Position numbers and translations under genes: made by a program. Under the pieces are notes generated by a model. It saw only the letters and a list, made by a program, of their open reading frames with translations, was not told the origin of the DNA and did no database searches. Below are positions 1 through 64,000 of a DNA stretch of 64,000 nt, in pieces; positions within the stretch are counted from its first letter, which is position 1, and every line of letters begins with the position of its first letter. This DNA is from Chrysophaeum taylorii (Eukaryota; Sar; Pelagophyceae; Pelagomonadales; Pelagomonadaceae): assembly GCA_029834535.1 (NCBI GenBank), contig JAQMWT010000546.1:233677-297676 (forward strand), in the 5' to 3' direction.

Positions 1-373
1 GAAGCAGAATCCCCAAGTATAGGACTGTTACGTATGAACGACATGTCCGATGGGAGAGGGTTGTCATGAGCATCATAATCTAATAACAAATCTTTCCCTG
101 GAGGTTGGCGAAGATAGTATTGTGGGTTTATAGCGAATGCCATTTCAGTTAACAATTTGCGTAACCAGACCTCATCATCAACACACATATTAAGGGCGAT
201 GAGTTCACTCTCATGCGTAGAAGTAGCTGTGCTAGGCTGTAGTTTGGACTTCCAAGTGATGAGAGAACCGAACATAAAGATGGCGTAACCGGTTGTAGAC
301 TGGCGGTCTTGTTCATAAGAGGGTGCGTTATCAGCATCGACGAACGCGACCAGTGGATCAAAGTTACCTGAAT
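1..373 (-). pseudogene. Copia RNase H, cut off by window edge
   Basis: This frame runs open on the minus strand from the SINE junction at 373 to the left edge. The motifs are those of copia RNase H: FVDADNAPSYEQDRQSTTGY (the DAD.A....R.STTGY box), then ITWKSKLQ and STHESELIAL (the W.SK.Q and S..E.E..A boxes). It resumes the RT polypeptide exactly where the SINE-like insertion at 387-607 interrupted it. There is no start because it is internal to Pol. Confidence 0.88.
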
Positions 374-386
374 TTACTTGTTCTTT

Positions 387-607
387 ACGCAGTGGGACGG
401 GGTATGGCCGGGGGGCGAAGACGGAAGGTTATCGACGAGTTGGTTCTCAGTCACATCGCGGTCTCCTCGTCGCATGGCGACAAGCTTGATGGTCACTCTC
501 CGGCGACCGACCTTTCGGCGCTCCTCGTCTACAGGCCCGTGATTCCGGACTGGCTCCTGTCGGTCCGGCCTGGCTCCCATGCTCGGGAGAGGTCTGAAGT
601 TAGTTAG
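387..607 (+). mobile_element. SINE-like element copy 1 (5'-truncated)
   Basis: A 221-bp insertion in the copia RT/RNase H. It is flanked by the same 13 bases, TTACTTGTTCTTT, at 374-386 and 608-620; the first three may belong to the tail, so the target duplication is 10-13 bp. It ends in a short TTAG tandem tail. It lacks about the first 65 bp found in copies 2 and 3. Variable-length duplications, a 5' truncation and a short-repeat tail are hallmarks of LINE-driven retroposition. Confidence 0.85.
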
Positions 608-2400
608 TTACTTGTTCTTTAGTGTAATCCAACATGGTTGCCATATCAGTACGATTGCCGATGAGAAGTCTAAGGTGGTCCATTAGAGTGGAAGAGCGAG
701 AGTAGTACCATAGTCGAAGATTGCGATTTTCGGGCTTGCGCAAATAGCGGAGAGTTCCTGTTAATACTTGAACATGCAGAAATAGTGGATTATGCATTCC
801 TCGGGAACAACGACTAAGGCTTTGTGATAAATCAGGGCGACAGGCCAACTGTACAAAAGTGAGCTTGCCAAGTAAGGTTGAGAAGGTGTGTAGGATGAAC
901 TTGTCCATATCAGAAGATGGCTCTCCAGTTTTATAAGTGGTTGATGGTGACATCGGTGTAGAGGTAGGACGTAACTGCATTAGAATGGGGTACTCTTCAA
1001 ACAATGCATCAATTTTAGCTTGACAGTCAAGTGAGATGGAACCATCGGTAGTACGCGTTATGCGCATACCTAAGAGAGTATGAACTTCTTCAAAGGTTTC
1101 GACTGAATATCCCTTTTTCATGGCTTGCTGGAATTCACGACGTAGCGTTTCCGAGGTGCAAGTGATAACAACATCATCCACTGAGAGCGTGCAAAGAAAA
1201 TACGTAGCGTCAGCTTGGACTTTAGCATAGATGCATGTATCTATTCGAAAGCGTGTATAGCCTAATGAGTCAAAGAAACCATTTATGGTTTGATTCCAAA
1301 GGGCAGGACTCTGTCGTAATCCATAAAGAGATTTAAGTAGTTTTGGGAGACGTCGTCCTTTATATTTTGTATCTTCAGGATCGAGTAGGTAAATACCTTG
1401 TGGCAGTTTAACATGGACATGAGAATCTATGGGAGCTTGAACAAAAGCGTTAAGAACGTCTACGTGGTAGACGGGAAGTCGTAGGTGAGCTGCTAGCGCC
1501 AGAACACAACGGATGCCAGTAAACTGCGCCATAGGACTGAGTGTGTTGAAAAAGTCAGTGCCCAGAGAAGCTAAGAATCCTCGTAGGACCAATCGTGCTT
1601 TATGCTTGATGTACTGACCGGCAGCACTGGTTTTTATACGTAATACAAGGCGGGTATCAATAGGCTTTGAGTTGACCATGGGCAACGCGAGTTTAAAGCA
1701 GCCGAACTCAACAAAATCAAAAATCTCCTTGGAAATAGCGGAGATATAAGCTTTACGATCAACGTCTGAGAGACCTTTGAGGCAGGTCAACTCATATTCA
1801 TCAATCTTGATATCGTTGGCTTGAATTTTATATTCGTTCGGACCAACAGTGCTGGGATCTTGAGCATTGGTAAGATGGGTGATTGCGTAAGAAGCGACCT
1901 TATCGTTAGTGTGAGCGTAAGCTGGATCTTCGACAAGTGAACGACTAGTAGAGGGTCATCTCCAAAGTGGGCCTCAATGTAATGAGATTGCACGGTGATG
2001 GAGTCTTCGATGGCGGAAAGGTGAGGCTCGGAAGCACCATGAGAAGCATCATTATGATCCAAAATGGAATGAGGGGTGAGCAAAGCATAAGCATATTGAG
2101 CGGGAGGAACTCGAAAAGCTTGAGAGTGTTCAGAAATAAGATGAACGAGAGCACGAGGAAGGTGAAAGTCTGCAAGGCTGAAGTCGTCGAAGATATGAAC
2201 AGGAGTGGCATCCGTCGATGGATGGCTAAGGCTCCTATGACACATAGCGGAAGACGATAGGGAAAGCGCTTGGTGAACATGATGATGAAGGGATGGTGTA
2301 AATTCCCCCTCTGGAGGTATAGCCGTCCAGGGGATGCCATGAGCAACATGAAGGGAGTGGAGGGTGGGGTCGCAGAAAGTGATATACACCAGCTTGTTTG
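600..2400 (-). pseudogene. Copia linker and reverse transcriptase
   Basis: A linker segment in a shifted frame (about 2400-1945) leads into the RT frame (about 1860-600). RT motifs include the conserved start region (KARLVLRGF), LNAFVQAPID, KSLYGLRQSPALWNQ and the catalytic box reading LSVDDVVIT, the copia YVDD-type site. The frame is otherwise open for 396 codons from 1790. It is cut at 607/608 by a SINE-like insertion, and the RNase H domain continues on the far side at 373-1. Frame changes near 2350 and 1900 show that Pol is no longer continuous. Confidence 0.92.
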
Positions 2401-3584
2401 TAAGCGGCAACAGTTGGCGATGCAATACGAGTAAGAACAGCCTTGAGATTAGTCTTGCGACGAGGTTGAGGGTGATGAGGACCACGGGTGAGACGAAGGA
2501 CATCCTGGGAATAGAGAGACCGATAAGACGGTAAAAGGGGTAAAGTGTGGGAAGACACTTCAGATGTTGGAGGTGTGGTGACAGAAGCAGCGGGTGCAGA
2601 AGCAGCTGGAGCACATGCGGGAACGGGAGTAGGAGCATGGGCAAGAGAAGAAGGAGTCCACCTCTCGTGTTTAATGTCGGTGGACATAGTATTCCCCCTC
2701 TGCGCCGCATCATTGGGGGTGCTGTGAACAGAGAAGGGGATGTCGGGTGAAGGTGCGGGTGGGGGATGTTGTTCATAGTCGGGAGGTGATTTGGAAATAA
2801 GATGAGGAAAGGTAAGTTTAGAAGAAACACGGACTTGGCCGTTCTCAGGATTAAGGACAACATCAGCTAAATGGTTGACATGGGGTGTTATTAACGGGTT
2901 TATAACATTAGCACCACATAAGCAGATGTAAGGACGACATCGAGGTTCATATTTATGAAATTCAGTGGGTTCCAAATGCAGGTAACACACAGAATCAAAA
3001 GGTTTGAGGTAATCTTGTTGGGGGACATTACATTGATCCAACAAATCTTGTTGGGGGCTTAAGACTCTATTGTAAATACGTTCGAGGGAAACGTTAGGAA
3101 GGAGATTATACGATTGGACAGCATGTATAACAGCCCACGGGTAGTGTGGTGCCGGATCTGTTAGGGGTTGAAATTTATAGGATACATTAAGTATATGCCG
3201 GAGGCGTGTAGACGCGGCAGTTGCTATATGACCAACAGCGGCTGCTACTTCAGGATTAAAAACATGTAAGTAAGGGGGGAACGCAGACATATTAATACCG
3301 TGTTCAACACGAAAGGGAGTTGTAACATGTTGAGATAAGTTGGGTTAAAAAGAATCACAATAAATTTGTTTTAATTGTACAAAAGTGGAGCAAAAGTTGC
3401 GAACAAAATCGAGGGCATTACAAAATTCGCTAGAGTTGGTGGTACGACAAAAGTACACTAACAAAAATTTAGAAATGAGACACTTAAAGACGATGATAAG
3501 GCGAAAGGATCCCCATTCCGAGAGGACAGATACGTAACCACCATCACATGCCCAGGCTTCACCAGGTTGAAAAACTTTTTCGAA
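2235..3584 (-). pseudogene. Copia integrase core and Pro/Ser-rich linker
   Basis: This continues the methyltransferase frame after a TAA at 3585-3587. The sequence PGEAWACDGG supplies the first catalytic Asp (codon 3543-3545), YCDS near 3353 a second Asp, and FNPEVAAAVGH near 3250 the Glu, which matches the D-D-E layout of an integrase. A further TAA at 3345-3347 breaks it. Downstream, a segment with PFDSVCYLHL and RPYICLCGA matches the copia integrase C-terminal 'FGC.AYVH' and 'FLGY' region. It then runs into a low-complexity Pro/Ser/Ala-rich linker to about 2235, typical of copia Pol between integrase and RT. Confidence 0.85.
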
Positions 3585-5876
3585 TTATGGTTGCTTGGTA
3601 AGATGATGTGGATGAGGAAAGCGTTTTTTATGTAAGGTGCAATCCACACAGAACTTACGGTAGGGCACATCTGAAGGATGATGTCCCGGACTGGCAATGA
3701 CCTGAACAGCTCTTGTAGCTTGGGAATCACTAGAATGATGTATATTGTAAAAATTGGTAGCACGTCGCTGAGCATCTCGAAACGCGAGGGTGCCTCTGGC
3801 ATGAACTTTTCTGTCGAAGGGCGCATGTTTCTCATGTAACTGTCTTGGAGTTATGAGAGGAATATGTTTGGTTTTTGTAGGAGATGATGTATCTGCGGAT
3901 GGAGTGTTAGAGAGGAAGACGTGAGCCACTGAATCAAGATGAAATAGTGGAAGTTCGTGGTTAGAAGCGAGATTATCACAACATTGAAAGATTTTATTAG
4001 AGATGTATAACATTGTAATGGAACTCTGGTGTAATATTAAGGATGTGTCAGTAGGAAAGATGTTTGTGAAAAAGGTTGGCCTGTAGTTTTTGGTTAGAGA
4101 GGCGTGATCAGGGTCAAAAGATGGTGATAACGTTAATTTACGCAAGTCATAGACAATCTGACACAAATGTGTATAAATTACATGATAGGTTCCAGCCGGA
4201 ATAGCATTAGCGATTATGGCACAGCATAGATCCGGGGACAAAGACAGAAGAAAATTAATTTGGTACGCTGTGAAATTATTGGCGCGTGCCAATTCGCGAG
4301 TTGAGTAATGTCGAATGCGATCGAGCCGTGGATCGTAAAGGATGATGTTAGTAAACCCACGAATAGTAGGTGTTGGGGTGTATATAGAGTGAACTTTGGC
4401 GCCCATTTTCCTATCGCTGGATGTGATGAAGCCAAGGTATCTGCTTTGAGACAGATGCATGTCACTTAAAGCAAAACTTTTATCGATGAACTCGAGACGA
4501 TTTTCCTGAGGGTAAAAAATGAAAGAATCGTGAAGCACAGGTGAAGTGTAGGAAACCAATGTTTGTACTAGACGACGCGTGTCTTGATTTTCATTATGAT
4601 GGTGATAAGCTTGGCATAACCAAAGAAAACCGGCAACAGGAGTAAGAGAAGCAGTCTTATCGATTCCTGTATCATGTGTTTGGAAGATGTAGGTTTCGCC
4701 AAATGCATTTATGTGTGCCTGGTATTTAGAAGAAGAGTTAGAAACTATGATGTCTCCACCTGTGTGTCTTCTACCAGTGATGTAAATGATGGAGGCAGTA
4801 GACGATTTATTTAAGAATAACCTGTGAGATGGTTGGTTAGATTCGATAGTTGTAATACGAAAGGACACAGGTAATGTGGTAGAGTTTGGGAACAAGCGTC
4901 CCATAATATTATAGAGGAGCACGAAAGCCTTGAGTTCAATAGGAGAGCTCATACAAGAGAGGGGCTTTCTTGAATTCGTTAAGAATCCTAAGCGAAAGTT
5001 AGAATTGCCCTCCATTTCATCTTGACTTGGATGTTCGACTGTTTTGTTTGAGTGCAGACGAAGAAACAACATGGTTAAAGTTTCGAGCTTAGTAACTGCT
5101 AGGCGAACGGATCCTGTGCGACTGAAATTGCTGTAAGTTTTGGGTATGGACACAAATGGCATATCAGAGAAAACCTGCGTCCAAGTTTCGTCGATAATTA
5201 ACTTGCGACTGATGGAGTTGGCGTGATCTGCAATGTCCAGGAAGGAAGTGACTCGTTTATTAGGCCAGGAGAGCAAATCTAGAGGACCGGTATTATATTT
5301 ACGAGCGACAAGGATCCATCTTTCTCTGGCTTGATAATCTCCACACAAGTAACGTGGAAATCGATCACATATATCCACTGTATAGTTCATCGTAGAGAAT
5401 ATAAGATTAGCAACTCGTATATGATCTTCATACGATGCAGAGTGTGGTGGCGTCATCTCCATAAAAAGAATGAGGGGCTTTAAAAGCTCAAGGACACTTA
5501 GAGCACTTGGAAACAAGGAGTTGTCCATATCGCGCTCGAAAGTTAAAATGGATCTCCCGTTGATTATGTTGCGATTGGTGCATGGAGATGTCAATTCCAC
5601 TATATCAGTATAATATCTTGCACGTTCAGTGTCCGATGCTCGATATAGATATGTAAGGAACTTGGATAGTGACGGGAAAACTTCGATGGAATTACCAAAG
5701 CGTCTTTGTAGCATATGCGTAAGATTTTCGTCGCTCTCAACAAGAACTTTAACGTTGATGTTGATTTGCAAGTCATTGGAAGCACAAGCCAAGAAGGCAG
5801 GAGTGGACATCCCGGAGCAAAGTAGAGTTACAGTAGGTGCTCGTGAACTTGGAGATGTTGTTACCGTATGGAGCAA
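3585..5876 (-). CDS. Retrotransposon-borne C5-cytosine DNA methyltransferase plus integrase zinc motif
   Basis: A 763-residue open frame, the longest in the element. I see the C5-MTase motifs in canonical order: motif I at residues 18-28 (LLCSGMSTPAF), an acidic motif II (VESD, 46-49), motif IV with the catalytic Pro-Cys (TSPC, Cys99), a motif VI equivalent (FMEMTPP, about 138-144), motif VIII (QARERWILVA, 182-191), then a target-recognition-sized stretch of about 300 residues. Motif IX follows around 522-532 (RHYSTRELARA) and motif X around 554-562 (IIANAIPAG). The last 90 residues are the integrase N-terminal zinc region, with CVDC at 743-746. Cys99, the Glu of motif VI and the Arg residues of motif VIII are present, so the domain may once have been, or may still be, catalytic. 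It would modify cytosine in DNA. It sits between protease and integrase in the same frame as both, with a TGA 18 bp upstream of its first Met and a TAA at its end. Confidence 0.85.
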   Translation of the reverse strand: MLHTVTTSPSSRAPTVTLLCSGMSTPAFLACASNDLQININVKVLVESDENLTHMLQRRFGNSIEVFPSLSKFLTYLYRASDTERARYYTDIVELTSPCTNRNIINGRSILTFERDMDNSLFPSALSVLELLKPLILFMEMTPPHSASYEDHIRVANLIFSTMNYTVDICDRFPRYLCGDYQARERWILVARKYNTGPLDLLSWPNKRVTSFLDIADHANSISRKLIIDETWTQVFSDMPFVSIPKTYSNFSRTGSVRLAVTKLETLTMLFLRLHSNKTVEHPSQDEMEGNSNFRLGFLTNSRKPLSCMSSPIELKAFVLLYNIMGRLFPNSTTLPVSFRITTIESNQPSHRLFLNKSSTASIIYITGRRHTGGDIIVSNSSSKYQAHINAFGETYIFQTHDTGIDKTASLTPVAGFLWLCQAYHHHNENQDTRRLVQTLVSYTSPVLHDSFIFYPQENRLEFIDKSFALSDMHLSQSRYLGFITSSDRKMGAKVHSIYTPTPTIRGFTNIILYDPRLDRIRHYSTRELARANNFTAYQINFLLSLSPDLCCAIIANAIPAGTYHVIYTHLCQIVYDLRKLTLSPSFDPDHASLTKNYRPTFFTNIFPTDTSLILHQSSITMLYISNKIFQCCDNLASNHELPLFHLDSVAHVFLSNTPSADTSSPTKTKHIPLITPRQLHEKHAPFDRKVHARGTLAFRDAQRRATNFYNIHHSSDSQATRAVQVIASPGHHPSDVPYRKFCVDCTLHKKRFPHPHHLTKQP

Positions 5877-5894
5877 GCGTGTATTAACCTTGCG

Positions 5895-6864
5895 TCATAC
5901 AGGAGGTGAGAAAGGCTTGCGTACGTAAGGCAACTGCGAATGTATTGACGCCAGGATGGTTTTGAGCCATGGGACGTAAATTACACGTTCCAGAAGGTTG
6001 GAGTATAGCTTAAGCATTTCGCGTTGTTCGTTAAAAGCACTTAGTCTGAACTGTAAGGAGCGAAGTTCCATTTTCCGAGCTTTAGCTTGTTGTAGTGAAT
6101 GAATTGGGAGAGTAGGTAATAAGTTGTTTAATCTAAACAAAGTAAGCTTGACATTGTCGTCAATTTTACTCTGGATAGATGATTGTCCTTTAAACTCAAC
6201 CCCGTAAAGGTGTATACCAAGTTTGTCTTCTCCCCATTGAGTCACGCTGATGATGTGCAGATCAGGATCATTATGCTCGTTTTTGCTTGGGTAGGAAAAG
6301 CGCAACATCAAGCTTTACGTATCCCACGTTAGGATGCTTTGGGAGAGCGGGGATGACGGTTCTTATTATCATGGCATGAGTGATACTTTGAGTATCAGTA
6401 GCCGTCTGGATAGCGGGTGACACGGACTCGAGTAGTTTAACGATATGTATTGGATCGGCGTAACGTTTAAAGTTAATTACATGTTGAGAGGCACATGTAT
6501 CAGCATACCCCGGCGTAGTCATTAAAGGTAAATTGTACTCATTGTACAATTTAAGCATTGTTGCGTAACAGGCATGTGTAGAGCTTTGACCAAACACATA
6601 CTGTGTCATGAAACTTTGCGTTTGTTCGGAAGGTACCACGACAAGTGTAAATCCATTGTTTAATTTCGGTAGCAACACAGAGGGATCTGTACCATCCTCA
6701 TTTTCTTCGTTAGGTTGGTTATTTGGGAGCTCGGAGTGCGAAGAAGTTTCCCGAGCTTGACGACGAACGATGGCATTCTGGGCTTTAGCATTTATGTGCT
6801 GCAGTAGCGGTAGAGGAATGTTATCGATTTCATCATCTTTGATAGATAGAAAAGCATGAAACAT
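5895..6864 (-). pseudogene. Copia aspartic protease region
   Basis: Two overlapping segments in different frames (6864-6271 and 6311-5895) together give a retroviral-type protease. The active-site motif reads ADTCASQHVI, which corresponds to the copia D-S/T-G-A-S-x-H-[MI] motif with Cys in place of Gly. Downstream the segment DLHIISVTQWGEDKLGIHL matches the conserved copia 'LISVSQL..DGLGI' ending of the protease. The frame change near 6300 and a TGA at 5895-5897 separate it from the methyltransferase frame, although that frame is the same as the second protease segment. The Gly-to-Cys change and the broken frame suggest it is inactive. Confidence 0.8.
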
Positions 6865-7362
6865 CTTTTCTGTTTCAGCAGTCCCCCTCTTCTCCGCATC
6901 ACTGGGGGACGCTGCAGGAGCAGAAATTTCAGCTTGATCCTTTTCTTCTATAACATGAGATTCTTTATCGGCTTATAAGAGGTTCGAGATGGTTTTGGAC
7001 ATTGTATCAACTCGTGATAAGTATAGATGAACTTGAGTAGCTTCGTCAAGATCTGGAGACTGTGTCGAAGCTTGGGAAGCGGTTGTCCAAAGGGTACTCA
7101 GTAAGCTCTTCATTTCTTCCTGTACCATTTTAGAGTCGGTAGAAGGATTGGGATTCGCTTCCTGTAATTTACCAAACAGGTGGCGAAGACGGTCAACTTG
7201 ATAAGTAGCCCTGTCCATTAATGACATGTTGGAGCGCGAGTTGCAGTTAGAAGACTGTGCGTAGACAGGACGGTCGAAACTGGTGCCTTTGACATTATAA
7301 TTTGAAGGTGGACGATAGTAGGATGTATCACGAGGTGAGATTGTCGATGCTTTATCTTTTGC

Positions 7363-7648
7363 CCTCCCGGCGTAGGTTGGCACCTATTCGCCTCCCGGGC
7401 GGGCCGGTTGGCAGCCGGAACGTTCGCAGTGGGACGGGGTATGGTCGGGGGGCGAAGACGGAAGGTTATCGACGAGTTGGTTGTCAGTCACATCGCGGTC
7501 TCCTCGTCGCATGGCGACAAGCTTGATGGTCACTCTCCGCCGACCGACCTTTCGGCACTCCTCGTCTACAGGCCCGTGATTCCGGACTGGCTCCTGTCGG
7601 TTCGGCCTGGCTCCCATGCTCGGGAGAGGTCTGAAGTTAGTTAGTTAG
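7363..7648 (+). mobile_element. SINE-like element copy 2 (full length)
   Basis: A roughly 286-bp insertion in copia Gag, flanked by an 11-bp duplication TTATCTTTTGC at 7352-7362 and 7649-7659. The 5' end begins CCTCCCGGCGTAGGTTGG, the same as copy 3, and the 3' end is a TTAG repeat. A stretch near the 5' end (TAGGTTGGCACC) and one about 50 bp further (GGAACGTTCGCAGT) loosely resemble pol III A and B boxes; this is suggestive only. No long ORF is convincing. Confidence 0.87.
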
Positions 7649-8471
7649 TTATCTTTTGCACTACGAAGTTTACGAGCATTAAAACCAGACTGTCCAGCGA
7701 CAGTAGCTAACAATGAGTAAGCATTGTTTAGAGAATCATGAGATTGATGAATAGTATCCATCAATAATACCTTAGGTGGCTTGGTAGCGGTAGTACCAGG
7801 GATATATGGAATCCATGATGCTGGTTTATCCAAGCGTCGGTTAGATGAAAACTTTGTCTCATTATATATCTTTAACAAGAACTCCAATAACGGACGAACA
7901 TCATTGGGATCAACTAGCTTTAAAACTTCAGGATCGTGAGTCGAGTTGTTCCCCGAGCGTGTCTCGTAAAGTTTGCACCATTCTAGTAAAGACTGAGAAT
8001 AGCGTTCGTGATCAGAGGGATTAGCATATGGACGACGGATCTCCTCGTGAGCTTTAAGTGCGATTATGGAATCATTAAATTGAATTGATGCTTCGTCATG
8101 GTTTAATTGATTTGCCTGAGTTTGGAATGCAAGGAGTTGTTCGACAAATACATGAGCACACCAATCAACATTTAAGGACATTCGATTAAACTGAGATTTA
8201 AGTTCAGTGACATCTGTACAAGATACTGTTTCGTAGTAGTGGTAAGCTAAACGCGTTGCTGCACGTAATTTATTAGGATGTGCAGTAAAGGAATAAATTT
8301 TCTTCAACTGTGGCCACATGGCGAGGGCAGGGCGTTCATGAGATTCTAGGTTGAAGAACGTGTACAGGAAACCGGCGTAAGTTTCGCAATGTTTAATCCA
8401 ATCGGCATTAGAGAGACCTGAGAAGGATATGTTGGTTAGAGATGAATCATACACAATTGATTTTGGAAATC

Positions 8472-8596
8472 AACGCCTTTTCATCCCTCGCCTCTACCCC
8501 AACTGTGTGATTTTGCTCTGTGATCCTGGACCGGCTCCTGCCGGCCCAGCCTGGCTCCCATGCCCGGGAGAGGTCCGAAGTTAGTTAGTTTAGTTA
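8472..8596 (+). mobile_element. Divergent SINE-like copy 5 sharing only the 3' end
   Basis: A 125-bp insertion in copia Gag with a 13-bp duplication GATTTTGGAAATC at 8459-8471 and 8597-8609. Its last 75 bp or so match the 3' part of the other copies, including the TTAG-type tail, but its first 50 bp do not. This fits a second SINE family using the same 3' end, or a chimaeric copy. Confidence 0.75.
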
Positions 8597-9073
8597 GATT
8601 TTGGAAATCGGGTATCTAATAAAGTGAGGACACGCTTAACATCCTCATTTTATTCGGGTCGAACAAGATTATATGACTCTTGATAGAAAAGTCGCTCGAG
8701 ATCATTACGTGCATCAACTGATAGTTGATGGGTAGAGTTGACGTGCCAAGTCTTGAGATGAGCAGGCAAGGCATCTTCATTAGGTAACTGTAATTCATTA
8801 ATCTTTTCAGCTTTCCATTGAGCGAAAATGATATCAACTTCGTGTTCGAGAAGTTGGTCATATTCTGGGGCATTTCGTGTATATGAGTCATAGGAGTCGT
8901 ATATAGAACAACGCATCCACATGTGGGCTTGTCATATGCCTGCGAAGCATCTCAATTTGCAAACTCACCTTGGTCGAATTGTCTTGGAAGCGCAATCCAC
9001 CGTTGAGTTTATCAACGAGGATTTGTTCCTGCTTATAAATATCCGTGGTGGATATTGGTCTTGGTTTCGACAT

Positions 9074-9880
9074 AGTCGTGACCTATTGAAAATAGGTTAT
9101 AGGAGTGATAAAACAAATTGACATGTTCGAATGAAGGGTTTCTAACATGCGGAGGAATATGTACAGTTAGCTATTTTAAGCGTGAGCTTATATACAAGAC
9201 CAAACAAATCACCGTGCCATTTGAGCATGATGCTTTGAGACTGAAGAATGGATTAGTTCTCGAGCATTCAGTCTTTTGTTGGGAATGAGAGGAAAAACCC
9301 GTACAAGTTTCCGCGGCTTGTGTAGGAAAAATTTTAATTTTATTGGCTATGCGAGTGCATAAGACCAGTGGCCGACCCAACTCGGTCACAAACCAAATTA
9401 ACTGGTGGTCAAATACCGTCACACAACAAATATGTACAGTAGACCACCGCCAAACACATTGTCGCATTGTACTCGTAATCAGGCGTAAACTGATCACTCC
9501 ATTATACGCACAACACAGTTGGGCTGACACACCTACGCATCTGGGCCCATAACCTGGAGAGATTTGACCCTCTCCGAGTACATGGTAGAGACTGTGCGCA
9601 GTCTTAGGCGTGTACAGACCATTCCGCTTGTCACATGCTACTACACAAGGTAGGGATTTAGGCCCTAACTCCTTAAGGACATTAAGTCCCGTAGAAGCGT
9701 TTACACTGACAACGAGGAACGGAGCCTCTGTCAATTAAACAGAAAACCCCGTACACGACGGTACTCACCTGGAGGCCTACCCCATGTTGGTAGAAAGCTT
9801 GAGGCGATTCTCATTGTCATGAAATATGTAATTGCGGAAGGGTAAGGAAGGGAAGAGGGACAGCCGAATTACGGAGAGAA
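9074..9880. other. Interelement stretch, possible copia 5' LTR and leader
   Basis: No convincing gene. It lies between the copia Gag start and the gypsy remnant, where the minus-strand copia element should have its leader and 5' LTR. The matching 3' LTR is outside the window, so an LTR cannot be tested by comparing ends. The minus-strand frame at 9734-9171 is open for 187 codons but shows no recognisable domain. Confidence 0.35.
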
Positions 9881-10089
9881 AACCCTCAAGTAGGAAAAGG
9901 TGTGAGAGGAGTAAAAAGTTCCCGTGTCGTACACGTTATAGTGTAGCGCTCTGGAGTAAGATGGATATCGACTGATGATCTCCAAGATCGCACCAAATGG
10001 AAACCTCCAGAGGTGCCGTTGATTCGGCCTGCAACAGATGAGCCGGGACGTCTCACGCTTCTTCTGCTGTCCCCCCCCGACAACCAAAT

Positions 10090-11560
10090 TTGGACGTTCC
10101 GCCAGATCCTGAGCGAGATCGGGAACCGAAGATTAAGAACGAGCTGAGTGTTCGTGTCAAAGGCGAGAGGATCAACGAAAGCCACCCGGAAGTGAGACTA
10201 AAATACGAGAAAAAGTTTGATGTGCCATGGAAAGATGCTCCGCGCGATGCTGAGGGGGCACCGCTGCCGCACACTCCTGAGCATGTCAAGGATAACGAAG
10301 CAATGAAAGTGAAAATTCCTATGAAAGAAGAAGTTGGCAAGGTTGTTCAGGAACTTGGAATTCCTGACAATCCGCACTTAGATGACGATGCAAAACTGAT
10401 GCCCGTCACTGTGTGCAATACTCTTGGGCTTTTTTTCGACCCGATTATGAGACCTGTGGACTCGCCTCCTGTGTCTCTACGATTCAAAGACGCGAATCCG
10501 CGACCGATTAAGATGACGCCCTACCGACTGACACCTGCGAAGGTCGATTGTCTCCGCAAGCAGATCAGCGAGTGGTGCCGGGATGGAGTGATTCGTCTGG
10601 CCGACTCACCTTGGGGCTTTCCTGTATTGATGCTTCCCAAGAAAGGAGCTGAGATTGGAACGTCAAACGCGTTCCGTGCCGCAGTTGACTTACGTCAGCT
10701 CAACGATCAATTGGTCAACGACAGTCGGCCGAACATTCGACAAGGTGATGCTTTAGCTTTTCTCGCCATGCGACGATGGCGGACATGCATTGATATTAGA
10801 TGGGGATACCACAACCTTCGTCTAGATCCGGCAGCGCAAGACGCTGTCATGATGGTTAGCCCACTTGGCGCTCATAGTGTCTTGAGATTACCTCTAGGTG
10901 TGAAGACGGCCGGAGCTCTTTTCTGCAAGCAAATGGCGAGCGACCTTTCGAAATGGATGTATCGAGACTTGGTTGCGTTTGTTGACGATATTATGATGGG
11001 ATCTGACGATCTTCATCGACATTTACAGTTTTGATCGAAATTATGTGTCATTTGGCACAGAGAGGGTACAGCGGTCGAACTGCGAAGTTCCACCTTCTCA
11101 AAGATGATATAGAATTTCTGGGGCACATTTCGACCCCAGAAGGCTTGAAGCCGAATCCGAAGACGCTGGAAGCACTGCAGAAGATGCCGATTCCAGGTAC
11201 TTTACCAAATACGTCCCCGAAGACTCAGATACGCTCTTTCATCGGCATGAGTAATTACTGCCGGCGATATGTGAAGGGCTACTTGAAGATAGTGGAACCG
11301 TTGAGACGATTATGCCTCGAAGGCGTAAAGTTAGAATGGACGCCCGAGTTGTCAAAAGGCTTGGGATACGACTATTGAAGCTTTGGTTGGTTCCCGAGGA
11401 GTCTACCACCCCGATTATGATCTGCCTTTTAAGATCCGTTCCGACGCTTCCAAGGATGGACTTGGAGCATATCTCTTCCAGATTGTCGAAGTTAAAGACG
11501 ATGCCGGAAGAGTAACTCGAGAAGAACGAGTAATTGAATACTGGAGTTGCTGGCAGATAT
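10090..11560 (+). pseudogene. Gypsy reverse transcriptase and start of RNase H
   Basis: The RT shows KMTPYRLTP, WGFPVLMLPKK, AAVDLRQLND, TCIDIRWGYHNLRL, LPLGVKTAGALFCKQM and the catalytic FVDDIMM (a YVDD variant). After a frameshift near 11,025 the thumb region continues with FHLLKDDIEFLGHIST and the conserved IRSFIGMSNYCRRY. After another shift near 11,375 the RNase H begins with FKIRSDASKDGLGAYL. The start at 10,090 is the first Met of the frame, but the polypeptide probably began further upstream. Confidence 0.9.
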
Positions 11561-13805
11561 CCTTTCTCTAGAGTACTTTCGAGCCTACATCGAAGGGCAC
11601 CGGACTGTATTGGAGACCGATCACCGAAACTTGACGTTTTTACGCAAGGCGACGCACTCGTCTGGGCAGCTTGCTCGTTGGGCGATGCGCCTCGCTAATT
11701 TTGACCCTGAATTTGGTTACAAGCCGGGAAAGTCACCGGGAGTGAGTATCCCTGACTGTCTCTCCCGCAATCCGATAGATCATGTCATCGAAACTGACGA
11801 GTTTGGAGAACCTTCGAACCACGCTTATTTGGTGTTCCAAGAGCTTCCCCGACCCGTTGATGACCGAGGAATTCCCGCCTCCGGCTGCCACTTCACAATG
11901 TCGTTCGTTACGACCGACCTGCCGGAGGACGAGGAAGAAGATCCTGAAAAGGATCCGACGAGAGTGGCTACGTCTCACGCTACGAGACAACGTCAGAAGA
12001 ACCGTGCGCGCGATGAGCCACAGGTCTTCAGGGACGCAGCCGCTTATAAGGATTATATCGATAAGATACCCGGCAAAATGACGCTCGCCTAGATCGCCCG
12101 TGAGGAAGAATCTGATGCTACTTGCGAGGATATTCGTCACCGAATGGCCCAAGTTCAGACGCCGCGACGTTCCCGAGCGAACGAACGATATGATGTTGTT
12201 AAAGACATTCTTTACCGCATTTCTGCTGATTTGCACCCGATGATTGTGGCCCCTGCTACGTTGCGCAAGCGCATTATTCGACTATACCATGACACTCCGG
12301 TTAACGGTGGTCATATGGGACGTCACAGTACTGTCCATGCTATCCAAGAACGATTTTGGTGGCCCCACATGTCAAACGAAGTCGGAGTCTTCATTACCGA
12401 GTGTTTAGTTTGCCAGAAGGCTCGTACACCTGAGCCGAAACGAGCTGGACTCTTGCAACAGCCTGTGTACGATGGTGATGGTGCTGTTCTATGCATGGAT
12501 TTAGTTGGACCCTTGTCCAGCGCTGGTCCTGAGACGTATCTTTTAGTATTTTTTGATGCGTTCTCGCACTTCTTGATATTAGATGTTTTGAACGACAAGG
12601 CTCTTGAATCTATTCTTGAGTCATTTGTCATTAACATCCTCCTCAAGGGCTACTTGCCCCGGATGATTCGTTCCGAGAACGGTAAAGAATTCGTGAACAA
12701 TTTGATGCGCGAGTATTGCCATCTCTTCAACACACGATATCAAACCACGATTCCTTATCATGCCCAGTCGAACCCGGCTGAGCGTGTAAACCGATTTATC
12801 AAGGCCTTCCTCCGTGCTTGCCTTCAGGGCCGGAACATCACAGATTGGCCCGACTTTGCCCATTATATTGCGTTTTGCTACAACCGCAAGTTTATTCCAG
12901 GCACGCAGATTTCTCCCTTTATGCTGCGCCTGAACCGTCAGCCAATGCTGCCAACTAACTACACGCTTATGGACTTTGATACGCGACTGTTACCTAAGAC
13001 TCGCTCTGATGCAGTCGCCGAAACTCGTGAACGATTGAAGTATTATACGAAGATCGTCCGCGAGGTTCGTGATAAAGCTTTAAAGAAGCAACGATTGGCC
13101 CACAACGCCGATCATGTCGATGTTGAATACAAGGAAAGGTCGCATGTTTTGCTTTACATTCCTTTCCTTCAGAACAAGCTTCGACCGGAATGGCGAGGAC
13201 CGTTTATTATCAAGGAACGCCTTTCCCCGGTCACCTATAGGATTGAGTCTCTCGACTCTCCGCCCGAAGAACGACGTGTTCATGTTAGTCAGATCACGCC
13301 TGTGATGGTACCTCCGATCGTTGATCAAACCATCCGCAAACCCGAAGAAACTTTCCGTGATAATTATCAGCACGGTAAGTTTGTTGTTTTCCGGATTCCT
13401 GACCGGAAGCTCTCTGATTGGCGCAAGAAGATTTATGTTGCCGAAGTTTACGAGCCGTACGATTACCAGGATGATCGTGTTGCTCTACATTTCTATTCTG
13501 ATTTGGGTCCGAACGATGATGTCGCTTATTTTAAGCCGACCTCTCATCTTTCGCACCGCAAACTCAAGCCCGAGTTAAAGGATGTTGACGGTCGTAGTTT
13601 CACCGACAAGTCCAAGATCTCATCCAGCACAACACCTTGTGTCACGGATTTCGCTCCGCACGAGACTGATGTGTTGATTCCCAAGTTTACTTACGCAGTG
13701 GTCGGGTTCCCGAACCGATCGTCACCCGCGTTTACAAGAAGATCCGTTCGCGAGATGCTCGTAAGGCGAGGCCGCGCTCCTCGCGCTAGCCGCTCGCTGG
13801 GGTAG
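11547..13805 (+). pseudogene. Gypsy RNase H end and integrase
   Basis: One frame runs from 11,547 to 13,805, broken only by TAG at 12,090-12,092. It starts with the RNase H C-terminus (TVLETDHRNLTFL, then SIPDCLSRNP). The integrase begins about 12,200 with an HHCC zinc motif (LYHDTPVNGGHMGRHST and CLVCQKA). The core has CMDLVGPL (first Asp), IRSENGKEFV (the second acidic residue is Glu where Asp is usual) and NPAERVNRF (Glu). The C-terminal end has RPEWRGPFIIKERL, the usual GPF..... motif, and no chromodomain that I can see. The Asp-to-Glu change in the catalytic triad and the stop suggest an inactive enzyme. Confidence 0.92.
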
Positions 13806-14299
13806 CTCGGATTCTTACCAGGGGAGTCCTGTAGCGGCAACTCCCGCCTCCTAAGGCTTACCCCTCTTCTAGGGCCTCCCTTATCAGGGGCACCCTACTC
13901 CGATCTGATGATGTCAGTTTTCTTTATGACATCATCTTCCTTTTCCGTGACATGCGTCACCCTGATTTCTGTGTTTCGATAATATCTTAATCACAAAGCA
14001 ACAGCCGATCCTCAAGTTGTGAGGACCAGCCACGGAAGTTGTTTGTGGTTGTGTGGCGAGAGAACGGCCTTCCTCGTCCAGTGACTCCATCAAGGGCACG
14101 GCCGCGAGCGGCGAGCCTAGATTCGAAGGCGCGCCAGGTAGGCATAATTTCCCATAACGCCACACCCCCCCCCCACGGTCCATCCATCGATCCACAATGT
14201 TAATAATTGGGAAACGTCAGTGGGTGAGTGAGGAAACTCTACCGGAACTATACTTTTTTTTTTTTAAAGAATGTATGTGCGAAACGGCCCGAAAAAAAG

Positions 14300-14400
14300 T
14301 GCGCTTTCAACGATACTCTCAACGAAAACCATCCTTCACCCGACATTCTTCAGCCGACATTCTTCACCCGTGCTTCACCCGTCCACGCTCTTCACCCAAA
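14300..14400 (+). repeat. Short tandem repeat built on ATTCTTCACCCG
   Basis: Several imperfect copies of CATTCTTCACCCGA and its variants lie upstream of the next open frame. No gene is recognised here. Confidence 0.5.
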
Positions 14401-14506
14401 CTCTGCCAAAAAGATAAAAAGATACAAATCCTGACGCATCGGAACGCGACGCGACTTCCGAAACCGAGCACTGTGAATTATGCGCCGCGCCCTCCTCCTC
14501 ATTATC

Positions 14507-15178
14507 ATGGCAACGACCGACGCGCCGTCCTCCTCCGCCGCCGACGCCTACAAAGACCTCGCCGACGACCAAATTCTCGCGCTCTGGCGCGATCGCAACG
14601 AACGATGCGAACCCTGTTCGGCCGAGGGATGCGACGCCTGCTGCCGGACCGGCCGCCGATTCTCGACGAAGCACGACGGCTACAGGTATGTCTACGGCCG
14701 CCAACGTCGAATCAACGCCGCGCGCCTCCTCCGGACCGCCGCGAACGACGCCGCGACGAACGCGCTTCCCGCGCCCGTCGGACAGACACGGACGGTCGAC
14801 GGTCCTCCAGAGCCTCGCGTCGTCCCGGCCGCGTCCGCTCCCGACGCGACCGCCGTCGACGACGCCGCCCGATCCCAGCAGGACGTCACCCTTCGTCGCA
14901 CATACGTCCGGCGGCAGCATGCGTACGACCTACGGGCGGGCCCGTCCTCTCTTTGCCTGCCCCACGACTCGGCGATGACCCCGACTAGGTCCCGCATACT
15001 TATCTCCGCCCGTCAGGCACATCCCTCCTACCCCAAAAAACCACTCCTTCACACCACACACACACACCCCTCTCAGCAGTCGACCTTTAAAGACAGACAG
15101 ACAAACAAACATCTGCCAATTAGTAGTAAAGATAATTTGAGGCGAAAGTTTGTAGTTCAAAGTTTTATGAGCGAGTAG
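14507..15178 (+). CDS. Hypothetical protein, C-terminal part overlaps a repeat
   Basis: An open frame of 223 codons from the Met at 14,507; an alternative Met at 14,480 adds nine hydrophobic residues. The first 100 residues have codon use like host genes and a cysteine cluster (CEPCSAEGCDACC) that could bind metal. From about 14,876 the DNA is a copy of a repeat also present at 18,959-19,345, so the C-terminal third of the frame is probably repeat sequence and not conserved protein. No family is recognised. It may be a host gene truncated by a mobile element or a chance frame. Confidence 0.3.
   Translation: MATTDAPSSSAADAYKDLADDQILALWRDRNERCEPCSAEGCDACCRTGRRFSTKHDGYRYVYGRQRRINAARLLRTAANDAATNALPAPVGQTRTVDGPPEPRVVPAASAPDATAVDDAARSQQDVTLRRTYVRRQHAYDLRAGPSSLCLPHDSAMTPTRSRILISARQAHPSYPKKPLLHTTHTHPSQQSTFKDRQTNKHLPISSKDNLRRKFVVQSFMSE
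14876..15140 (+). repeat. Dispersed repeat copy with GTCGACTGC box
   Basis: About 260 bp, closely similar to 18,959-19,345. Shared landmarks are GGACGTCACCCTTCGTCGC, GACCCCGACTAGGTCCCGC, the box GCAGTCGACCTTTAAA (15,076) and a CAGA/CAAA-rich tail ending near ATTAGTAGTAAAGA. Confidence 0.7.
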
Positions 15179-15422
15179 TAATAAATAAAAAGAAGACCCC
15201 ACCACGCAACAACAACCCGGGGGTCCAGCCAGTACAGTAATAATTGTCTCTTGAGGCATGTGCAGGTGGAGGTGGTGGTGGCACATTCATTAAAAAAAGG
15301 GTGTAGACGAGATCAAAGAGGAAGAGGAGGCCAGTGTGTGCGGCAGGTCTCGCACGCGGGTCCGGGGTTTTAAGGACCCTCACACATAGGGGGAGTGCGT
15401 TACAAAAAAGAGAAGCTCCCTT

Positions 15423-15905
15423 TTAGCTCAGGAGGCAATTTTGGTCCAGGTCGGCGTCGGGGGGTCCCGCCTTGTCGTCGCGCGCCAGCTGCACGTCATC
15501 GTTGAGGATAGCCACCCACTTCCGGGCGTCGGTCTCGTCGCGGGCAAGGAGGGTGTAGACGGAAGCACCGACGACGACGACGAACGAGTGGGGGTCGTCG
15601 TCATTGAGACTCACGGATGCAATGTTGCGGAGACTCACGGCGTTTAGCCGTTTTTCCTTCAAGTCAGTCTTGTAGACTGCGAGCATGACATCGGCCCGTT
15701 CGGCGTCGGGGGGTTCGACTTCCATCCAGCGAATCGCCCACTTGGTCTCCGTGTCGCTTTTGTTTGACTTTCGTTTGAGATACCCTCTGATCAGCTTGTA
15801 GCCTTCGTGGCGCGTGAAGGTTGGGGGATTGACTGGGGGCCACTCGGGTATCCCCACGCGATCGAAGACGGGTCCATCGTCGGGGAGGTAGCACAAGCAA
15901 TTCAT
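15423..15905 (-). CDS. PH-domain protein with CAAX-type C-terminus
   Basis: A 160-residue protein from the Met at 15,905. The frame stays open upstream to 16,085, but that part is Arg-rich and overlaps the divergent neighbour, so I prefer the internal Met. Residues about 38-150 have the pattern of a pleckstrin homology domain: GYLKRKSNKSDTETKWAIRW at the first strands and a final helix with the diagnostic Trp (ETDARKWVAIL). PH domains bind phosphoinositides or proteins at membranes. The protein ends NCLLS, a CAAX-like prenylation signal, and has an MNCLCY start with Cys residues that could be acylated. Membrane association is therefore likely but inferred. It diverges from the CBM25-like gene with 57 bp between start codons. 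Confidence 0.75.
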   Translation of the reverse strand: MNCLCYLPDDGPVFDRVGIPEWPPVNPPTFTRHEGYKLIRGYLKRKSNKSDTETKWAIRWMEVEPPDAERADVMLAVYKTDLKEKRLNAVSLRNIASVSLNDDDPHSFVVVVGASVYTLLARDETDARKWVAILNDDVQLARDDKAGPPDADLDQNCLLS

Positions 15906-15962
15906 CCGCGACCGCTCGAGAGAGGAAAAATCCGTTGCGGAATCCGTTGTTTGAAATTGAAG
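15906..15962. promoter_or_regulatory. Short shared divergent promoter interval
   Basis: Only 57 bp separate the start codons of the PH-domain gene (minus) and the CBM25-like gene (plus), so promoter elements must be shared or lie within coding sequence. No core motif is recognised. Confidence 0.35.
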
Positions 15963-16916
15963 ATGCGCCTCGCCTTCTTCGTTTCGCTGCTGCGATCCTC
16001 CTCCCCCCCTCCTCCGCCCGCGGCGGGGCGCGTCGACTGGGAGCCGGAATACGACGAGGTGCAGCAGCGCGGCCACCAGATCCATTTGAGGTACGAGCCC
16101 CCCTCCGCGAACTACTTCCGGGGGTCAAACCTCATGTGGTTCGGGGAGCTCCGATCCGAGTACGTTGTTGGGGATGAAGAGGTCGAGCTCGAGGAGTCAA
16201 ACGTGATATCCCAGCCCATCGTTGGGGGCCGCGTGACGATTCCCGTCCCAGCGTATTGCCAGAGCGTTGTCTTCGCGATCACCGACGGGGTAAGGTTCGA
16301 CACGAACGACGGCAGTTATTACAGGATTTCCCCCGAGTTTTTTGTGGAAGAGGTCAAGGGGAAGAAGGACGCCTCGGGCGAAGGGCCGATGCTGCGCATG
16401 TATCGCCGCGAACCGGACGGCTCGAAGACGGACGTAGCCGACGCCTCGGCCCGCGACGCGGCTTCGCTCGAACGCGAAGCGCGAGAAGCGATCATGCCCA
16501 CCACAACGGACGACGTGACTTCGGAAATCGTCGTGGAGCACCTCGCCGCCGCCGAAGAGGCCCAGCGCCTCGAGGTCAGCGTCACCGCCTCCGAGCAAGC
16601 CGCGTTCCAGCAGTCAAGGGCGCGAGCCAACGATCTCGGCGCGTCCCTCGGTCTATCTAACCTCCAGATCGGCGAGGTCCGCGCGGCCTTCGAGAAATAC
16701 AACACCGACCCAAAGAGCCCCGATGCCGCGGTCCCAAAACACAGCTTTCCTGACCTCCTCGCCGAACTCGGCTTCGACGAGGTCGTCGCCGACGGCCGCG
16801 ACCACCGCATCTGGGCCGACCACGTCGGGGACCACCAGGACCAAGTCGACCTCCTCGCCTGCCTCCGCATCTTTCATGCCCTCGACGAAGCCAACGAGGG
16901 TTTAGTTATCCTCTGA
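15963..16916 (+). CDS. Secreted protein with CBM25-like starch/glucan-binding domain
   Basis: 317 residues starting MRLAFFVSLL, a probable signal sequence or the first part of a bipartite plastid leader. The frame is open further upstream, but that part overlaps the neighbour and lacks a leader. Residues about 45-125 resemble a family 25 carbohydrate-binding module: an NLMWFGEL stretch, then VTIPVPAYCQSVVFAITDGV and FDTNDGSYYRI, matching the 'VPaya..v.FvFsdg...DNN.g.dY.i' pattern of starch-synthase-type modules. The C-terminal half is helix-rich with a spaced acidic motif (FEKYNTDP) that might be EF-hand-like. A degraded copy of its last 30 codons lies at about 24,944-25,023. The binding role is inferred from the module only. 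Confidence 0.6.
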   Translation: MRLAFFVSLLRSSSPPPPPAAGRVDWEPEYDEVQQRGHQIHLRYEPPSANYFRGSNLMWFGELRSEYVVGDEEVELEESNVISQPIVGGRVTIPVPAYCQSVVFAITDGVRFDTNDGSYYRISPEFFVEEVKGKKDASGEGPMLRMYRREPDGSKTDVADASARDAASLEREAREAIMPTTTDDVTSEIVVEHLAAAEEAQRLEVSVTASEQAAFQQSRARANDLGASLGLSNLQIGEVRAAFEKYNTDPKSPDAAVPKHSFPDLLAELGFDEVVADGRDHRIWADHVGDHQDQVDLLACLRIFHALDEANEGLVIL

Positions 16917-17529
16917 TTTTCTTCTGCCTACTAATATACACATCTTGTGCGGTCGGTCACCTGGCGTCTAGCTACACGAGCGAAAAACTCGACCGACCAT
17001 CGTAAACGCCGGTAACGCCGGTTGACTCTACGCAGGTTGTTTTGTTGAGGGGAAATATTATTGATCGGTCTTTTTGGACCCTTTGGACCTTCGTTGCCTC
17101 CGAGGACTCCTCCTCTCGGGCTGCCCGAAAAGGTACAAAAAAAAAGTAAGTAAGTAAGCAAGCAAGCAGCGAGGCACCCTCGGTCAAAACGATATATATT
17201 GCCGACCAACATGATTCGATGGCAAAATCTCTCGGAAGGAAGCGTGCCGATGGAGCCGCGCGAAGATCGAGCATGGGCCGTACTGGGCGTCTTTCTCGAT
17301 CTTCTTCTAGTGCTTGCCTAGTTCGCCAGCTCGCCACTAGTAGTTTTGTAAAAACCTTGACTCTACGCGCGGCAAGCGAGAGGGGCAAAGTAAAAAGCAA
17401 AGTTGAGTCAAGTCAAGTAAAATTGGGTTTTAGCATATATTCCTTTACTCTGTGAAATGGGTAAAATACATGAGTATGCCTTGCCCGTTTTTGTCAGGGT
17501 TTCAAGCTTTTTGCTAAAGTAATACAAAA
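16917..17529. other. Intergenic stretch without recognised gene
   Basis: Contains a run of AAGTAAGTAAGC-type repeats near 17,145 and short open frames on both strands (for example 17,219-17,455 plus and 17,400-16,972 minus). None shows a domain or a convincing start. Confidence 0.5.
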
Positions 17530-17878
17530 GTGTAGTAAGTTCACCTAGTCCCAATCTCTAACCCCAGTAAGTTCACCTTGGACCCAGTAAGCTCACCTGG
17601 TCAGTAAGTTCACCTAGTCCCAATCTCTAACCCCAGTATATTCAGCGTAAACCCACGCGTGCTCACATCCACTCTCCTTTGAGCTCGTCGCTCTCACCCC
17701 CGCCAATCTAAGCAGCTTTGATCCGCACACGCCGCGCACCTTTGAGTTTACTCTTTAAAAGCCCAGTAAGGTCACTTGGTCCCAGTAAGTTCACCTGGTC
17801 ACTGAGTTCACCTAGTCCCAATTTCCAACCCCAGTAAGTTCACCTGGTTCCAGTAAGTTCACTTACAGTGCGCGCGTA
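17530..17878 (-). repeat. AGTAAGTTCACCT repeat array beside helicase remnant, copy 1
   Basis: About ten imperfect copies of CAGTAAGTTCACCTGGTCC and variants, in two blocks split by about 130 bp of unique sequence. The whole arrangement recurs at 63,023-63,315 in the same position relative to the helicase remnant, so it belongs to the mobile element. Confidence 0.8.
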
Positions 17879-17879
17879 G

Positions 17880-18478
17880 ACGCCGGGAGGGGGCTTATCG
17901 GTATTGCGCAGCACGTGTGGGGTAGGGTGGAGTCGTCGACCCAGAAGAGGATATCCTAGGGGTTGCCGACTCGATAGAGAGCCACGTAGAGCTGGACGTG
18001 GCAAAAGACGGGCTTGGGCAAGAGGACGCCGACCTTGCGGGGCGTCTGCCCTTGGCTCTTGTTGATCGTTTGGCGTCGGCGGGCCTTAAGGGATGATGGT
18101 TCGAGAAACCTCGGTGACACGACACGATCGATCATGTATCTCGTACCGTTGCAGAGGCCGTGCGACGGGTCGAGGTTGCGAAGACCTTAAGCTCGCGCTC
18201 AAAGTCAGCATGCCGTTGGTTGTCAGGGAGTCGAAAACTCTACTGTAAAGAGCGAGGCGTCGTCTTCCGACCCAACCTAGTCTGCCGAAAAGAACTCCGA
18301 CGCCTCCTCTCCGGGAAAAAAAGGCCGCGGTCATGCGCGCGTTGTCAGCATCGACAGCATCGTTTCGACGGGGCGTGAGAATGGCGCGCTGAAAGAGCCG
18401 CCGCGGGTCGTGGAAATAGTCTGCGAGGTCGCCGTAGACGGCTTGGAGGATCAATGCCTGGCTCTCGGGCCTAACTGA
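17880..18478 (-). pseudogene. Pif1/Helitron-type helicase C-terminal remnant, copy 1
   Basis: Minus-strand reading across two or three frames gives ILQAVYGDLADYFHDP and ILTPRRNDAVDADNARM, matching the 'R.ILtprN..V..iN..m' segment of Pif1-like helicases. A segment equivalent to INKSQGQT (clear in the second copy near 63.5 kb) follows, then a C-terminal part with [11 protein letters not shown], corresponding to the helicase motif 'QLYVA.SRV'. Frame changes and stops make it nonfunctional. Such helicases occur in the host PIF1 family and in Helitron Rep-helicase proteins; two copies with the same flanking repeats favour a mobile element. Element ends were not determined. Confidence 0.72.
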
Positions 18479-18491
18479 TCCTTACCCTGAA

Positions 18492-18786
18492 CTAACTAAC
18501 TAACTAACTTCAGACCTCTTAGAGCATGGGAGCCAGGCCGGACCGACAGGAGCCAGGCCGGAATCACGGGCCTGTAGACGAGGAGCGCCGAAAGGTCGGT
18601 CGGCTGAGAGTGACCATCAAGCTTGTCGCCATGCGACGAGGAGACCGCGATGTGACTGACAACCAGCTCGTCGATAACCGTCCGTCTTCGCCCCCAGGCC
18701 ATACCCCGTCCCACTGCGAACGTTCCGGCTGCCAACCGGCCCGCCCGGGAGGCGAATAGGTGCCAACCTACGTCGGGAGGGCTGAT
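18492..18786 (-). mobile_element. SINE-like element copy 3 (full length)
   Basis: About 295 bp on the minus strand, inserted just upstream of the helicase remnant. The target duplication TCCTTACCCTGAA is at 18,479-18,491 and 18,787-18,799. The tail (left end on the plus strand) has four or five TTAG units. The 5' end matches copy 2. Confidence 0.88.
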
Positions 18787-18958
18787 TCCTTACCCTGAAT
18801 CGGGGGACAACAGCGGCTCGGCGATGACCCCGCCTAAAAACCGCATACTTATGTCCGCGAGTGGGGGATCGCCAACGCATTAGGCCGGGCTCGCTGTGCC
18901 CTCACCGCCCTCACCCATCTCGTCGCCTCGGGGAGCCCCACCCAGGCCACCCGATCCC

Positions 18959-19345
18959 CGCAGGACGTCACCCTTCGTCGCACATACGTCCGGCGGCAGC
19001 ATGCGTACGACGTACGGGCGGGGCCCGTCCTCTCTTCGCCTGCCTCACGACTCGGCGATGACCCCGACTAGGTCCCGCATACTTATCTACGCCCGTCAGG
19101 CAGATCCCTCCTGCCCCACTAAACAACCAACGTCCTTCATGCGCCACACACACACACCCCTCTTAGCAGTCGACCTTTAAAGACAAACAGACAAACAGAC
19201 AGACAGACAAACACCCCCCCCTCTTAGCAGTCGACCTTTAAAGGCAGACAACTTCATGCTCCCCACACACACCCCCCCCTCTTAGCAGTCGACATTTAAA
19301 GGCAGACAACCATCTACAGATTAGTAGTAAAGAAGAAGATTAAGC
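18959..19345 (+). repeat. Dispersed repeat with three GTCGACTGC boxes
   Basis: A second copy of the 14,876-15,140 repeat. Its 3' part is internally triplicated: GCAGTCGACCTTTAAA boxes at 19,166, 19,227 and 19,285, each with CA-rich and CAGA/CAAA-rich flanks. It ends at ATTAGTAGTAAAGAAG like the first copy. Confidence 0.7.
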
Positions 19346-20294
19346 TTTTCCGCGTGGGTCAAGGACGCGTCGATCGGCGCCGCGGAGTTTCGTAAACAAG
19401 CGCTGGTGAAAGCCTGCAGCCACTCCCTAGTTTCTTGTACAAGTCTAAATAAATGTCTGCTAACGACGTTTCAAAATTCCACGTTGGCGCCGATCCACGT
19501 TGGCGCCGATCGACGTGGCTCAACCCCCCCCACCCCGAAAGGCCAAACTCACGCGTTTCACCTAAAGCCCCACAAAAAAATGGACCTCAGCTCCGCTCTT
19601 TGTGGTCGACCTCTTCGCTTGTAGACGGGTCTCGACAAAGGTATTTGTGCCTCTTAATAATACCACCCCTCTCTTCGAAGCGATGCGGGGCGCCGGTGAA
19701 GGCCTAGGGGGCTGCTCGAACGGGAGGGTAGGACATCGGCGCCGAGGTACCAGAAGGTCCAGCCAAGGTTTTTTGCCGCGCGGCTTGGCGCGGGTTAGGG
19801 TGGGCGTGTGGAAGATCCCCGCGGCGGTATGTACTGAGGAGGAGCCCTCGACTTACGGGACGAGGGATCGAGCTCGGGTGGTGGCCAAGGTTGGTGTTGT
19901 TGTCGCCCGACGTCGACCTCAAGCTCCGGAATACGTGTGCGGCCACTTCGTCCTTGCGAGTGGTGACGCGCACGAGCAAGCCCATCTCCCGGAATATATC
20001 CGCGGCTTCTTTGCAGCAAGCAGTCGGTCCAGGATTCGAGGACGAACGCATACGTCGAGAGGTCGCTCGGGCCGCGAAACAGGCCAGTCCCCGCCAAACT
20101 GGAGCGCGCCAAACGAAACAAGATCCGGCGATCGTCGATGACGAGCTCGAGGTATGCCTCCTATTTGTTCCGCGGAGTCTTGACGTAGTGGCGCGTGCTT
20201 TTCTCGCCGGTTCGGCGTCGAGAGCTCGTCGCACGTGAAGTCGGCGAGCGCCGGAAATACGGCAGCCACCGAAAACAGAACTCTCGAGCGCATG

Positions 20295-20849
20295 TCATCG
20301 AGCTGCTCTCGCCCACACTGCAGTAGACGGCCGGGAGGCGCCGGTGCTCGCCGCCTCGCGCGCGATGCTCGCGCGCGATGCTGACGTGGCGCCAGCGCGC
20401 GTCGAGACGACGGGCGCGAACGCGCTGTTTCGCGCGGCGTACGACACCAGCGCGTGTTCGGACGGCGGTATCCTCGTCGCGGCGACGACGAAGCACGGCC
20501 CTCGGCGCGCGACAGCCTCGACGCACCGCGCGGCGCCGATTGCAGCAACCCCGGCGCCCGCGACTACGACCGCGAGCGGTGCCAGAGCGATAACCTCTTT
20601 GCACGTGCCAACGACGTGGGCTCTTGTCACGCCTCGACAGGTCGTCTCCAGCCTCGCCTTCACTGACGCCGTCTCCTGGAAGTACTGGCTGTCGGACATC
20701 ACGAGGCACCCACCGGGCACGCACCCAAGGCACGACGCGCCGGTCCCAATCACGACCGCGACACCGCCCAACCCGACAACGCTCTCGAAGGCGCGGACGG
20801 CGACCGCGTCCTCCTCCAGCGCGCCGAACACACCCTCGCGGACGGACAA
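20295..20849 (-). CDS. Unrecognised open frame with two hydrophobic segments
   Basis: 184 codons starting MSVREGVFGALEEDAVAVRA. Two hydrophobic stretches (residues about 27-50 and 88-108) could be membrane helices. No family is recognised. The frame lies in a GC-rich tract where all frames stay open, so it may be chance; the hydrophobic pattern is the only positive sign. Confidence 0.25.
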   Translation of the reverse strand: MSVREGVFGALEEDAVAVRAFESVVGLGGVAVVIGTGASCLGCVPGGCLVMSDSQYFQETASVKARLETTCRGVTRAHVVGTCKEVIALAPLAVVVAGAGVAAIGAARCVEAVARRGPCFVVAATRIPPSEHALVSYAARNSAFAPVVSTRAGATSASRASIAREAASTGASRPSTAVWARAAR

Positions 20850-20900
20850 TCTCTTGCGCCGAATCCGTCCGAGCCATACAATGCTTCCTAGGGTTTCAAC

Positions 20901-21600
20901 GGTCGACTGCTAAGAGCGGGGGGGGGTGCTTGAACAAGGTTTTTGGTGCGTTCGTTGTGCGGGGACATATGTGTAGATGGGTATGCGGGGCCTGGTCGAG
21001 GGTTTAAAAGGTCGACTGCCAGGAGAGACGACCTTTGCACAGAGGTACATAAGCCGCCCTGGGCCCACGCTCCCCCTCACTTGACCGGCTCTAGGCTTTG
21101 GGTTGCGCGGAGACGTGAGAGATGCCAGGAAGGCGAAGGTATCCTGTCCGGGGTCTTGGATAAAGACGTGAGGGGTGGCTGAAAGACGGGGCCTAGTCGG
21201 GGTCACAGTTGAGGGTTTTATGAGGTGGACTGCTAAGAGTGGGGTGTGCGAACAGGAGCACGCAGGGTGTGTGGTAGGCTGTGTGGAGACATGAGGGATA
21301 CCTAAAAGGTAGAGGTATCCTGCTCAGAGGTTTGATGGATTGATTGAAGACGTGCGAGATGCCGGGAGGGCGGAGGTATCCGGGGGCCTAGTCGGGGTCA
21401 TCGCCGAGCCGCGGGGCTGGCGTAAAGAGGACGGGCCCCGCACGCAGGTCACACGCATGCTGCCGTCGGCGAATCTGCGACAACGTGTGATGTCCTGCAG
21501 GACGCGGGCGGCGAGGGTTTTTAATGGTCGACTGCTATAGCTAAGCGTGCGGGGATTGTGCGAAAGCGTTAAGGTTTTTTGACGGTCGACTGCGATGGTG
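20901..21600 (-). repeat. Cluster of GGTCGACTGC boxes in the opposite orientation
   Basis: Boxes at 20,901, 21,010, 21,224 (one mismatch), 21,526 and 21,584, most preceded by TTTAA-type sequence and followed by TAAGAG, the reverse complement of the boxes at 15,076 and 19,166-19,294. The intervening sequence has degenerate copies of a unit containing CCTAGTCGGGGTCA and GAGGTATCC. Confidence 0.65.
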
Positions 21601-22299
21601 GGAGTGGCCGCGTTGCCCAGAAATAGCACGTGGGATGAACGCCAAAGCGGAAACCCAAGACCTAGCGACCGCGTCGGCGGCGGCGACGGGTTAGTTCGGG
21701 ACGTACGGAGCCAAATCGCGACCTGTGGTTGTTTGCTGCTTACCCGGTTTCGATGCGGCATCGTAGTAACCCGAGAAAGCCCGTCACTCGGCCGCGCGTA
21801 GCATTCATTCATCCGCTCGCGGCGTTTGTTCTACTTCAAGAGCCGACGGACGACTGCTCACCGCGGGACCGGGTTGGGCGACAGTTTTGACCACCTTGAC
21901 GACATCGTACCGCGCGAGTCTGGGTCCGAGAAGACACTTCGGTCAACAGAGCTTTCGTAGCAAAAAGCCAGGACGCCAACACTCTAGTTCTCGTGACACC
22001 AAGCACCAAGTACGGTGTAGTCGTCCGCGAAGGACTCGGCACCGACAGCAAAACCAAGTCGCGCGAAGAGTTCCGCCGGCGGCTTGGAGCGATCCAAGCC
22101 GAAGCAACGCGCGCAGACGCTCCGGCTGAACGTCGGGCGGAGGCTGCCGCCGGCACTCGATATCATTTCTCTATCACTCTACAGCGCTCGATACCGCGTG
22201 CATCGAAGGATCGCTCGCGTCGCAACGGCCGCGCACGCGCTACTCGACGCACAACCTGGACTCGACGCGCGACCTGATGGGCTTCGTATGGTGTAGAGC

Positions 22300-23480
22300 T
22301 CGTCTGTCCGGAAAAAAGTAAATAAAGTACGTACTTTCTTTAATAATTGATTTAAAAAAAGAGGTGTTGCAGCCCCCGGAGAGAACTCCACCAACTTCAC
22401 GCCACTTGCAGGGGTCCATTCACTTCAAGCTGAACGAGAGTGCCTGCACGATTGCGTCAACATTTTTGATGAAGTTAAGTTGAGTTTCAACCTGATGTCA
22501 CCTTGGGGTATTTTTCTTCAGGTTGTGCGTGTGTGATTGAAGCCGACGCCGACCCAAAAGTTCAGATTCCTTCTTACGCAAGCAAATTTAGCGATGTACC
22601 GCAACAAAAACAATATCCGTTGTGAGGGAACTTGCCGGATGGAACTTGCCGGATCATCTGTTTGTTCTGGGGTAACGTGCCGGGACTCCAAGGTGTCATC
22701 ATTTTCTCACGCTGGTTGACGCTTGAAGCGTGGCGTTTGAGATGTGCATACTTTTTGCCACGACATTCCAGGAAGCGAGCAACTTCCGAAAGTAGACGTC
22801 TACTACCTGGACTACCTAGACCTCAACCTACTTAAACTACTGAAAGTAGACCTCCACAGTGTACTTACTTACTATTTAGAGTCTCGCACCTAGACGCCTA
22901 CCCACCTGGACGTCAAGTAGACGCCTACTTATCTACCCTATTTTATATGACCAAGACGTCTACTTAGACGACGACCTACCTAGACGTCAACGACCAGAAA
23001 CCCAGGGACCCAACGTGACGGCACACCCATTACCATTAGCGTGAACTGCTCATTCGTTGCATGGTAACTTCGTTCGACTAGTCCTGGGAAATGGAAGCAG
23101 GGCAACTTCAACTTGACGAGGAATCTACAGAATATTGAATAATCCTTTTTCTCATAACCCATGCCGAGTTCCAGGCCCAAAGAGCTATGGCACACTACTC
23201 CCTATAGCAAGCAACTTCAAAGCTCGAAAAGCCAGAATGAACGATTATTGCGGCTGATGTGCACAAAGTCAACAACGTTGCGATCAATACTACCTCCGTG
23301 AAGCCCGAAGCATACATGCCCTTCTTTGGGCGAAGGAGGCAGTAATAATATGGTTATTATGATTCTTGCATTATGGCAATGCCGATGAGACATGCTGTTA
23401 CAGCGGCTAGGAGTCGACCCACATAATCCCATGCACTAAATAGCCTCGTGCAACCCAAGCAAGCTGACCTTATTTCATAT
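22300..23480. other. AT-rich intergenic tract with short GTAGAC repeats
   Basis: No gene seen. Between about 22,790 and 22,990 are many variants of AGACGTCTACTTAGACG and CTACCTGGACTACC. Confidence 0.5.
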
Positions 23481-23481
23481 T

Positions 23482-24480
23482 ATTGCTGTTGTTGCTTTTG
23501 TTGTGGTGAGCGCTTACGGGCCAAAACAAATATATGCGTTAGTACTAGTATTTTATACCGCAGGTAGCTCCCCGAACAATACCTTGAACTATATTTTTAT
23601 TATGTTATCATACGGCGAGCACCCTCCGACCCATCTGTGTATACTATCTGTTAAGCATACATTCGTTACGGCCTCCTAAGGCCAGCCCTCTAGTTGCTCA
23701 TGTAGGTTTACTAGTTATGGAGGTAGTAACTATTATAATTATGATAATTATAGTAAATAGTAATTGTATCATTACACTCCGGACAAACCCGCAGTATCAT
23801 TTAATTAGTTCATGAATTAAGTTGTTGTCGTTGTTGTTGTTGTTGCCACGATAAGCAACTCGCGGGCTTGAGCGAAATCAATGTATTATTGCTATTGTTT
23901 TTATGCGGCTGGCAGCTCCCAGAACAATTACGGAACTCGCAGAACTATATGATTATCATGTTATTAAACGGCGAGCAACCTCCGAGCTATATGTAAAACA
24001 TACATACGGCACGGCCTCCTAAGGACCGGCTTCTAGTTGCTAAGGTAGTTGTACGTGTACAGAAGCTACTAATTATGATAATTATGGCAGTTGTCTTAGC
24101 TGTTTTAATACGCACGTGATAAACCCGTTGAGACTGGCTGTGCAGGTTGCTACACATAACCAAAGCCAAAACTCCCCAAAACTCTTAGCTGCGTATTGCG
24201 TTATTGATTTTTCATAATTATCTCGTATCATGAACTTAACTTACCTTAACTTACAAATAAATTAATAAATAAATAAATGTTGATGTTCTTGTTGTTGTTA
24301 GTGTGGTAAGCAACTCACGGGCTCAAAAAAAAAGAAACAGAACTGTTGTTTTACGCGGGTAGCAGCTCCTAGAATACTAACGCAACTCCCAGAACTATAT
24401 TAGTATTCTGTTTTTAAACGGCGAGCGACTCAGGAGCTATCGGTTAATCATGTCCATTACGGGCTCGTAAGGCCAACGTT
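23482..24480. repeat. Three degenerate tandem repeats of about 350-450 bp
   Basis: Each copy has, in order, a GTTGTTGTTG tract, a block reading about GTAAGCAACTCGCGGGC (23,503; 23,849; 24,302), GCAGCTCC.AGAA.AA, ACTATAT, AAACGGCGAGCAACC and CTCCTAAGG.C. Spacings are about 346 and 453 bp. Partial echoes (GCAAGCAACT) occur at about 23,207 and 24,650. No coding sequence is seen. Confidence 0.75.
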
Positions 24481-24831
24481 GTTTAGAAGTTTGTGCGAGA
24501 CCACAAGCTCACGGTTGTGACCACAAGTGCTCGTTTACCCAATCTTGCCATACCAAAAGTGTAACCATGAATCCTACGTAGTCGCCCCTCATACACCCCG
24601 CAGATAATGAGCAATATTATCTTTCTTAACAATACAGCAAGCAACTCCCAAGACCAAGGCGCCGGAATGCACGATCGCGGAGAAAGGGGGGAATGACGAT
24701 CCACCATGAGCAGCGAAGGTGTTTCTTATTATAATTTGGATTATTTTCGTCTTTGGTCTTCACTCCCTTTGTGTTTCTCTCCCTTTGAGCGACCATCCAT
24801 TCTGGCTCTCTGAGCCTGGGCGTTACTAACC

Positions 24832-24863
<32 letters not shown>
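24832..24863. repeat. (ATA)n microsatellite
   Basis: About ten ATA units. Confidence 0.9.
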
Positions 24864-24864
<1 letters not shown>

Positions 24865-24943
24865 TGTTATTTTAAGTCCGAGACAGCTAGCTACTATATT
24901 TTTTACAAATAGTTTTATTTAACTTATTTTAGTCTGGGACAAC

Positions 24944-25023
24944 CAGGACCATGTCGACCCCATCGCCTGCCTCCGCATATACCGCGCGCTCGACGAAACG
25001 AGCGAAAATTTTAATATCCTCTG
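24944..25023 (+). pseudogene. Fragment of a CBM25-protein C-terminus
   Basis: Reads VWDNQDHVDPIACLRIYRAL followed by DETSENFNIL, parallel to the last 30 residues of the gene at 15,963-16,916 (HQDQVDLLACLRIFHALDEA...). The homology starts abruptly in AT-rich sequence and nothing upstream continues it, so it is a duplicated, decayed gene end. Confidence 0.7.
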
Positions 25024-25876
25024 TCTGATATTCCTCTACTTTTAACGACAGCCTTCGCCTTTGGCTCTATAGAGTCAAGATATCCATGATCTTTTACCAT
25101 TCTCCCTGAGGAAAAGGTTCTGGTCAGACCATATAAAACGAATTATCTCTTGACATTAAAGGGGGCTCTGACAAGAGGAGTTCTACGTACGCCCATCGGT
25201 AAAGGGATAGCAACGTGCATCACATGTCTATGAACAAACTGCAATTTCAGTACAGTGCAGATAGCACTGACTTAACCTGCATGGCACGCGTCATGAATGA
25301 CTTGGGCGGGCCGACAAAATATGTCCTGCAGAGCAGAGTGAGAGGATGGACATCAGCAGGCTCATAAGCACGAAGTCGCGCAATGCCGAGGTGCGTCAGC
25401 AAAGTGGAGCAAGCCCCATCAAACAGACGGTGCCGCTGGAAGGCGACAAACCAACGTCGGCCATATGGCTGAAATGCGTGCAAGAAGGGTCATCCGCAAA
25501 CGCTTCACACCGGCCTCGCGCCGCAAGGCCACAGCAAGATGTTGGAGAGACTCGACAAAAATGAACTGGGAAGCGGATTTGCGACGTTCCGGGTGGCCTT
25601 GCACCCACTCGAGGTGAAATGAACCAAAATGTGTCGTTGAGCGTGGAGTGAAGTGCGCAATCTCATCCAAAAACACCGCTGGATGTGACTGGCACGCACT
25701 GCGAGAGCCCAGAATGTGCGGAAATGTGCGAGCACACCTTTAATGTCAAGTTATTTTCAAGAACAGCTTTCAGAGGTAACCGAGGGGGTACATCACGAAG
25801 GGACCAAAGTGCAGCTTGTTAGTTGAGCGTCCAAGTGGACATAATAATATATACCAAGGCGCGTGGCATCTGTTAC
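25024..25876. other. Intergenic stretch left of the LTR element
   Basis: Open frames on both strands at 25,247-25,735 have no recognisable domain. The last five bases, GTTAC (25,872-25,876), are the target duplication of the adjacent element. Confidence 0.5.
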
Positions 25877-25972
25877 TGTTACGAATGGAATGAGGCGTTA
25901 GACTAGCGATAAGAGAAAGACGTATGGATACTGGATACGTGGTGCAGGGGTAAGTGTCATAGCTTCCTCACA
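25877..25972 (-). repeat. 3' LTR, 96 bp
   Basis: TG...CA ends. It overlaps the first of a set of imperfect 50-bp tandem units (GGTGCTGGAAAA...GGGGTAAGTGAG...CTCACACA) that continue to about 26,080. Confidence 0.9.
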
Positions 25973-26143
25973 CAGGTGCTGGAAAAGAAAGAAAAGGAAA
26001 AAGGGGTAAGTGAGGTCCTCACACAAGTGCTGGAAAAAGAAAGAATAGGAAAAAGGGGTAAGTGAGACGCTCACAGAGGAGAAGCGAAGACGTCATAGAG
26101 GCATTGTGGCAAGAAAGAAAAACAACAGAGATCAGGGCGAAGA

Positions 26144-26503
26144 TCACGAAGTGAGGTAAAGAGCACGAAGCCGGAGGAAGGAAGGAGCTTCCGTACTGCG
26201 GGTGAAAATGTCGCTAAGATTGTGAAGGCGGGGTATGTGTTTGAGATCTATGATGTGGTTGCGATGATATTCGGCGGTACTGTAAAAGCGAATGTCAATA
26301 TGGCGGGTGACATTGGAGACGGACTTGGGTGACGGCGGTGCTATTATCGACATACATTGGGACCGTGTGACGAGGGAGATCAAAGTCATCAAAAAGTTTG
26401 AGAAGCCAAGAGAGCTCAGCAGTAGCAGCGTAAAGAGCGAGCAACTAGCTTCAAAAGAAGAGCGAGCAAGTAAGTACTGCGAGCGGGAGCAGTAGGCTAT
26501 CAT
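26144..26503 (-). pseudogene. Copia RNase H C-terminus after a frameshift
   Basis: A shifted frame completes the RNase H: VTRHIDIRFYSTAEY and HNLSDIFTR match the conserved '.KHIDvryHfire' and 'n.AD.lTK' end of copia Pol. The break at about 26,500 separates it from the RT frame. Confidence 0.8.
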
Positions 26504-27666
26504 AGAGCCAGCAAGGAGAAAACAAAACCAGTTGCAGAGTGGCGGTCATCAGGGTCGTCGGCCCAGCTGGAGTCGGAATAACCAGAGAGACGAAGGGTAG
26601 AATCGCGACCAAGAATAAGGGCAAGACCGTGAGAACCATTGAGATAACGCAGAGTGGGAGATAAAGCGTGCCAAGCGTGGCAGTGGGGTTTACCAGGATT
26701 GTGGGAAAAACGCGCACACTGATTGACGGACCAAGTGATATCAGGGCGAGTCATGATGGAGATGAAGAGGACACAGCCAACAATACGGCGAAAAGGGATG
26801 CGTGCCATGAAAATGTGATCTGGAGAACCAGGAGTAGGACAATCAGCCGCAGAAAGATGAAGACCTTTGGGAGCGGGAGTGAGTTCGGGTTTACTGTTGA
26901 TGAAGCGATGTTCGGTAAGGATTTCACGGATAGCATGGGATTGGTCAAGAGTGAGGGTTCTCCGAGGGCGATGACGCGTAATGCGAAGACCAACGTAAGA
27001 GGTGAGATCAAGTTCATTGACGTCAGTGAAAGCGCGGAAACGGAGGAAAAAGGCTTGGTAATGGCCAATGCAATGACGAGGGTGCGCCACAAGAAGATCA
27101 TCAACGAACAGAACGAGACGTAGAAGGACGGTAGAATTGAGCACGAGCTTGTAATGGCAAGTGTCACCAGATCCGCGGACGAAGCCACAGTCATTGACGA
27201 GAAAGCGTGCCAAACAAAGCCACCAATTACGATAAGCTTGTTTGCAACCATACCAAGAGCGACGGAGCGTGTAAATGATTTTGGAACCATCGGTGAGTTG
27301 GCGAGGAGCATAGCCTTCGGGTGGCCAGACATAGATGTCTTCGTCAATGGGAGCTTGAATAAAAGCGGAGCTGACATCCAACTTGTGCAAATCCCAGTCA
27401 TGAACAGCGACAAAGGTTAGAAAGAAACGGATCGTGACGATGTTGGCAACCGGTGAGTAGGTGTCATGATAATCAATGCCGTGAACCTGGGTGTAACCGC
27501 GGACGACTAGGCGAGCCTTGTACGATTTGAAGCGGCCAGAGTCATACTTCTTGCGGAGGATCCACTTGAGGGTACAAATGTTGCCAGAAAAAGTCGAAGG
27601 AAGGAGAATAACATCCCAGCAACCAAGCTGACCAAGAGAGCTGTATTCTTTAGCGATGGCTTGCAA
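26500..27666 (-). CDS. Copia reverse transcriptase and start of RNase H
   Basis: 388 codons of continuous frame, internal to Pol. The motifs are typical of copia RT: KARLVVRGYTQVHGIDYHDT, KLDVSSAFIQAPIDEDIYV, RSWYGCKQAYRNWW, the catalytic LFVDDLLVA, then LTSYVGLRITR and the TRPDITWSVNQCARF segment. RNase H begins with GYSDSSWADDPDDRHSATGF. The frame shifts near 26,500 and the RNase H continues in another frame to 26,144. The first Met at 27,666 is internal, because coding similarity extends to about 27,750. Confidence 0.92.
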   Translation of the reverse strand: MQAIAKEYSSLGQLGCWDVILLPSTFSGNICTLKWILRKKYDSGRFKSYKARLVVRGYTQVHGIDYHDTYSPVANIVTIRFFLTFVAVHDWDLHKLDVSSAFIQAPIDEDIYVWPPEGYAPRQLTDGSKIIYTLRRSWYGCKQAYRNWWLCLARFLVNDCGFVRGSGDTCHYKLVLNSTVLLRLVLFVDDLLVAHPRHCIGHYQAFFLRFRAFTDVNELDLTSYVGLRITRHRPRRTLTLDQSHAIREILTEHRFINSKPELTPAPKGLHLSAADCPTPGSPDHIFMARIPFRRIVGCVLFISIMTRPDITWSVNQCARFSHNPGKPHCHAWHALSPTLRYLNGSHGLALILGRDSTLRLSGYSDSSWADDPDDRHSATGFVFSLLAL

Positions 27667-27749
27667 CCAGCCAGGACGCTCAGGATTGGTCGGAGCTAAA
27701 GCTTCGCGTAAATGGGTGGAAGTAATAGGAGTTTCGTCAAGGTCTAATA

Positions 27750-29260
27750 CTGAGACATTTCTTCGGAAGCAGAGTAATAAACGTGTGCATGGGGATCAAT
27801 AAGGGTGTTAGCTAAACAAAGGGGAAGGAAGACATAATGAACTAACAAACGAAAGCTAACAGAAGAGACATACAAAGAGTTACAGGAGGAAACAGAAGCG
27901 ACAGAGGAAACAGAATCGACATTGTGACAGGATGAAACAGAATCGACATTGCGTTGTTGACAAACGCCAGTATGAAAGTTTGTTGGTTGTTGTAATGCGC
28001 TTTGGTCGACTTTGCGCGGTCGGCTCCGTTTGGCTCGACTTTGTTTGCACTTTCCTCGGGAGGTTTTGGGCTCTTTGGTTTTGTCGGCTCAGGTTTGCTC
28101 GACTTTGTTTTGCACTTTCTGTTGTTTTCTCTCTTTTGCACTTTCTGTTGTTTGTGTGTTGTTTTCTCTCTTTGGTGCGTCGGAGTTTATGAGCTCGTAG
28201 AATGGTCGGTTCACGTGATGGGGTGATCAGTCCCAGTGAAACCGGCGCATTCTCATCAAACACAGGGGGCAAGGGGGCAACAGCGGACAAGGGGGCAACA
28301 GCGGAAGAACAGGTGACAATCGGGCAACAGCAAGAACAGGTGACAATGGGGCAACAATAGACGAGAGCTTGGAAGCGTGATTCGAGAAAGTCAGAACAAC
28401 GTTGAAGTGCCTTCGGTGGTTGACATTGCAGGAAATCGGGTAAGTGAAACTGTCGGCAAAATCGAGGTCTGAAGAACAATAGCGACAAAAGTGCCTGGGA
28501 TGACGTGCGTTAGACGATTGTGGCCACTGAGAATCGCAGCGGGGTAAAGATAGCGGGAACACAGGCTGGTATATATGATGGCAGTGTACCAGACGTCTGA
28601 TGAGAACGTGGCCTTTGGGCAGATATGTTGCATGGTGCATGGTGACCAGGTTACGTTGCATGGTGCCTGTTGACCAGGTTATGACGATGGTCGGAGTCGA
28701 CAGAAGCAAAAACAGGCGTAAACAGGTTTGATGCGAACGTGGGTTTTTGGTTGTTGTGGTGCGAGCAAGTTGACATGGGCACGACCGCGTCCTGTACGCG
28801 AAAATGGAAGACTTCGGACGCGCCAGCGGTGTAAGGAACGAACACGGGTAGACCAGGCTGCTGTATGCCAGCTTGCTGTGACAGATAAGAAAGTGGCCCG
28901 TTTTCGCATTCGCAAGAACGAAGTTGCCATATGGGCCAACGTTGGAGGAGCAAGCGGCGAGCTTGGCTCGTCATGCTCGAATAGACTGCGGTAGAAGTTG
29001 GCGACAGAGGCAAAACAGTTGTGGCACGTAAGAACGTTGCAGATAGCGTCGCAGTGGCACGTAAGAACATTGCAGATAGCGTCGCGGGTGCTGAGCACGG
29101 AATTCACTGCGAGAGCAAAAACGGATTTTAAAGGTCAGAAAAACGGCGAAAAGGCGAGAGTGCGCGAAGGAGAACCACAAATCACACAGCAAAGAAGCGT
29201 CTGTCCAGGATCCCGAAGATGAGCGATCCAACCACATAGGAAGCACGAAAACAAAACCGA
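27750..29260 (-). other. Middle of the copia-type element, frames broken
   Basis: Overlapping open frames (28,488-27,880; 28,709-28,227; 29,070-28,651; 29,107-28,679) are Pro/Ser-rich or low complexity. They may include the linker before RT. No integrase zinc or DDE motif could be found. Confidence 0.5.
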
Positions 29261-29267
29261 CAAGCAC

Positions 29268-29520
29268 AACGAGGAGTGGATCAACGAATAGGTGAAAATG
29301 CACAACGGAGAGTGGATCAACGAATAGCTGAAAATGCAGAACGGGGAGTGGATCAACGAATAGGTGAAAATGCACAACGGGGAGTGGATCAACGAATAGC
29401 TGAAAATGCACAACGGGGAGTGAAGCAACGACAAGGGGGAAATACAGAACGAGGAGAGGAGCAACGACGAGGTGAAAATACAGAACGAGGAGGGGAGCTA
29501 CGAATAGCGGAAAGTACAGA
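29268..29520. repeat. 36-bp tandem repeat, about seven copies
   Basis: Units read GTGGATCAACGAATAGSTGAAAA plus TGCACAACGGG, with divergence increasing to the right. The unit is a multiple of three and stays open on both strands: FVDPLPVLHFQL per unit on the element's sense strand and VDQRIGENAQRG on the other. It lies where protease/integrase would be expected. Confidence 0.88.
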
Positions 29521-30561
29521 ACGAAGGGCGCCTGTGCAATGGGAGCTAAAAACAAAAACGAGGGGCTTCCACAAAAAAACTTTTCCTTCACAAAAACGAG
29601 GGGCGTCCATGGGATGGGGTTGTTGATGTGCTTGCGGCAGAAAATCGGCGATACACACGCTAACTCGGGATTATCTTGATTGGCAGAAAGGTGCAAAGAT
29701 GATAAGATAGAGTATCGGTAGGTGGATGTGAGACGTTGGGTGCGGCCGTTTAAGGCGGTGAAGGGGGTGTAGTAAGTGGTGGTATTAAGAAAAGCGGCGG
29801 AGTGGAACTAGAATCAGTCAAGGTTGGAGTAGGCATAGGAGCAGAAAAGGTAGTGTTACTGGTGTTTTTGGTGGGTTGGTGTTGTAACAGTTGTTGGGTG
29901 TTGTTGGGTGTTGTTGGAGTCATTGGAAGTGTTGCGCTGTTGAGAAGAACGGCGATGGTGGGTAGGGCGTTGTCGTGGAATAGCTAGGAACTTTGAAACG
30001 TGCGGCAGTCCCTCATAAAGTGATTCTTGCAGCCGCCAAAATGACGGTGGGTAGTGCACCGGAATCGAGTACAGCCAGGTTGTTGGGAAAGGGGGGCGTC
30101 TAGGGTAGGTCAGTTGGAAGAGTCGGAAGTCGTGGCTGACGACGCGGCGGATAGCGCGACGGTAGTGGTTGTGCATGCCATCTAAATTGATTGGTGTTGA
30201 ACTTCTCAAGGGTACAACCACATTCATCGGTACGACACACGAGACGATAAAACAAAGTCAGTAAGTCTTGAACGATGCACGTATTCAAATGCGAGGACAC
30301 ACTCGAGGGTGCGTCGGATCAGGTACAATGCCGAGCAACTTGAACTCCGGTGATAGGTACAATGCCGAGCAACTTGAACGCCGGTGATAGGTACAATGCC
30401 AAGCAACTTGTATACTCCGATGATGAACATGTTGAGGAAGTTCGCTACGCGATCCCCACGGCCCATGTAGACATCGGTATTGCGCTTGTAAAGTCGCGTG
30501 AAGTTCATGTCGCGGTTGTCATGTTGTTCGCGTGAAGTTCATGTCGCGGTTTTCATGGATA

Positions 30562-30783
30562 TCAACGTTGTTGCTTGACGCGAAAGTCTTCTTCAGAGCA
30601 GCGAGATGCTGAGATGCTAGTCCAAGGATCGTTGGTCGAGATAATGTGATCGCAGGTAGAGATGATCATGTTCGCGAGACGACGTGGCCAGTGGTGGAAA
30701 AGATGTCGCGCACCGCTGAAGGCATCAAGTTTGTGCGAAAGTTTGCTAGCTTGAATTTCGATCGAGGACATGATTGACGACAA
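30562..30783 (-). CDS. Possible copia Gag N-terminus
   Basis: A 73-codon frame starting MSSIMSSIEIQASKLSHKLD about 90 bp inside the 5' LTR. The content (KLDAFSGARHLFHHWPRRLA) resembles the start of copia Gag, 'KLdg.Ny..W...m'. The frame ends early, and later frames at 30,227-29,856 may continue it. The call is by position and faint pattern only. Confidence 0.4.
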   Translation of the reverse strand: MSSIMSSIEIQASKLSHKLDAFSGARHLFHHWPRRLANMIISTCDHIISTNDPWTSISASRCSEEDFRVKQQR

Positions 30784-30874
30784 CTAACCGACACGTAGCA
30801 ATGAACTGAAGCCGAGGAGGAGTCGCCGCGAAGGCAAGCACAGGTTCGATCGAAACGAACGAACACTGCTGCCA

Positions 30875-30970
30875 TGTTACGAATGGAATGAGGCGTTAGA
30901 CTAGCGATAAGAGAAAGACTTATGGATACTGGATACGTGGTGCAGGGGTAAGTGTCATAGCTTCCTCACA
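30875..30970 (-). repeat. 5' LTR, 96 bp
   Basis: Identical to 25,877-25,972 except for one base (T against G in AAGAC[G/T]TATGG). Followed on the right by the target duplication GTTAC. Confidence 0.9.
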
Positions 30971-31121
30971 GTTACTGTTATGACAAAACACATACATACA
31001 CGCCAACACACAACTACAGCGCGCGAAAATGAATACATACATACTCATAGCTACCAGAGCATTTAATATGAGTAGGCGTAGATATGTACAGCCCATTGTT
31101 AGGTGTTACCATAAACAACTG

Positions 31122-32161
31122 CAGGGCTGCACCTTGACTCGAAATTTTTGTCACATAAAAAAAATCTTGACTTTGACGTCAAGCAGACAGTGGTCAGATC
31201 TGGGTCACGTCAAAATCAACTTTCAGTATGACTGCCCTCATGATGGTCAAGTCAAAGTCAACATCACGAAAACGAGAAAAGCGGCCGGAAGCGGCCGGCA
31301 GAGGCTGGAAACGCCCCACACGCGCAGTTAGCGCCTTCCTCGTCTTCCCTCTCGTCTCTCGCACCTCCCTCCGCCTGCAGAAGCAGAAGAAAACACAACA
31401 GCGCGACAGCTTACTTGTTGGAGGAAAACCCGTCGTCACCGAAATGTAGCCGTCCAAAGTAATGCTGGTCTTCCTCCTCGGCATCGCAGCAGTTCGTAAC
31501 ACGTCGTGCCCCTCGTCGGATCGCGATAGATGTAGCAGTGCGTCTTTTTAATGCTAACTAACTAACTAACTTCAGACCTCTCCCGAGCATGGGAGCCAGG
31601 CCGGACCGAAAGGAGCCAGTCCGGAATCACGGGCCTGTAGACGAGGGGCGCCGAAAGCTGGGTCGGCGGAGAGTGATCATCAAGCTTGTCGCCATGCGGC
31701 GAGGAGACCGCGATGTGACTGACAAACAACTCGTCGATAACCTTCCGTCTGCACCCCCCGGCGATACCCCGCCCCACTACTCTTTTTAATGCAGTCCGTG
31801 TCTTTCTTCGCACGCTCTGGGTGATCCCCTGTCAGGCGCCGAACGTGGCTCCAAACCCCTGAAGGCGCCGCTCTCCTCCCGGCTTTCCCGGGCGTGTTAT
31901 CCCGATACTGCTCTGGTGGAATGTACGGCCTCGCGTCGTATTCCTCCTCCTCCCCCGCCCCGCTGACATCCTCGTCCAACACGAGCTGGTGTGCATGCAC
32001 TGGAGCCGATTCCGTCAACGCCGACGACGTCACGTAAAATCCCGTGACCGTGACCAGCTCGCAAAAAATGGTCATGTCAAGTCACGAAAACGTCAACGTC
32101 AACATTTCACGGTCGTTTGACGTCAACATGTTGACGACCTTGACGTCAAGGTGCAGCCCTA
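31122..32161. mobile_element. Non-autonomous hAT-like element with nested SINE
   Basis: Terminal inverted repeats begin CAGGGCTGCACCTTGAC at 31,122 and TAGGGCTGCACCTTGAC (reverse complement) ending at 32,161. An 8-bp target duplication AACAACTG lies at 31,114-31,121 and 32,162-32,169. A CAGGG-type end with an 8-bp duplication is the hAT signature. No transposase is encoded in its 1040 bp. Subterminal regions are rich in TGACGTCAA and GTCAAGTCA motifs at both ends. The SINE-like copy at 31,555-31,780 is inserted in it. Confidence 0.85.
31555..31780 (-). mobile_element. SINE-like element copy 4 (5'-truncated)
   Basis: About 226 bp on the minus strand with target duplication TCTTTTTAATGC at 31,543-31,554 and 31,781-31,792. 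TTAG tail at its left end on the plus strand. It is truncated at nearly the same 5' point as copy 1 and is nested in the hAT-like element. Confidence 0.88.
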
Positions 32162-32258
32162 AACAACTGTGTTGCATGATGCTAGGCCGGCGCGGTAACG
32201 GTCGAATATCCCTAGGTTATAGAATGCGACACATAATTCTTCAGCGCCCTACAAAAAC

Positions 32259-32350
32259 GCCCCTCGTCTACACACCCCCGTGATTCTGGACCGGCTCATG
32301 TCGTTCTAGCCTGGCTCCCATGCTCGAGAGAGGTCTGAAGGAAGGTAGTG
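32259..32350 (+). mobile_element. SINE-like fragment copy 6 (old)
   Basis: The last 90 bp of the SINE-like family, more diverged than the others, with a degraded tail. The flanks CTACAAAAAC and CTAAAAAAAC may be a one-mismatch target duplication. Confidence 0.6.
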
Positions 32351-32359
32351 AGTTAGCTA

Positions 32360-33400
32360 AAAAAACTGAAGAACCATCCCGCCCCACCGTGTGAGTCTGG
32401 CCGGTTAGAGTTTAGGGAACAGGCAAGTTCCCCTAGCTTCAGCACACGACAAACGACACATAGATCTACACCTAATGTTTACATGTAAAAATAGGTACCT
32501 ACGGGGAGCGCCAATCCTTGAACTGAGCGCGAGCACAATGCTGAGGACTAAAAGCTGGAGAATAGCCTGTGGTAAAGTGAAGGGAAGGGCGAGGGGGAAA
32601 TGTCGTTCTCAACGGACGGTACGAGGGCTAGAGTGAACAGACTTCTCTGCAACTCTACTGCACGTTTCACTTGACTTTGCGTTCCACCTGACCGCTGGCG
32701 ATGCAGTGCCTAGCCAGTTGACTCCATGACCTGACCAGACGGAAAGCGCGAAGTCGAGGAAGGCGGCGGTGTCGAATCCGTCGGTGCTATACCACCAGCT
32801 CGGTGAGGAGGACGAAGTCGGTCGATGAGGGTGCAGGAAACCCGGCTCTATTGGTACACTTCCGTCGGAGAGCTTCTGCGAGCGAGTCCTCTCCGCCACA
32901 ACACCGCGCTTCCTGAGGGCGCCACTTTGGTCAATGACGAGGTGTTGGACATGACCGTTGTCCGAAACATGGACCTCCAGTCCACAAGCTGGGCTCGCCA
33001 GATGTGCGGCTCGACGATCGCACCCCGCGAGACCCACATTCCGGCCGCCGAGAACGAGGCTGCGTCGCCTCGGCACCGGAATCTCTTTATCCCCTCGCAC
33101 GCGCTCGTTTCTTGTGGAGCGCCACTTGACTTGACTTTACCATCGTCCAGCGGTCAAGTCCACCGCTTGATTTTACATTTTGACTTGACTTTACTCATTT
33201 TTCTTAGTCATTTAGAATCTGGAACTCAAGTTCTAGTGAAGTCACGAGCTGATTTCTTAATAATATCAGGGTTGTGCATTTACTCAAAACTTTGAGTAAA
33301 TTACTCAAAACTTTGAGTAAAGGAATGGCATTACCCTAAGCCGGGTGCCAAGGTAAAGGCTGCCCCAGCTTAGAATTTAGTTTTGCCGCATCACTTTTAT
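32360..33400. other. Intergenic stretch with unassigned open frames
   Basis: Open frames on both strands (33,100-32,609 minus, 163 codons; 32,825-33,295 plus, 156 codons) show no domain. CACTTGACTTGACTTTA-type motifs occur at both ends (about 32,665 and 33,125-33,190). A 20-bp direct duplication of TTACTCAAAACTTTGAGTAA lies at about 33,280-33,320. Confidence 0.45.
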
Positions 33401-33489
33401 TATTCCAGTGCCAACCTCGTGCATTACAGAACGATGTGATGAGCGAACGGGATTACTTTTCATGCTTTATCGTCGTCTCCTTTATTTTC

Positions 33490-33930
33490 TTCGAGAGGAA
33501 AGATCTCGGACTTGACCTCGAACTTCTTGAGTATGTGGCCGTACTTGTCTAGAACCCACTTAATAAATTCCTTGTTCATGCGCAGGGTCACCAGCATGTC
33601 CAGCTAATCGTCGCTCAGGAGGGTGCTGCCCTCGGTCGTCATGACGATGTTGGCGACTAAGATGATGCGCTCGCAGAAGCTCTCCGCAGGCATCGCGCCG
33701 ATATTGCATTTCGAACCTCGCGCCACGTCCGGAAGGTAGCCGTACTCCTGGTTGCCTTCGAATCGCGTGTAGAGCTTTCCGACGTTGAGCATCATGAGGT
33801 CCAAGAGCTTGGGGATCCTGGGTGTTTGGAGAAGTCCGAGAGGTCGTCAGGAAATTCCTCGAGTCAATCGATGCTGCGAGCGCACTAGACCCACTTCGCG
33901 AAGACGCGTTCGAACTCGACATTGAAATCC
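33490..33930 (-). pseudogene. hAT transposase C-terminal (hATC) remnant
   Basis: Minus-strand reading gives MPAESFCERIILVANIVMT, then STLLSDD, a TAG stop at 33,604-33,606, and LDMLVTLRMNKEFIKWV in the same frame. This matches the hAT dimerisation region, '.PASs..sER.FS.agnivt..R..L.p..v..L.fl..N'. Further upstream, pieces in other frames (NVEFERVFAKWV near 33,920) may belong to it. The in-frame stop and frame changes mean it is not functional. It is separate from the hAT-like element at 31.1-32.2 kb. Confidence 0.7.
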
Positions 33931-34345
33931 GGCATCGCCCCCTCCGATTCCCCAGGTTGCTGCTGCTGCTGCTGCTGCTTCTCTGTCTGAGGAATTGACG
34001 TTGCCCCCCTTAAATTGTTGGCGTGTTGTCGCCGTAGTGGTTCCTGGGCACGAAAGCGTTGCCGTCCTCCTCCTCACCGTCGTCATGAGCACCACCCTCG
34101 CTCTCATCCTCCACGTTGTGGCACGCCACCGGTGGCGACTGCTCCGCGTCGGTCGGCCTGGCCGTCGCTTGTGCCGCAGACAACGTCCAGGGGCAAGGCC
34201 CAGCGGCGTCGAAGGCATTACCATCGCTTTAACGCAAAACGGTATTATTGTTACAATTATTACAATTGTATAGTCTGAGGCAAATAGGTAAAGTAAAGGA
34301 ATTTGGTAGTAAGGATTTACGAAAGAATGCACAACCCCTATACGT

Positions 34346-35422
34346 ATGGGGTGGTGGTTCGTGTTGGTTGTTGGTGTTTCGGGCCGTCAGGAGTGTCGCG
34401 AGTGCGAGTCGTTCGACAACATTGTGGTGGTCGACGGCCTCGCCCAGGCCGGTCTCGGTGACCGCGCGACCTTCCTTAGCGCCGCTGGGAACCTGGCGAC
34501 GTCGCTGTGCGCGCGCCTGAACGTTCCCGACCCCGAAAATCTGTTGAGTTCGCGCCACGCCAACAAGTCCGGTCATCGGGGCGTGGAATGGTCGCGGTAC
34601 GTTGAGACGCGACGAATCGCCGATAACGAGTCTTATCTGACCAAAGAGTCCGGTTGCGAACTATTTTCTCTGGCCCTGCGAAGTCGGAAACCCGACGAAA
34701 TGGTGGGTCACCTGGAAATCGCGGTGGACGCGGTCGACAGGGGGGTCGACGTGTGCTGGCGCATCACGGGCGAGTTCTGGTCGTGGCCGCGCAGCGAGAT
34801 GTTGGAGGTCGATTCGATCAGGTTGCCTCCGAGACTCTTCTTCAAGTACCCGTCGCCCGTCGTCCCGAGGCCGCAGTGCGAGTATGTCCTGGTCTCGACG
34901 TCGCGCCTCGCAAAGGCGATCGCCCGCGCGGTCTTGGGGACCCTCGGGCTCGACGGCCCCGAGGCCGTCGCCGTCCTCCACGTCCGACGTAACGACCGCG
35001 TCGGCCGAGGACCGGGCTTGTGCGACTCGAGCGTCGAGGCCGTCCTCGAGCACCTCGACTGCAGCGGCGCGAGAACCATTTCGGAGTCCCACATGCTCGT
35101 CTTCAGCGACGAGCGCGACCCGGGATACAGGTATGCGCTCCTCGAAGGAATACGCCGCCGCTTTGTAGTTAATGTTGACAATAACCTCGCGGTCCACGAC
35201 GGGGACGCCCTCCTTTTCGCCACACAGAGGAACGTCGACAACTATCTAATCTACGCCGCGATTGCCTACATCGTCGGGGCCGCGGCGAGCTCCTTCCTCA
35301 TCCGCCCCCCCTGCTCGGCCCAATCGCGTGCCGCGCCCTGCCGCCAGCATCGCATGTGCCACCCCTGCGACTCCCAGCCCTTTACTTGTGACTCGATGAA
35401 ATTGGACAACTGTCTCACCTAG
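34346..35422 (+). CDS. Secretory fucosyltransferase-like glycosyltransferase
   Basis: 358 residues beginning MGWWFVLVVGVSG, a short signal peptide or anchor. The central part has LHVRRNDRVG followed about 30 residues later by MLVFSDERDPGYR. This is the 'hVRrtD.....  .vfsDe' pattern of GT-B fold fucosyltransferases (GT23, O-fucosyltransferase-like), in which the Arg of the HxRR motif contacts GDP-fucose. Later, AAIAYIVGAAASSFLIRPP corresponds to the C-terminal segment that closes the donor site. The protein has many Cys near its end, consistent with the secretory pathway. It is a head-to-tail neighbour of another secretory gene 124 bp downstream. The acceptor is unknown. Confidence 0.6.
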   Translation: MGWWFVLVVGVSGRQECRECESFDNIVVVDGLAQAGLGDRATFLSAAGNLATSLCARLNVPDPENLLSSRHANKSGHRGVEWSRYVETRRIADNESYLTKESGCELFSLALRSRKPDEMVGHLEIAVDAVDRGVDVCWRITGEFWSWPRSEMLEVDSIRLPPRLFFKYPSPVVPRPQCEYVLVSTSRLAKAIARAVLGTLGLDGPEAVAVLHVRRNDRVGRGPGLCDSSVEAVLEHLDCSGARTISESHMLVFSDERDPGYRYALLEGIRRRFVVNVDNNLAVHDGDALLFATQRNVDNYLIYAAIAYIVGAAASSFLIRPPCSAQSRAAPCRQHRMCHPCDSQPFTCDSMKLDNCLT

Positions 35423-35546
35423 CGACAGACAGATTCAGACAGACAGACAGACAACCCAACAGCAGCGGTACGAGATGCTGCTGCGGGTTAGTATTAGTAG
35501 TAGTATCTTCGTTCGTGTGGCCAAAAAACAAACAAACAAACAACCA

Positions 35547-36725
35547 ATGTTTCGAAAAAAGCACTACCACTTGCCAGTGGTGTTGGTGGTGGCCTTCTTC
35601 TTGAGCGTGGTCGCCGGCGCCAAGAAGCGGGTCTCGTGCAGCAACGAGAGCTCGAGCAATGAGACGCAGATCTCGCTCCTCGTGTCGTTGCCGTACGTGC
35701 CCGCGGCGCGGGCAGCCGTTGGACTCGGGTCGCACGAACACATCCGCGAAGCGCTGCTCGCCCTGGGCGAGAACGCGCGGACCAAACAGATCGCGGAGAT
35801 CGTTGTGGTCCTCGACACGCTCGATGGGCAGCCCCTCGGGAGGCGGCTGAAACGCCCCCGCGCGGACGAGCACGCGTCGGCGACCCGCGCGCTGCGGTCG
35901 AACGTCAACGCCGAGCAGTGCCGGTCCAAGCACAAGATCAACGATCTGTCGTCGGCCGCGGACCTCCTCAAGGTCCGGGCCCACGTCTACGGGCGCCAGC
36001 CTACCTATAGCGAGTTGTTCCGGTTTGCGTCGTCCTATCTCCGCGACCGGCTCGTCGCGGTCGCGAACTCCGACGTCGTCCTCCGCCATCTCTACTTGCT
36101 CGACGAGGAGGCATTTCGAGGTGGTCCCAAGCCCCTCGCGCTCGTGCTGTCCGTAAGTAAACCCTCGGGCAATTTCGCGCGCCAGTGCGACAGCACGCAC
36201 GCCCGACACTTCATCAAGGACCGGTGCGTGGCGTCGAGTTACTGGCGCAATCCTGGCGGCAGCTGGGACGTCGAAATCTTTTGGTCCCCGCTTGTCAACG
36301 CGCAGTACGAGTGGCTCGAAGACATCCTGCCGGCCCCGGTCTACATGAACATGAACGGGGCGGAGAACCGGGCGGGCTTGTTTCTGGCGAGGTCGGGTTA
36401 CGACCTCTGGAATCCCTGCACCGTCGTTCGGGCGCAGCATTGGCACTGTACCGAGCAGACGCACCACGCGCTGGTGGCGGCGTCGGCTACAACGACCGCC
36501 GTCACCTTGGAGGACTCGGTCAACTTTAGGCATAATGGCACCAGACTACCGGGAACCTTTGTCCGAGTCGAGCCGCTCTCTCGCGGCGTCCGATGTCCGT
36601 GGGCGTCCGAGGTCTCGGCTTTGATGGCGGCAAATAACAACAACGCGCCGAGACGAAGAGCCCCGGCCGATCTTTGTGGTGATGGACCGCGCGCCGAGTC
36701 GGAACAAAGAAAACACCGTCGATGA
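35547..36725 (+). CDS. Type II membrane glycosyltransferase-like protein, unassigned
   Basis: 392 residues from the Met at 35,547, chosen because a hydrophobic anchor (LPVVLVVAFFLSVVAGA) follows a short basic stretch (MFRKKHYH). An upstream Met at 35,475 would add 24 residues of simple sequence. The segment YSELFRFASSYLRDRLVAVA ends in NSDVVL, a pattern seen in nucleotide-sugar-dependent enzymes where an N-x-D motif sits at the end of a beta strand. Further on are WDVEIFWSPL, MNMNGAENRA and several Cys. No named family is recognised. A Golgi-resident enzyme is the most likely role, by topology and neighbours. Confidence 0.6.
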   Translation: MFRKKHYHLPVVLVVAFFLSVVAGAKKRVSCSNESSSNETQISLLVSLPYVPAARAAVGLGSHEHIREALLALGENARTKQIAEIVVVLDTLDGQPLGRRLKRPRADEHASATRALRSNVNAEQCRSKHKINDLSSAADLLKVRAHVYGRQPTYSELFRFASSYLRDRLVAVANSDVVLRHLYLLDEEAFRGGPKPLALVLSVSKPSGNFARQCDSTHARHFIKDRCVASSYWRNPGGSWDVEIFWSPLVNAQYEWLEDILPAPVYMNMNGAENRAGLFLARSGYDLWNPCTVVRAQHWHCTEQTHHALVAASATTTAVTLEDSVNFRHNGTRLPGTFVRVEPLSRGVRCPWASEVSALMAANNNNAPRRRAPADLCGDGPRAESEQRKHRR

Positions 36726-36944
36726 TCTCCCCGAGTGCGCCATCTCCCGAGCGCGGTCGTGTCCTCCTCCACTTTTTGGTTATAGAACAATGGAAGGGAA
36801 GGGAAGGCCCCGACGGAATCAAACAAACAAACAAACAAATAAATAAATCGATCCCAGCACGCGTGTGGTCCGGCAGACAGACACTTCCGCTCGGTCGATA
36901 TGTTATTCTCTCCTCTCGAATGCTTGTTCCGAGGCGGTAGGAGG

Positions 36945-38108
36945 TTAGAACTTGGCCCTGATGGCCGCCTCGAGCTTGAGGGTCTCGGCGATGAAGGCAT
37001 TGATACCCTCGGCGAGCTTGGTGGTCGCACAGACGTCGGCGTTGAGCTCGAGGCGAAAGCGGGACTCTGACATGGCGCGATTGGTTTCGTCGTCGGCGAG
37101 GACGTCGTCCTTACAGTTCGCCTTGGCGGTTTCGGGGTCGAGCTTCCGGGGAAGAGGGCCGGTCTCCTCGGCGAGGATCTCGAGGAGGGGCGCGGGAATT
37201 GTCATGCGGTCGACGCCGGCGAGAGCGACGATCTCGTCGACCGCGTAGCGCGGATCGTCGTTGCCACGACTCGGCCTCCAGCTCGCGGGCATGCAAATCG
37301 TGCGGTCGTGGCCGTGCTTTTTATAGTACTCGTAGACGCGTCTTACCGCGAGGACGCCCGGGTCGTCGTCGGGCTCGCACGTCTTAAATCCATCCTTCAG
37401 CTTCCACCAGTCGAGAACTCGACCGGGAAACGGCGATATGAGCCTCGCCTTTGCCTGCGCCGAGAGCACCGCCTGGACGAACCCAAAGACGAGCGTGACG
37501 TTGCACGCGATACCCTCCGCTTCCAAGATCTCCGCCGCCTTGATGCCTTCGAACGTTCCGGCGACCTTGACGAGGACGCGACTCCTGTCGACGCCCTCCG
37601 CCTCGTACATCTCGATGATGCGCCTCGCGCGCCGCACCGTCTCCGCCGTGTCAAAGCTCGCCCGAACGTCTACCTCCGTCGAGACGTATCCGGGGACGAT
37701 TCTAACGATCTCCAGCCCGAGCTCGACCGCCAACCGATCCATCGCGAGAATGACGGCGTCGTCGCCCGACGCCCGCTCTCGCGCGTACGCGATCGCGCGG
37801 TCCACAAACGCGACGTACCGCGCGTCCCCGCTCGTCCCGGCCTGCGCCACGAACAGAGGATTCGTCGTCGCGTCGCTGATGACGCCCGTCGACGCCCACT
37901 TCGCGATCACGTCGAGATCCCCCGAATCGATCGACAACGTTGTCATCGACGCGAGGTCGCCGAGCTGCGTCCCCGCAACCTCGTCCGCCGTCACTACCGC
38001 ACCTCGCTTCCAGCAAAAAGAAGAAGTCCACGTCCGACCCGACCCAACAACAACAAACCCCAGGCTCAAACGCGCGACGACGACGCAGCTGGCAAGAATC
38101 TTCTTCAT
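36945..38108 (-). CDS. Transaldolase with N-terminal leader
   Basis: 387 residues, with about 45 ahead of the catalytic domain. Transaldolase moves a dihydroxyacetone unit between sugar phosphates in the pentose phosphate pathway. The family motifs are clear: TQLGDLASMTTLSIDSGDL, DATTNPLFV, GYVSTEVDVRASFDT, the Schiff-base Lys in VLVKVAGTFEGIKAAEILE, CNVTLVFGF and ISPFPGRVLDWW. The first 25 residues (MKKILASCVVVARLSLGFVV...) look like a signal sequence, so import into a plastid is plausible. The start codon lies only 4 bp after the stop of the TTL-JmjC gene on the same strand. Confidence 0.95.
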   Translation of the reverse strand: MKKILASCVVVARLSLGFVVVGSGRTWTSSFCWKRGAVVTADEVAGTQLGDLASMTTLSIDSGDLDVIAKWASTGVISDATTNPLFVAQAGTSGDARYVAFVDRAIAYARERASGDDAVILAMDRLAVELGLEIVRIVPGYVSTEVDVRASFDTAETVRRARRIIEMYEAEGVDRSRVLVKVAGTFEGIKAAEILEAEGIACNVTLVFGFVQAVLSAQAKARLISPFPGRVLDWWKLKDGFKTCEPDDDPGVLAVRRVYEYYKKHGHDRTICMPASWRPSRGNDDPRYAVDEIVALAGVDRMTIPAPLLEILAEETGPLPRKLDPETAKANCKDDVLADDETNRAMSESRFRLELNADVCATTKLAEGINAFIAETLKLEAAIRAKF

Positions 38109-38112
38109 GATT

Positions 38113-41100
38113 TTAGCACACGCGCTCTGCGTGCTCCAACTCGTAGACGCGCCAAGTTAGACGCTTGCGATCGTCGACATGCCGGAGCCAGGCTGACGTG
38201 TCACGGAGCCAGAAGTACCGGTTGGCAGTCGCCGACCACGCGGAGGTCGCGACGTTGTGCGGCCACATGAGCGGCACGTAGGCGAGGTCCCCGGGGTGGA
38301 GCTCGACCGTCTCCGCTGTCCTGGCCGCTCGTCGCAGAGCGAAATCGTCGGCACGAGGCCAGTGCTTGGTGGCCAGGTCGGGCCGGAGCTCGCGTATCGC
38401 CTCGGGCGCGAAGAACGTGAGGTTCTTCGCGCCGTCGAGCTGCGCGATAAAGTTCTCGTAGCAATCGACGTGCGTCGGGTAGCGGTACGCCGCGCCAAGC
38501 CGCAGCGACGTCCAAGCGACTTCCAAGGCGCCGTCGAGATCGAGCGCGTCGTCCATCGCGGCGACGGCAGCCTCGTGTAATTTCGCGACGGGCCCTTCCC
38601 GTTGAGTGGCGACGATTGCCGAGTTTGGGTTGGCGAGCGAGGAGGTGTCGATGACGCCGTCGACTTTGTGTCGATCCGTGAGCAACACGTACAGCGACGC
38701 GTTGGCGCCGCGCGGGAGTTGCGACGTGCCGTCGCCCCCGGCGAGGGCGAGGAAGTCGCCCAACGTGATTTCGCCGGAGAAGATCTGCTGGGACCTGTCT
38801 CGAGTGCCGTCGAACGCCAGGGTCACCACTCGCGCCGACGACGACTCGGCGAGTTTTGCCCGCGTCCACGGATCGTTCGCCGAAAAGGAAGAGCACGCGG
38901 CTCGGTGGATGACGAGCGGCGTGTTGCGACGGATTGCCGTCTCGACTGCCGCCGAGACACTACTCGACGCTGCCAGACAACCGTCGATCGTCGTGACCGC
39001 GACGCGAGTCGCCGAGGCATCGCGCGTCGCGCCGCTCGAACCACACGCCCGCACCAGTGCGCTCGCGCTCGCGTCGGCGGCGGTGGTGGTGTTCCCGAGC
39101 GCGGACGCGCACCACGCCCGCAAGCCGGCGCCGTGTTCGTACAGGGTTGCGGCGCGACTCGCGTCCAGCAATCCCAAGAGTGCGGTGATGTTTTTTTCAT
39201 TATCGAGGTCGCACGCCTCGCGGCTCGCGAGCGCGACGCCATCGACGAGTCCTCGAGGCGCGTGCGCGCATTCGTCCCTGGCGCGCTGGCAGCGTCCGAA
39301 AACGGAGACGCGTCCTTGGGCGTCGACGGCGCCGACGGTGGCGCAAAACACCATCGCGTCGTCCACGCAAGCGTCGCAGAGCGTCGACGCAGCGGCGAGG
39401 TCGAGATGATCGGTCCAATCGCGCGTGGCATTTTCCCGAATTTCGTCGTCGAGGAGACGCGCTTTGAGGTGATCCCAGCGGTCGAGGACGAAGTCAGCCG
39501 CGACGGCACCCTCTTGTCGCCAGAGGTCGGGGAGACCGGTCTTGTGCATGGAGCCTCCCTCCGTGCCGTCGAAGTAGCGAAAGCTCCTCGGGAGCGGGAA
39601 GAGCGGACGGTAGCCGCCGGCGCGGCCGCGCGCCGCTTCGTAGGCGGCGATGAGGTCAATGGCTTTGGGATCGTGCTGCAGGGGGTCGGAGGCTCGCGCC
39701 AAGATATCCATGACGTCGGCACGCTGCTCGTCGTCGTACGCCGTCTCTTCGGGATCGGGAGTCGCACACACGCGATTTGGCGGGTCTGCGGTTTCGTCGA
39801 CCCAGCAAGCTTCGCCGCGCAACCAGGGATAATGCTGCCGATAGGCGTCAGTACTGACGTCTGGGGCACCGACGCCAGCGAGCGCGAGGACGTCGCGGAG
39901 GACGGTCGTCTTGAGGACTTCGTCGACCCCGCCGATGGTGCCCGCGGACGGGACGATCTCGACCTCGAGGAGCCAGACGCGGGCGTCAGCGTCGAGGAGA
40001 AAGTCGAGGCGCCAGTGCGCGAAGAGAGGCGCCTCCTCGGCGGCCTTGGTGGAAGCTTCGAGGAGCGGGGCCCTCGCGGCGGTCAGCACGATCGCCGCAA
40101 TTTCGCGCATCTGGTCTTCGATATCGGTCCACTCGACGCCACTCCTCAAAGTTTTCAAGTGCGCGAGAAGTCTGTCCGTAGTCCAGACGCGCTTCGCAGG
40201 GTCGTAGTCTTCCGCAAGACGCTGGTTGAGGAGTCCGTTCGTTAAATGCGCGAGCTTGTCGGTCTCTCGTTCGTCGTAGGGCCTCGAGCACAACAAAACG
40301 AGCATTTCGCGATGCATCCACGCGGCGAGCGGCGCCATCGACGAGACGGCCAAGTAGACGCCGACCGAGAACTTGGCGTCGAATATTCCCGCCTTATGAT
40401 CGGTGAGGAGCATCGGGCGATCGACGTATCGTTGGAGAATGCAGTGCTCGCAGCCGTCGAGATCGGACCAGTGCCTCGCGAGCTCGATGCCACCTCCGAG
40501 TTCGATCTGAGGGTCTTTTCGTACCCAGATGCCGCCAAGGGGCCCGGTTCGGCGATGGCGCTCTGCCTCGAGTGCAGCCGAGAGCCAGGTTCGCGGCGCG
40601 AATCGGACGGCGCGGTCGCCGACGCGATCGCGCAGTCGTTCGAGGTGCTCGTAGAGCGCGTCCTTGTTCCCGAGCTCCGTCGGGCGCGGCATCGCGTTCG
40701 AGACGCCGCGTAACATGGCGTAAAAGGGCGCCGTCTCGTCGAAGTGGCCCAAGAGCCACACGACGGCCTCGCCCCCCGTGATGCGCTCGCCCGACAGACA
40801 CTCGACGAGTCCCAGGCGCAGCAACAGCACCCGCAACAGTTCGTACTCCTCGCTGTCAAAGTAGTAGGCGCCGTGGTAAAATCGAAAACCTCGGGTGTCG
40901 TTGTTGTTGCGGTTCTGACAGTACAAGGCGTCGGCGAGCTCGTCGGCGACGAGTGTCGCGCATCGCGGCCTCCCGTCGCGCAACGAAACGTTGATGTCGA
41001 TGCCGCGGTCGCCGCAGAACGACTCCCCGATGCGCCGCAGGTCGTCGCCCGGCCACGCCTGGATCGACACCGGCCGATCGTCGACCACCACCGTCACCGT

Positions 41101-41148
41101 GTCGGCGGCGGCGGCGGCGGCGGCGAACAAGAAGAACCGCAGCAGCAT
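38113..41148 (-). CDS. TTL-like (ATP-grasp) and JmjC/cupin-8 fusion protein with signal peptide
   Basis: 1011 residues from the Met at 41,148, which begins a clear signal peptide (MLLRFFLFAAAAAAADTV); the frame is open for 77 more codons upstream, into the neighbour's promoter. Residues about 60-420 form a tubulin-tyrosine-ligase-like ATP-grasp domain: GIWVRKDPQ, CILQRYVDRPMLL, FDAKFSVGVYLAVSS, LTNGLLNQRLAEDY and WRLDFLLDADARVWLLEVE. Residues about 760-1000 form a JmjC/cupin-8 domain: YPTHVDCYENFIAQLDGAKN supplies the His-x-Asp iron ligands, and ELHPGDLAYVPLMWPHNVAT the distal His. Both domains look intact, and a Cys-rich linker lies between them. TTL-like enzymes add amino acids to proteins and cupin-8 proteins hydroxylate, so a two-step modification of a secretory protein is possible but unproven. 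Confidence 0.85.
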   Translation of the reverse strand: MLLRFFLFAAAAAAADTVTVVVDDRPVSIQAWPGDDLRRIGESFCGDRGIDINVSLRDGRPRCATLVADELADALYCQNRNNNDTRGFRFYHGAYYFDSEEYELLRVLLLRLGLVECLSGERITGGEAVVWLLGHFDETAPFYAMLRGVSNAMPRPTELGNKDALYEHLERLRDRVGDRAVRFAPRTWLSAALEAERHRRTGPLGGIWVRKDPQIELGGGIELARHWSDLDGCEHCILQRYVDRPMLLTDHKAGIFDAKFSVGVYLAVSSMAPLAAWMHREMLVLLCSRPYDERETDKLAHLTNGLLNQRLAEDYDPAKRVWTTDRLLAHLKTLRSGVEWTDIEDQMREIAAIVLTAARAPLLEASTKAAEEAPLFAHWRLDFLLDADARVWLLEVEIVPSAGTIGGVDEVLKTTVLRDVLALAGVGAPDVSTDAYRQHYPWLRGEACWVDETADPPNRVCATPDPEETAYDDEQRADVMDILARASDPLQHDPKAIDLIAAYEAARGRAGGYRPLFPLPRSFRYFDGTEGGSMHKTGLPDLWRQEGAVAADFVLDRWDHLKARLLDDEIRENATRDWTDHLDLAAASTLCDACVDDAMVFCATVGAVDAQGRVSVFGRCQRARDECAHAPRGLVDGVALASREACDLDNEKNITALLGLLDASRAATLYEHGAGLRAWCASALGNTTTAADASASALVRACGSSGATRDASATRVAVTTIDGCLAASSSVSAAVETAIRRNTPLVIHRAACSSFSANDPWTRAKLAESSSARVVTLAFDGTRDRSQQIFSGEITLGDFLALAGGDGTSQLPRGANASLYVLLTDRHKVDGVIDTSSLANPNSAIVATQREGPVAKLHEAAVAAMDDALDLDGALEVAWTSLRLGAAYRYPTHVDCYENFIAQLDGAKNLTFFAPEAIRELRPDLATKHWPRADDFALRRAARTAETVELHPGDLAYVPLMWPHNVATSAWSATANRYFWLRDTSAWLRHVDDRKRLTWRVYELEHAERVC

Positions 41149-41240
41149 CTTAAAAATCGTAAAACACAAGGCGTTAGGAACAACGTCCGTTGAATTTTGG
41201 GGGCGGACGATGGTGGCGTGAGAAGCTGGCGTATCGCCCG
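41149..41240. promoter_or_regulatory. Short divergent promoter interval
   Basis: 92 bp between the TTL-JmjC start (minus) and the GDP-mannose transporter start (plus). No recognised core element. Confidence 0.35.
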
Positions 41241-42311
41241 ATGTCGAGCGACGTCGCGAACCGTGCGAAGGTCGCCGTCGACGTCGAGGCGGCCGACACA
41301 ACAGCACCGTTGACCCCAACGCGGCGGGCGGTGCAATGCGCGACGAGTCTTGGCGTTGGTGGGGAGCTCCCGGCAGCAACTGCCGAGGCGGCCTCCAAGG
41401 CCGTGGCCGCGGCGACGGTGTCGTGCGTCATGTACGTCGGGTGCTCGACAATCATGGTCCTGACGAACAAGTGGCTGGCGTCGACGTTGGGCGTTCGCGC
41501 GCACGTTTCGCTCTTGCTCATGCAAAACGCCGTCGCTACGCTCGCCGTCTCGCTCTGCAAGGCGACGGGGATCGTGTCGTACGCCGACTTCGACGCGCGG
41601 ATCGCGCTGCAGTGGCTCCCCGTCAACCTCTGTTTTGTCGTGATGCTCCTCACGTCCTTCGTGGCGATGCGCTACCTCTCGGTCCCTATGATCACCATAT
41701 TTAAGCAGCTCGCCAACCTCGTCACCGTCTCCGGCGAGTTCTACTTGTTCGGCAAACCCGTCTCGCGCATGGTGATTCTCTCCTTCGCGACGATGATCTT
41801 CGGAGCAATCCTCGCGGCCGCGAACGACCTCGCCTTTTCCGCGGTCGGCTATTCCTGGCAAGCGGCCAACTGCTTCTCGACCTCTTCCTACGTCCTCTAC
41901 TTGAAGCACGCGACGCGCTCTGTCCAACTCTCAAAGTTCGGGATGGTCTTTTATAACAACCTCCTCTCCCTCCCGATGCTCGCGCTCGTCGCCGTCTCCA
42001 ACGGCGAACCCTCCGCGCTTCTCGACGCTCACTCGCGAGGCCTCCTCGACCTCAGTTTCTTCGCTTTGAACGCCCTGGCGGGCTGCATCGGCTTCCTTCT
42101 TAACCTCGCCTCCGTCTGGTGCGTTTCCGCCACCTCGGCAACCACCTACGCCGTCGTTGGCGCCTTGAACAAAATCCCCGTCACCATCCTCGGCTTCCTA
42201 ATCTTTCGTCTCCCAATCTCAAAGGAAATGGCCATCTATGTCTCTCTCAGCCTTGTAGGCGGCTTCCTCTACTCGTACGACAAAGTCGTCCAAACGACCC
42301 GTGCCAAGTAG
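41241..42311 (+). CDS. GDP-mannose transporter-like nucleotide-sugar transporter
   Basis: 356 residues from the Met at 41,241; another Met at 41,190 would add 17 residues. About ten hydrophobic helices fill the protein, the size and pattern of the drug/metabolite transporter superfamily. VLTNKWLAS in the first helix region and the signature GALNKIPVTILGFLIF near the C-terminus mark it as a Golgi GDP-mannose transporter: the GALNK motif contacts GDP-mannose in the Vrg4/GONST group. It would exchange cytosolic GDP-mannose for GMP and supply lumenal mannosyl or fucosyl transfer, fitting the glycosyltransferase-like neighbours. Confidence 0.88.
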   Translation: MSSDVANRAKVAVDVEAADTTAPLTPTRRAVQCATSLGVGGELPAATAEAASKAVAAATVSCVMYVGCSTIMVLTNKWLASTLGVRAHVSLLLMQNAVATLAVSLCKATGIVSYADFDARIALQWLPVNLCFVVMLLTSFVAMRYLSVPMITIFKQLANLVTVSGEFYLFGKPVSRMVILSFATMIFGAILAAANDLAFSAVGYSWQAANCFSTSSYVLYLKHATRSVQLSKFGMVFYNNLLSLPMLALVAVSNGEPSALLDAHSRGLLDLSFFALNALAGCIGFLLNLASVWCVSATSATTYAVVGALNKIPVTILGFLIFRLPISKEMAIYVSLSLVGGFLYSYDKVVQTTRAK

Positions 42312-45290
42312 GTTTTTTTATATTTTTTTATTGGACAGCATATATCAAGACATCGACAACGCGCACACGCGCGCGCGCGTGATATTCACGCTTCCCGGAG
42401 GCCTCGGGAACCCGGAGCCGAAAAGAGGTGCCACTCTCGGATGATGCCTAGAGGAAGACCCTCGCGACCCATCTCGATCTACTTCGACCGCCTTCTCGAC
42501 CAGTCATGACAATGGCATGACAAGAGGCGACAAGCTCCCCCCCTCCAGTGGTTTGGAGACTCGCGTGCGACGCTTACGATGCCCGATGGTTTGGCACGAG
42601 CTGCGAGCTTCTTATTATGCTCGGATGTCAATATTTATTTGAAGTGGATTCGGACGAGAAGGAGATCGGTTCGACGGATTCATAATTCCTGCTGTGAAGG
42701 CAGTTGATTTATACTACGTTTAGTGACGCGCCAATTCGAGAAATGTGGAATTTAGTTATGGCAGTGAACTTATGCATCAGTATTTCCTGTCGACATTCAA
42801 TGTACAATAACAACAGCAGTGGTCTAATAATCGTCTCATTTCTCGAAGGCGTTGCGTTTGAATGTGTGCATGCCAACGCTAAACTCTCGCGCGTTCTTTC
42901 AATCACGTCCCCATCGGCGCTCAATAATCAAACCGCCAGAAGGCTTCGGGGAATGATCGGCGCCATCGCTCTCGCGACAAGCGCCGCTGCTGCCGCCGCG
43001 GAATGCGCCAATTAGTAACAAGCTGGTTGAACAAAGTGCGCAGCAGCGGCATGCGTGCTTGTGGTAGCAGTGAATTCGGCGGTAAACGGCGATCCAAGCA
43101 CGAACTTCAACCGGGAAAGCAGCTTTACTCCGACGACTTGTTGCGACCGCAAGAGCGCCGATGGGACGACGGCATACATGGCTTGGTATTTATGTTTATT
43201 CTTATAAATCTTGCGACGTGCATCAATAGTGTTCTCCCCGCACTTTGTCGTGCTCCGAACTATACGAAGGAGAGAAGACGACGTCGCTGTGGCTCGAGTC
43301 GCCACAGCCGCGGGTCATGCCCGGCATGGACCGACCCCAAGGTCAACTTGGCACAGTGCACAGACTACCAGCCCAACGCTTACCTGGGTGACTGGATGGC
43401 ACAACGCCCAAGCTCGATGGTTTTGGCAATGACTTCGCAATAGGCGTGGGCGAGGTATGCAGTATCGACGTCACCGTGGTGCAGTCCGAAAGGACAAACT
43501 GTTGGAACGGCCGCATCATTGGGACAGGCCAGGCCTCTTCGAGAGCTGCATGACAAACGCCCACACGATTGGCCAGCGTCCGTATCCCTTGGAGTACTCA
43601 GCCACCGAGCTCGATGCGTACGTGCTTCTCCCGAGCGCGACGATTATGACGTGTCCCAAATTAGGAACGAGCCCGCCGGTTTTATCACGCGCATTAAGAA
43701 TGGCGTAGCGATCCTTTCGACGAGCTCCAACCTTGAAGGGGTCGCTGTCATCGATGTTGTTTGCCTGGTCTCCCTCCCACCAGCGACGGCCTCGCTCTCA
43801 CGAACAAAAACCTCATATAGAGGCGACTTCTTCTCGCGTCGTCGAGTCGTCCTAAACTACGTCAGTGGCCAACGAAAGTGCCCTCCGCGTTCTGCTTGCC
43901 GGCCAAGGCGACGCAGCCCATATCTAAAGCGGCCAACTCATACATCTGCGGAGACGACGACAACTCTATCGAATGGGATTGGGACCTGCAAGCTCCATTT
44001 TGTGTCCCGCGTTTGACACAAACACAAGTGGGCCGGCCTCGGGGTCAGCTTTTCCTACCTCCACGCCGGCTTGGGAGGGTCACCAGCTCAACGTCACCAC
44101 GCTCTTGATCTAAAAAAAAAAGAGCTGGCATTGCTGCCAGCAACGTGCTCGACAGCTGCATTGACAAGTTCATTCACACGAAGAGCGACCACAGCGCAGT
44201 GGGCGTCACCCACTATCATCGCAGACGACAGCCTCACGAACGATTCTTTTCCGGCCAGGCATCGATGAATACAACCTCCCCACCGAGGCGCAGGAGGGTC
44301 TCTGCGGCACCGGATATTTCACCTGTACTTAAATGAAATCTCCCTCTTGCTCTCTCCCATTTCTTTATGTCACCACGAAGCGGGCTCGTTTTCTTCAACA
44401 TAGCTAACGTCGCTGCATAAGAGCAAATCAATTTGCAACCTTGGCTCGCTTCACGTGTGTAACAGCACAAGAAGGCAAGCAGTTTGCCAAACATACTCAT
44501 TCACTCATCTTGCCATCTCAGATATAATTTTCTGTCCCACGAGCGTACTCGAATTCGTGTCTTCGTGTTCACGAGTGATGAAGTGAACTTGGTAGAGAGA
44601 GAAAATGTGTTGTCACCTGGGCGGAGTCCTTGTTGCAGTGGTAGAAGTGCTTGTCCTCTGTGCGTCCTGGCTCCTTCGACGCAGGGACAGCACTTGACAG
44701 TGTCAGGTGACGGGCTTCTTGAGCGTAGTGCGTTTTAGCAAGAGAGGGAGAGAGGGTGGTGTGGTGGGGGGTCATGGCGAAAATGAAATTTTCTACCTCT
44801 ACAGGGCCTTGTTACCACGCCGCAAGTTGGTGGCAAATCCTGAACGACCAAGTGGCACCGGATAGTTCGTCTATCTGAAAGGGCAGCTCCGATCATTATC
44901 AGTTAGCCATTTTTGCGACGGAATCGTGCAACCGAGGGCATAGGACACGGATGTCTGTCTCGGCACCTCCACTCCAGACTGAGGTTTCAGCACGGAGAAA
45001 AAGCAATGTCGAGGACACCATAAACTTGGCAATTACCCAAAGCAGCAATGCAATTCAGTGGCCTTTCAAGCAAGGCCCCGGCGCAGATGCGTGTGGGTGT
45101 GACGGCGCCCTTGGCATCGTTCGCATCAACAACGACCCAATGGTCTTGGTACTGCCGTTCGGTGCGAAAAGGCTGGCAGAAGCGGGTGGGGCGAAGTGCG
45201 AGCTAAGAGAAGATCGCTGCTGCCGAGCTCGCAGTGATCGGCAAGCGCGCGGCGAAGTTGACTGGTGACGCGAGTCGGCACGATCCTAGA
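42312..45290. other. Gene-poor stretch with degenerate coding-like pieces
   Basis: No gene recognised. Between 43,000 and 44,340 the plus strand shows coding-like pieces in changing frames (for example NAYLGDWMAQRPSSMVLAM and SYICGDDDNSIEWDWDLQAP), which may be a decayed gene. The rest has only short frames. A short run of CG repeats lies near 42,360-42,380. Confidence 0.45.
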
Positions 45291-45609
45291 CTCAAGCCGG
45301 TAAAGAGGGAAGACAACAAAGCAAAAACTCGTGACAAAAAATGTTTGAGTGTGATGATGGCGTAGTCGTCGCAGAGAACAAAGTGCTTGAATATCCAGCT
45401 AATAGGCTTGATGTTGCCACGTACGCACGCACCGGCGAGAAGTCCTTAAATCGCGAAGGAAGGCGGCGTCGAGAGTGTTCAGGCATACGGGTTGCATAGA
45501 AAATGTCCCAATTCCCAAGACACAACGTGCTCGTGGAGCGCTGTGCGGCGAAGATGTGTTTGCCAGTGGAATTTGGGATCGAGCGAGCGTACGCCATTGT
45601 ATCAGGCAC

Positions 45610-45909
45610 GTGGTCTCTAAGACGAGGCACACAGTGTTCGAGGAAACGCGCACGCCTGACACGCCGCGAGCTGCGGTGATTGCGCGACGCGTCCTGTGTT
45701 CCCAAAGAAAAGCCACCACTCGAGCGCGGCGCAGCTGTAGCTCCATTGTTCGGTGTCATGTGGTCTCTAAGACGAGGCACACAGTGTTCGAGGAAACGCG
45801 CACGCCTGACACGCCGCGAGCTGCGGTGATTGCGCGACGCGTCCTGTGTTCCCAAAGAAAAGCCACCACACGAGCGCGGCGCAGCTGTAGCTCCATTGTT
45901 CGGTGTCAT
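45610..45909. repeat. Tandem duplication, two 150-bp units
   Basis: Units 45,610-45,759 and 45,760-45,909 are almost identical (one difference noticed). The length is a multiple of three, so frames on both strands continue through it. The surrounding open frames (46,047-45,292 minus; 45,475-45,948 plus) have no recognised domain. Confidence 0.9.
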
Positions 45910-47110
45910 GTTGCTGGATGGAAATGGGCTCACGTTGAGCCAACTTGACCTGCACGTTGAGGCAACGCAACCGTGCGTTTGGCGACGCCGACGAAGACGG
46001 TGTGCGAAAACTGAACGAGCTGAACGATGGGTAGTGAGTCGGCGCACACCGTGACGGAGCGTGATTGATTGTTGTTGTTAAGTCGACCGCCTCACCGCAC
46101 GCTGAATCGCAAACAAAAATGTATGCATGCGAACACGCGAATGGTCCTTGATCGGCCGAGACGAACGCCGCCACTGCCCTCAGGAGAGTCAGCATCAGCA
46201 CGTTTCTTCCGAACCTCGTGCCCCTCAGTCGTGTCGCAGGGTGGACGTCCAAGCACAAGAATCCCCCCAGGCTAGGCCGATAAAGAGATGGCCAGCGTGA
46301 TGGTGATCGATCGAGTGGTGCGGCGACGCGTACAACACGCGTATTCAAGTCGATGGTCGCGTTTCGGATGGCGCTGGATCATCGACATGTGGAAAGCACA
46401 CCCATATAAAATAAAAGAGGTGCCTCTTGGATGGTGGCATCACTAATCAGCATAATCTGATTTGGGCTCGCCGCAACATTGTCGTGTGGATCGCGGACGT
46501 AACGTGCTCGTCGAGGAAGGCTCGACGTTTAAACTTCAAGAACGGTATATCACGACGGCGGCTTCGTTGCCAGAGATGTAGACCTCTGCCCGCACCGCCG
46601 CATTGCCAGGCGCTTTGGCGACTAGCACATCTGGGGTTCGACCGTGTTCTTCATAATGACGTCCGATGACGTCCAACGTCGTCCTCCACGTATCGACGAC
46701 CCCGCGGCTCGTATATTATTTCCTTCTCGCCGGTCGGAAGTATGATGCCGGACGTCCAATCCCAGTATGCTGAATATGGACAATACCCTCTCTCGGATAT
46801 TTTTATGTGGAAATAGATTTGCGTCGAGAGTCTGTCGCGCGCAGGATACGGAAACGATCGACCCGGCGACGCCGCCACGTCCGTCGTCGCTGCCCGGCGA
46901 CGTTACAAAATCAATATTTTCTTCTCTCTCTCTCTCTCGAAAAAAAAAAAAAAAAGTTTATTACTTCGAAGGAGGATACGCAAATACGAGTCTCGAAAGA
47001 AAAAAGCGAGAGGAACGCGGCGAGAGATTTGTGAATTGAATCGATTTAATTCGAAGGACGGCGCGTCTGAAAAAAAGAACACGAAAGGAGGCGGCCATTA
47101 GCTTTGTGCA
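45910..47110. other. Intergenic stretch
   Basis: No gene seen. Contains a CT run followed by an A run near 46,925-46,956. Confidence 0.5.
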
Positions 47111-47114
47111 GTTT

Positions 47115-47117
47115 TTA

Positions 47118-47169
<52 letters not shown>

Positions 47170-49421
47170 TCCTCGTCGTCGGGAGGTGTCGTTCCTTTTT
47201 TTTTGATGGGGAGGGCCTCGAAGCGCCAATCGCCATCGACAGAACAGGCCCAGGCGAACTTGTCGAGGAGAGTTTTTGGGAAAATGCGCTCTATGGGAAC
47301 ATCGCAGCGCTTGCACCAGGCGACGCTGATCCTTGGATCGCAATAATTAGCTTTGGAGGTCCCCAAACTGACCTCCTTGTTTTCGTTTTTGTTTCGAAGA
47401 TCGATCTCGCACTTTTTGATCTTCTCGGTCCACGCGGCGATTCTCTTCTCGATATCCTTCTTTTCCGGGTGTTTCGTGAATTTGTGGGCTTCCAACAGTT
47501 TAAGTTTTTGCGCTTCGCGTCTCTGGGCCGATGCCTTCTCGGCGGCTTGGGTCGCCGCGATTTTGTCCTCGACCGACTTGGCCGAGTTCTTGAGTTGCTT
47601 GGCGGCGTCGACGGCCTCCTGGGCGGCCGACGCGGGATCTTCGCCCGAGTGGAGGGGAATTTTTTTCTTGCCCATCCAGTCTTGAAGATCTTTTTTTTGG
47701 GATTTAAAGGTTTCCAGCTTTTCGGCCAGCTGCTCGAGGCCGGCTTGCGTCGACTGGCTGACCGTGCGCTGATGGTTACACAGGATCGCGACCGTCCTGT
47801 TGGCTTCGTTGTAGGCGACGAGCTTGGCGTTGACCGTATCGAGCTTCTTCATCGCCGAGGCGGGAGGGAGCTCGTTTTGCAGCGTCTCCGACGCATTGTA
47901 GGTACGGAAGACCTTGGCTGTCAATCCAGGCATGATGCTCGACAAGTGGGCGTTCAATTCGGGGGGACTGATGGTGTCGAAGACTTGTTCTTGCGGTCGT
48001 TTGCTCTCGCAGAAGCGCCTGATGTTGTCGTACACGATCGTCCCGCTCTCGTTGGACGAAAAGTCGATGGTCTGCTTGAACAACATGCTGTCTTTTCCCA
48101 GAAACTCGAGGACGACGTCGGAGATGCCGCCTTGGCCGAAGGTAAAGTGCTCGACGCGCAACGAACAACAGCCGACCGTGTCGGCCTCGTCCTCGCCCTT
48201 TTCGCCGCCCACGCGCAACGCGTAGACGTCGATCAGCCACATCGTCGTCGCCAGCTGCGCCGTCCTCGAGTCGCGGCTCTCCAAATTGGCCCGGTAGTCT
48301 CTCCGGACGCGGTCGATGCAGCCCTTGAGCTGCTGTGCCTTCTCGAACTTGGCGTAGTCGGATTTTCCCTTCAACGACGAATTCGCGGCGAGCATGACGT
48401 ATTTGTTTTGGGACATGACGTTCTCGTGCCAGGAGCTCAACCAGGTGACGGTGTCGTCGTGCTGCACGGAGCCCCACGCGTGGCCGGGGATGTCGCACCT
48501 GGGGGGCGCGTTCGAGGGTCCGACGTTGATCGCGACGCGTTCCGGATCGACGCGCCGCTTGAGGGTTCCGGTTTTCGGGTGTTTGCCGCGGCCGCGAAAC
48601 AAGGAGGGCGGCTCCATGCGAAAGTTTCCGACCTTTTGGAGCCGGCCGTCGAGGAGCGCGTACCCAGTTTTCAGTTGCTCGGCGTCGCGCTGCGCCTTGG
48701 CCTCCTTCTTCTCGGCGTCCGAAGCCGCCTTCTTGGCCGCGCGAAGTCGTTCGTGGTGGGCCCTAATATTCGAGAAGTCAAGCTTCTGGAAACTCTTGAT
48801 CTTGTGTCCTCGTCCCAGAATCTTTTTGAAATCGGCGAAGAAATTTTTCTGAAAAATATCTCGCTGGCCGCCGCTCTCGCTCAGCTGAGGTCCGTCCTCG
48901 GGAACTTGCGCGAAAAACGTCGCCACCTCCTCCTGCTCGGGAGTGAGATCCACCGGTTCGCCATCGTACACCAACTTGACGCCGTGCGCCTCGTACGCCG
49001 GCGGAAACTGGACGCCGTTGTGTTCCAACGTCCTGAACACCTGTCCCTCGGGAAGTTCCGGAACGGTCCACCACTCGAACGCCTTGATCGCCTCGTCTAC
49101 GCGCTGGAGCTGACTCAGCTCCTTCACCCGCTTCGGGGCGCCGTTCGTCGTCTTCTTCGGTGACGACGGCGGATTCTTTTTCTTGGTATTCTTCGCCGCC
49201 GCAGGCTTCTTGTTGTTCTTGGAGGAAGCTGTTGTCGCGGTCTTCTTCTTTTTCACCTTCGACGACGACACATCCTCATCCTCCGCCTTGCGCTTCCGGC
49301 TGGTCGCCGCGGGTTTCTTCTCTGATTCCTTTTTGCGCTTCGCACCGGGCTTTGCGGGAGGCGCCGCCTTCCGCTTCAAGTCTGCGATCGGCACGTCGTC
49401 GCTATCGTCGTCGCTCGACAT
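47115..49421 (-). CDS. TOP1: DNA topoisomerase I, eukaryotic type IB
   Basis: 768 residues from the Met at 49,421, whose next residues (SSDDDSDDVPIADL) are a typical acidic start; 38 further upstream codons have no such character. The enzyme relaxes supercoils by nicking one strand through a 3'-phosphotyrosine. In order there are a Lys-rich nuclear-localisation region (about 10-100), the core (from about 105, with KNFFADFKKIL and WLIDVYALRVGGEKGEDEAD), FRTYNASETLQ, a coiled-coil linker (about 600-700), and the C-terminal active site SKANYCDPRISVAWCKRCDV with the catalytic Tyr, then KTLLDKFAWA. An unusual feature follows: a tail of about 20 Asp residues, encoded by a GTC (minus-strand GAC) microsatellite at 47,117-47,180. 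Confidence 0.96.
47119..47180 (-). repeat. (GAC)n microsatellite coding for a poly-Asp tail
   Basis: About 17 uninterrupted GTC units on the plus strand plus an imperfect extension. On the minus strand it codes Asp at the very end of topoisomerase I. Confidence 0.95.
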
Positions 49422-49483
49422 CCTGCTAACCCCCAGTTCCAGTAAGTAAGTAAGGAACCTTATTAGGTCACGCGTGTCGAAGA
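49422..49483. promoter_or_regulatory. Short divergent promoter interval
   Basis: 62 bp between the topoisomerase I start (minus) and the 2OG oxygenase start (plus). Contains AGTAAGTAAGTAAGG. No core element recognised. Confidence 0.35.
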
Positions 49484-50212
49484 ATGGTAAGGATGATCGA
49501 AAGGTCACCGTTGCCTCCGGATGTGGCCGAAGCATTCCTCGGGGAAGGGTGCTGGGAGCCGGCGACCCTTCGAGAAGAAGGAGGTTTCGATTTTGAGGAG
49601 GTGACGGTGTACGCGTCGTCGGTCCGGGTGCCAGAGGGCCTCGCCGAGGCCGCTATCTTGGCGGCTGCGAGCGGACCCAGCCTCGACCGGTCCAACGTCG
49701 GCGGCTTCCATTCGGACGACGATGTTTTCGAGACCTGCGAGGCCGCCAGACCTCTCAGAGACGCCGCATTCAAGGCTGTCGCCGAGCTGCCGCCGGAGCC
49801 CCCCGAGCTCGCGACGGTAGAGGACTCGACGGGCGCGACGATCGTCCGCGACGACAGATTTCTATTCCTCGTCCCCCGGCGCGTCGAGGCCTGGTTCAAC
49901 GTCTCGAAATGCGGCCACTACAACTGCCTCCACGACCATCGCGGCGCGCGATGGTGCGGGGTCTACTTCGTCCAGTGCCCCGACCCCCCGCCCCCACCCC
50001 TCCAACACTCCGGCGGCCTCCTCCTCCTCCTCCGACACCCCAATCCGCCGGAACGCGGCCGCTACGCCGTCATCCACCCCGTCCCGGGGACGATGCTCCT
50101 CTTCCCGCCATCCCTCCGCCACGCCGTCCTCCCCGTCGCCCCCGCGGCCGTCCACGAGGGGGGGGGGAAGAATGCCCTCCGGATTTCTGTCTCGTTCAAC
50201 TTCGGTTATTAA
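49484..50212 (+). CDS. 2OG-Fe(II) oxygenase, family with HxH...H pattern
   Basis: 242 residues. The C-terminal half matches the 2OG-FeII_Oxy_5 type fold: EAWFNVSKCGHYNCLHDHRG, then CGVYFVQCP, LLLLLRHPNPPERG, VPGTMLLFPPSLRHAVLPV and ALRISVSFNFGY. The first His pair and the distal His after the 'LLFPPSLRH' strand are the likely iron ligands, and the Arg near RISVSFN would bind 2-oxoglutarate. It would hydroxylate an unknown small molecule or protein. The first 120 residues are unassigned. The start at 49,484 is the first Met (another is three codons later). Only 13 bp separate its stop from the start of the next gene on the same strand. Confidence 0.75.
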   Translation: MVRMIERSPLPPDVAEAFLGEGCWEPATLREEGGFDFEEVTVYASSVRVPEGLAEAAILAAASGPSLDRSNVGGFHSDDDVFETCEAARPLRDAAFKAVAELPPEPPELATVEDSTGATIVRDDRFLFLVPRRVEAWFNVSKCGHYNCLHDHRGARWCGVYFVQCPDPPPPPLQHSGGLLLLLRHPNPPERGRYAVIHPVPGTMLLFPPSLRHAVLPVAPAAVHEGGGKNALRISVSFNFGY

Positions 50213-50225
50213 GTATTAACAAAAG

Positions 50226-51408
50226 ATGCGCGCCTCGCTCCTTCTTGTTGTCGCAGGATGCGCGGCATACCGCAGTCCGCCGTCGATGCGACGACAGCAA
50301 GAAGTGCCCTGGCGACGTGTCGCGAGGCGCGTCGACAACGCGCAGCGCAAGGTGCTCGAGCGAACCAAGGGGTTGCACCCGGCGTCCCAGCTCGGGATCG
50401 TTGGCGCTGCCTACGCCTGCCACACCTGCCTCCTCTCGCGCGGTTGCCTCCCCTACCCCGTCCAACTCATCCCCAACGACCGCGGCCTCTTCCAGAGCAT
50501 CGGCTACGACTCTTTGGCCGGTATGCTCGTTATCGCGTTGAGGTGGATACGCGTCGCTTCCCGCGAAAAAAACCCTCGCAGCGACCTCCCCTGGAAGCCC
50601 GCCAAGGCGACCATCGACGCCCGTCGCTTCGTGGGCGTCGTCCTGGCGCTCTTCGGGGCCTTCTCGTTTTCGGCCACGGCGTGCGTCGCGTTGGACGGAC
50701 ACCTCTACCGCGCCGCGTACGACGGGGCGACCATCAGCCTCGCCATGCACCGCGCCCTCCTCATCCTCTTCGGCCACCTCGTGTGGGTCGCCGGGGGCCT
50801 GACTATCCTCACCCTGGCGCTCGACAACTTCTGGGCGAAAAACGCGTGGTTTCGCTTTCGCTGGCGAGACGACTGGATGTGGTGGGTCATCGGAGGCTAC
50901 GCCTGCAGTTCCTGGGCATTTAATTGTGCCGACGCCCTCAACCAATTCATCGTCCCAGACTGCCTCTTCGACGACGACACCCTCGTCACCCAGATGATTA
51001 ACCCGGAGGATAACGACATCTTCACTTTCGCGACCGGCGCCGTCGCCCCCTGCCTCAGCGCGCCATTCTGGGAAGAAACCCTCTACCGCGGCTTCCTCCT
51101 CCCCGTGCGTTTTTTCTTTTTTTTTCGCTTTACTTCCCTTCCTAGGCCCTCAGCGCCTTATTTCCCGTCTCGACCGCCGTCCCCGCCTCTGCGGTGAGTG
51201 CGCGTCGACACCTCAGTTCGCGTCATGCATGCACCCGCAGCTCCTCTTCGCCGCCCACCACTTCTCCCTCACCGCCGGCTTCCCGCTTGCCGTCCTCGGC
51301 CTCATCTGGGCCCTCGTCTATATCCAGTCTCGAAATCTCCTCGTCACCGTCCTGATTCACGCAATGTGGAACACCCGAATCTTCCTCGGCGCACTCCTCG
51401 GTCTCTAG
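50226..51408 (+). CDS. CPBP-family intramembrane protease, three exons
   Basis: Exons 50,226-51,104, 51,146-51,193 and 51,241-51,408 give 364 residues. The introns of 41 and 47 bp begin GTGCGT and GTGAGT and end TAG and CAG, both in phase 0. Without splicing the protein would end in a Phe/Pro run and lose its catalytic half. The CPBP (Rce1-like) motifs are APFWEETLYRGFLLP (EExxxR) in exon 1, AAHHFSLTAGFPLAV (FxxxH-like) and VTVLIHAMWNTRIF in exon 3. About six hydrophobic helices are visible. The first 20 residues (MRASLLLVVAGCAAYRSPP) look like a signal leader, so plastid or ER targeting is likely. These proteins cleave membrane or prenylated substrates; which substrate is unknown. Confidence 0.87.
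51105..51145 (+). other. 41-bp spliceosomal intron
   Basis: GTGCGT...CCTAG with a T-rich interior. Removing it joins CPBP motif 1 to the next exon in frame. Confidence 0.85.
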
Positions 51409-53178
51409 GTTTTTTTTTATGCACCGACCGTCTGCGCGAACGAGCGACAGAGATGATACTCAGCACCAGACTCGGCGCGTTTTGATTTCCTACAATTATT
51501 ACGCGAGTGAGTGAGCCGCGTGGGAAGACCGCCGCGCCAGGGGAGGATAAAAAAAATCGAGTTATATTAAACAGACAAAAAAATGCCGGAAAACGCAACA
51601 TGTCATGTGCGAGCGCGCAGACGAGAAAAGTCCGCTTCAACGGACCCGCCTCTGAAGAAGAAGAAGAAGAAGAAGAAGAAGAAGCCCCCGACACTTTGCA
51701 CACTGGAAGTTCAGGACCCATCGTTGTCTTCCTTCTTAATCTTCGCGCCCGACCTTCTCTCTCTCTCTTTCTCCGGCGTTTTTTCGAATAATACCGCACA
51801 ACAAACAAGCTATATCATACACGAGGCCGCTTGCCCACGTTTCTTTTCGAAACCCAAACCCTCATATCTATCTCCCCATTGCCAAAAAAACGCCTCAACA
51901 TCGTTAGGTAGTACCGTTCGAATTTTTTTTTGCGCGAGATCCAGGCGGCAGTTCGTTCTTTGGGCAAGTTGACGTCGGCCTTCTCAACACGCGCCTTCTG
52001 ATCACCGACGGGGTAATGAATGGGGCAGTTTTGCAGCGCACAACTCGTCGCTGCGAGATTAACCTCGGTCCAGCACGCCCCCGAAGCGCAAAGAACGAAA
52101 GACATCTTTCGTGGACAACAGTGACGACAACCGGGCACCCTTACATCATCGTGCCAACAAACGACGCTGTTTGTCCCGGCGGTTGCTGGAGAAAGTGCGA
52201 ACCTCCTAAGAGCCTTCGTGCTCAGCTGGCTGCACGCGGTGGTGAGCCGCGGGGTTCCCGCGTGCGTGATGCCCTCCGGATAACTGCCCCTTCGCCCAAA
52301 TTTTCCCCTTTCATCGAAATTAACCACTGGCGCACCAGGCCCGACACTTGTCGCAACACCACCGTGCACGAGATCATGACGAACCACCCGGCGCTTCGCG
52401 CGAGACTCTTGCCTCGCGAGGCCGGAAATTCCGGATTACCTGATAAGAAACGAAAGGACGTGCTGGAATATTGTCATCGAACATGCCACATGTAGTGGCC
52501 CGCGATCCTTCTTCTTCAAAGACAAATTTCGGTTTGATCGCTTTCCTTGCAACGTGAGTCCATTGAATCAACAGCGTTGTCTTCCATCTATCACTATCCC
52601 ATCGAGGATGGCGGCGGGCATTTTGAAGAACTCGGCAGTCTGGTGGCTGAAAAGACAGGCGCGGCAATTCTGCATGACGGCGGAGCTCTTGCTACCACGG
52701 GCGTGCTCCGAACAAACGGTCAAGCAAACAGTCTGCTGCGACCGCGTGGTGTCTTCTCTTGATGTGGCTCGCGCCGAGGTGCGCTTCGACGGCACGCGGT
52801 CGTTCGATGAGAAGAAAGAAGCGACGATTCGGGCAAAGAACGAGACGGAGTTGGCGACGCAGATGCTGGCGCTCGAACGAGGTCATCACAAGTGGGCGAA
52901 AAGAGATCATCGTACGGCGAAGCAATCGATGCGCGATACTGATGAATCCGGAGGCTCGAGGTGCATGCTGAACCTGAAGGAGCTGCCGCGCACAGCGCCC
53001 CCCCCCTCTGACGAAGAGGCCGCGACGGCGGCGTATTACGACGCAGGGCGCGGGTGTTAAAACGAAAACTAAAAGAAATGGTCCCGACGCGAGAAGATGG
53101 TCTATCTATATATCTCGCGGGTGGGGTGGGGTGGGGTGGGGTCGGGTCGTGTCGTCGCACTCGTGATAAGGATGATCA
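51409..53178. other. Gap with microsatellite and unassigned frames
   Basis: A GAA microsatellite lies at about 51,655-51,685 in a 94-codon plus frame (51,507-51,791). Frames at 52,016-52,495 and 52,554-53,060 (plus) and 52,667-52,374 (minus) show no known domain. A GGGTGGGGTGGGG run lies at about 53,110-53,145. Confidence 0.45.
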
Positions 53179-54315
53179 TCATGACCATCTCGTAGGAGTG
53201 TTGTTATTATGGCCGGGACGGCGGCTCGCGAGGCGGAGGTCGACGTTGGGGGTGCCGTGGTGGCAGAGGTTCTGGCCGGTGATGGCCATGCCGCAGGAGC
53301 CGCCGCAGTCGGGGTCGGAGCCGTACCTTTTGTGCCACCGATGCGGCGTGAGGACGACGGAGGGAAAGGTCGAGAGGAAGGCGGCCGCGTTGTCGGCGGC
53401 GCGTTGGCTGTCCCAGTGGAAGACCTGGTCCGCCTCGTTGTAGACGAGGAAGTCGTAGCGGCGCCGATATTGTTGTTGGACGGCGTCGAGGGCCACGAAC
53501 GGCAGCATCCGGGGGAGAGCGCAGGAAAGTTCGAGGACGTCGACCGCACTGACGCTAAAATTCCGGAGCGCGTGTTCGACGGCGAAGCGATCTCCCGCGT
53601 CTCGACACGCGGCGACGACGACCCGCGACGCAAATCCCGCCAGGAGCGCGCACGCGTTTGCCACAAGCCCCGCGAGTTTGATGGCGCGGGGCTGGCGCGA
53701 GTGCGCGTTCCCCGTACGACCGTTGAGGTCGAGGGCGCCGCCGTAGAACGGGATCAAAGCGAGAGTTCTAGGACGGAACGGCGCCGTAGGTCGCGCCGAA
53801 CACGCGCCGAGTTCGGCCATAGCGACCCGTCGCACGCGATCCATGGCCTCGTCGACGGCGTACCGCGCGATCACGCTGTGCTCGTAGGCGCTCAGGTGGT
53901 GCAGGCGCAGCCCGCGAGGGTCGCCCGACCGGAACGCGCCTCGGGCGCTCCCGAAGGCGAGCCACGACGCAGCCTCGAGGTACTGCGGGGATGGCAGCCA
54001 TCGCGCTTCGGCGACGACACGCCATGGCGCGACCCACGCGCCGGCGTACATGTTGGCCCGCGAAGGTCGTCTGCTGCTCCTGCGTTCCTCTTCTTCTTCT
54101 TCTTCGGCAACGCCTGGCGAAGAAGAACCGCAGTCGCACGAGTTCTCGAGCGGCCGGTGTCGCATGCACGAGACGAAGCAGCTGTTCTCGGCGTCGACGC
54201 ACGCGCCGACGCGCTGCCAGCACCGCTTCTGGCAATCGTCGTCCTTGGCCAATACGACGACGTTCGCGAACACAGCCACCACCACCAGGGTCGTCGTCGT
54301 CGTCGTCGTCGTCAT
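53179..54315 (-). CDS. Secretory glycosyltransferase-like protein, unassigned
   Basis: 378 residues starting MTTTTTTTTLVVVAVFANVV, in which a GTC microsatellite encodes Thr residues ahead of a hydrophobic signal or anchor. A Cys-rich stretch (CQKRCWQRVGACVDAENSCF, then CMRH and CDCG) and an acidic run follow. The C-terminal domain has TLALIPFYGGALDLNGR, RVVVAACRDAGDRFAVEHAL, YDFLVYNEADQVFHW and PSVVLTPHRWHKRYG. The order strand, basic loop, 'Y-N-E-A-D' acidic site is like a GT-A fold nucleotide-sugar enzyme, but I do not recognise the family. It lies tail-to-head with the broken carboxylase gene, 90 bp away. Confidence 0.6.
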   Translation of the reverse strand: MTTTTTTTTLVVVAVFANVVVLAKDDDCQKRCWQRVGACVDAENSCFVSCMRHRPLENSCDCGSSSPGVAEEEEEEERRSSRRPSRANMYAGAWVAPWRVVAEARWLPSPQYLEAASWLAFGSARGAFRSGDPRGLRLHHLSAYEHSVIARYAVDEAMDRVRRVAMAELGACSARPTAPFRPRTLALIPFYGGALDLNGRTGNAHSRQPRAIKLAGLVANACALLAGFASRVVVAACRDAGDRFAVEHALRNFSVSAVDVLELSCALPRMLPFVALDAVQQQYRRRYDFLVYNEADQVFHWDSQRAADNAAAFLSTFPSVVLTPHRWHKRYGSDPDCGGSCGMAITGQNLCHHGTPNVDLRLASRRPGHNNNTPTRWS

Positions 54316-54406
54316 GAGGGGGTGGTAAGCGAGACGAAGACCTCGGCCACGTCACTATGTTGTTGTTATGATGATGATGATGATGCTCTTGGGGGATCGA
54401 TCGATC

Positions 54407-57000
54407 TCAAAATCGTTGTTGCTCGGGGCCGGCGTCGACTTGCATCGCGCCGCCGACGCCGTAGCAGCGGCGGACGATTACGGCAAAGTAGCCGCTGTTG
54501 AGGTCGTAGAGGGCGGCGAGGGCGTCGACGGCGGCTCGGATGGTGCCTCGGCGCTCGGCTCGGGCGCCGACGTCGATGCCGGGCTGGTCGACGAAGTTGA
54601 CCGCGGGAAGGTGGAAGGTTCGCGCGAGGCGAAGGAGTCTCGCTTGCTTGGCGGCCGCGTGTGCGGTGAGCGCGCCGGCGTCGAAGCGCGAGTCGTTGGA
54701 AACGACGGCGACGGGGGCTCCCCCGATTCTCGCGAGTTCCGAAGCGACGCGCGACCGGCCCCATCGCTCGCCGATTTCGAAGAAAGACACCCGGAATCGA
54801 CGATTCGGATGATAATCTCGCCTCCGTCGAGGGGCGCCGTCCGGCGTCGCGGGACGACCGAGCCCAGGTCTTCGTGATCCGGGGCGTCCCGCGCGGGGCG
54901 GGAGGTCGCGCGCCGAGAGCGGGACGTAGGAGAGGAAGGCCCTCGCGGCGGCGGTAAAGACGTCGTTTTCCGAGTCCGCGACGGCGTCGATCAAGCCGTT
55001 GTGGCGGGCGGCGCCGCCGAGGTCGTCGTTTCCGACGGTTTCGCCGGCGGCTCCCTCGACGACGGGGGGACCGGCGACGAAGAGGCGTGCCGTTTTATTT
55101 GCCGCGATCGCAAAGCGCGAACACGCGGCCCTCGAAGCGCCAAAGCCGACGACGGGGCCCAACAAGGCGGCGACCACCGGGACCTCGTCGATCATCTCGA
55201 CCTCGCGGTCGAAGCCGAGGAGGGGCGGGACGTAGTCGTAGCCGAGATCGAGGATAGTCGCGACGGATCCGAGGCGCCGTCGAGGAGTCTCACCATCGAA
55301 ACCCTCGCTCCTCGGGCCTCGAGGTGGGCCTGCTTGCGGGCGAGCGACATCCCGAGGACGGCGCGGTCCGTCGCGCGGCCGCCTTCGAGCGCGAAGTCGT
55401 CCGACGCGGCCGGCTCCGCCGACGAAGGCGTGCGGGGAAAGGCCGAGTAATTCGTTCGTCTCGGGGTTCCACCGCGCCTCGCCCGCGAGGCCGCCAGTTT
55501 CTTCGAACGAGCCCGGATCGAGCAGGGCATCGATCCGCTCGCGGGCCGTCGGCTCGCCCTTCTCGCGCTGCTCGGCGACGCGGCTCGGCCCGCCGTGCTC
55601 TCTCGCCGCGCTCCGCATCGCCTCCATCTGGCCCAGCTCGCGCTCCCGCGACGACGATACTCGCGACTTTTTTGTCAGCGTCGTCGTTGGTTGCAGCCGC
55701 CGCCGCAAGTAGTATGTATAGCGAGCTTCTGTCCTCTCGCGACAAGCGCGCCGGGCGCGACCACAAACTTGACCTCTCCGTCCTCGGGCGCGACCAGCAC
55801 CTCCTCCATCTTCGTCGCGGCCAATACGGGATCGCCGGCGCGAACGAAGCCGCCCACCTCCACAATGGCCTCGACGACCCCGAGGTCCCGCGGCGCGCGA
55901 ATCGCCGCGCCCCGCCTCCGAGTCGTCGTCGTCGTCGTCGTCGCGTAGCGGAGATGACGTTTCGGGCGCCGGGCGGCGGCGGCGGCGGCTCTGAGAAAGA
56001 AAAAAGGCGCGCGTCCAAGTTTCTCGCTTTGCGGTCGGCGTCGACCGACCTTTCCCGGAGCTCGTTGCGGCGGTCCTCGAGGAGCTTTTTGGTGGCGAGA
56101 ACCTCCGGCCCGCAATCCGCGATCGGGGTGAGGAGCGCCGAGAGGCTCGCTCTGTTGGTATCGACGCCGGCCGCGACGAGGTGCTCGACGGCGTCCGCGC
56201 ACCCTCTGGCCGCGGTCTCGAGGTCGTCGCCAACGAAAATGACCTTTGCCAGCAGCGGGTCGAACCCCTCCGAGGCGCGGCGAGGTCCAACCCGGCGTAG
56301 CAGCACGAGTCGACGCGCGCCTCGGGGTGTTCGAGATAAGCGCGTACCGCGTCCCCGCTCGAGGTCGTGGAGACGCGTCCCTCGACCGCGACGCCGCGCG
56401 GAACGTCGTTCTCGACGACGACGACGACGACAAAAGGGAGCGGGCGGCCGGCGGCGAGGTCGAGCTGGAGCGCGACGAGGTCGAGGCCGTAGATCGCCTC
56501 GGTGACGACCGGGTGTTCGTTCGACCTCGAGCCCTGGATTCGCCTCGAGAAACGAAGCGGAAGAAGAAGTTTTGTCGACGAGAAACTCGACGGTCGCGAG
56601 GCCGCAAAACCCCCGTAGCGCTCGACGAGCGCGCGCCCCGCCCGCACCGCCCGGTCGACCACCCCCGAGACGTACGTTCCCCGGGGCCGGGGCGATCTCG
56701 ACCACCTTTTGCCGGCGCAGTTGAGCGCTGCAGTCGCGCGCGCCCGACGACATATATGTCGAGTCCCGCGACGACCGCGCCCACGTCGAGGTACGCGCGC
56801 GGGCCGAGGGTCGCCACCTCGTCGGCCAGCAGGCAGTGCAGCGACTTGAAGGCCTCGAGGGGTGTCGCCAACGCGACGCTCGTGGCACCGACCTTGCGCA
56901 ACGCGCGCACCAACCGCGCCCCCGTCTCGCCGCGATTCGCAACCATCACGCGCCGAAACGCGGCGGCTTCGGCCGGACGGACGCGGCAATAATTTTTTCT
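54407..57000 (-). pseudogene. Broken single-chain biotin-dependent acyl-CoA carboxylase
   Basis: The domain order is biotin carboxylase, biotinyl domain, carboxyltransferase. The N-terminus (VANRGETGARLVRALRKVGA, from 56,949) is biotin carboxylase, and ATVEFLVDKTSSSASFLEAN (about 56,590) belongs to it, but about 190 residues of ATP-grasp domain between them are missing. Its C-terminal part includes SEGFDPLLAKVIF (about 56,270). The biotinyl domain has ATKMEEVLVAPEDG with the biotin-acceptor Lys (about 55,815). The carboxyltransferase begins TARERIDALLDPGSFEE (about 55,540) and ends near 54,410. The coding frame changes at least five times across all three frames. Single-chain enzymes of this order exist in the acyl-CoA carboxylase family. 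The deletion and frameshifts mark this as a pseudogene, unless G/C-run assembly errors account for part of them. Confidence 0.8.
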
Positions 57001-57046
57001 TCAACAACCAGAATGTCTAACTTTTATTATTATTACTTTCCGTTGT

Positions 57047-57439
57047 ATGGCGCGGTTTCGAGTCCAGGACGGCACGCCGCCCGACTGGCAAGCGATGTGC
57101 CAGGTCGACGTCGAACGCGTCGACGGCCACGTGTTGTCGTCCGTGGTGGACACCCTCGCTTTCTCGACGGCCACGCCAACCGAATTGCGGCGCGTCGGGT
57201 TCGACGTCGTCGGGCGCTTCGTGCGTCTCTTGCAGCTCAGTGTCGAGTACCTCCTCCACGTCCAGGAGGCCCTGCGAAATCAGGTCCGCGAGGAGCGCGA
57301 GGCCCGACAAAAGGCGGACCTTCGGGTCCGCGATCTCGAGGAACGTCTCGAACGGCTCGCGGCCGACCGCGACTCGGAAGCGCGCAAGGCCCACGACTTC
57401 AAAAAACTCGCCCACACCCTCGCCGCTCGAGGGAGGTAG
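57047..57439 (+). CDS. DZIP1 N-terminal domain protein, short
   Basis: 130 residues. The first 85 match the Dzip-like N-terminal domain of the ciliary/centriolar protein DZIP1: WQAMCQVDVERVDGHVLSSV near the start and FVRLLQLSVEYLLHVQEALR at the end, the latter being the family's most conserved part. A coiled coil (about 86-125) follows, then a stop. DZIP1 proteins continue into a C2H2 zinc finger and long coiled coil, which are absent here, so this is a short form or the gene is truncated. The presence of the family supports a flagellate stage. The gene converges on TFIIA gamma with 52 bp between stops. Confidence 0.8.
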   Translation: MARFRVQDGTPPDWQAMCQVDVERVDGHVLSSVVDTLAFSTATPTELRRVGFDVVGRFVRLLQLSVEYLLHVQEALRNQVREEREARQKADLRVRDLEERLERLAADRDSEARKAHDFKKLAHTLAARGR

Positions 57440-57491
57440 AAATAAATAATAATAGAAAAGCGACTCAAACAAAAAAAAAAAACAACCATCG

Positions 57492-57992
57492 TCACTGGGT
57501 GCCGATTGACCACGGGGCGACCATGAAGTCGGCCGGGAGCGCGGAAGAAGGTTCGTCGAAGTAGATGGGGGCGAGCGAGGGGCAGGCGCCGCCGGTCAAG
57601 CTGGGACAGGAGGAGGAGAGGCAGTGCTCGCAGAACGGGCGCTTCTTCCTGCGCCTGGGTCTCGAATTGACGTCGGCGAGGACGACGCGGGTCCTGCCGA
57701 TGCGCGTCTCGCGTCCAGACTCGATGAGGCGGCAGTCGTCGAGGACCAGGTGGACGAAATCTTCGCACCGGTTTCTCGTTTCGATGTGCCCGCGGAGGTC
57801 GCACCGGGGTTCCTTGAGATTGCTGTAGTGGGCAGGGGGGGCGCGCTCGAGCGCGGCCTCGAAAGACTCGTCGAACCGCGACAAGACCGCGATTGCCTCG
57901 TCGTCGGTGAGCTCCTTCGTCTCGACGAGGCCCGCGAGGACCTCGATCAACGACTGGCCGAGGACGCTGCTTCGGCTCCAGGCGGCGTCCAT
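57492..57992 (-). CDS. TFIIA gamma subunit
   Basis: 166 residues from the Met at 57,992, chosen because family similarity starts at once (MDAAWSRSSVLGQSLIEVLA). The frame is open further upstream only as antisense of the neighbour. TFIIA gamma (TOA2) binds TFIIA alpha/beta and TBP at the core promoter. Residues 1-50 are the helical part, with LTDDEAIAVLSRFDESFEAAL, and residues about 65-110 the beta-barrel part, with LRGHIETRNRCEDFVHLVLDD and RTRVVLADV. The usual length is about 110, so the last 55 residues (with CEHCLSSSC) are an extension of unknown role. It diverges from the fucosyltransferase-like gene with 46 bp between starts. Confidence 0.9.
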   Translation of the reverse strand: MDAAWSRSSVLGQSLIEVLAGLVETKELTDDEAIAVLSRFDESFEAALERAPPAHYSNLKEPRCDLRGHIETRNRCEDFVHLVLDDCRLIESGRETRIGRTRVVLADVNSRPRRRKKRPFCEHCLSSSCPSLTGGACPSLAPIYFDEPSSALPADFMVAPWSIGTQ

Positions 57993-58038
57993 CTCGTAAT
58001 AATAGGGTAAGCAATTACAAGGGACGAAGGGTAAGGAA

Positions 58039-59676
58039 ATGCGATGGGTGTGCGGCGCTGTCGTCGTCGTCGCGACGGCTGGCATTCTAAGTATCGTCGC
58101 TCTCACAGAGCGGGCAGTCCTCGAGCAGGCCAAGTGGCACGGTCCCGAGCGCGAGCGGTTTCTTTCGCCGCCGGCGGCGAGGCTTGAGGCGCTGGAATCG
58201 CGCCTCGATGCCGTCAGGGTGCGGCTCGACCGAGTCGAGGGAGGACCGCGGAGGCAACGAAAAAAGCCCGTCGGGGAGCGCGGGCGACTGGTGTGCGATG
58301 GGCGCGAGATCGAGCACGAGATCGTGTACTGGCGCGAAGTGGCCGAGGACAAGGATTACGTAGCGCCGACGGCGTCGAATCGCGGGTACTTGACGTTCGA
58401 GTACGACCGGGGCGGGTGGAACAACGTGCGGATGGGAGTCGAGTGTCTGGTGGTGGTCGCGCACGCGATGGGACGAACCCTCGTGGCGCCGCCGGCGCAG
58501 AACTTGTACCTGCTGGGCGCGCCGCAGGTCGACGCGACCTCGGGCAAACCCAAGCGGAAGAAAATGGGCTTCGCGGATTTTTTTGACCTCGAGAAGCTCG
58601 GGGAGCGCATGAGCATCATGACGATGGCGCAGTTCCTCGCGCGCCAGGCGACCGAGGTGGTGGCGGCGAAGGGCCCCCCGAAAAACAAAACGGATCTCTG
58701 GGGGACCGAGCTCTGGTCGTACCTGAAGAAAGTCGCCGACGCGACGCCGACGTGGAACGGAGCATTGCTCGCGCTCCCGCGGTCGGTGAATGCGAGCTTC
58801 TCCGACGCGGATCGACAGATGACGGAGCGGTACGCGGGCGGGCGGGCGGTCGCGAAGTACGACGCTAGTCTCCGAGCGGCTCGACACGTCCACGTGCCCG
58901 CGGGCGGTAAGCATCGCATCCTGCAGCACCACTACGCGTTCGCCTTTTTCGCCGACCCGCGCCAGCGCGCCTTTTACCGACGCCTCATTCGCGACACGAT
59001 GCGGTACGTCGACCCCATACAGTGTGCGGGCGCGAAGCTCGTCGACGCCGTGAGGAGGACGAGCCGCGACCTCGGACTCGGCGGAAAGTACTACGCGCTC
59101 CACGTCCGCCGCGGCGACTTCCAGTTCAAGAGTGTCAAGCTCCCGGCCTCTAAGATCGTCCAGAACCTCCGCGGCAACGACATTATCCCGAGAGGTTCCT
59201 TGGTCTTCGTGGCGACCGACGACCCCGACGGCGTCTGCGTCCACTGCCGCAGCGGCGGCGCCGCCTGCCCCGACCCAAACCACCAGGCACCCGGCGCCAA
59301 GATGCCCGACGGCTGCCCCGCCGACCCCTCCTGGGACGCTTTCTGGCGCAACGGCTGGATCCTCGTCTTTTCCAGGAACTTTACTACCACTCGACACGCC
59401 TCCAACGTCGCCGCCTCCGTCGATGGCATCAACCCAAACTACCTCGGCATGGCCGAGTCCATCGTCTGCTCGAGGGCCGAGGTCTTCGCCGGTACCTGGT
59501 TTTCCACCTTTACGGGCTACATCCATCGTCTCCGCGGCTTCCACGGCCTCGGCGAAAACACCTACTACCACTCCACCGGCCGCGTCGACGCCGCGCGATC
59601 CCGCGAAACTTACGGCCGCGGCTACGTCCGTGAGTACCGGATAGGATGGACCGACGACGCGGGCACGCCTATTTAG
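58039..59676 (+). CDS. GDP-fucose O-fucosyltransferase-like type II membrane protein
   Basis: 545 residues. An N-terminal anchor (MRWVCGAVVVVATAGILSIVAL) is followed by a coiled stem (LEALESRLDAVRVRLDRVEG) and a GT-B catalytic domain. YLTFEYDRGGWNNVRMGVEC and VVAHAMGRTLVAPP form the N-terminal signature of the O-fucosyltransferase-like family. YYALHVRRGDFQFK supplies the HxRRxD site for GDP-fucose, FVATDDPDG the later acidic site, and AESIVCSRAEVFAGTWFSTF with GYIHRLRG the C-terminal donor region. The protein is probably Golgi-resident. The acceptor is unknown. Together with the gene at 34,346 it makes two fucosyltransferase-like genes in the window. Confidence 0.85.
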   Translation: MRWVCGAVVVVATAGILSIVALTERAVLEQAKWHGPERERFLSPPAARLEALESRLDAVRVRLDRVEGGPRRQRKKPVGERGRLVCDGREIEHEIVYWREVAEDKDYVAPTASNRGYLTFEYDRGGWNNVRMGVECLVVVAHAMGRTLVAPPAQNLYLLGAPQVDATSGKPKRKKMGFADFFDLEKLGERMSIMTMAQFLARQATEVVAAKGPPKNKTDLWGTELWSYLKKVADATPTWNGALLALPRSVNASFSDADRQMTERYAGGRAVAKYDASLRAARHVHVPAGGKHRILQHHYAFAFFADPRQRAFYRRLIRDTMRYVDPIQCAGAKLVDAVRRTSRDLGLGGKYYALHVRRGDFQFKSVKLPASKIVQNLRGNDIIPRGSLVFVATDDPDGVCVHCRSGGAACPDPNHQAPGAKMPDGCPADPSWDAFWRNGWILVFSRNFTTTRHASNVAASVDGINPNYLGMAESIVCSRAEVFAGTWFSTFTGYIHRLRGFHGLGENTYYHSTGRVDAARSRETYGRGYVREYRIGWTDDAGTPI

Positions 59677-59954
59677 AGACAGACCTGCCCTTTGTACGTA
59701 ATAATAATAATAACAAGTTTATACTTTAAGTGTTGGAAAGTCTCGCCTTCTCTCGGAGTCAGTCTCTTCGGAGTCTGTTGTTACACGGGTTTTTAATGAA
59801 TATCAACTCCTCCCTCTGAACGGGATACCTCCGCCTCTTTCTGTTTCCCCCCCCACAAACAAACAACCAAAGCCCGGGTCGACTGACTGACTGACTTTCA
59901 AAACCCTAACGCCCATTTTTTTTTATGTGACGGTCAGGTCCGCCATCAAAAGAG

Positions 59955-60837
59955 ATGATCGAGGATGAATTGTGGAAGATCTTTACGTACTACACGCTCA
60001 ACAGCAACCCGTGCGTGGTACGCTGTGGCGGTGTGAGTTGTCTCGCACAGGCTGGAGCCGGGGCTGATGTCGCGGCAGCAACTCTTGCGGTTGTGTCGCG
60101 ACACCCAGCTCGTAAGGACAAGACGCGAGGCCGCCTCGGCGCAGATTGCCATGCGGAAGAACAAGCTGAGTTTCGATGAGTTTCTCGAGGTGCTCGGGCG
60201 GCTGCGCGAGGGCGAGTTTGGGCTGCAGAAAGCGTTGCTCGAGCACGTATTGCCTTTAGCGAGCCGTCGGACGGCGTCGGAGGTGGACGATGAGCCGGTG
60301 CTCGATCAAGTTGCGCCTGGTATCGACGCTGTCTTCAAAGCCTACGCCCCCCTCGGATACCGCCGGTTCCTGCAGTTCGCCGACGACTTTGGCATCTCAA
60401 AGGAGGTGTCGGTGGCGCGGGTTGGCGAGGCGTTCCTCGCGTCGGCCCGTCGTCTCGAGGACCTCTCGCGCGCCCAGTTTGACCAGGCGCTCGCGCGCCT
60501 CGGAGATGGTCGCATGAAAGCCCTGCTGCTCCACGTTTACCGCGCCGACAAGTCGCCCGCCTTCAACGCCGTCTTCCTCAAGATCTGGCAGGCAGATGGC
60601 TTCGCCGACTACTACGGTGATGATGGTGCGCGGGCGGACGACGACGGGGTGTGTTTTGAGAATTTTACCATCCCTGCTGACTTGAGGAAGAAGAGGATGC
60701 CGGCGGCTCGTGTGTCCACCCCGACCCGCAACGACCACGTCATTCGGGTCTCGGACGTCGCGAACCTTCTCGAGCGAAGGCCCGACATCGCCGACCTCCT
60801 CTACCACAACATACAGACGCTGAGTGAGAGCGGATAG
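59955..60837 (+). CDS. EF-hand/p25-alpha-like helical protein, two exons
   Basis: Exons 59,955-60,010 and 60,051-60,837 give 280 residues. The 40-bp intron begins GTGCGT, ends CACAG and interrupts a Pro codon; splicing gives LNSNPLEPGLMSRQQLLRLC in frame, whereas the unspliced frame stops soon after. The first 70 residues (LWKIFTYYTLNSNPL, LLRLCRDTQLV, KLSFDEFLEVLGRL) have the helix-loop-helix pattern of p25-alpha/TPPP-like and EF-hand-like domains. A second copy of the pattern lies at about 95-170 (FKAYAPLGYRRFLQFADDFG, LSRAQFDQALARL). No canonical calcium loop is seen. Function is unknown; cytoskeletal roles are known for TPPP-like proteins. Confidence 0.7.
60011..60050 (+). other. 40-bp spliceosomal intron
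   Basis: GTGCGT...CACAG, phase 2. It shares its GTGCGT donor with an intron of the CPBP gene. Confidence 0.8.
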
Positions 60838-60846
60838 TTTTATCGT

Positions 60847-61351
60847 AGTGAGTGAGTGAGTGAGTGAGTGAGTGAGTGAGTGAGTGAGTGAGTGAGTGAG
60901 TGAGTGAGTGAGTGAGTGAGTGAGTGAGTGAGTGAGTGAGTGAGTGAGTGAGTGAGTGAGTGAGTGAGTGAGTGAGTGAGTGAGTGAGTGAGTGAGTGGT
61001 GAGGAGTGAGAGTGAGTGAGTGAGTGAGTGAGTGAGTGAGTGAGTGAGTGAGTGAGTGAGTGAGTGAGTGAGTGAGTGAGTGAGTGAGTGAGTGAGTGAG
61101 TGAGTGAGTGAGTGAGTGAGTGAGTGAGTGAGTGAGGTGAGTGAGTGAGTGAGTGAGTGAGTGAGTGAGTGAGTGAGTTGAGTGGTGAGTGAGTGAGTGA
61201 ATGAGTGAGTGAGTGAGTGAGTGAGTGAGTGAGTGAGTGAGTGAGTGAGTGAGTGAGTGAGTGAGTGAGTGAGTGAGTGAGTGAGTGAGTGAGTGAGTGA
61301 GTGAGTGAGTGAGTGAGTGAGTGAGTGAGTGAGTGAGTGAGTGAGTGAGTG
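60847..61351. repeat. (TGAG)n microsatellite, about 500 bp
   Basis: More than 120 tetranucleotide units with a few interruptions near 60,998-61,010, 61,136 and 61,178-61,202. Reading it in minus frame gives endless Thr-His-Ser-Leu, which is an artefact. Confidence 0.97.
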
Positions 61352-61769
61352 ATTAAAAAAAATCACGATCGCCCTCTAGCTAGCTAGGCTCCCTTTCCTC
61401 TCCTGGGACGAAGCCAGCGTCGTTCTCGGCCACCACCCGAAAATACAGTTAGTTATTTAGTTGGTGCTGCGACCGGAATATTATATGTCCAATACGTCGC
61501 AGGCAGCGTCGTCGTCGGGCCTACGAGCCGGCGGGCTCGGGTGGTTGTTTCCACAGTATAAGTTTTTCTATGTACCAGTGGTGGATCCATAATGGAGCAT
61601 TATCCCACGACGACGCCCCGTCCGCAGGGAAGAGAGGTCGTCGCGGTCGTCGCGGTCGTCTCCTCTTCGATTCACGCGGAGAGGCCGTCGACCCCGCGAT
61701 TCTGCGTAGACTAAAAAAGAAAGTCCAGCTCTCGTCGTGGTCTGTTGAGCAATGGAGGTCCGAAACAGC
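61352..61769. other. Short intergenic stretch
   Basis: No gene seen. The minus frame of the Atg14-like gene ends at 61,770 and short frames beyond it lack features. Confidence 0.5.
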
Positions 61770-62981
61770 CTACCTCGACGAGGGAAGAGGCTTCTTCGAC
61801 GAAGAAGGGGAAGGAGGCGGGGCTTGTTGGATGTCGAGGCCCGGCGCGAAGCCGAGGAAAGGGAGCTTGCCGAGAAAGATCCAGTCGTCAACGTCGTCGT
61901 CGGTATCGTCGTCGACGTGGCGGGGCGAGGAGGAGTAGTGCGTGGAGGCAGCGTCGTGGTGCGCGTCGTCGTCGGTGCCCGATTGGTGGTCCTCAAAGGA
62001 GGGGCGTCTCGAGTAAGGCGTACGCGAATTGGCGAGCTCGGCCCGGGCCTTGTCGCGGAGCTCGACGAGGTTAAGGAGGATGGCCTCGGCAGGCCAGAGG
62101 TCGGCCGGGGGTACGCCGGCCTTGACGCAGACGTGCGTGACGTCGTTTTGAAGGAGCTGGAGTGCCGTCGCGAAGGTGTCGTGGTCGCGAACTGGCGCCT
62201 GGACCTCGGGGGGGGCGAGGGGGTAGCGCCGGCGCGAGGCCTGGGGCTTCTCGTCGACGGCAGCCGCCTCGGCCGTCCCGAGGCGAGGAACGAGAGGATG
62301 AGGCAGATCCACCCTGAGCGCGGCCGCGACCGAGGCAACGAGCTGCGCGACGGCTGCCAAAGCGGCGCGACACACGGTGCGGGGGAGCGAGGCGGGAAAT
62401 ATCGCGACGTTGGGGAGCGGAAGTCCCAGGATCGTCATTATTCCGCGGAGGCTCTTGCGCCGCGACGGCGACGCCGAGACGCGCTTTATCGGGAACAGGC
62501 TGAAGACGTCGACGGCACGCCGCCAGGGCGAGCACTCGAGGAGCTTGCGGCGGCGCGTCCCGCCGTCCCCGAACACGGCACGCCGAACGGCCTCGAAATC
62601 CGCGCATCGTTTCCCGAGCTCCGCGTTGCCGGCATCCAGAGCCGCCGTGCGCTCGAGCACGCGCCGCCGCTCGACCGCAACGCGCACGCGCTCCTCGCAC
62701 ACGAATCGTGCTACTTCGCGCAGCACGGATTCGGCACGTTGGGTCTCGGCGGTCGCGAGTTCGAGGTCGCGCCGCGATGCGTTCGCGGCCTCGCTCGCCT
62801 TGAACGCCTCGCGGCACCGCGCTTTCAGAGAAGGCAGCCGCCCACGAGCGTGGGCGAGCTTTTCGCGCACGGGCTCCAGCTCGGCGCGCAGGCACGCGGC
62901 GCACACCATCGAACCTGTTCCACCCTGGCTGCACAGACAAATTGAGCACATCTTCTTCACACTTAGGGTAAGCGACACCAA
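61770..62981 (-). CDS. Atg14/UVRAG (Vps38)-family protein
   Basis: 403 residues; the Met at 62,951 (MCSICLCSQ) is an equally good start. In order there is an N-terminal Cys-rich stretch (CSICLCSQ and CAAC) like the zinc-binding start of Atg14/Barkor, a coiled coil (about 30-125), the conserved core with the family's LFPI motif (VDVFSLFPIKRV), and IMTILGLPLPNVAIFPASLP, matching the '.TI.GL.LPn' strand. A helical part with LAAVAQLVASVAAALRVDLP then continues. The end is acidic and Ser-rich. These subunits direct the Vps34 PI3-kinase complex to autophagy or endosomes. Which of the two it serves cannot be told from the sequence. Confidence 0.75.
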   Translation of the reverse strand: MVSLTLSVKKMCSICLCSQGGTGSMVCAACLRAELEPVREKLAHARGRLPSLKARCREAFKASEAANASRRDLELATAETQRAESVLREVARFVCEERVRVAVERRRVLERTAALDAGNAELGKRCADFEAVRRAVFGDGGTRRRKLLECSPWRRAVDVFSLFPIKRVSASPSRRKSLRGIMTILGLPLPNVAIFPASLPRTVCRAALAAVAQLVASVAAALRVDLPHPLVPRLGTAEAAAVDEKPQASRRRYPLAPPEVQAPVRDHDTFATALQLLQNDVTHVCVKAGVPPADLWPAEAILLNLVELRDKARAELANSRTPYSRRPSFEDHQSGTDDDAHHDAASTHYSSSPRHVDDDTDDDVDDWIFLGKLPFLGFAPGLDIQQAPPPSPSSSKKPLPSSR

Positions 62982-63022
62982 ATCCTACCACCAACTGCTT
63001 TTAGTTCTAAACAAGTGCAGGC

Positions 63023-63315
63023 CAGTAAGTTCACCTACTCCCAATCTCTTACCCCAGTAAGTTCGGCGTAAACCCACTCGTGCTCACACCCACTCACCCC
63101 ACTCTCCTTTGAGCTCGTCGCTCTCACCCCCGCCAATCCAAGCTGCTTTGATCCGCACGCGCCGCCAACCCTTGAGTTTACTCTAAACACCCCAGTAAGT
63201 TCACCTGGTCCCAGTTAGGTCACCTGGTCCCAGTTAGTTCACCTGGGCACTCAGCTCACCTAGTCCCAATCTCTAACCCCAGTAAGTTCACCTGGTCCCA
63301 GTAAGTTCACCTACA
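63023..63315 (-). repeat. AGTAAGTTCACCT repeat array, copy 2
   Basis: The same two-block array as at 17,530-17,878, including the unique spacer with CTCCTTTGAGCTCGTCGC. It starts about 20 bp after the sequence TTAGTTCTAAACAAGTGC. Confidence 0.85.
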
Positions 63316-63970
63316 GTGCGCGTGTAGACGCCGTGAGGGGGCTTATCGGTATTGCGCAGCACGTTTGGGGTAGGGTGGAGTCGTCGACTCGGAAGAGGAT
63401 ATCCTCGGGGTTGCCGATCGACAGAGAGCCACGTAGAGCTGGACGTGGCAGAAGACGGGCTTCGGGGGGGGGGCCGACCTCGCGGGGCGTCTGGCCCTGG
63501 CTCTTGTTGATCGTTTGGCGTAGGCGGGCCTTAAGCGATACAGGTTGGAGAGCCTCGGTGACAAGGACACGATCGATCATGTAATCTGGTACCGTTGCAG
63601 TGGCCGTGCGACGGGTCGAGGTTGCGAAGACCTTAAGCTCGCGATCAAAGTCAGCATCCCGTTGGTTGTCAGGGAGTTGAAAACTCTACTGTAAAGACGA
63701 GGCGTCGTCTTCCGACCCAGCCTAGTCAGCCGAAAAGAACCCGACGCCTCGTCTCCGGGAAAAAAGGCCGCGGTCATGCGCGCGTTGTCAGCATCGACAA
63801 CATCGTTTCGACGGAGCGTGAGAATGGCGCGCTGAAAGAGCCGCCGCGGGTCGTGGAAATAGTCTGCGAGGTCGCCGTAGACGGCTTGGAGGATCACTGT
63901 CTGGCTCTCGCGCCTACCTGATCCTTACTCTCGCGCCTACCTGATCCTTACCCTAAATCGAGGGACAAAC
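63316..63970 (-). pseudogene. Pif1/Helitron-type helicase C-terminal remnant, copy 2
   Basis: Minus-strand reading shows ILQAVYGDLADYFHDP, then RLFQRAILTLRRNDVVDADN, and, in a shifted frame, [19 protein letters not shown] followed by SIGNPEDILFRVDDSTLP. The INKSQGQT box is the helicase motif near the C-terminus of Pif1-like and Helitron enzymes. It is about 85-90% like the copy at 17,880-18,478, has its own frameshifts and ends near the right edge with CAAACAGACAAACATCTGTCGATTAG-type sequence, shared with the GTCGACTGC repeat ends. Confidence 0.78.
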
Positions 63971-64000
63971 AGACAAACATCTGTCGATTAGTAATTTAGA

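Follow-up and report, generated by a model that had tools for sequence, protein, structure and literature searches.

Layout of the element

The analysed DNA, here called the window, is a 64,000-nucleotide stretch of the genome of Chrysophaeum taylorii (Pelagophyceae). It contains a degenerate member of A2, an LTR retrotransposon family of the Ty1/copia type; this copy reads on the minus strand and extends past position 1 into the adjoining contig. From its 5' end, the element consists of the following parts, including protease (PR), a C5-methyltransferase-like domain (MTase), integrase (IN), reverse transcriptase (RT) and RNase H (RH).

9555..9955, minus: 5' LTR of 401 bp, a direct repeat 83.4% identical to the 3' LTR
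9541..9554, minus: primer-binding-like site GGTTATGGGCCCAG, placed by sequence, adjoining the 5' LTR
7645..9073, minus: Gag-like region with broken frames, placed by its location 3' of the primer site and its ORFs
6271..6864, minus: protease part, with active-site-like GYADTCASQHV at 6478-6510, a motif found by eye
5895..5897, minus: conserved in-frame UGA between the Gag-PR and MTase-IN-RT frames, from locus comparison
4107..5837, minus: divergent C5-MTase domain (roughly residues 14-590) whose TRD-like middle is enlarged; limits by eye
5793..5831, minus: motif I, VTLLCSGMSTPAF, aligning with motif I of known C5-MTases
5571..5591, minus: motif IV, TSPCTNR, with Cys99, in register with known C5-MTases
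5442..5462, minus: motif VI, MEMTPPH, by alignment, with EMT in place of canonical ENV
5316..5345, minus: motif VIII, CGDYQARERW (QxRxR), aligned to motif VIII of known enzymes
4275..4298, minus: motif IX-like RELARANN, by eye
4191..4208, minus: motif X-like NAIPAG, by eye; NAIP in 29 of 30 A2 loci
2526..3650, minus: integrase, with CVDC zinc motif (3639-3650), core and SH3-like domain, from profile matches
600..1790, minus: reverse transcriptase, RVT_2 (PF07727), 134 bits
1..428, minus: RNase H part, continuing to -231 beyond the window; ORF in the contig extension, by eye
-2475..-2872, beyond the window, minus: 3' LTR (locus L060), found by extending the contig and preceded by the purine tract TTGAGGGGG

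The two LTRs, primer site and polypurine tract that mark Ty1/copia elements are present, with the identity of the primer tRNA only putative. The LTRs differ at 54 of 394 aligned sites (K2P 0.153), and the repeat as found runs TCCAGAG...CTCCA, with no TG start seen. We take GGTTATGGGCCCAG to be complementary to the anticodon arm of initiator tRNA-Met; a tRNA was called at none of the four host loci tested as its partner, which came from 13 and 9 pattern matches. The Ty1/copia domain order PR-IN-RT-RH is found with an RVT_2-type RT, PR and RH being assigned by eye. Pfam searches returned no protease family for the protease part and no family above noise for a 269-aa Gag-like ORF. Within the integrase region, the window ORF 3290-2235 matches SH3_retrovirus (E=0.00053, below the curated cut-off). 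Window positions 5894-2526 share 89% identity with the Pol frame of another copy, L043, which matches rve (E=0.0057) and SH3_retrovirus (E=0.00026), both below curated cut-offs. A 233-bp repeat at 388-620 and 7425-7657 was rejected as an LTR pair; further copies lie at 18495-18789 and 31554-31778 and in loci L043 and L045, and it is a separate short interspersed repeat.

The earlier note described a 763-codon open frame at 3585-5876 without stating its strand. The frame is present on the minus strand (5876-3585), and stops occur throughout the plus strand of the same interval. Seven of the motifs named there follow in the claimed order: VTLLCSG at residues 16-22, TSPC at 96-99, EMT at 140-142, QARER at 182-186, RELAR at 527-531, NAIP at 557-560 and CVDC at 743-746. 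The frame has 64 matches across the genome, one of them the window itself and the others at 72-93% identity, and is therefore not a chance reading. About 590 N-terminal residues of the 763 form a very divergent C5-cytosine-methyltransferase-like domain, after which integrase and RT follow. Profile evidence and many copies with the same neighbours bear out the claim that a copia Pol includes a C5-MTase domain, flanked by protease and integrase, as part of the element. The claimed continuity with the protease held as to register and failed as to an open frame: a TGA at 5897-5895 intervenes in the same frame and is kept in both sister families, so the MTase and protease share a register but are separated by a stop. 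We place the probability of this overall anatomy and enzyme class, a copia Pol with a divergent C5-MTase domain behind a UGA and then integrase and RT, at roughly 0.85.

Enzyme class, conserved UGA and copies

The window protein alone has no convincing match in Pfam, NCBIfam or PDB, where its only matches, to p53 at E about 0.1 and worse, were rejected as noise. It also has no relative at E<=0.01 among 7981 scored candidates from 5.8 billion proteins. P0121, a transcript protein 40% identical to it (E=5e-94), has PF00145 as its sole Pfam match, at E=4.4e-4 and 20.2 bits, under the curated cut-off of 22. PF00145 is also the sole family found by searching 17 family members against Pfam, matched by one of them (not the window) at E=0.014. 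Another copia family of the same genome, with its domain likewise placed, reaches 34 bits to PF00145, above the cut-off.

A six-row profile of the family's N-terminal part was compared with a mixed C5 profile consisting of 36 Dnmt2-like rows (sampled as every third sequence among the 107 of 300-500 aa), four phage enzymes and the host DNMT5. The match has 94.0% probability and a score of 56.9, against 22.0 for the best of 200 column-shuffled decoys, and motifs I, IV, VI and VIII align in register. A 17-row family profile found no C5-MTase in PDB. Against Dnmt2 alone, the full-length profile gave 7.4% probability and the N-terminal profile 21%, and a Dnmt2-only HMM (hmmsearch) did not part the family from shuffles; at 7-21% probability the Dnmt2-only profile was dropped as too narrow, and the broader C5 profile was used instead. 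The profile check that the earlier note proposed divides: the single frame lacks a Pfam match, whereas the family profile and P0121 match C5-MTases.

The motif IV Cys is present in all 30 fetched A2 loci, one of which is the window, and PC in 29. QxRxR of motif VIII occurs in 27 of the 30, the search anchor being absent in the other three; among 10 A1 loci, 9 have it and the other carries an internal stop. A1 is a sister copia family of A2. Motif I is non-canonical, keeping SG and replacing the next GG with ST, and aligns to motif I of known enzymes. Motif VI is non-canonical as well, with the E of ENV kept and the N and V replaced; its E and M are invariant in 17 aligned sequences and also with P0121. 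As a set, the motif residues show no variation across P0121 and the A1 rows of the alignment (40-44% identity).

The second frame begins directly behind a conserved in-frame UGA. The motif I string could be located in 26 of the 30 A2 loci, and 25 of these have the TGA, as do 9 of 10 A1 loci; the next base is C in all 34 TGA-bearing loci. RNA structure 3' of the UGA was nothing notable in three sequences. A host code in which TGA is a sense codon was set aside; TGA is also scattered as a disabling stop among copies.

Family A2 occupies at least 56 places in the genome and A1 at least 90, giving at least 146 in one 70.8-Mb genome, in addition to family B and Gypsy-type matches. The same genome has a Gypsy element and one more copia family with MTase domains of this kind. 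A search for copies with the same domain order, as the earlier note had suggested, found RT behind the MTase in 43 same-strand pairs within 6 kb (16 A2 and 27 A1) and in none on opposite strands. On C42, an A1 MTase lies with a copia RT in a stretch of 4.9 kb end to end; each is reported in a 1691-codon open frame, and hence they share a single frame. Copy L043 (the same place as L008) contains two MTases with a UGA between them. A tandem double MTase was rejected as the family plan, the upstream MTase occurring only in L043 among 30 A2 loci; L043 is one A1/A2 recombinant. Scanned with two short peptide patterns as seeds, IMG/VR and 84,980 prokaryote genomes yielded no relatives; the A1+A2 profile found one MMETSP cluster.

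Selection, host enzymes and known carriers

The MTase domain of A2 is under purifying selection (dN/dS 0.07-0.10). In 153 pairs of 18 copies, chosen for open frames from 30 loci, dN/dS is 0.073 for residues 1-200, 0.080 for 201-500 and 0.098 for 501-590, compared with 0.170 for the linker and 0.098 for the IN part; the motif-bearing part has the lowest value of the five. Eight very similar A1 copies give 0.309. CpG decay, an indirect test of methylation, is mixed. Third-position G/A change in fourfold codons occurs at CpG 2.26 times as often as at other sites (95% bootstrap 1.11-5.01). For C/T change at third positions there is no clear rise before G (0.334 versus 0.319-0.326; ratio in fourfold codons 1.20, 95% 0.82-1.70), which makes the footprint a mixed one. 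CpG observed/expected values are 0.93 for A2, 0.80 for A1 and 0.90-1.48 for 4-kb pieces of the window, compositions too unlike for inference.

The host genome encodes a DNMT5 (L032) and a Dnmt2-like protein (L031), with no element around either within the fetched loci. The DNMT5 scores 443 bits to 7r76, whose molecule label is DNA repair protein Rad8 and which we take to be DNMT5. Its motif I, MCSGTEAP, resembles the element's LLCSGMSTP, whereas its motif IV has SC where A2 has PC. In a tree of few taxa and long branches, neither host enzyme is sister to the element MTases; families A and B join at 98/94, away from the Dnmt2 rows, and the Gypsy MTase stands apart. A single capture in copia and a separate one in Gypsy are only hinted at, because the tree was built without Dnmt1, Dnmt3 and Dnmt6 rows and its branches are long.

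Retrotransposons bearing DNMTs are already known among LINE, DIRS and Gypsy elements, according to the available text of de Mendoza et al. (2018; PMC5890265), the source of the comparisons in this paragraph. A2 shares with them a domain within the element's coding region, many copies and purifying selection, and its RVT_2 copia-type RT places it outside those three groups. KnitGypsy-Dnmt3 of Klebsormidium nitens is likewise an LTR element whose Pol frame includes a C5-MTase, in several copies and under similar constraint (Ka/Ks < 0.2, as against 0.07-0.10 in A2). It is a charophyte element of the Gypsy superfamily with a Dnmt3-clade enzyme, whereas A2 is a stramenopile Ty1/copia element whose domain, unlike that of KnitGypsy-Dnmt3, sits between PR and IN, immediately after a conserved UGA. 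SymbioDIRS-Dnmt3 and SymbioLINE-Dnmt of Symbiodinium are also retroelement-borne C5-MTases, in very many copies, and both DIRS enzymes tested carried out de novo CG methylation in yeast. The Symbiodinium carriers are LINE and DIRS elements, in contrast to the copia A2, and Symbiodinium Copia elements are described there as having no DNMT domain at all.

In its available text, a paper cited by PMC12344493 (Mol Biol Evol 2025) gives its carrier as Gypsy, not Copia. The available main text of PMC12344493 does not contain the terms pelagophy or Chrysophaeum, and its section 5 presents no element anatomy. The available text of open papers, including PMC5890265, PMC12344493, PMC9998398, PMC10366177 and PMC6338049, describes no copia element with this C5-MTase anatomy. 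Set against that text, what is new here is the combination of a copia carrier, a stramenopile host and a domain placed at the PR/IN junction, just after a conserved UGA; DNMT-bearing retrotransposons themselves are known.

Proposed activity and significance

Leaky readthrough of the UGA would produce a minority Gag-PR-MTase-IN-RT-RH polyprotein, from which the protease would release the MTase within the particle. Using SAM and the motif IV Cys, the enzyme would methylate cytosines in freshly made cDNA, either ahead of integration or as it takes place. Each insertion would arrive pre-methylated, and the host DNMT5 could maintain the marks. The likely gain would be tolerance, through quiet and less harmful copies, or cDNA shielded from host sensing or cutting. 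Methylation of cDNA as the main activity is a tentative proposal, somewhat short of an even chance.

Three other activities are each unlikely. The domain may still be related to C5-MTases but have lost methylation and be retained for another function, such as binding nucleic acids or shaping the particle. The ST of motif I, the EMT of motif VI and the low similarity to active enzymes fit such a loss, whereas the retention of Cys and QxRxR (30 and 27 of 30 A2 loci), the invariance of motif residues in A1 and P0121 and the lowest dN/dS in the motif-bearing part speak against it.

Some enzymes with the C5-MTase fold target RNA, and an RNA methyltransferase acting on element RNA or the primer tRNA, as Dnmt2 acts on tRNA-Asp, is a comparably doubtful reading. 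The tRNA-like primer site and mixed CpG footprint are consistent with it. Against it, DNA was the substrate of those retrotransposon DNMTs that proved active in yeast (PMC5890265, available text), and A and B lie apart from the Dnmt2 rows in the small, long-branched tree.

Methylation in trans, shaping the host epigenome through counter-silencing or competition by acting on host or rival DNA and not on the element's own cDNA, also has a low probability. Pol products of LTR elements normally encounter the element's own cDNA inside particles, which argues against this role. The abundance of A1, A2, family B and Gypsy-type matches in one 70.8-Mb genome points towards it, as does the published parallel of the widely methylated Symbiodinium genome (PMC5890265, available text).

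An unrelated element-specific protein with look-alike motifs would explain why the single sequence lacks a convincing database match, but it is highly improbable and already disfavoured by the profile score far above its decoys with motifs in register, by PF00145 as the sole family matched by P0121 and by any of the 17 members, and by the above-cut-off match of the other copia family.

Beyond cDNA methylation by A2, a wider scheme is conceivable and quite improbable: the copia and Gypsy MTases may be the de novo arm acting on their own cDNA and the host DNMT5 the maintenance arm, so that retrotransposons would seed the methylome. The copia MTases (A and B) would then be a new particle-specialised C5-MTase clade, with A expressed by UGA readthrough from Gag-PR. 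DNMT5 is the one host enzyme of maintenance kind recognised in a host DNMT search that used PF00145 only.

The element adds the Ty1/copia superfamily and a third eukaryotic lineage, the stramenopiles, to the known carriers, and one genome holds four element families from two superfamilies with such domains. Since cytosine methylation is a standard host weapon against retrotransposons, it is a paradox that some of them carry the enzyme themselves, and few such cases have been described. Here a genomic parasite appears to carry a tool of the host-silencing type beside its own copying and insertion enzymes. Because the domain has diverged too far for ordinary annotation, further cases may be missed. 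Why an element would carry a methyltransferase can be put to the test in an alga that grows in culture and has a 71-Mb genome.

Layout and age of the window element

The 763-codon frame occupies window positions 5876-3585 on the minus strand; the earlier note had its extent right and left the strand unstated. About its first 590 residues form a divergent, putative C5-cytosine-methyltransferase-like domain (MTase). The window belongs to contig C546; a 360-aa protein encoded on a different contig of this genome has 100% identity to CTAYLR_008533 of the pelagophyte Chrysophaeum taylorii. Extension of the window's contig by 4 kb places the frame within a minus-strand LTR element that spans 9955 to -2872, with negative positions lying beyond the window start.

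Features of the window element
9955-9555, minus: 5' LTR, from the LTR pair found in the extended contig
9554-9541, minus: primer-binding-like site GGTTATGGGCCCAG, from the sequence
Between the primer-like site and the UGA, minus: Gag-like and protease parts, by element order
5897-5895, minus: UGA, preceding the 763-codon frame
Downstream of the frame's MTase, minus: integrase, by element order
Downstream of integrase, minus: RT, RVT_2 at 134 bits
Downstream of RT, minus: RNase H, by eye
-317 to -2334 (L060:1666-3683, the locus holding the extension), minus: extra 3' frame of 413 codons with broken pieces behind it, located after RNase H and before the 3' LTR
Element's 3' end, to -2872, minus: purine tract, then 3' LTR

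Between the two LTRs, 54 of 394 aligned sites are mismatched (K2P 0.153), which marks the insertion as old. The primer-like site probably corresponds to the initiator tRNA-Met anticodon arm, the copia kind of primer; no tRNA was called in the four host loci tested for a matching gene. The 413-codon part of the extra 3' frame matches no Pfam family, and the DNA of this frame scored in 40 places including the window, with 78-96% identity at the others. A fragment of another copy of the same family (L060:1-1128) directly adjoins the 3' LTR in the same orientation. A short interspersed repeat, some 230-290 bp long, lies at window 388-613, 7372-7651, 18495-18789, and 31554-31778, and also within other elements.

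The MTase had been described as in frame with protease and integrase. It shares the phase of the protease frame, but a UGA immediately precedes it and separates the two. In A2, the copia family of the window element, TGA-CGC or TGA-CAC is present in 25 of the 26 loci where the motif I string was found. Its sister family A1 carries TGA-CTA in nine of ten loci, the tenth being a recombinant (L046), and UGA-CUA is a classic readthrough context. By the string used, motif I follows the UGA by 16 codons in A1 and 22 in A2. RNA folding 3' of the UGA is unremarkable in three sequences (z -1.45, 0.64, and 1.06). The UGA is probably translated by readthrough; the second frame may instead have a separate start.

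Assignment to the C5-methyltransferases

The profile check proposed for the C5-MTase class yields nothing convincing for the window protein alone; support for the class comes from the family as a whole. On its own, the protein matches no family in Pfam or NCBIfam and only p53 noise in PDB; of 5.8 billion proteins, 7981 candidates were scored, and none was a relative at E<=0.01. A 17-row family profile found no C5-MTase in PDB, and a Dnmt2-only HMM did not separate the family from shuffled sequences. When 17 family members were scanned against Pfam, one (not the window's) matched a single family, the C5-MTase family PF00145, at E=0.014.

With the combined A1 and A2 profile, a single transcript protein was recovered from MMETSP, P0121 (E=5e-94, 40% identity), so sequence related to the domain is transcribed elsewhere. 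Of 24736 Pfam families, P0121 matches only PF00145 (E=4.4e-4), with a score just below the curated cut-off. It has 392 residues and lacks the later motifs. Aligned with a mixed C5-MTase profile, a six-row N-terminal profile including P0121 reaches a probability of 94.0% and a score of 56.9, against at most 22.0 for 200 column-shuffled profiles and 12.7 for the reversed profile; against Dnmt2 rows alone, the probability is only 21%. The alignment brings motif I into register with its counterpart, along with PC (motif IV), E (motif VI), and QxRxR (motif VIII), and the motif IV Cys is kept in all 30 A2 loci. Membership in the C5-MTase class is thus supported at the level of family profiles rather than by the window protein alone.

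Inheritance and constraint of the domain

The genome search covered 70.8 Mb in 697 contigs, and its copy counts are lower bounds from the best candidates scored per search. The window protein has 64 matches in at least 56 A2 places, some partial, and A1 has 93 matches in at least 90 places; the families share 44% identity across the domain. With the best 150 copia RTs of 1670 candidates, 16 A2 and 27 A1 pairs show an RT following the MTase at less than 6 kb in the same orientation, and no pair shows the two in opposite orientations. The gap is mostly about 1.95 kb in A2 and 2.85 kb in A1, and one A1 copy, on contig C42, holds MTase and RT in a single open frame of 1691 codons. These 43 pairs and the C42 frame bear out the earlier view that the domain is an inherited part of the element and not a nested gene. 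A single recombinant copy (L043:2779-8055, plus) has an A1 MTase, a UGA, and an A2 MTase in a row.

In 18 of 30 A2 loci, chosen because their frames are open, residues 1-200 have a dN/dS of 0.073, residues 201-500 one of 0.080, and residues 501-590 one of 0.098; the linker has 0.170 and the integrase part 0.098. The A2 domain has thus been constrained about as strictly as the measured integrase part. Eight closely similar A1 copies, also chosen for open frames, give 0.309 (dS 0.064), consistent with much of the variation being post-insertion.

Other carriers and proposed role

PF00145 has 124 genome matches, none at A2 places. A third copia family, B (L044 and L033-L042), carries a more recognizable C5-MTase: L044 has a single 1123-codon frame that runs through a protease motif, the MTase, and motifs resembling integrase (by eye). 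Its MTase scores 34 bits against PF00145, over the cut-off, with up to 46 bits among family B loci; all five PDB matches are M.HhaI (E 0.29-0.52). In the Gypsy-type element L045:96-5330 (plus), the 1745-codon first frame includes, towards its end, a short MTase-like part (19.2 bits, under the cut-off). Behind it comes a frame similar to the RVT_1 frame of the window element's neighbor. A related Gypsy copy at window 9974-12972 (plus) is cut off before the MTase-like part and adjoins the A2 LTR. About 60 places share a match to one short end of PF00145, L045 being the one inspected. Host genes include a Dnmt2-like protein (L031) and a 2086-codon frame (L032; 443 bits to 7r76, a DNMT5 structure), presumably a DNMT5-type enzyme. 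Two further PF00145 places, C260:30335-31159 and C57:374397-374621, fit no element family.

Retrotransposon-borne C5-MTases, mentioned in the earlier note, are indeed reported from LINE, DIRS, and Gypsy elements of Symbiodinium and Klebsormidium, and two DIRS enzymes showed CG activity in yeast (de Mendoza et al. 2018, PMC5890265). In contrast to the copia carrier here, that paper states that Symbiodinium Copia is without the domain. One sentence of a 2025 paper (PMC12344493) names 'LTR Copia', citing de Mendoza et al. 2018, and perhaps means the Gypsy case. The main text of the C. taylorii genome paper does not contain the words retrotransposon, transposable, or repeat (PMC10366177). Since the open literature searched yielded no described copia carrier and prior carriers are LINE, DIRS, and Gypsy elements, the copia association is rated new, retroelement-borne C5-MTases being already known.

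Synonymous third-position changes in 30 A2 loci leave a mixed CpG footprint. C/T change is barely raised before G (0.334 vs 0.319-0.326), with a ratio of 1.20 (95% 0.82-1.70) at CpG in fourfold codons, and G/A change after C is raised (fourfold codons, 2.26, 95% 1.11-5.01). The pattern is compatible with some CpG methylation and far from proof; codon preference may be its source.

Pol products of LTR elements are freed by protease within particles, where cDNA is made. There, the MTase would methylate element cDNA, and host DNMT5 may maintain the mark on cDNA-derived copies. Loss of DNMT5a is reported to raise copia expression in a diatom (PMC9998398), so methylation bears on copia elements in related algae.
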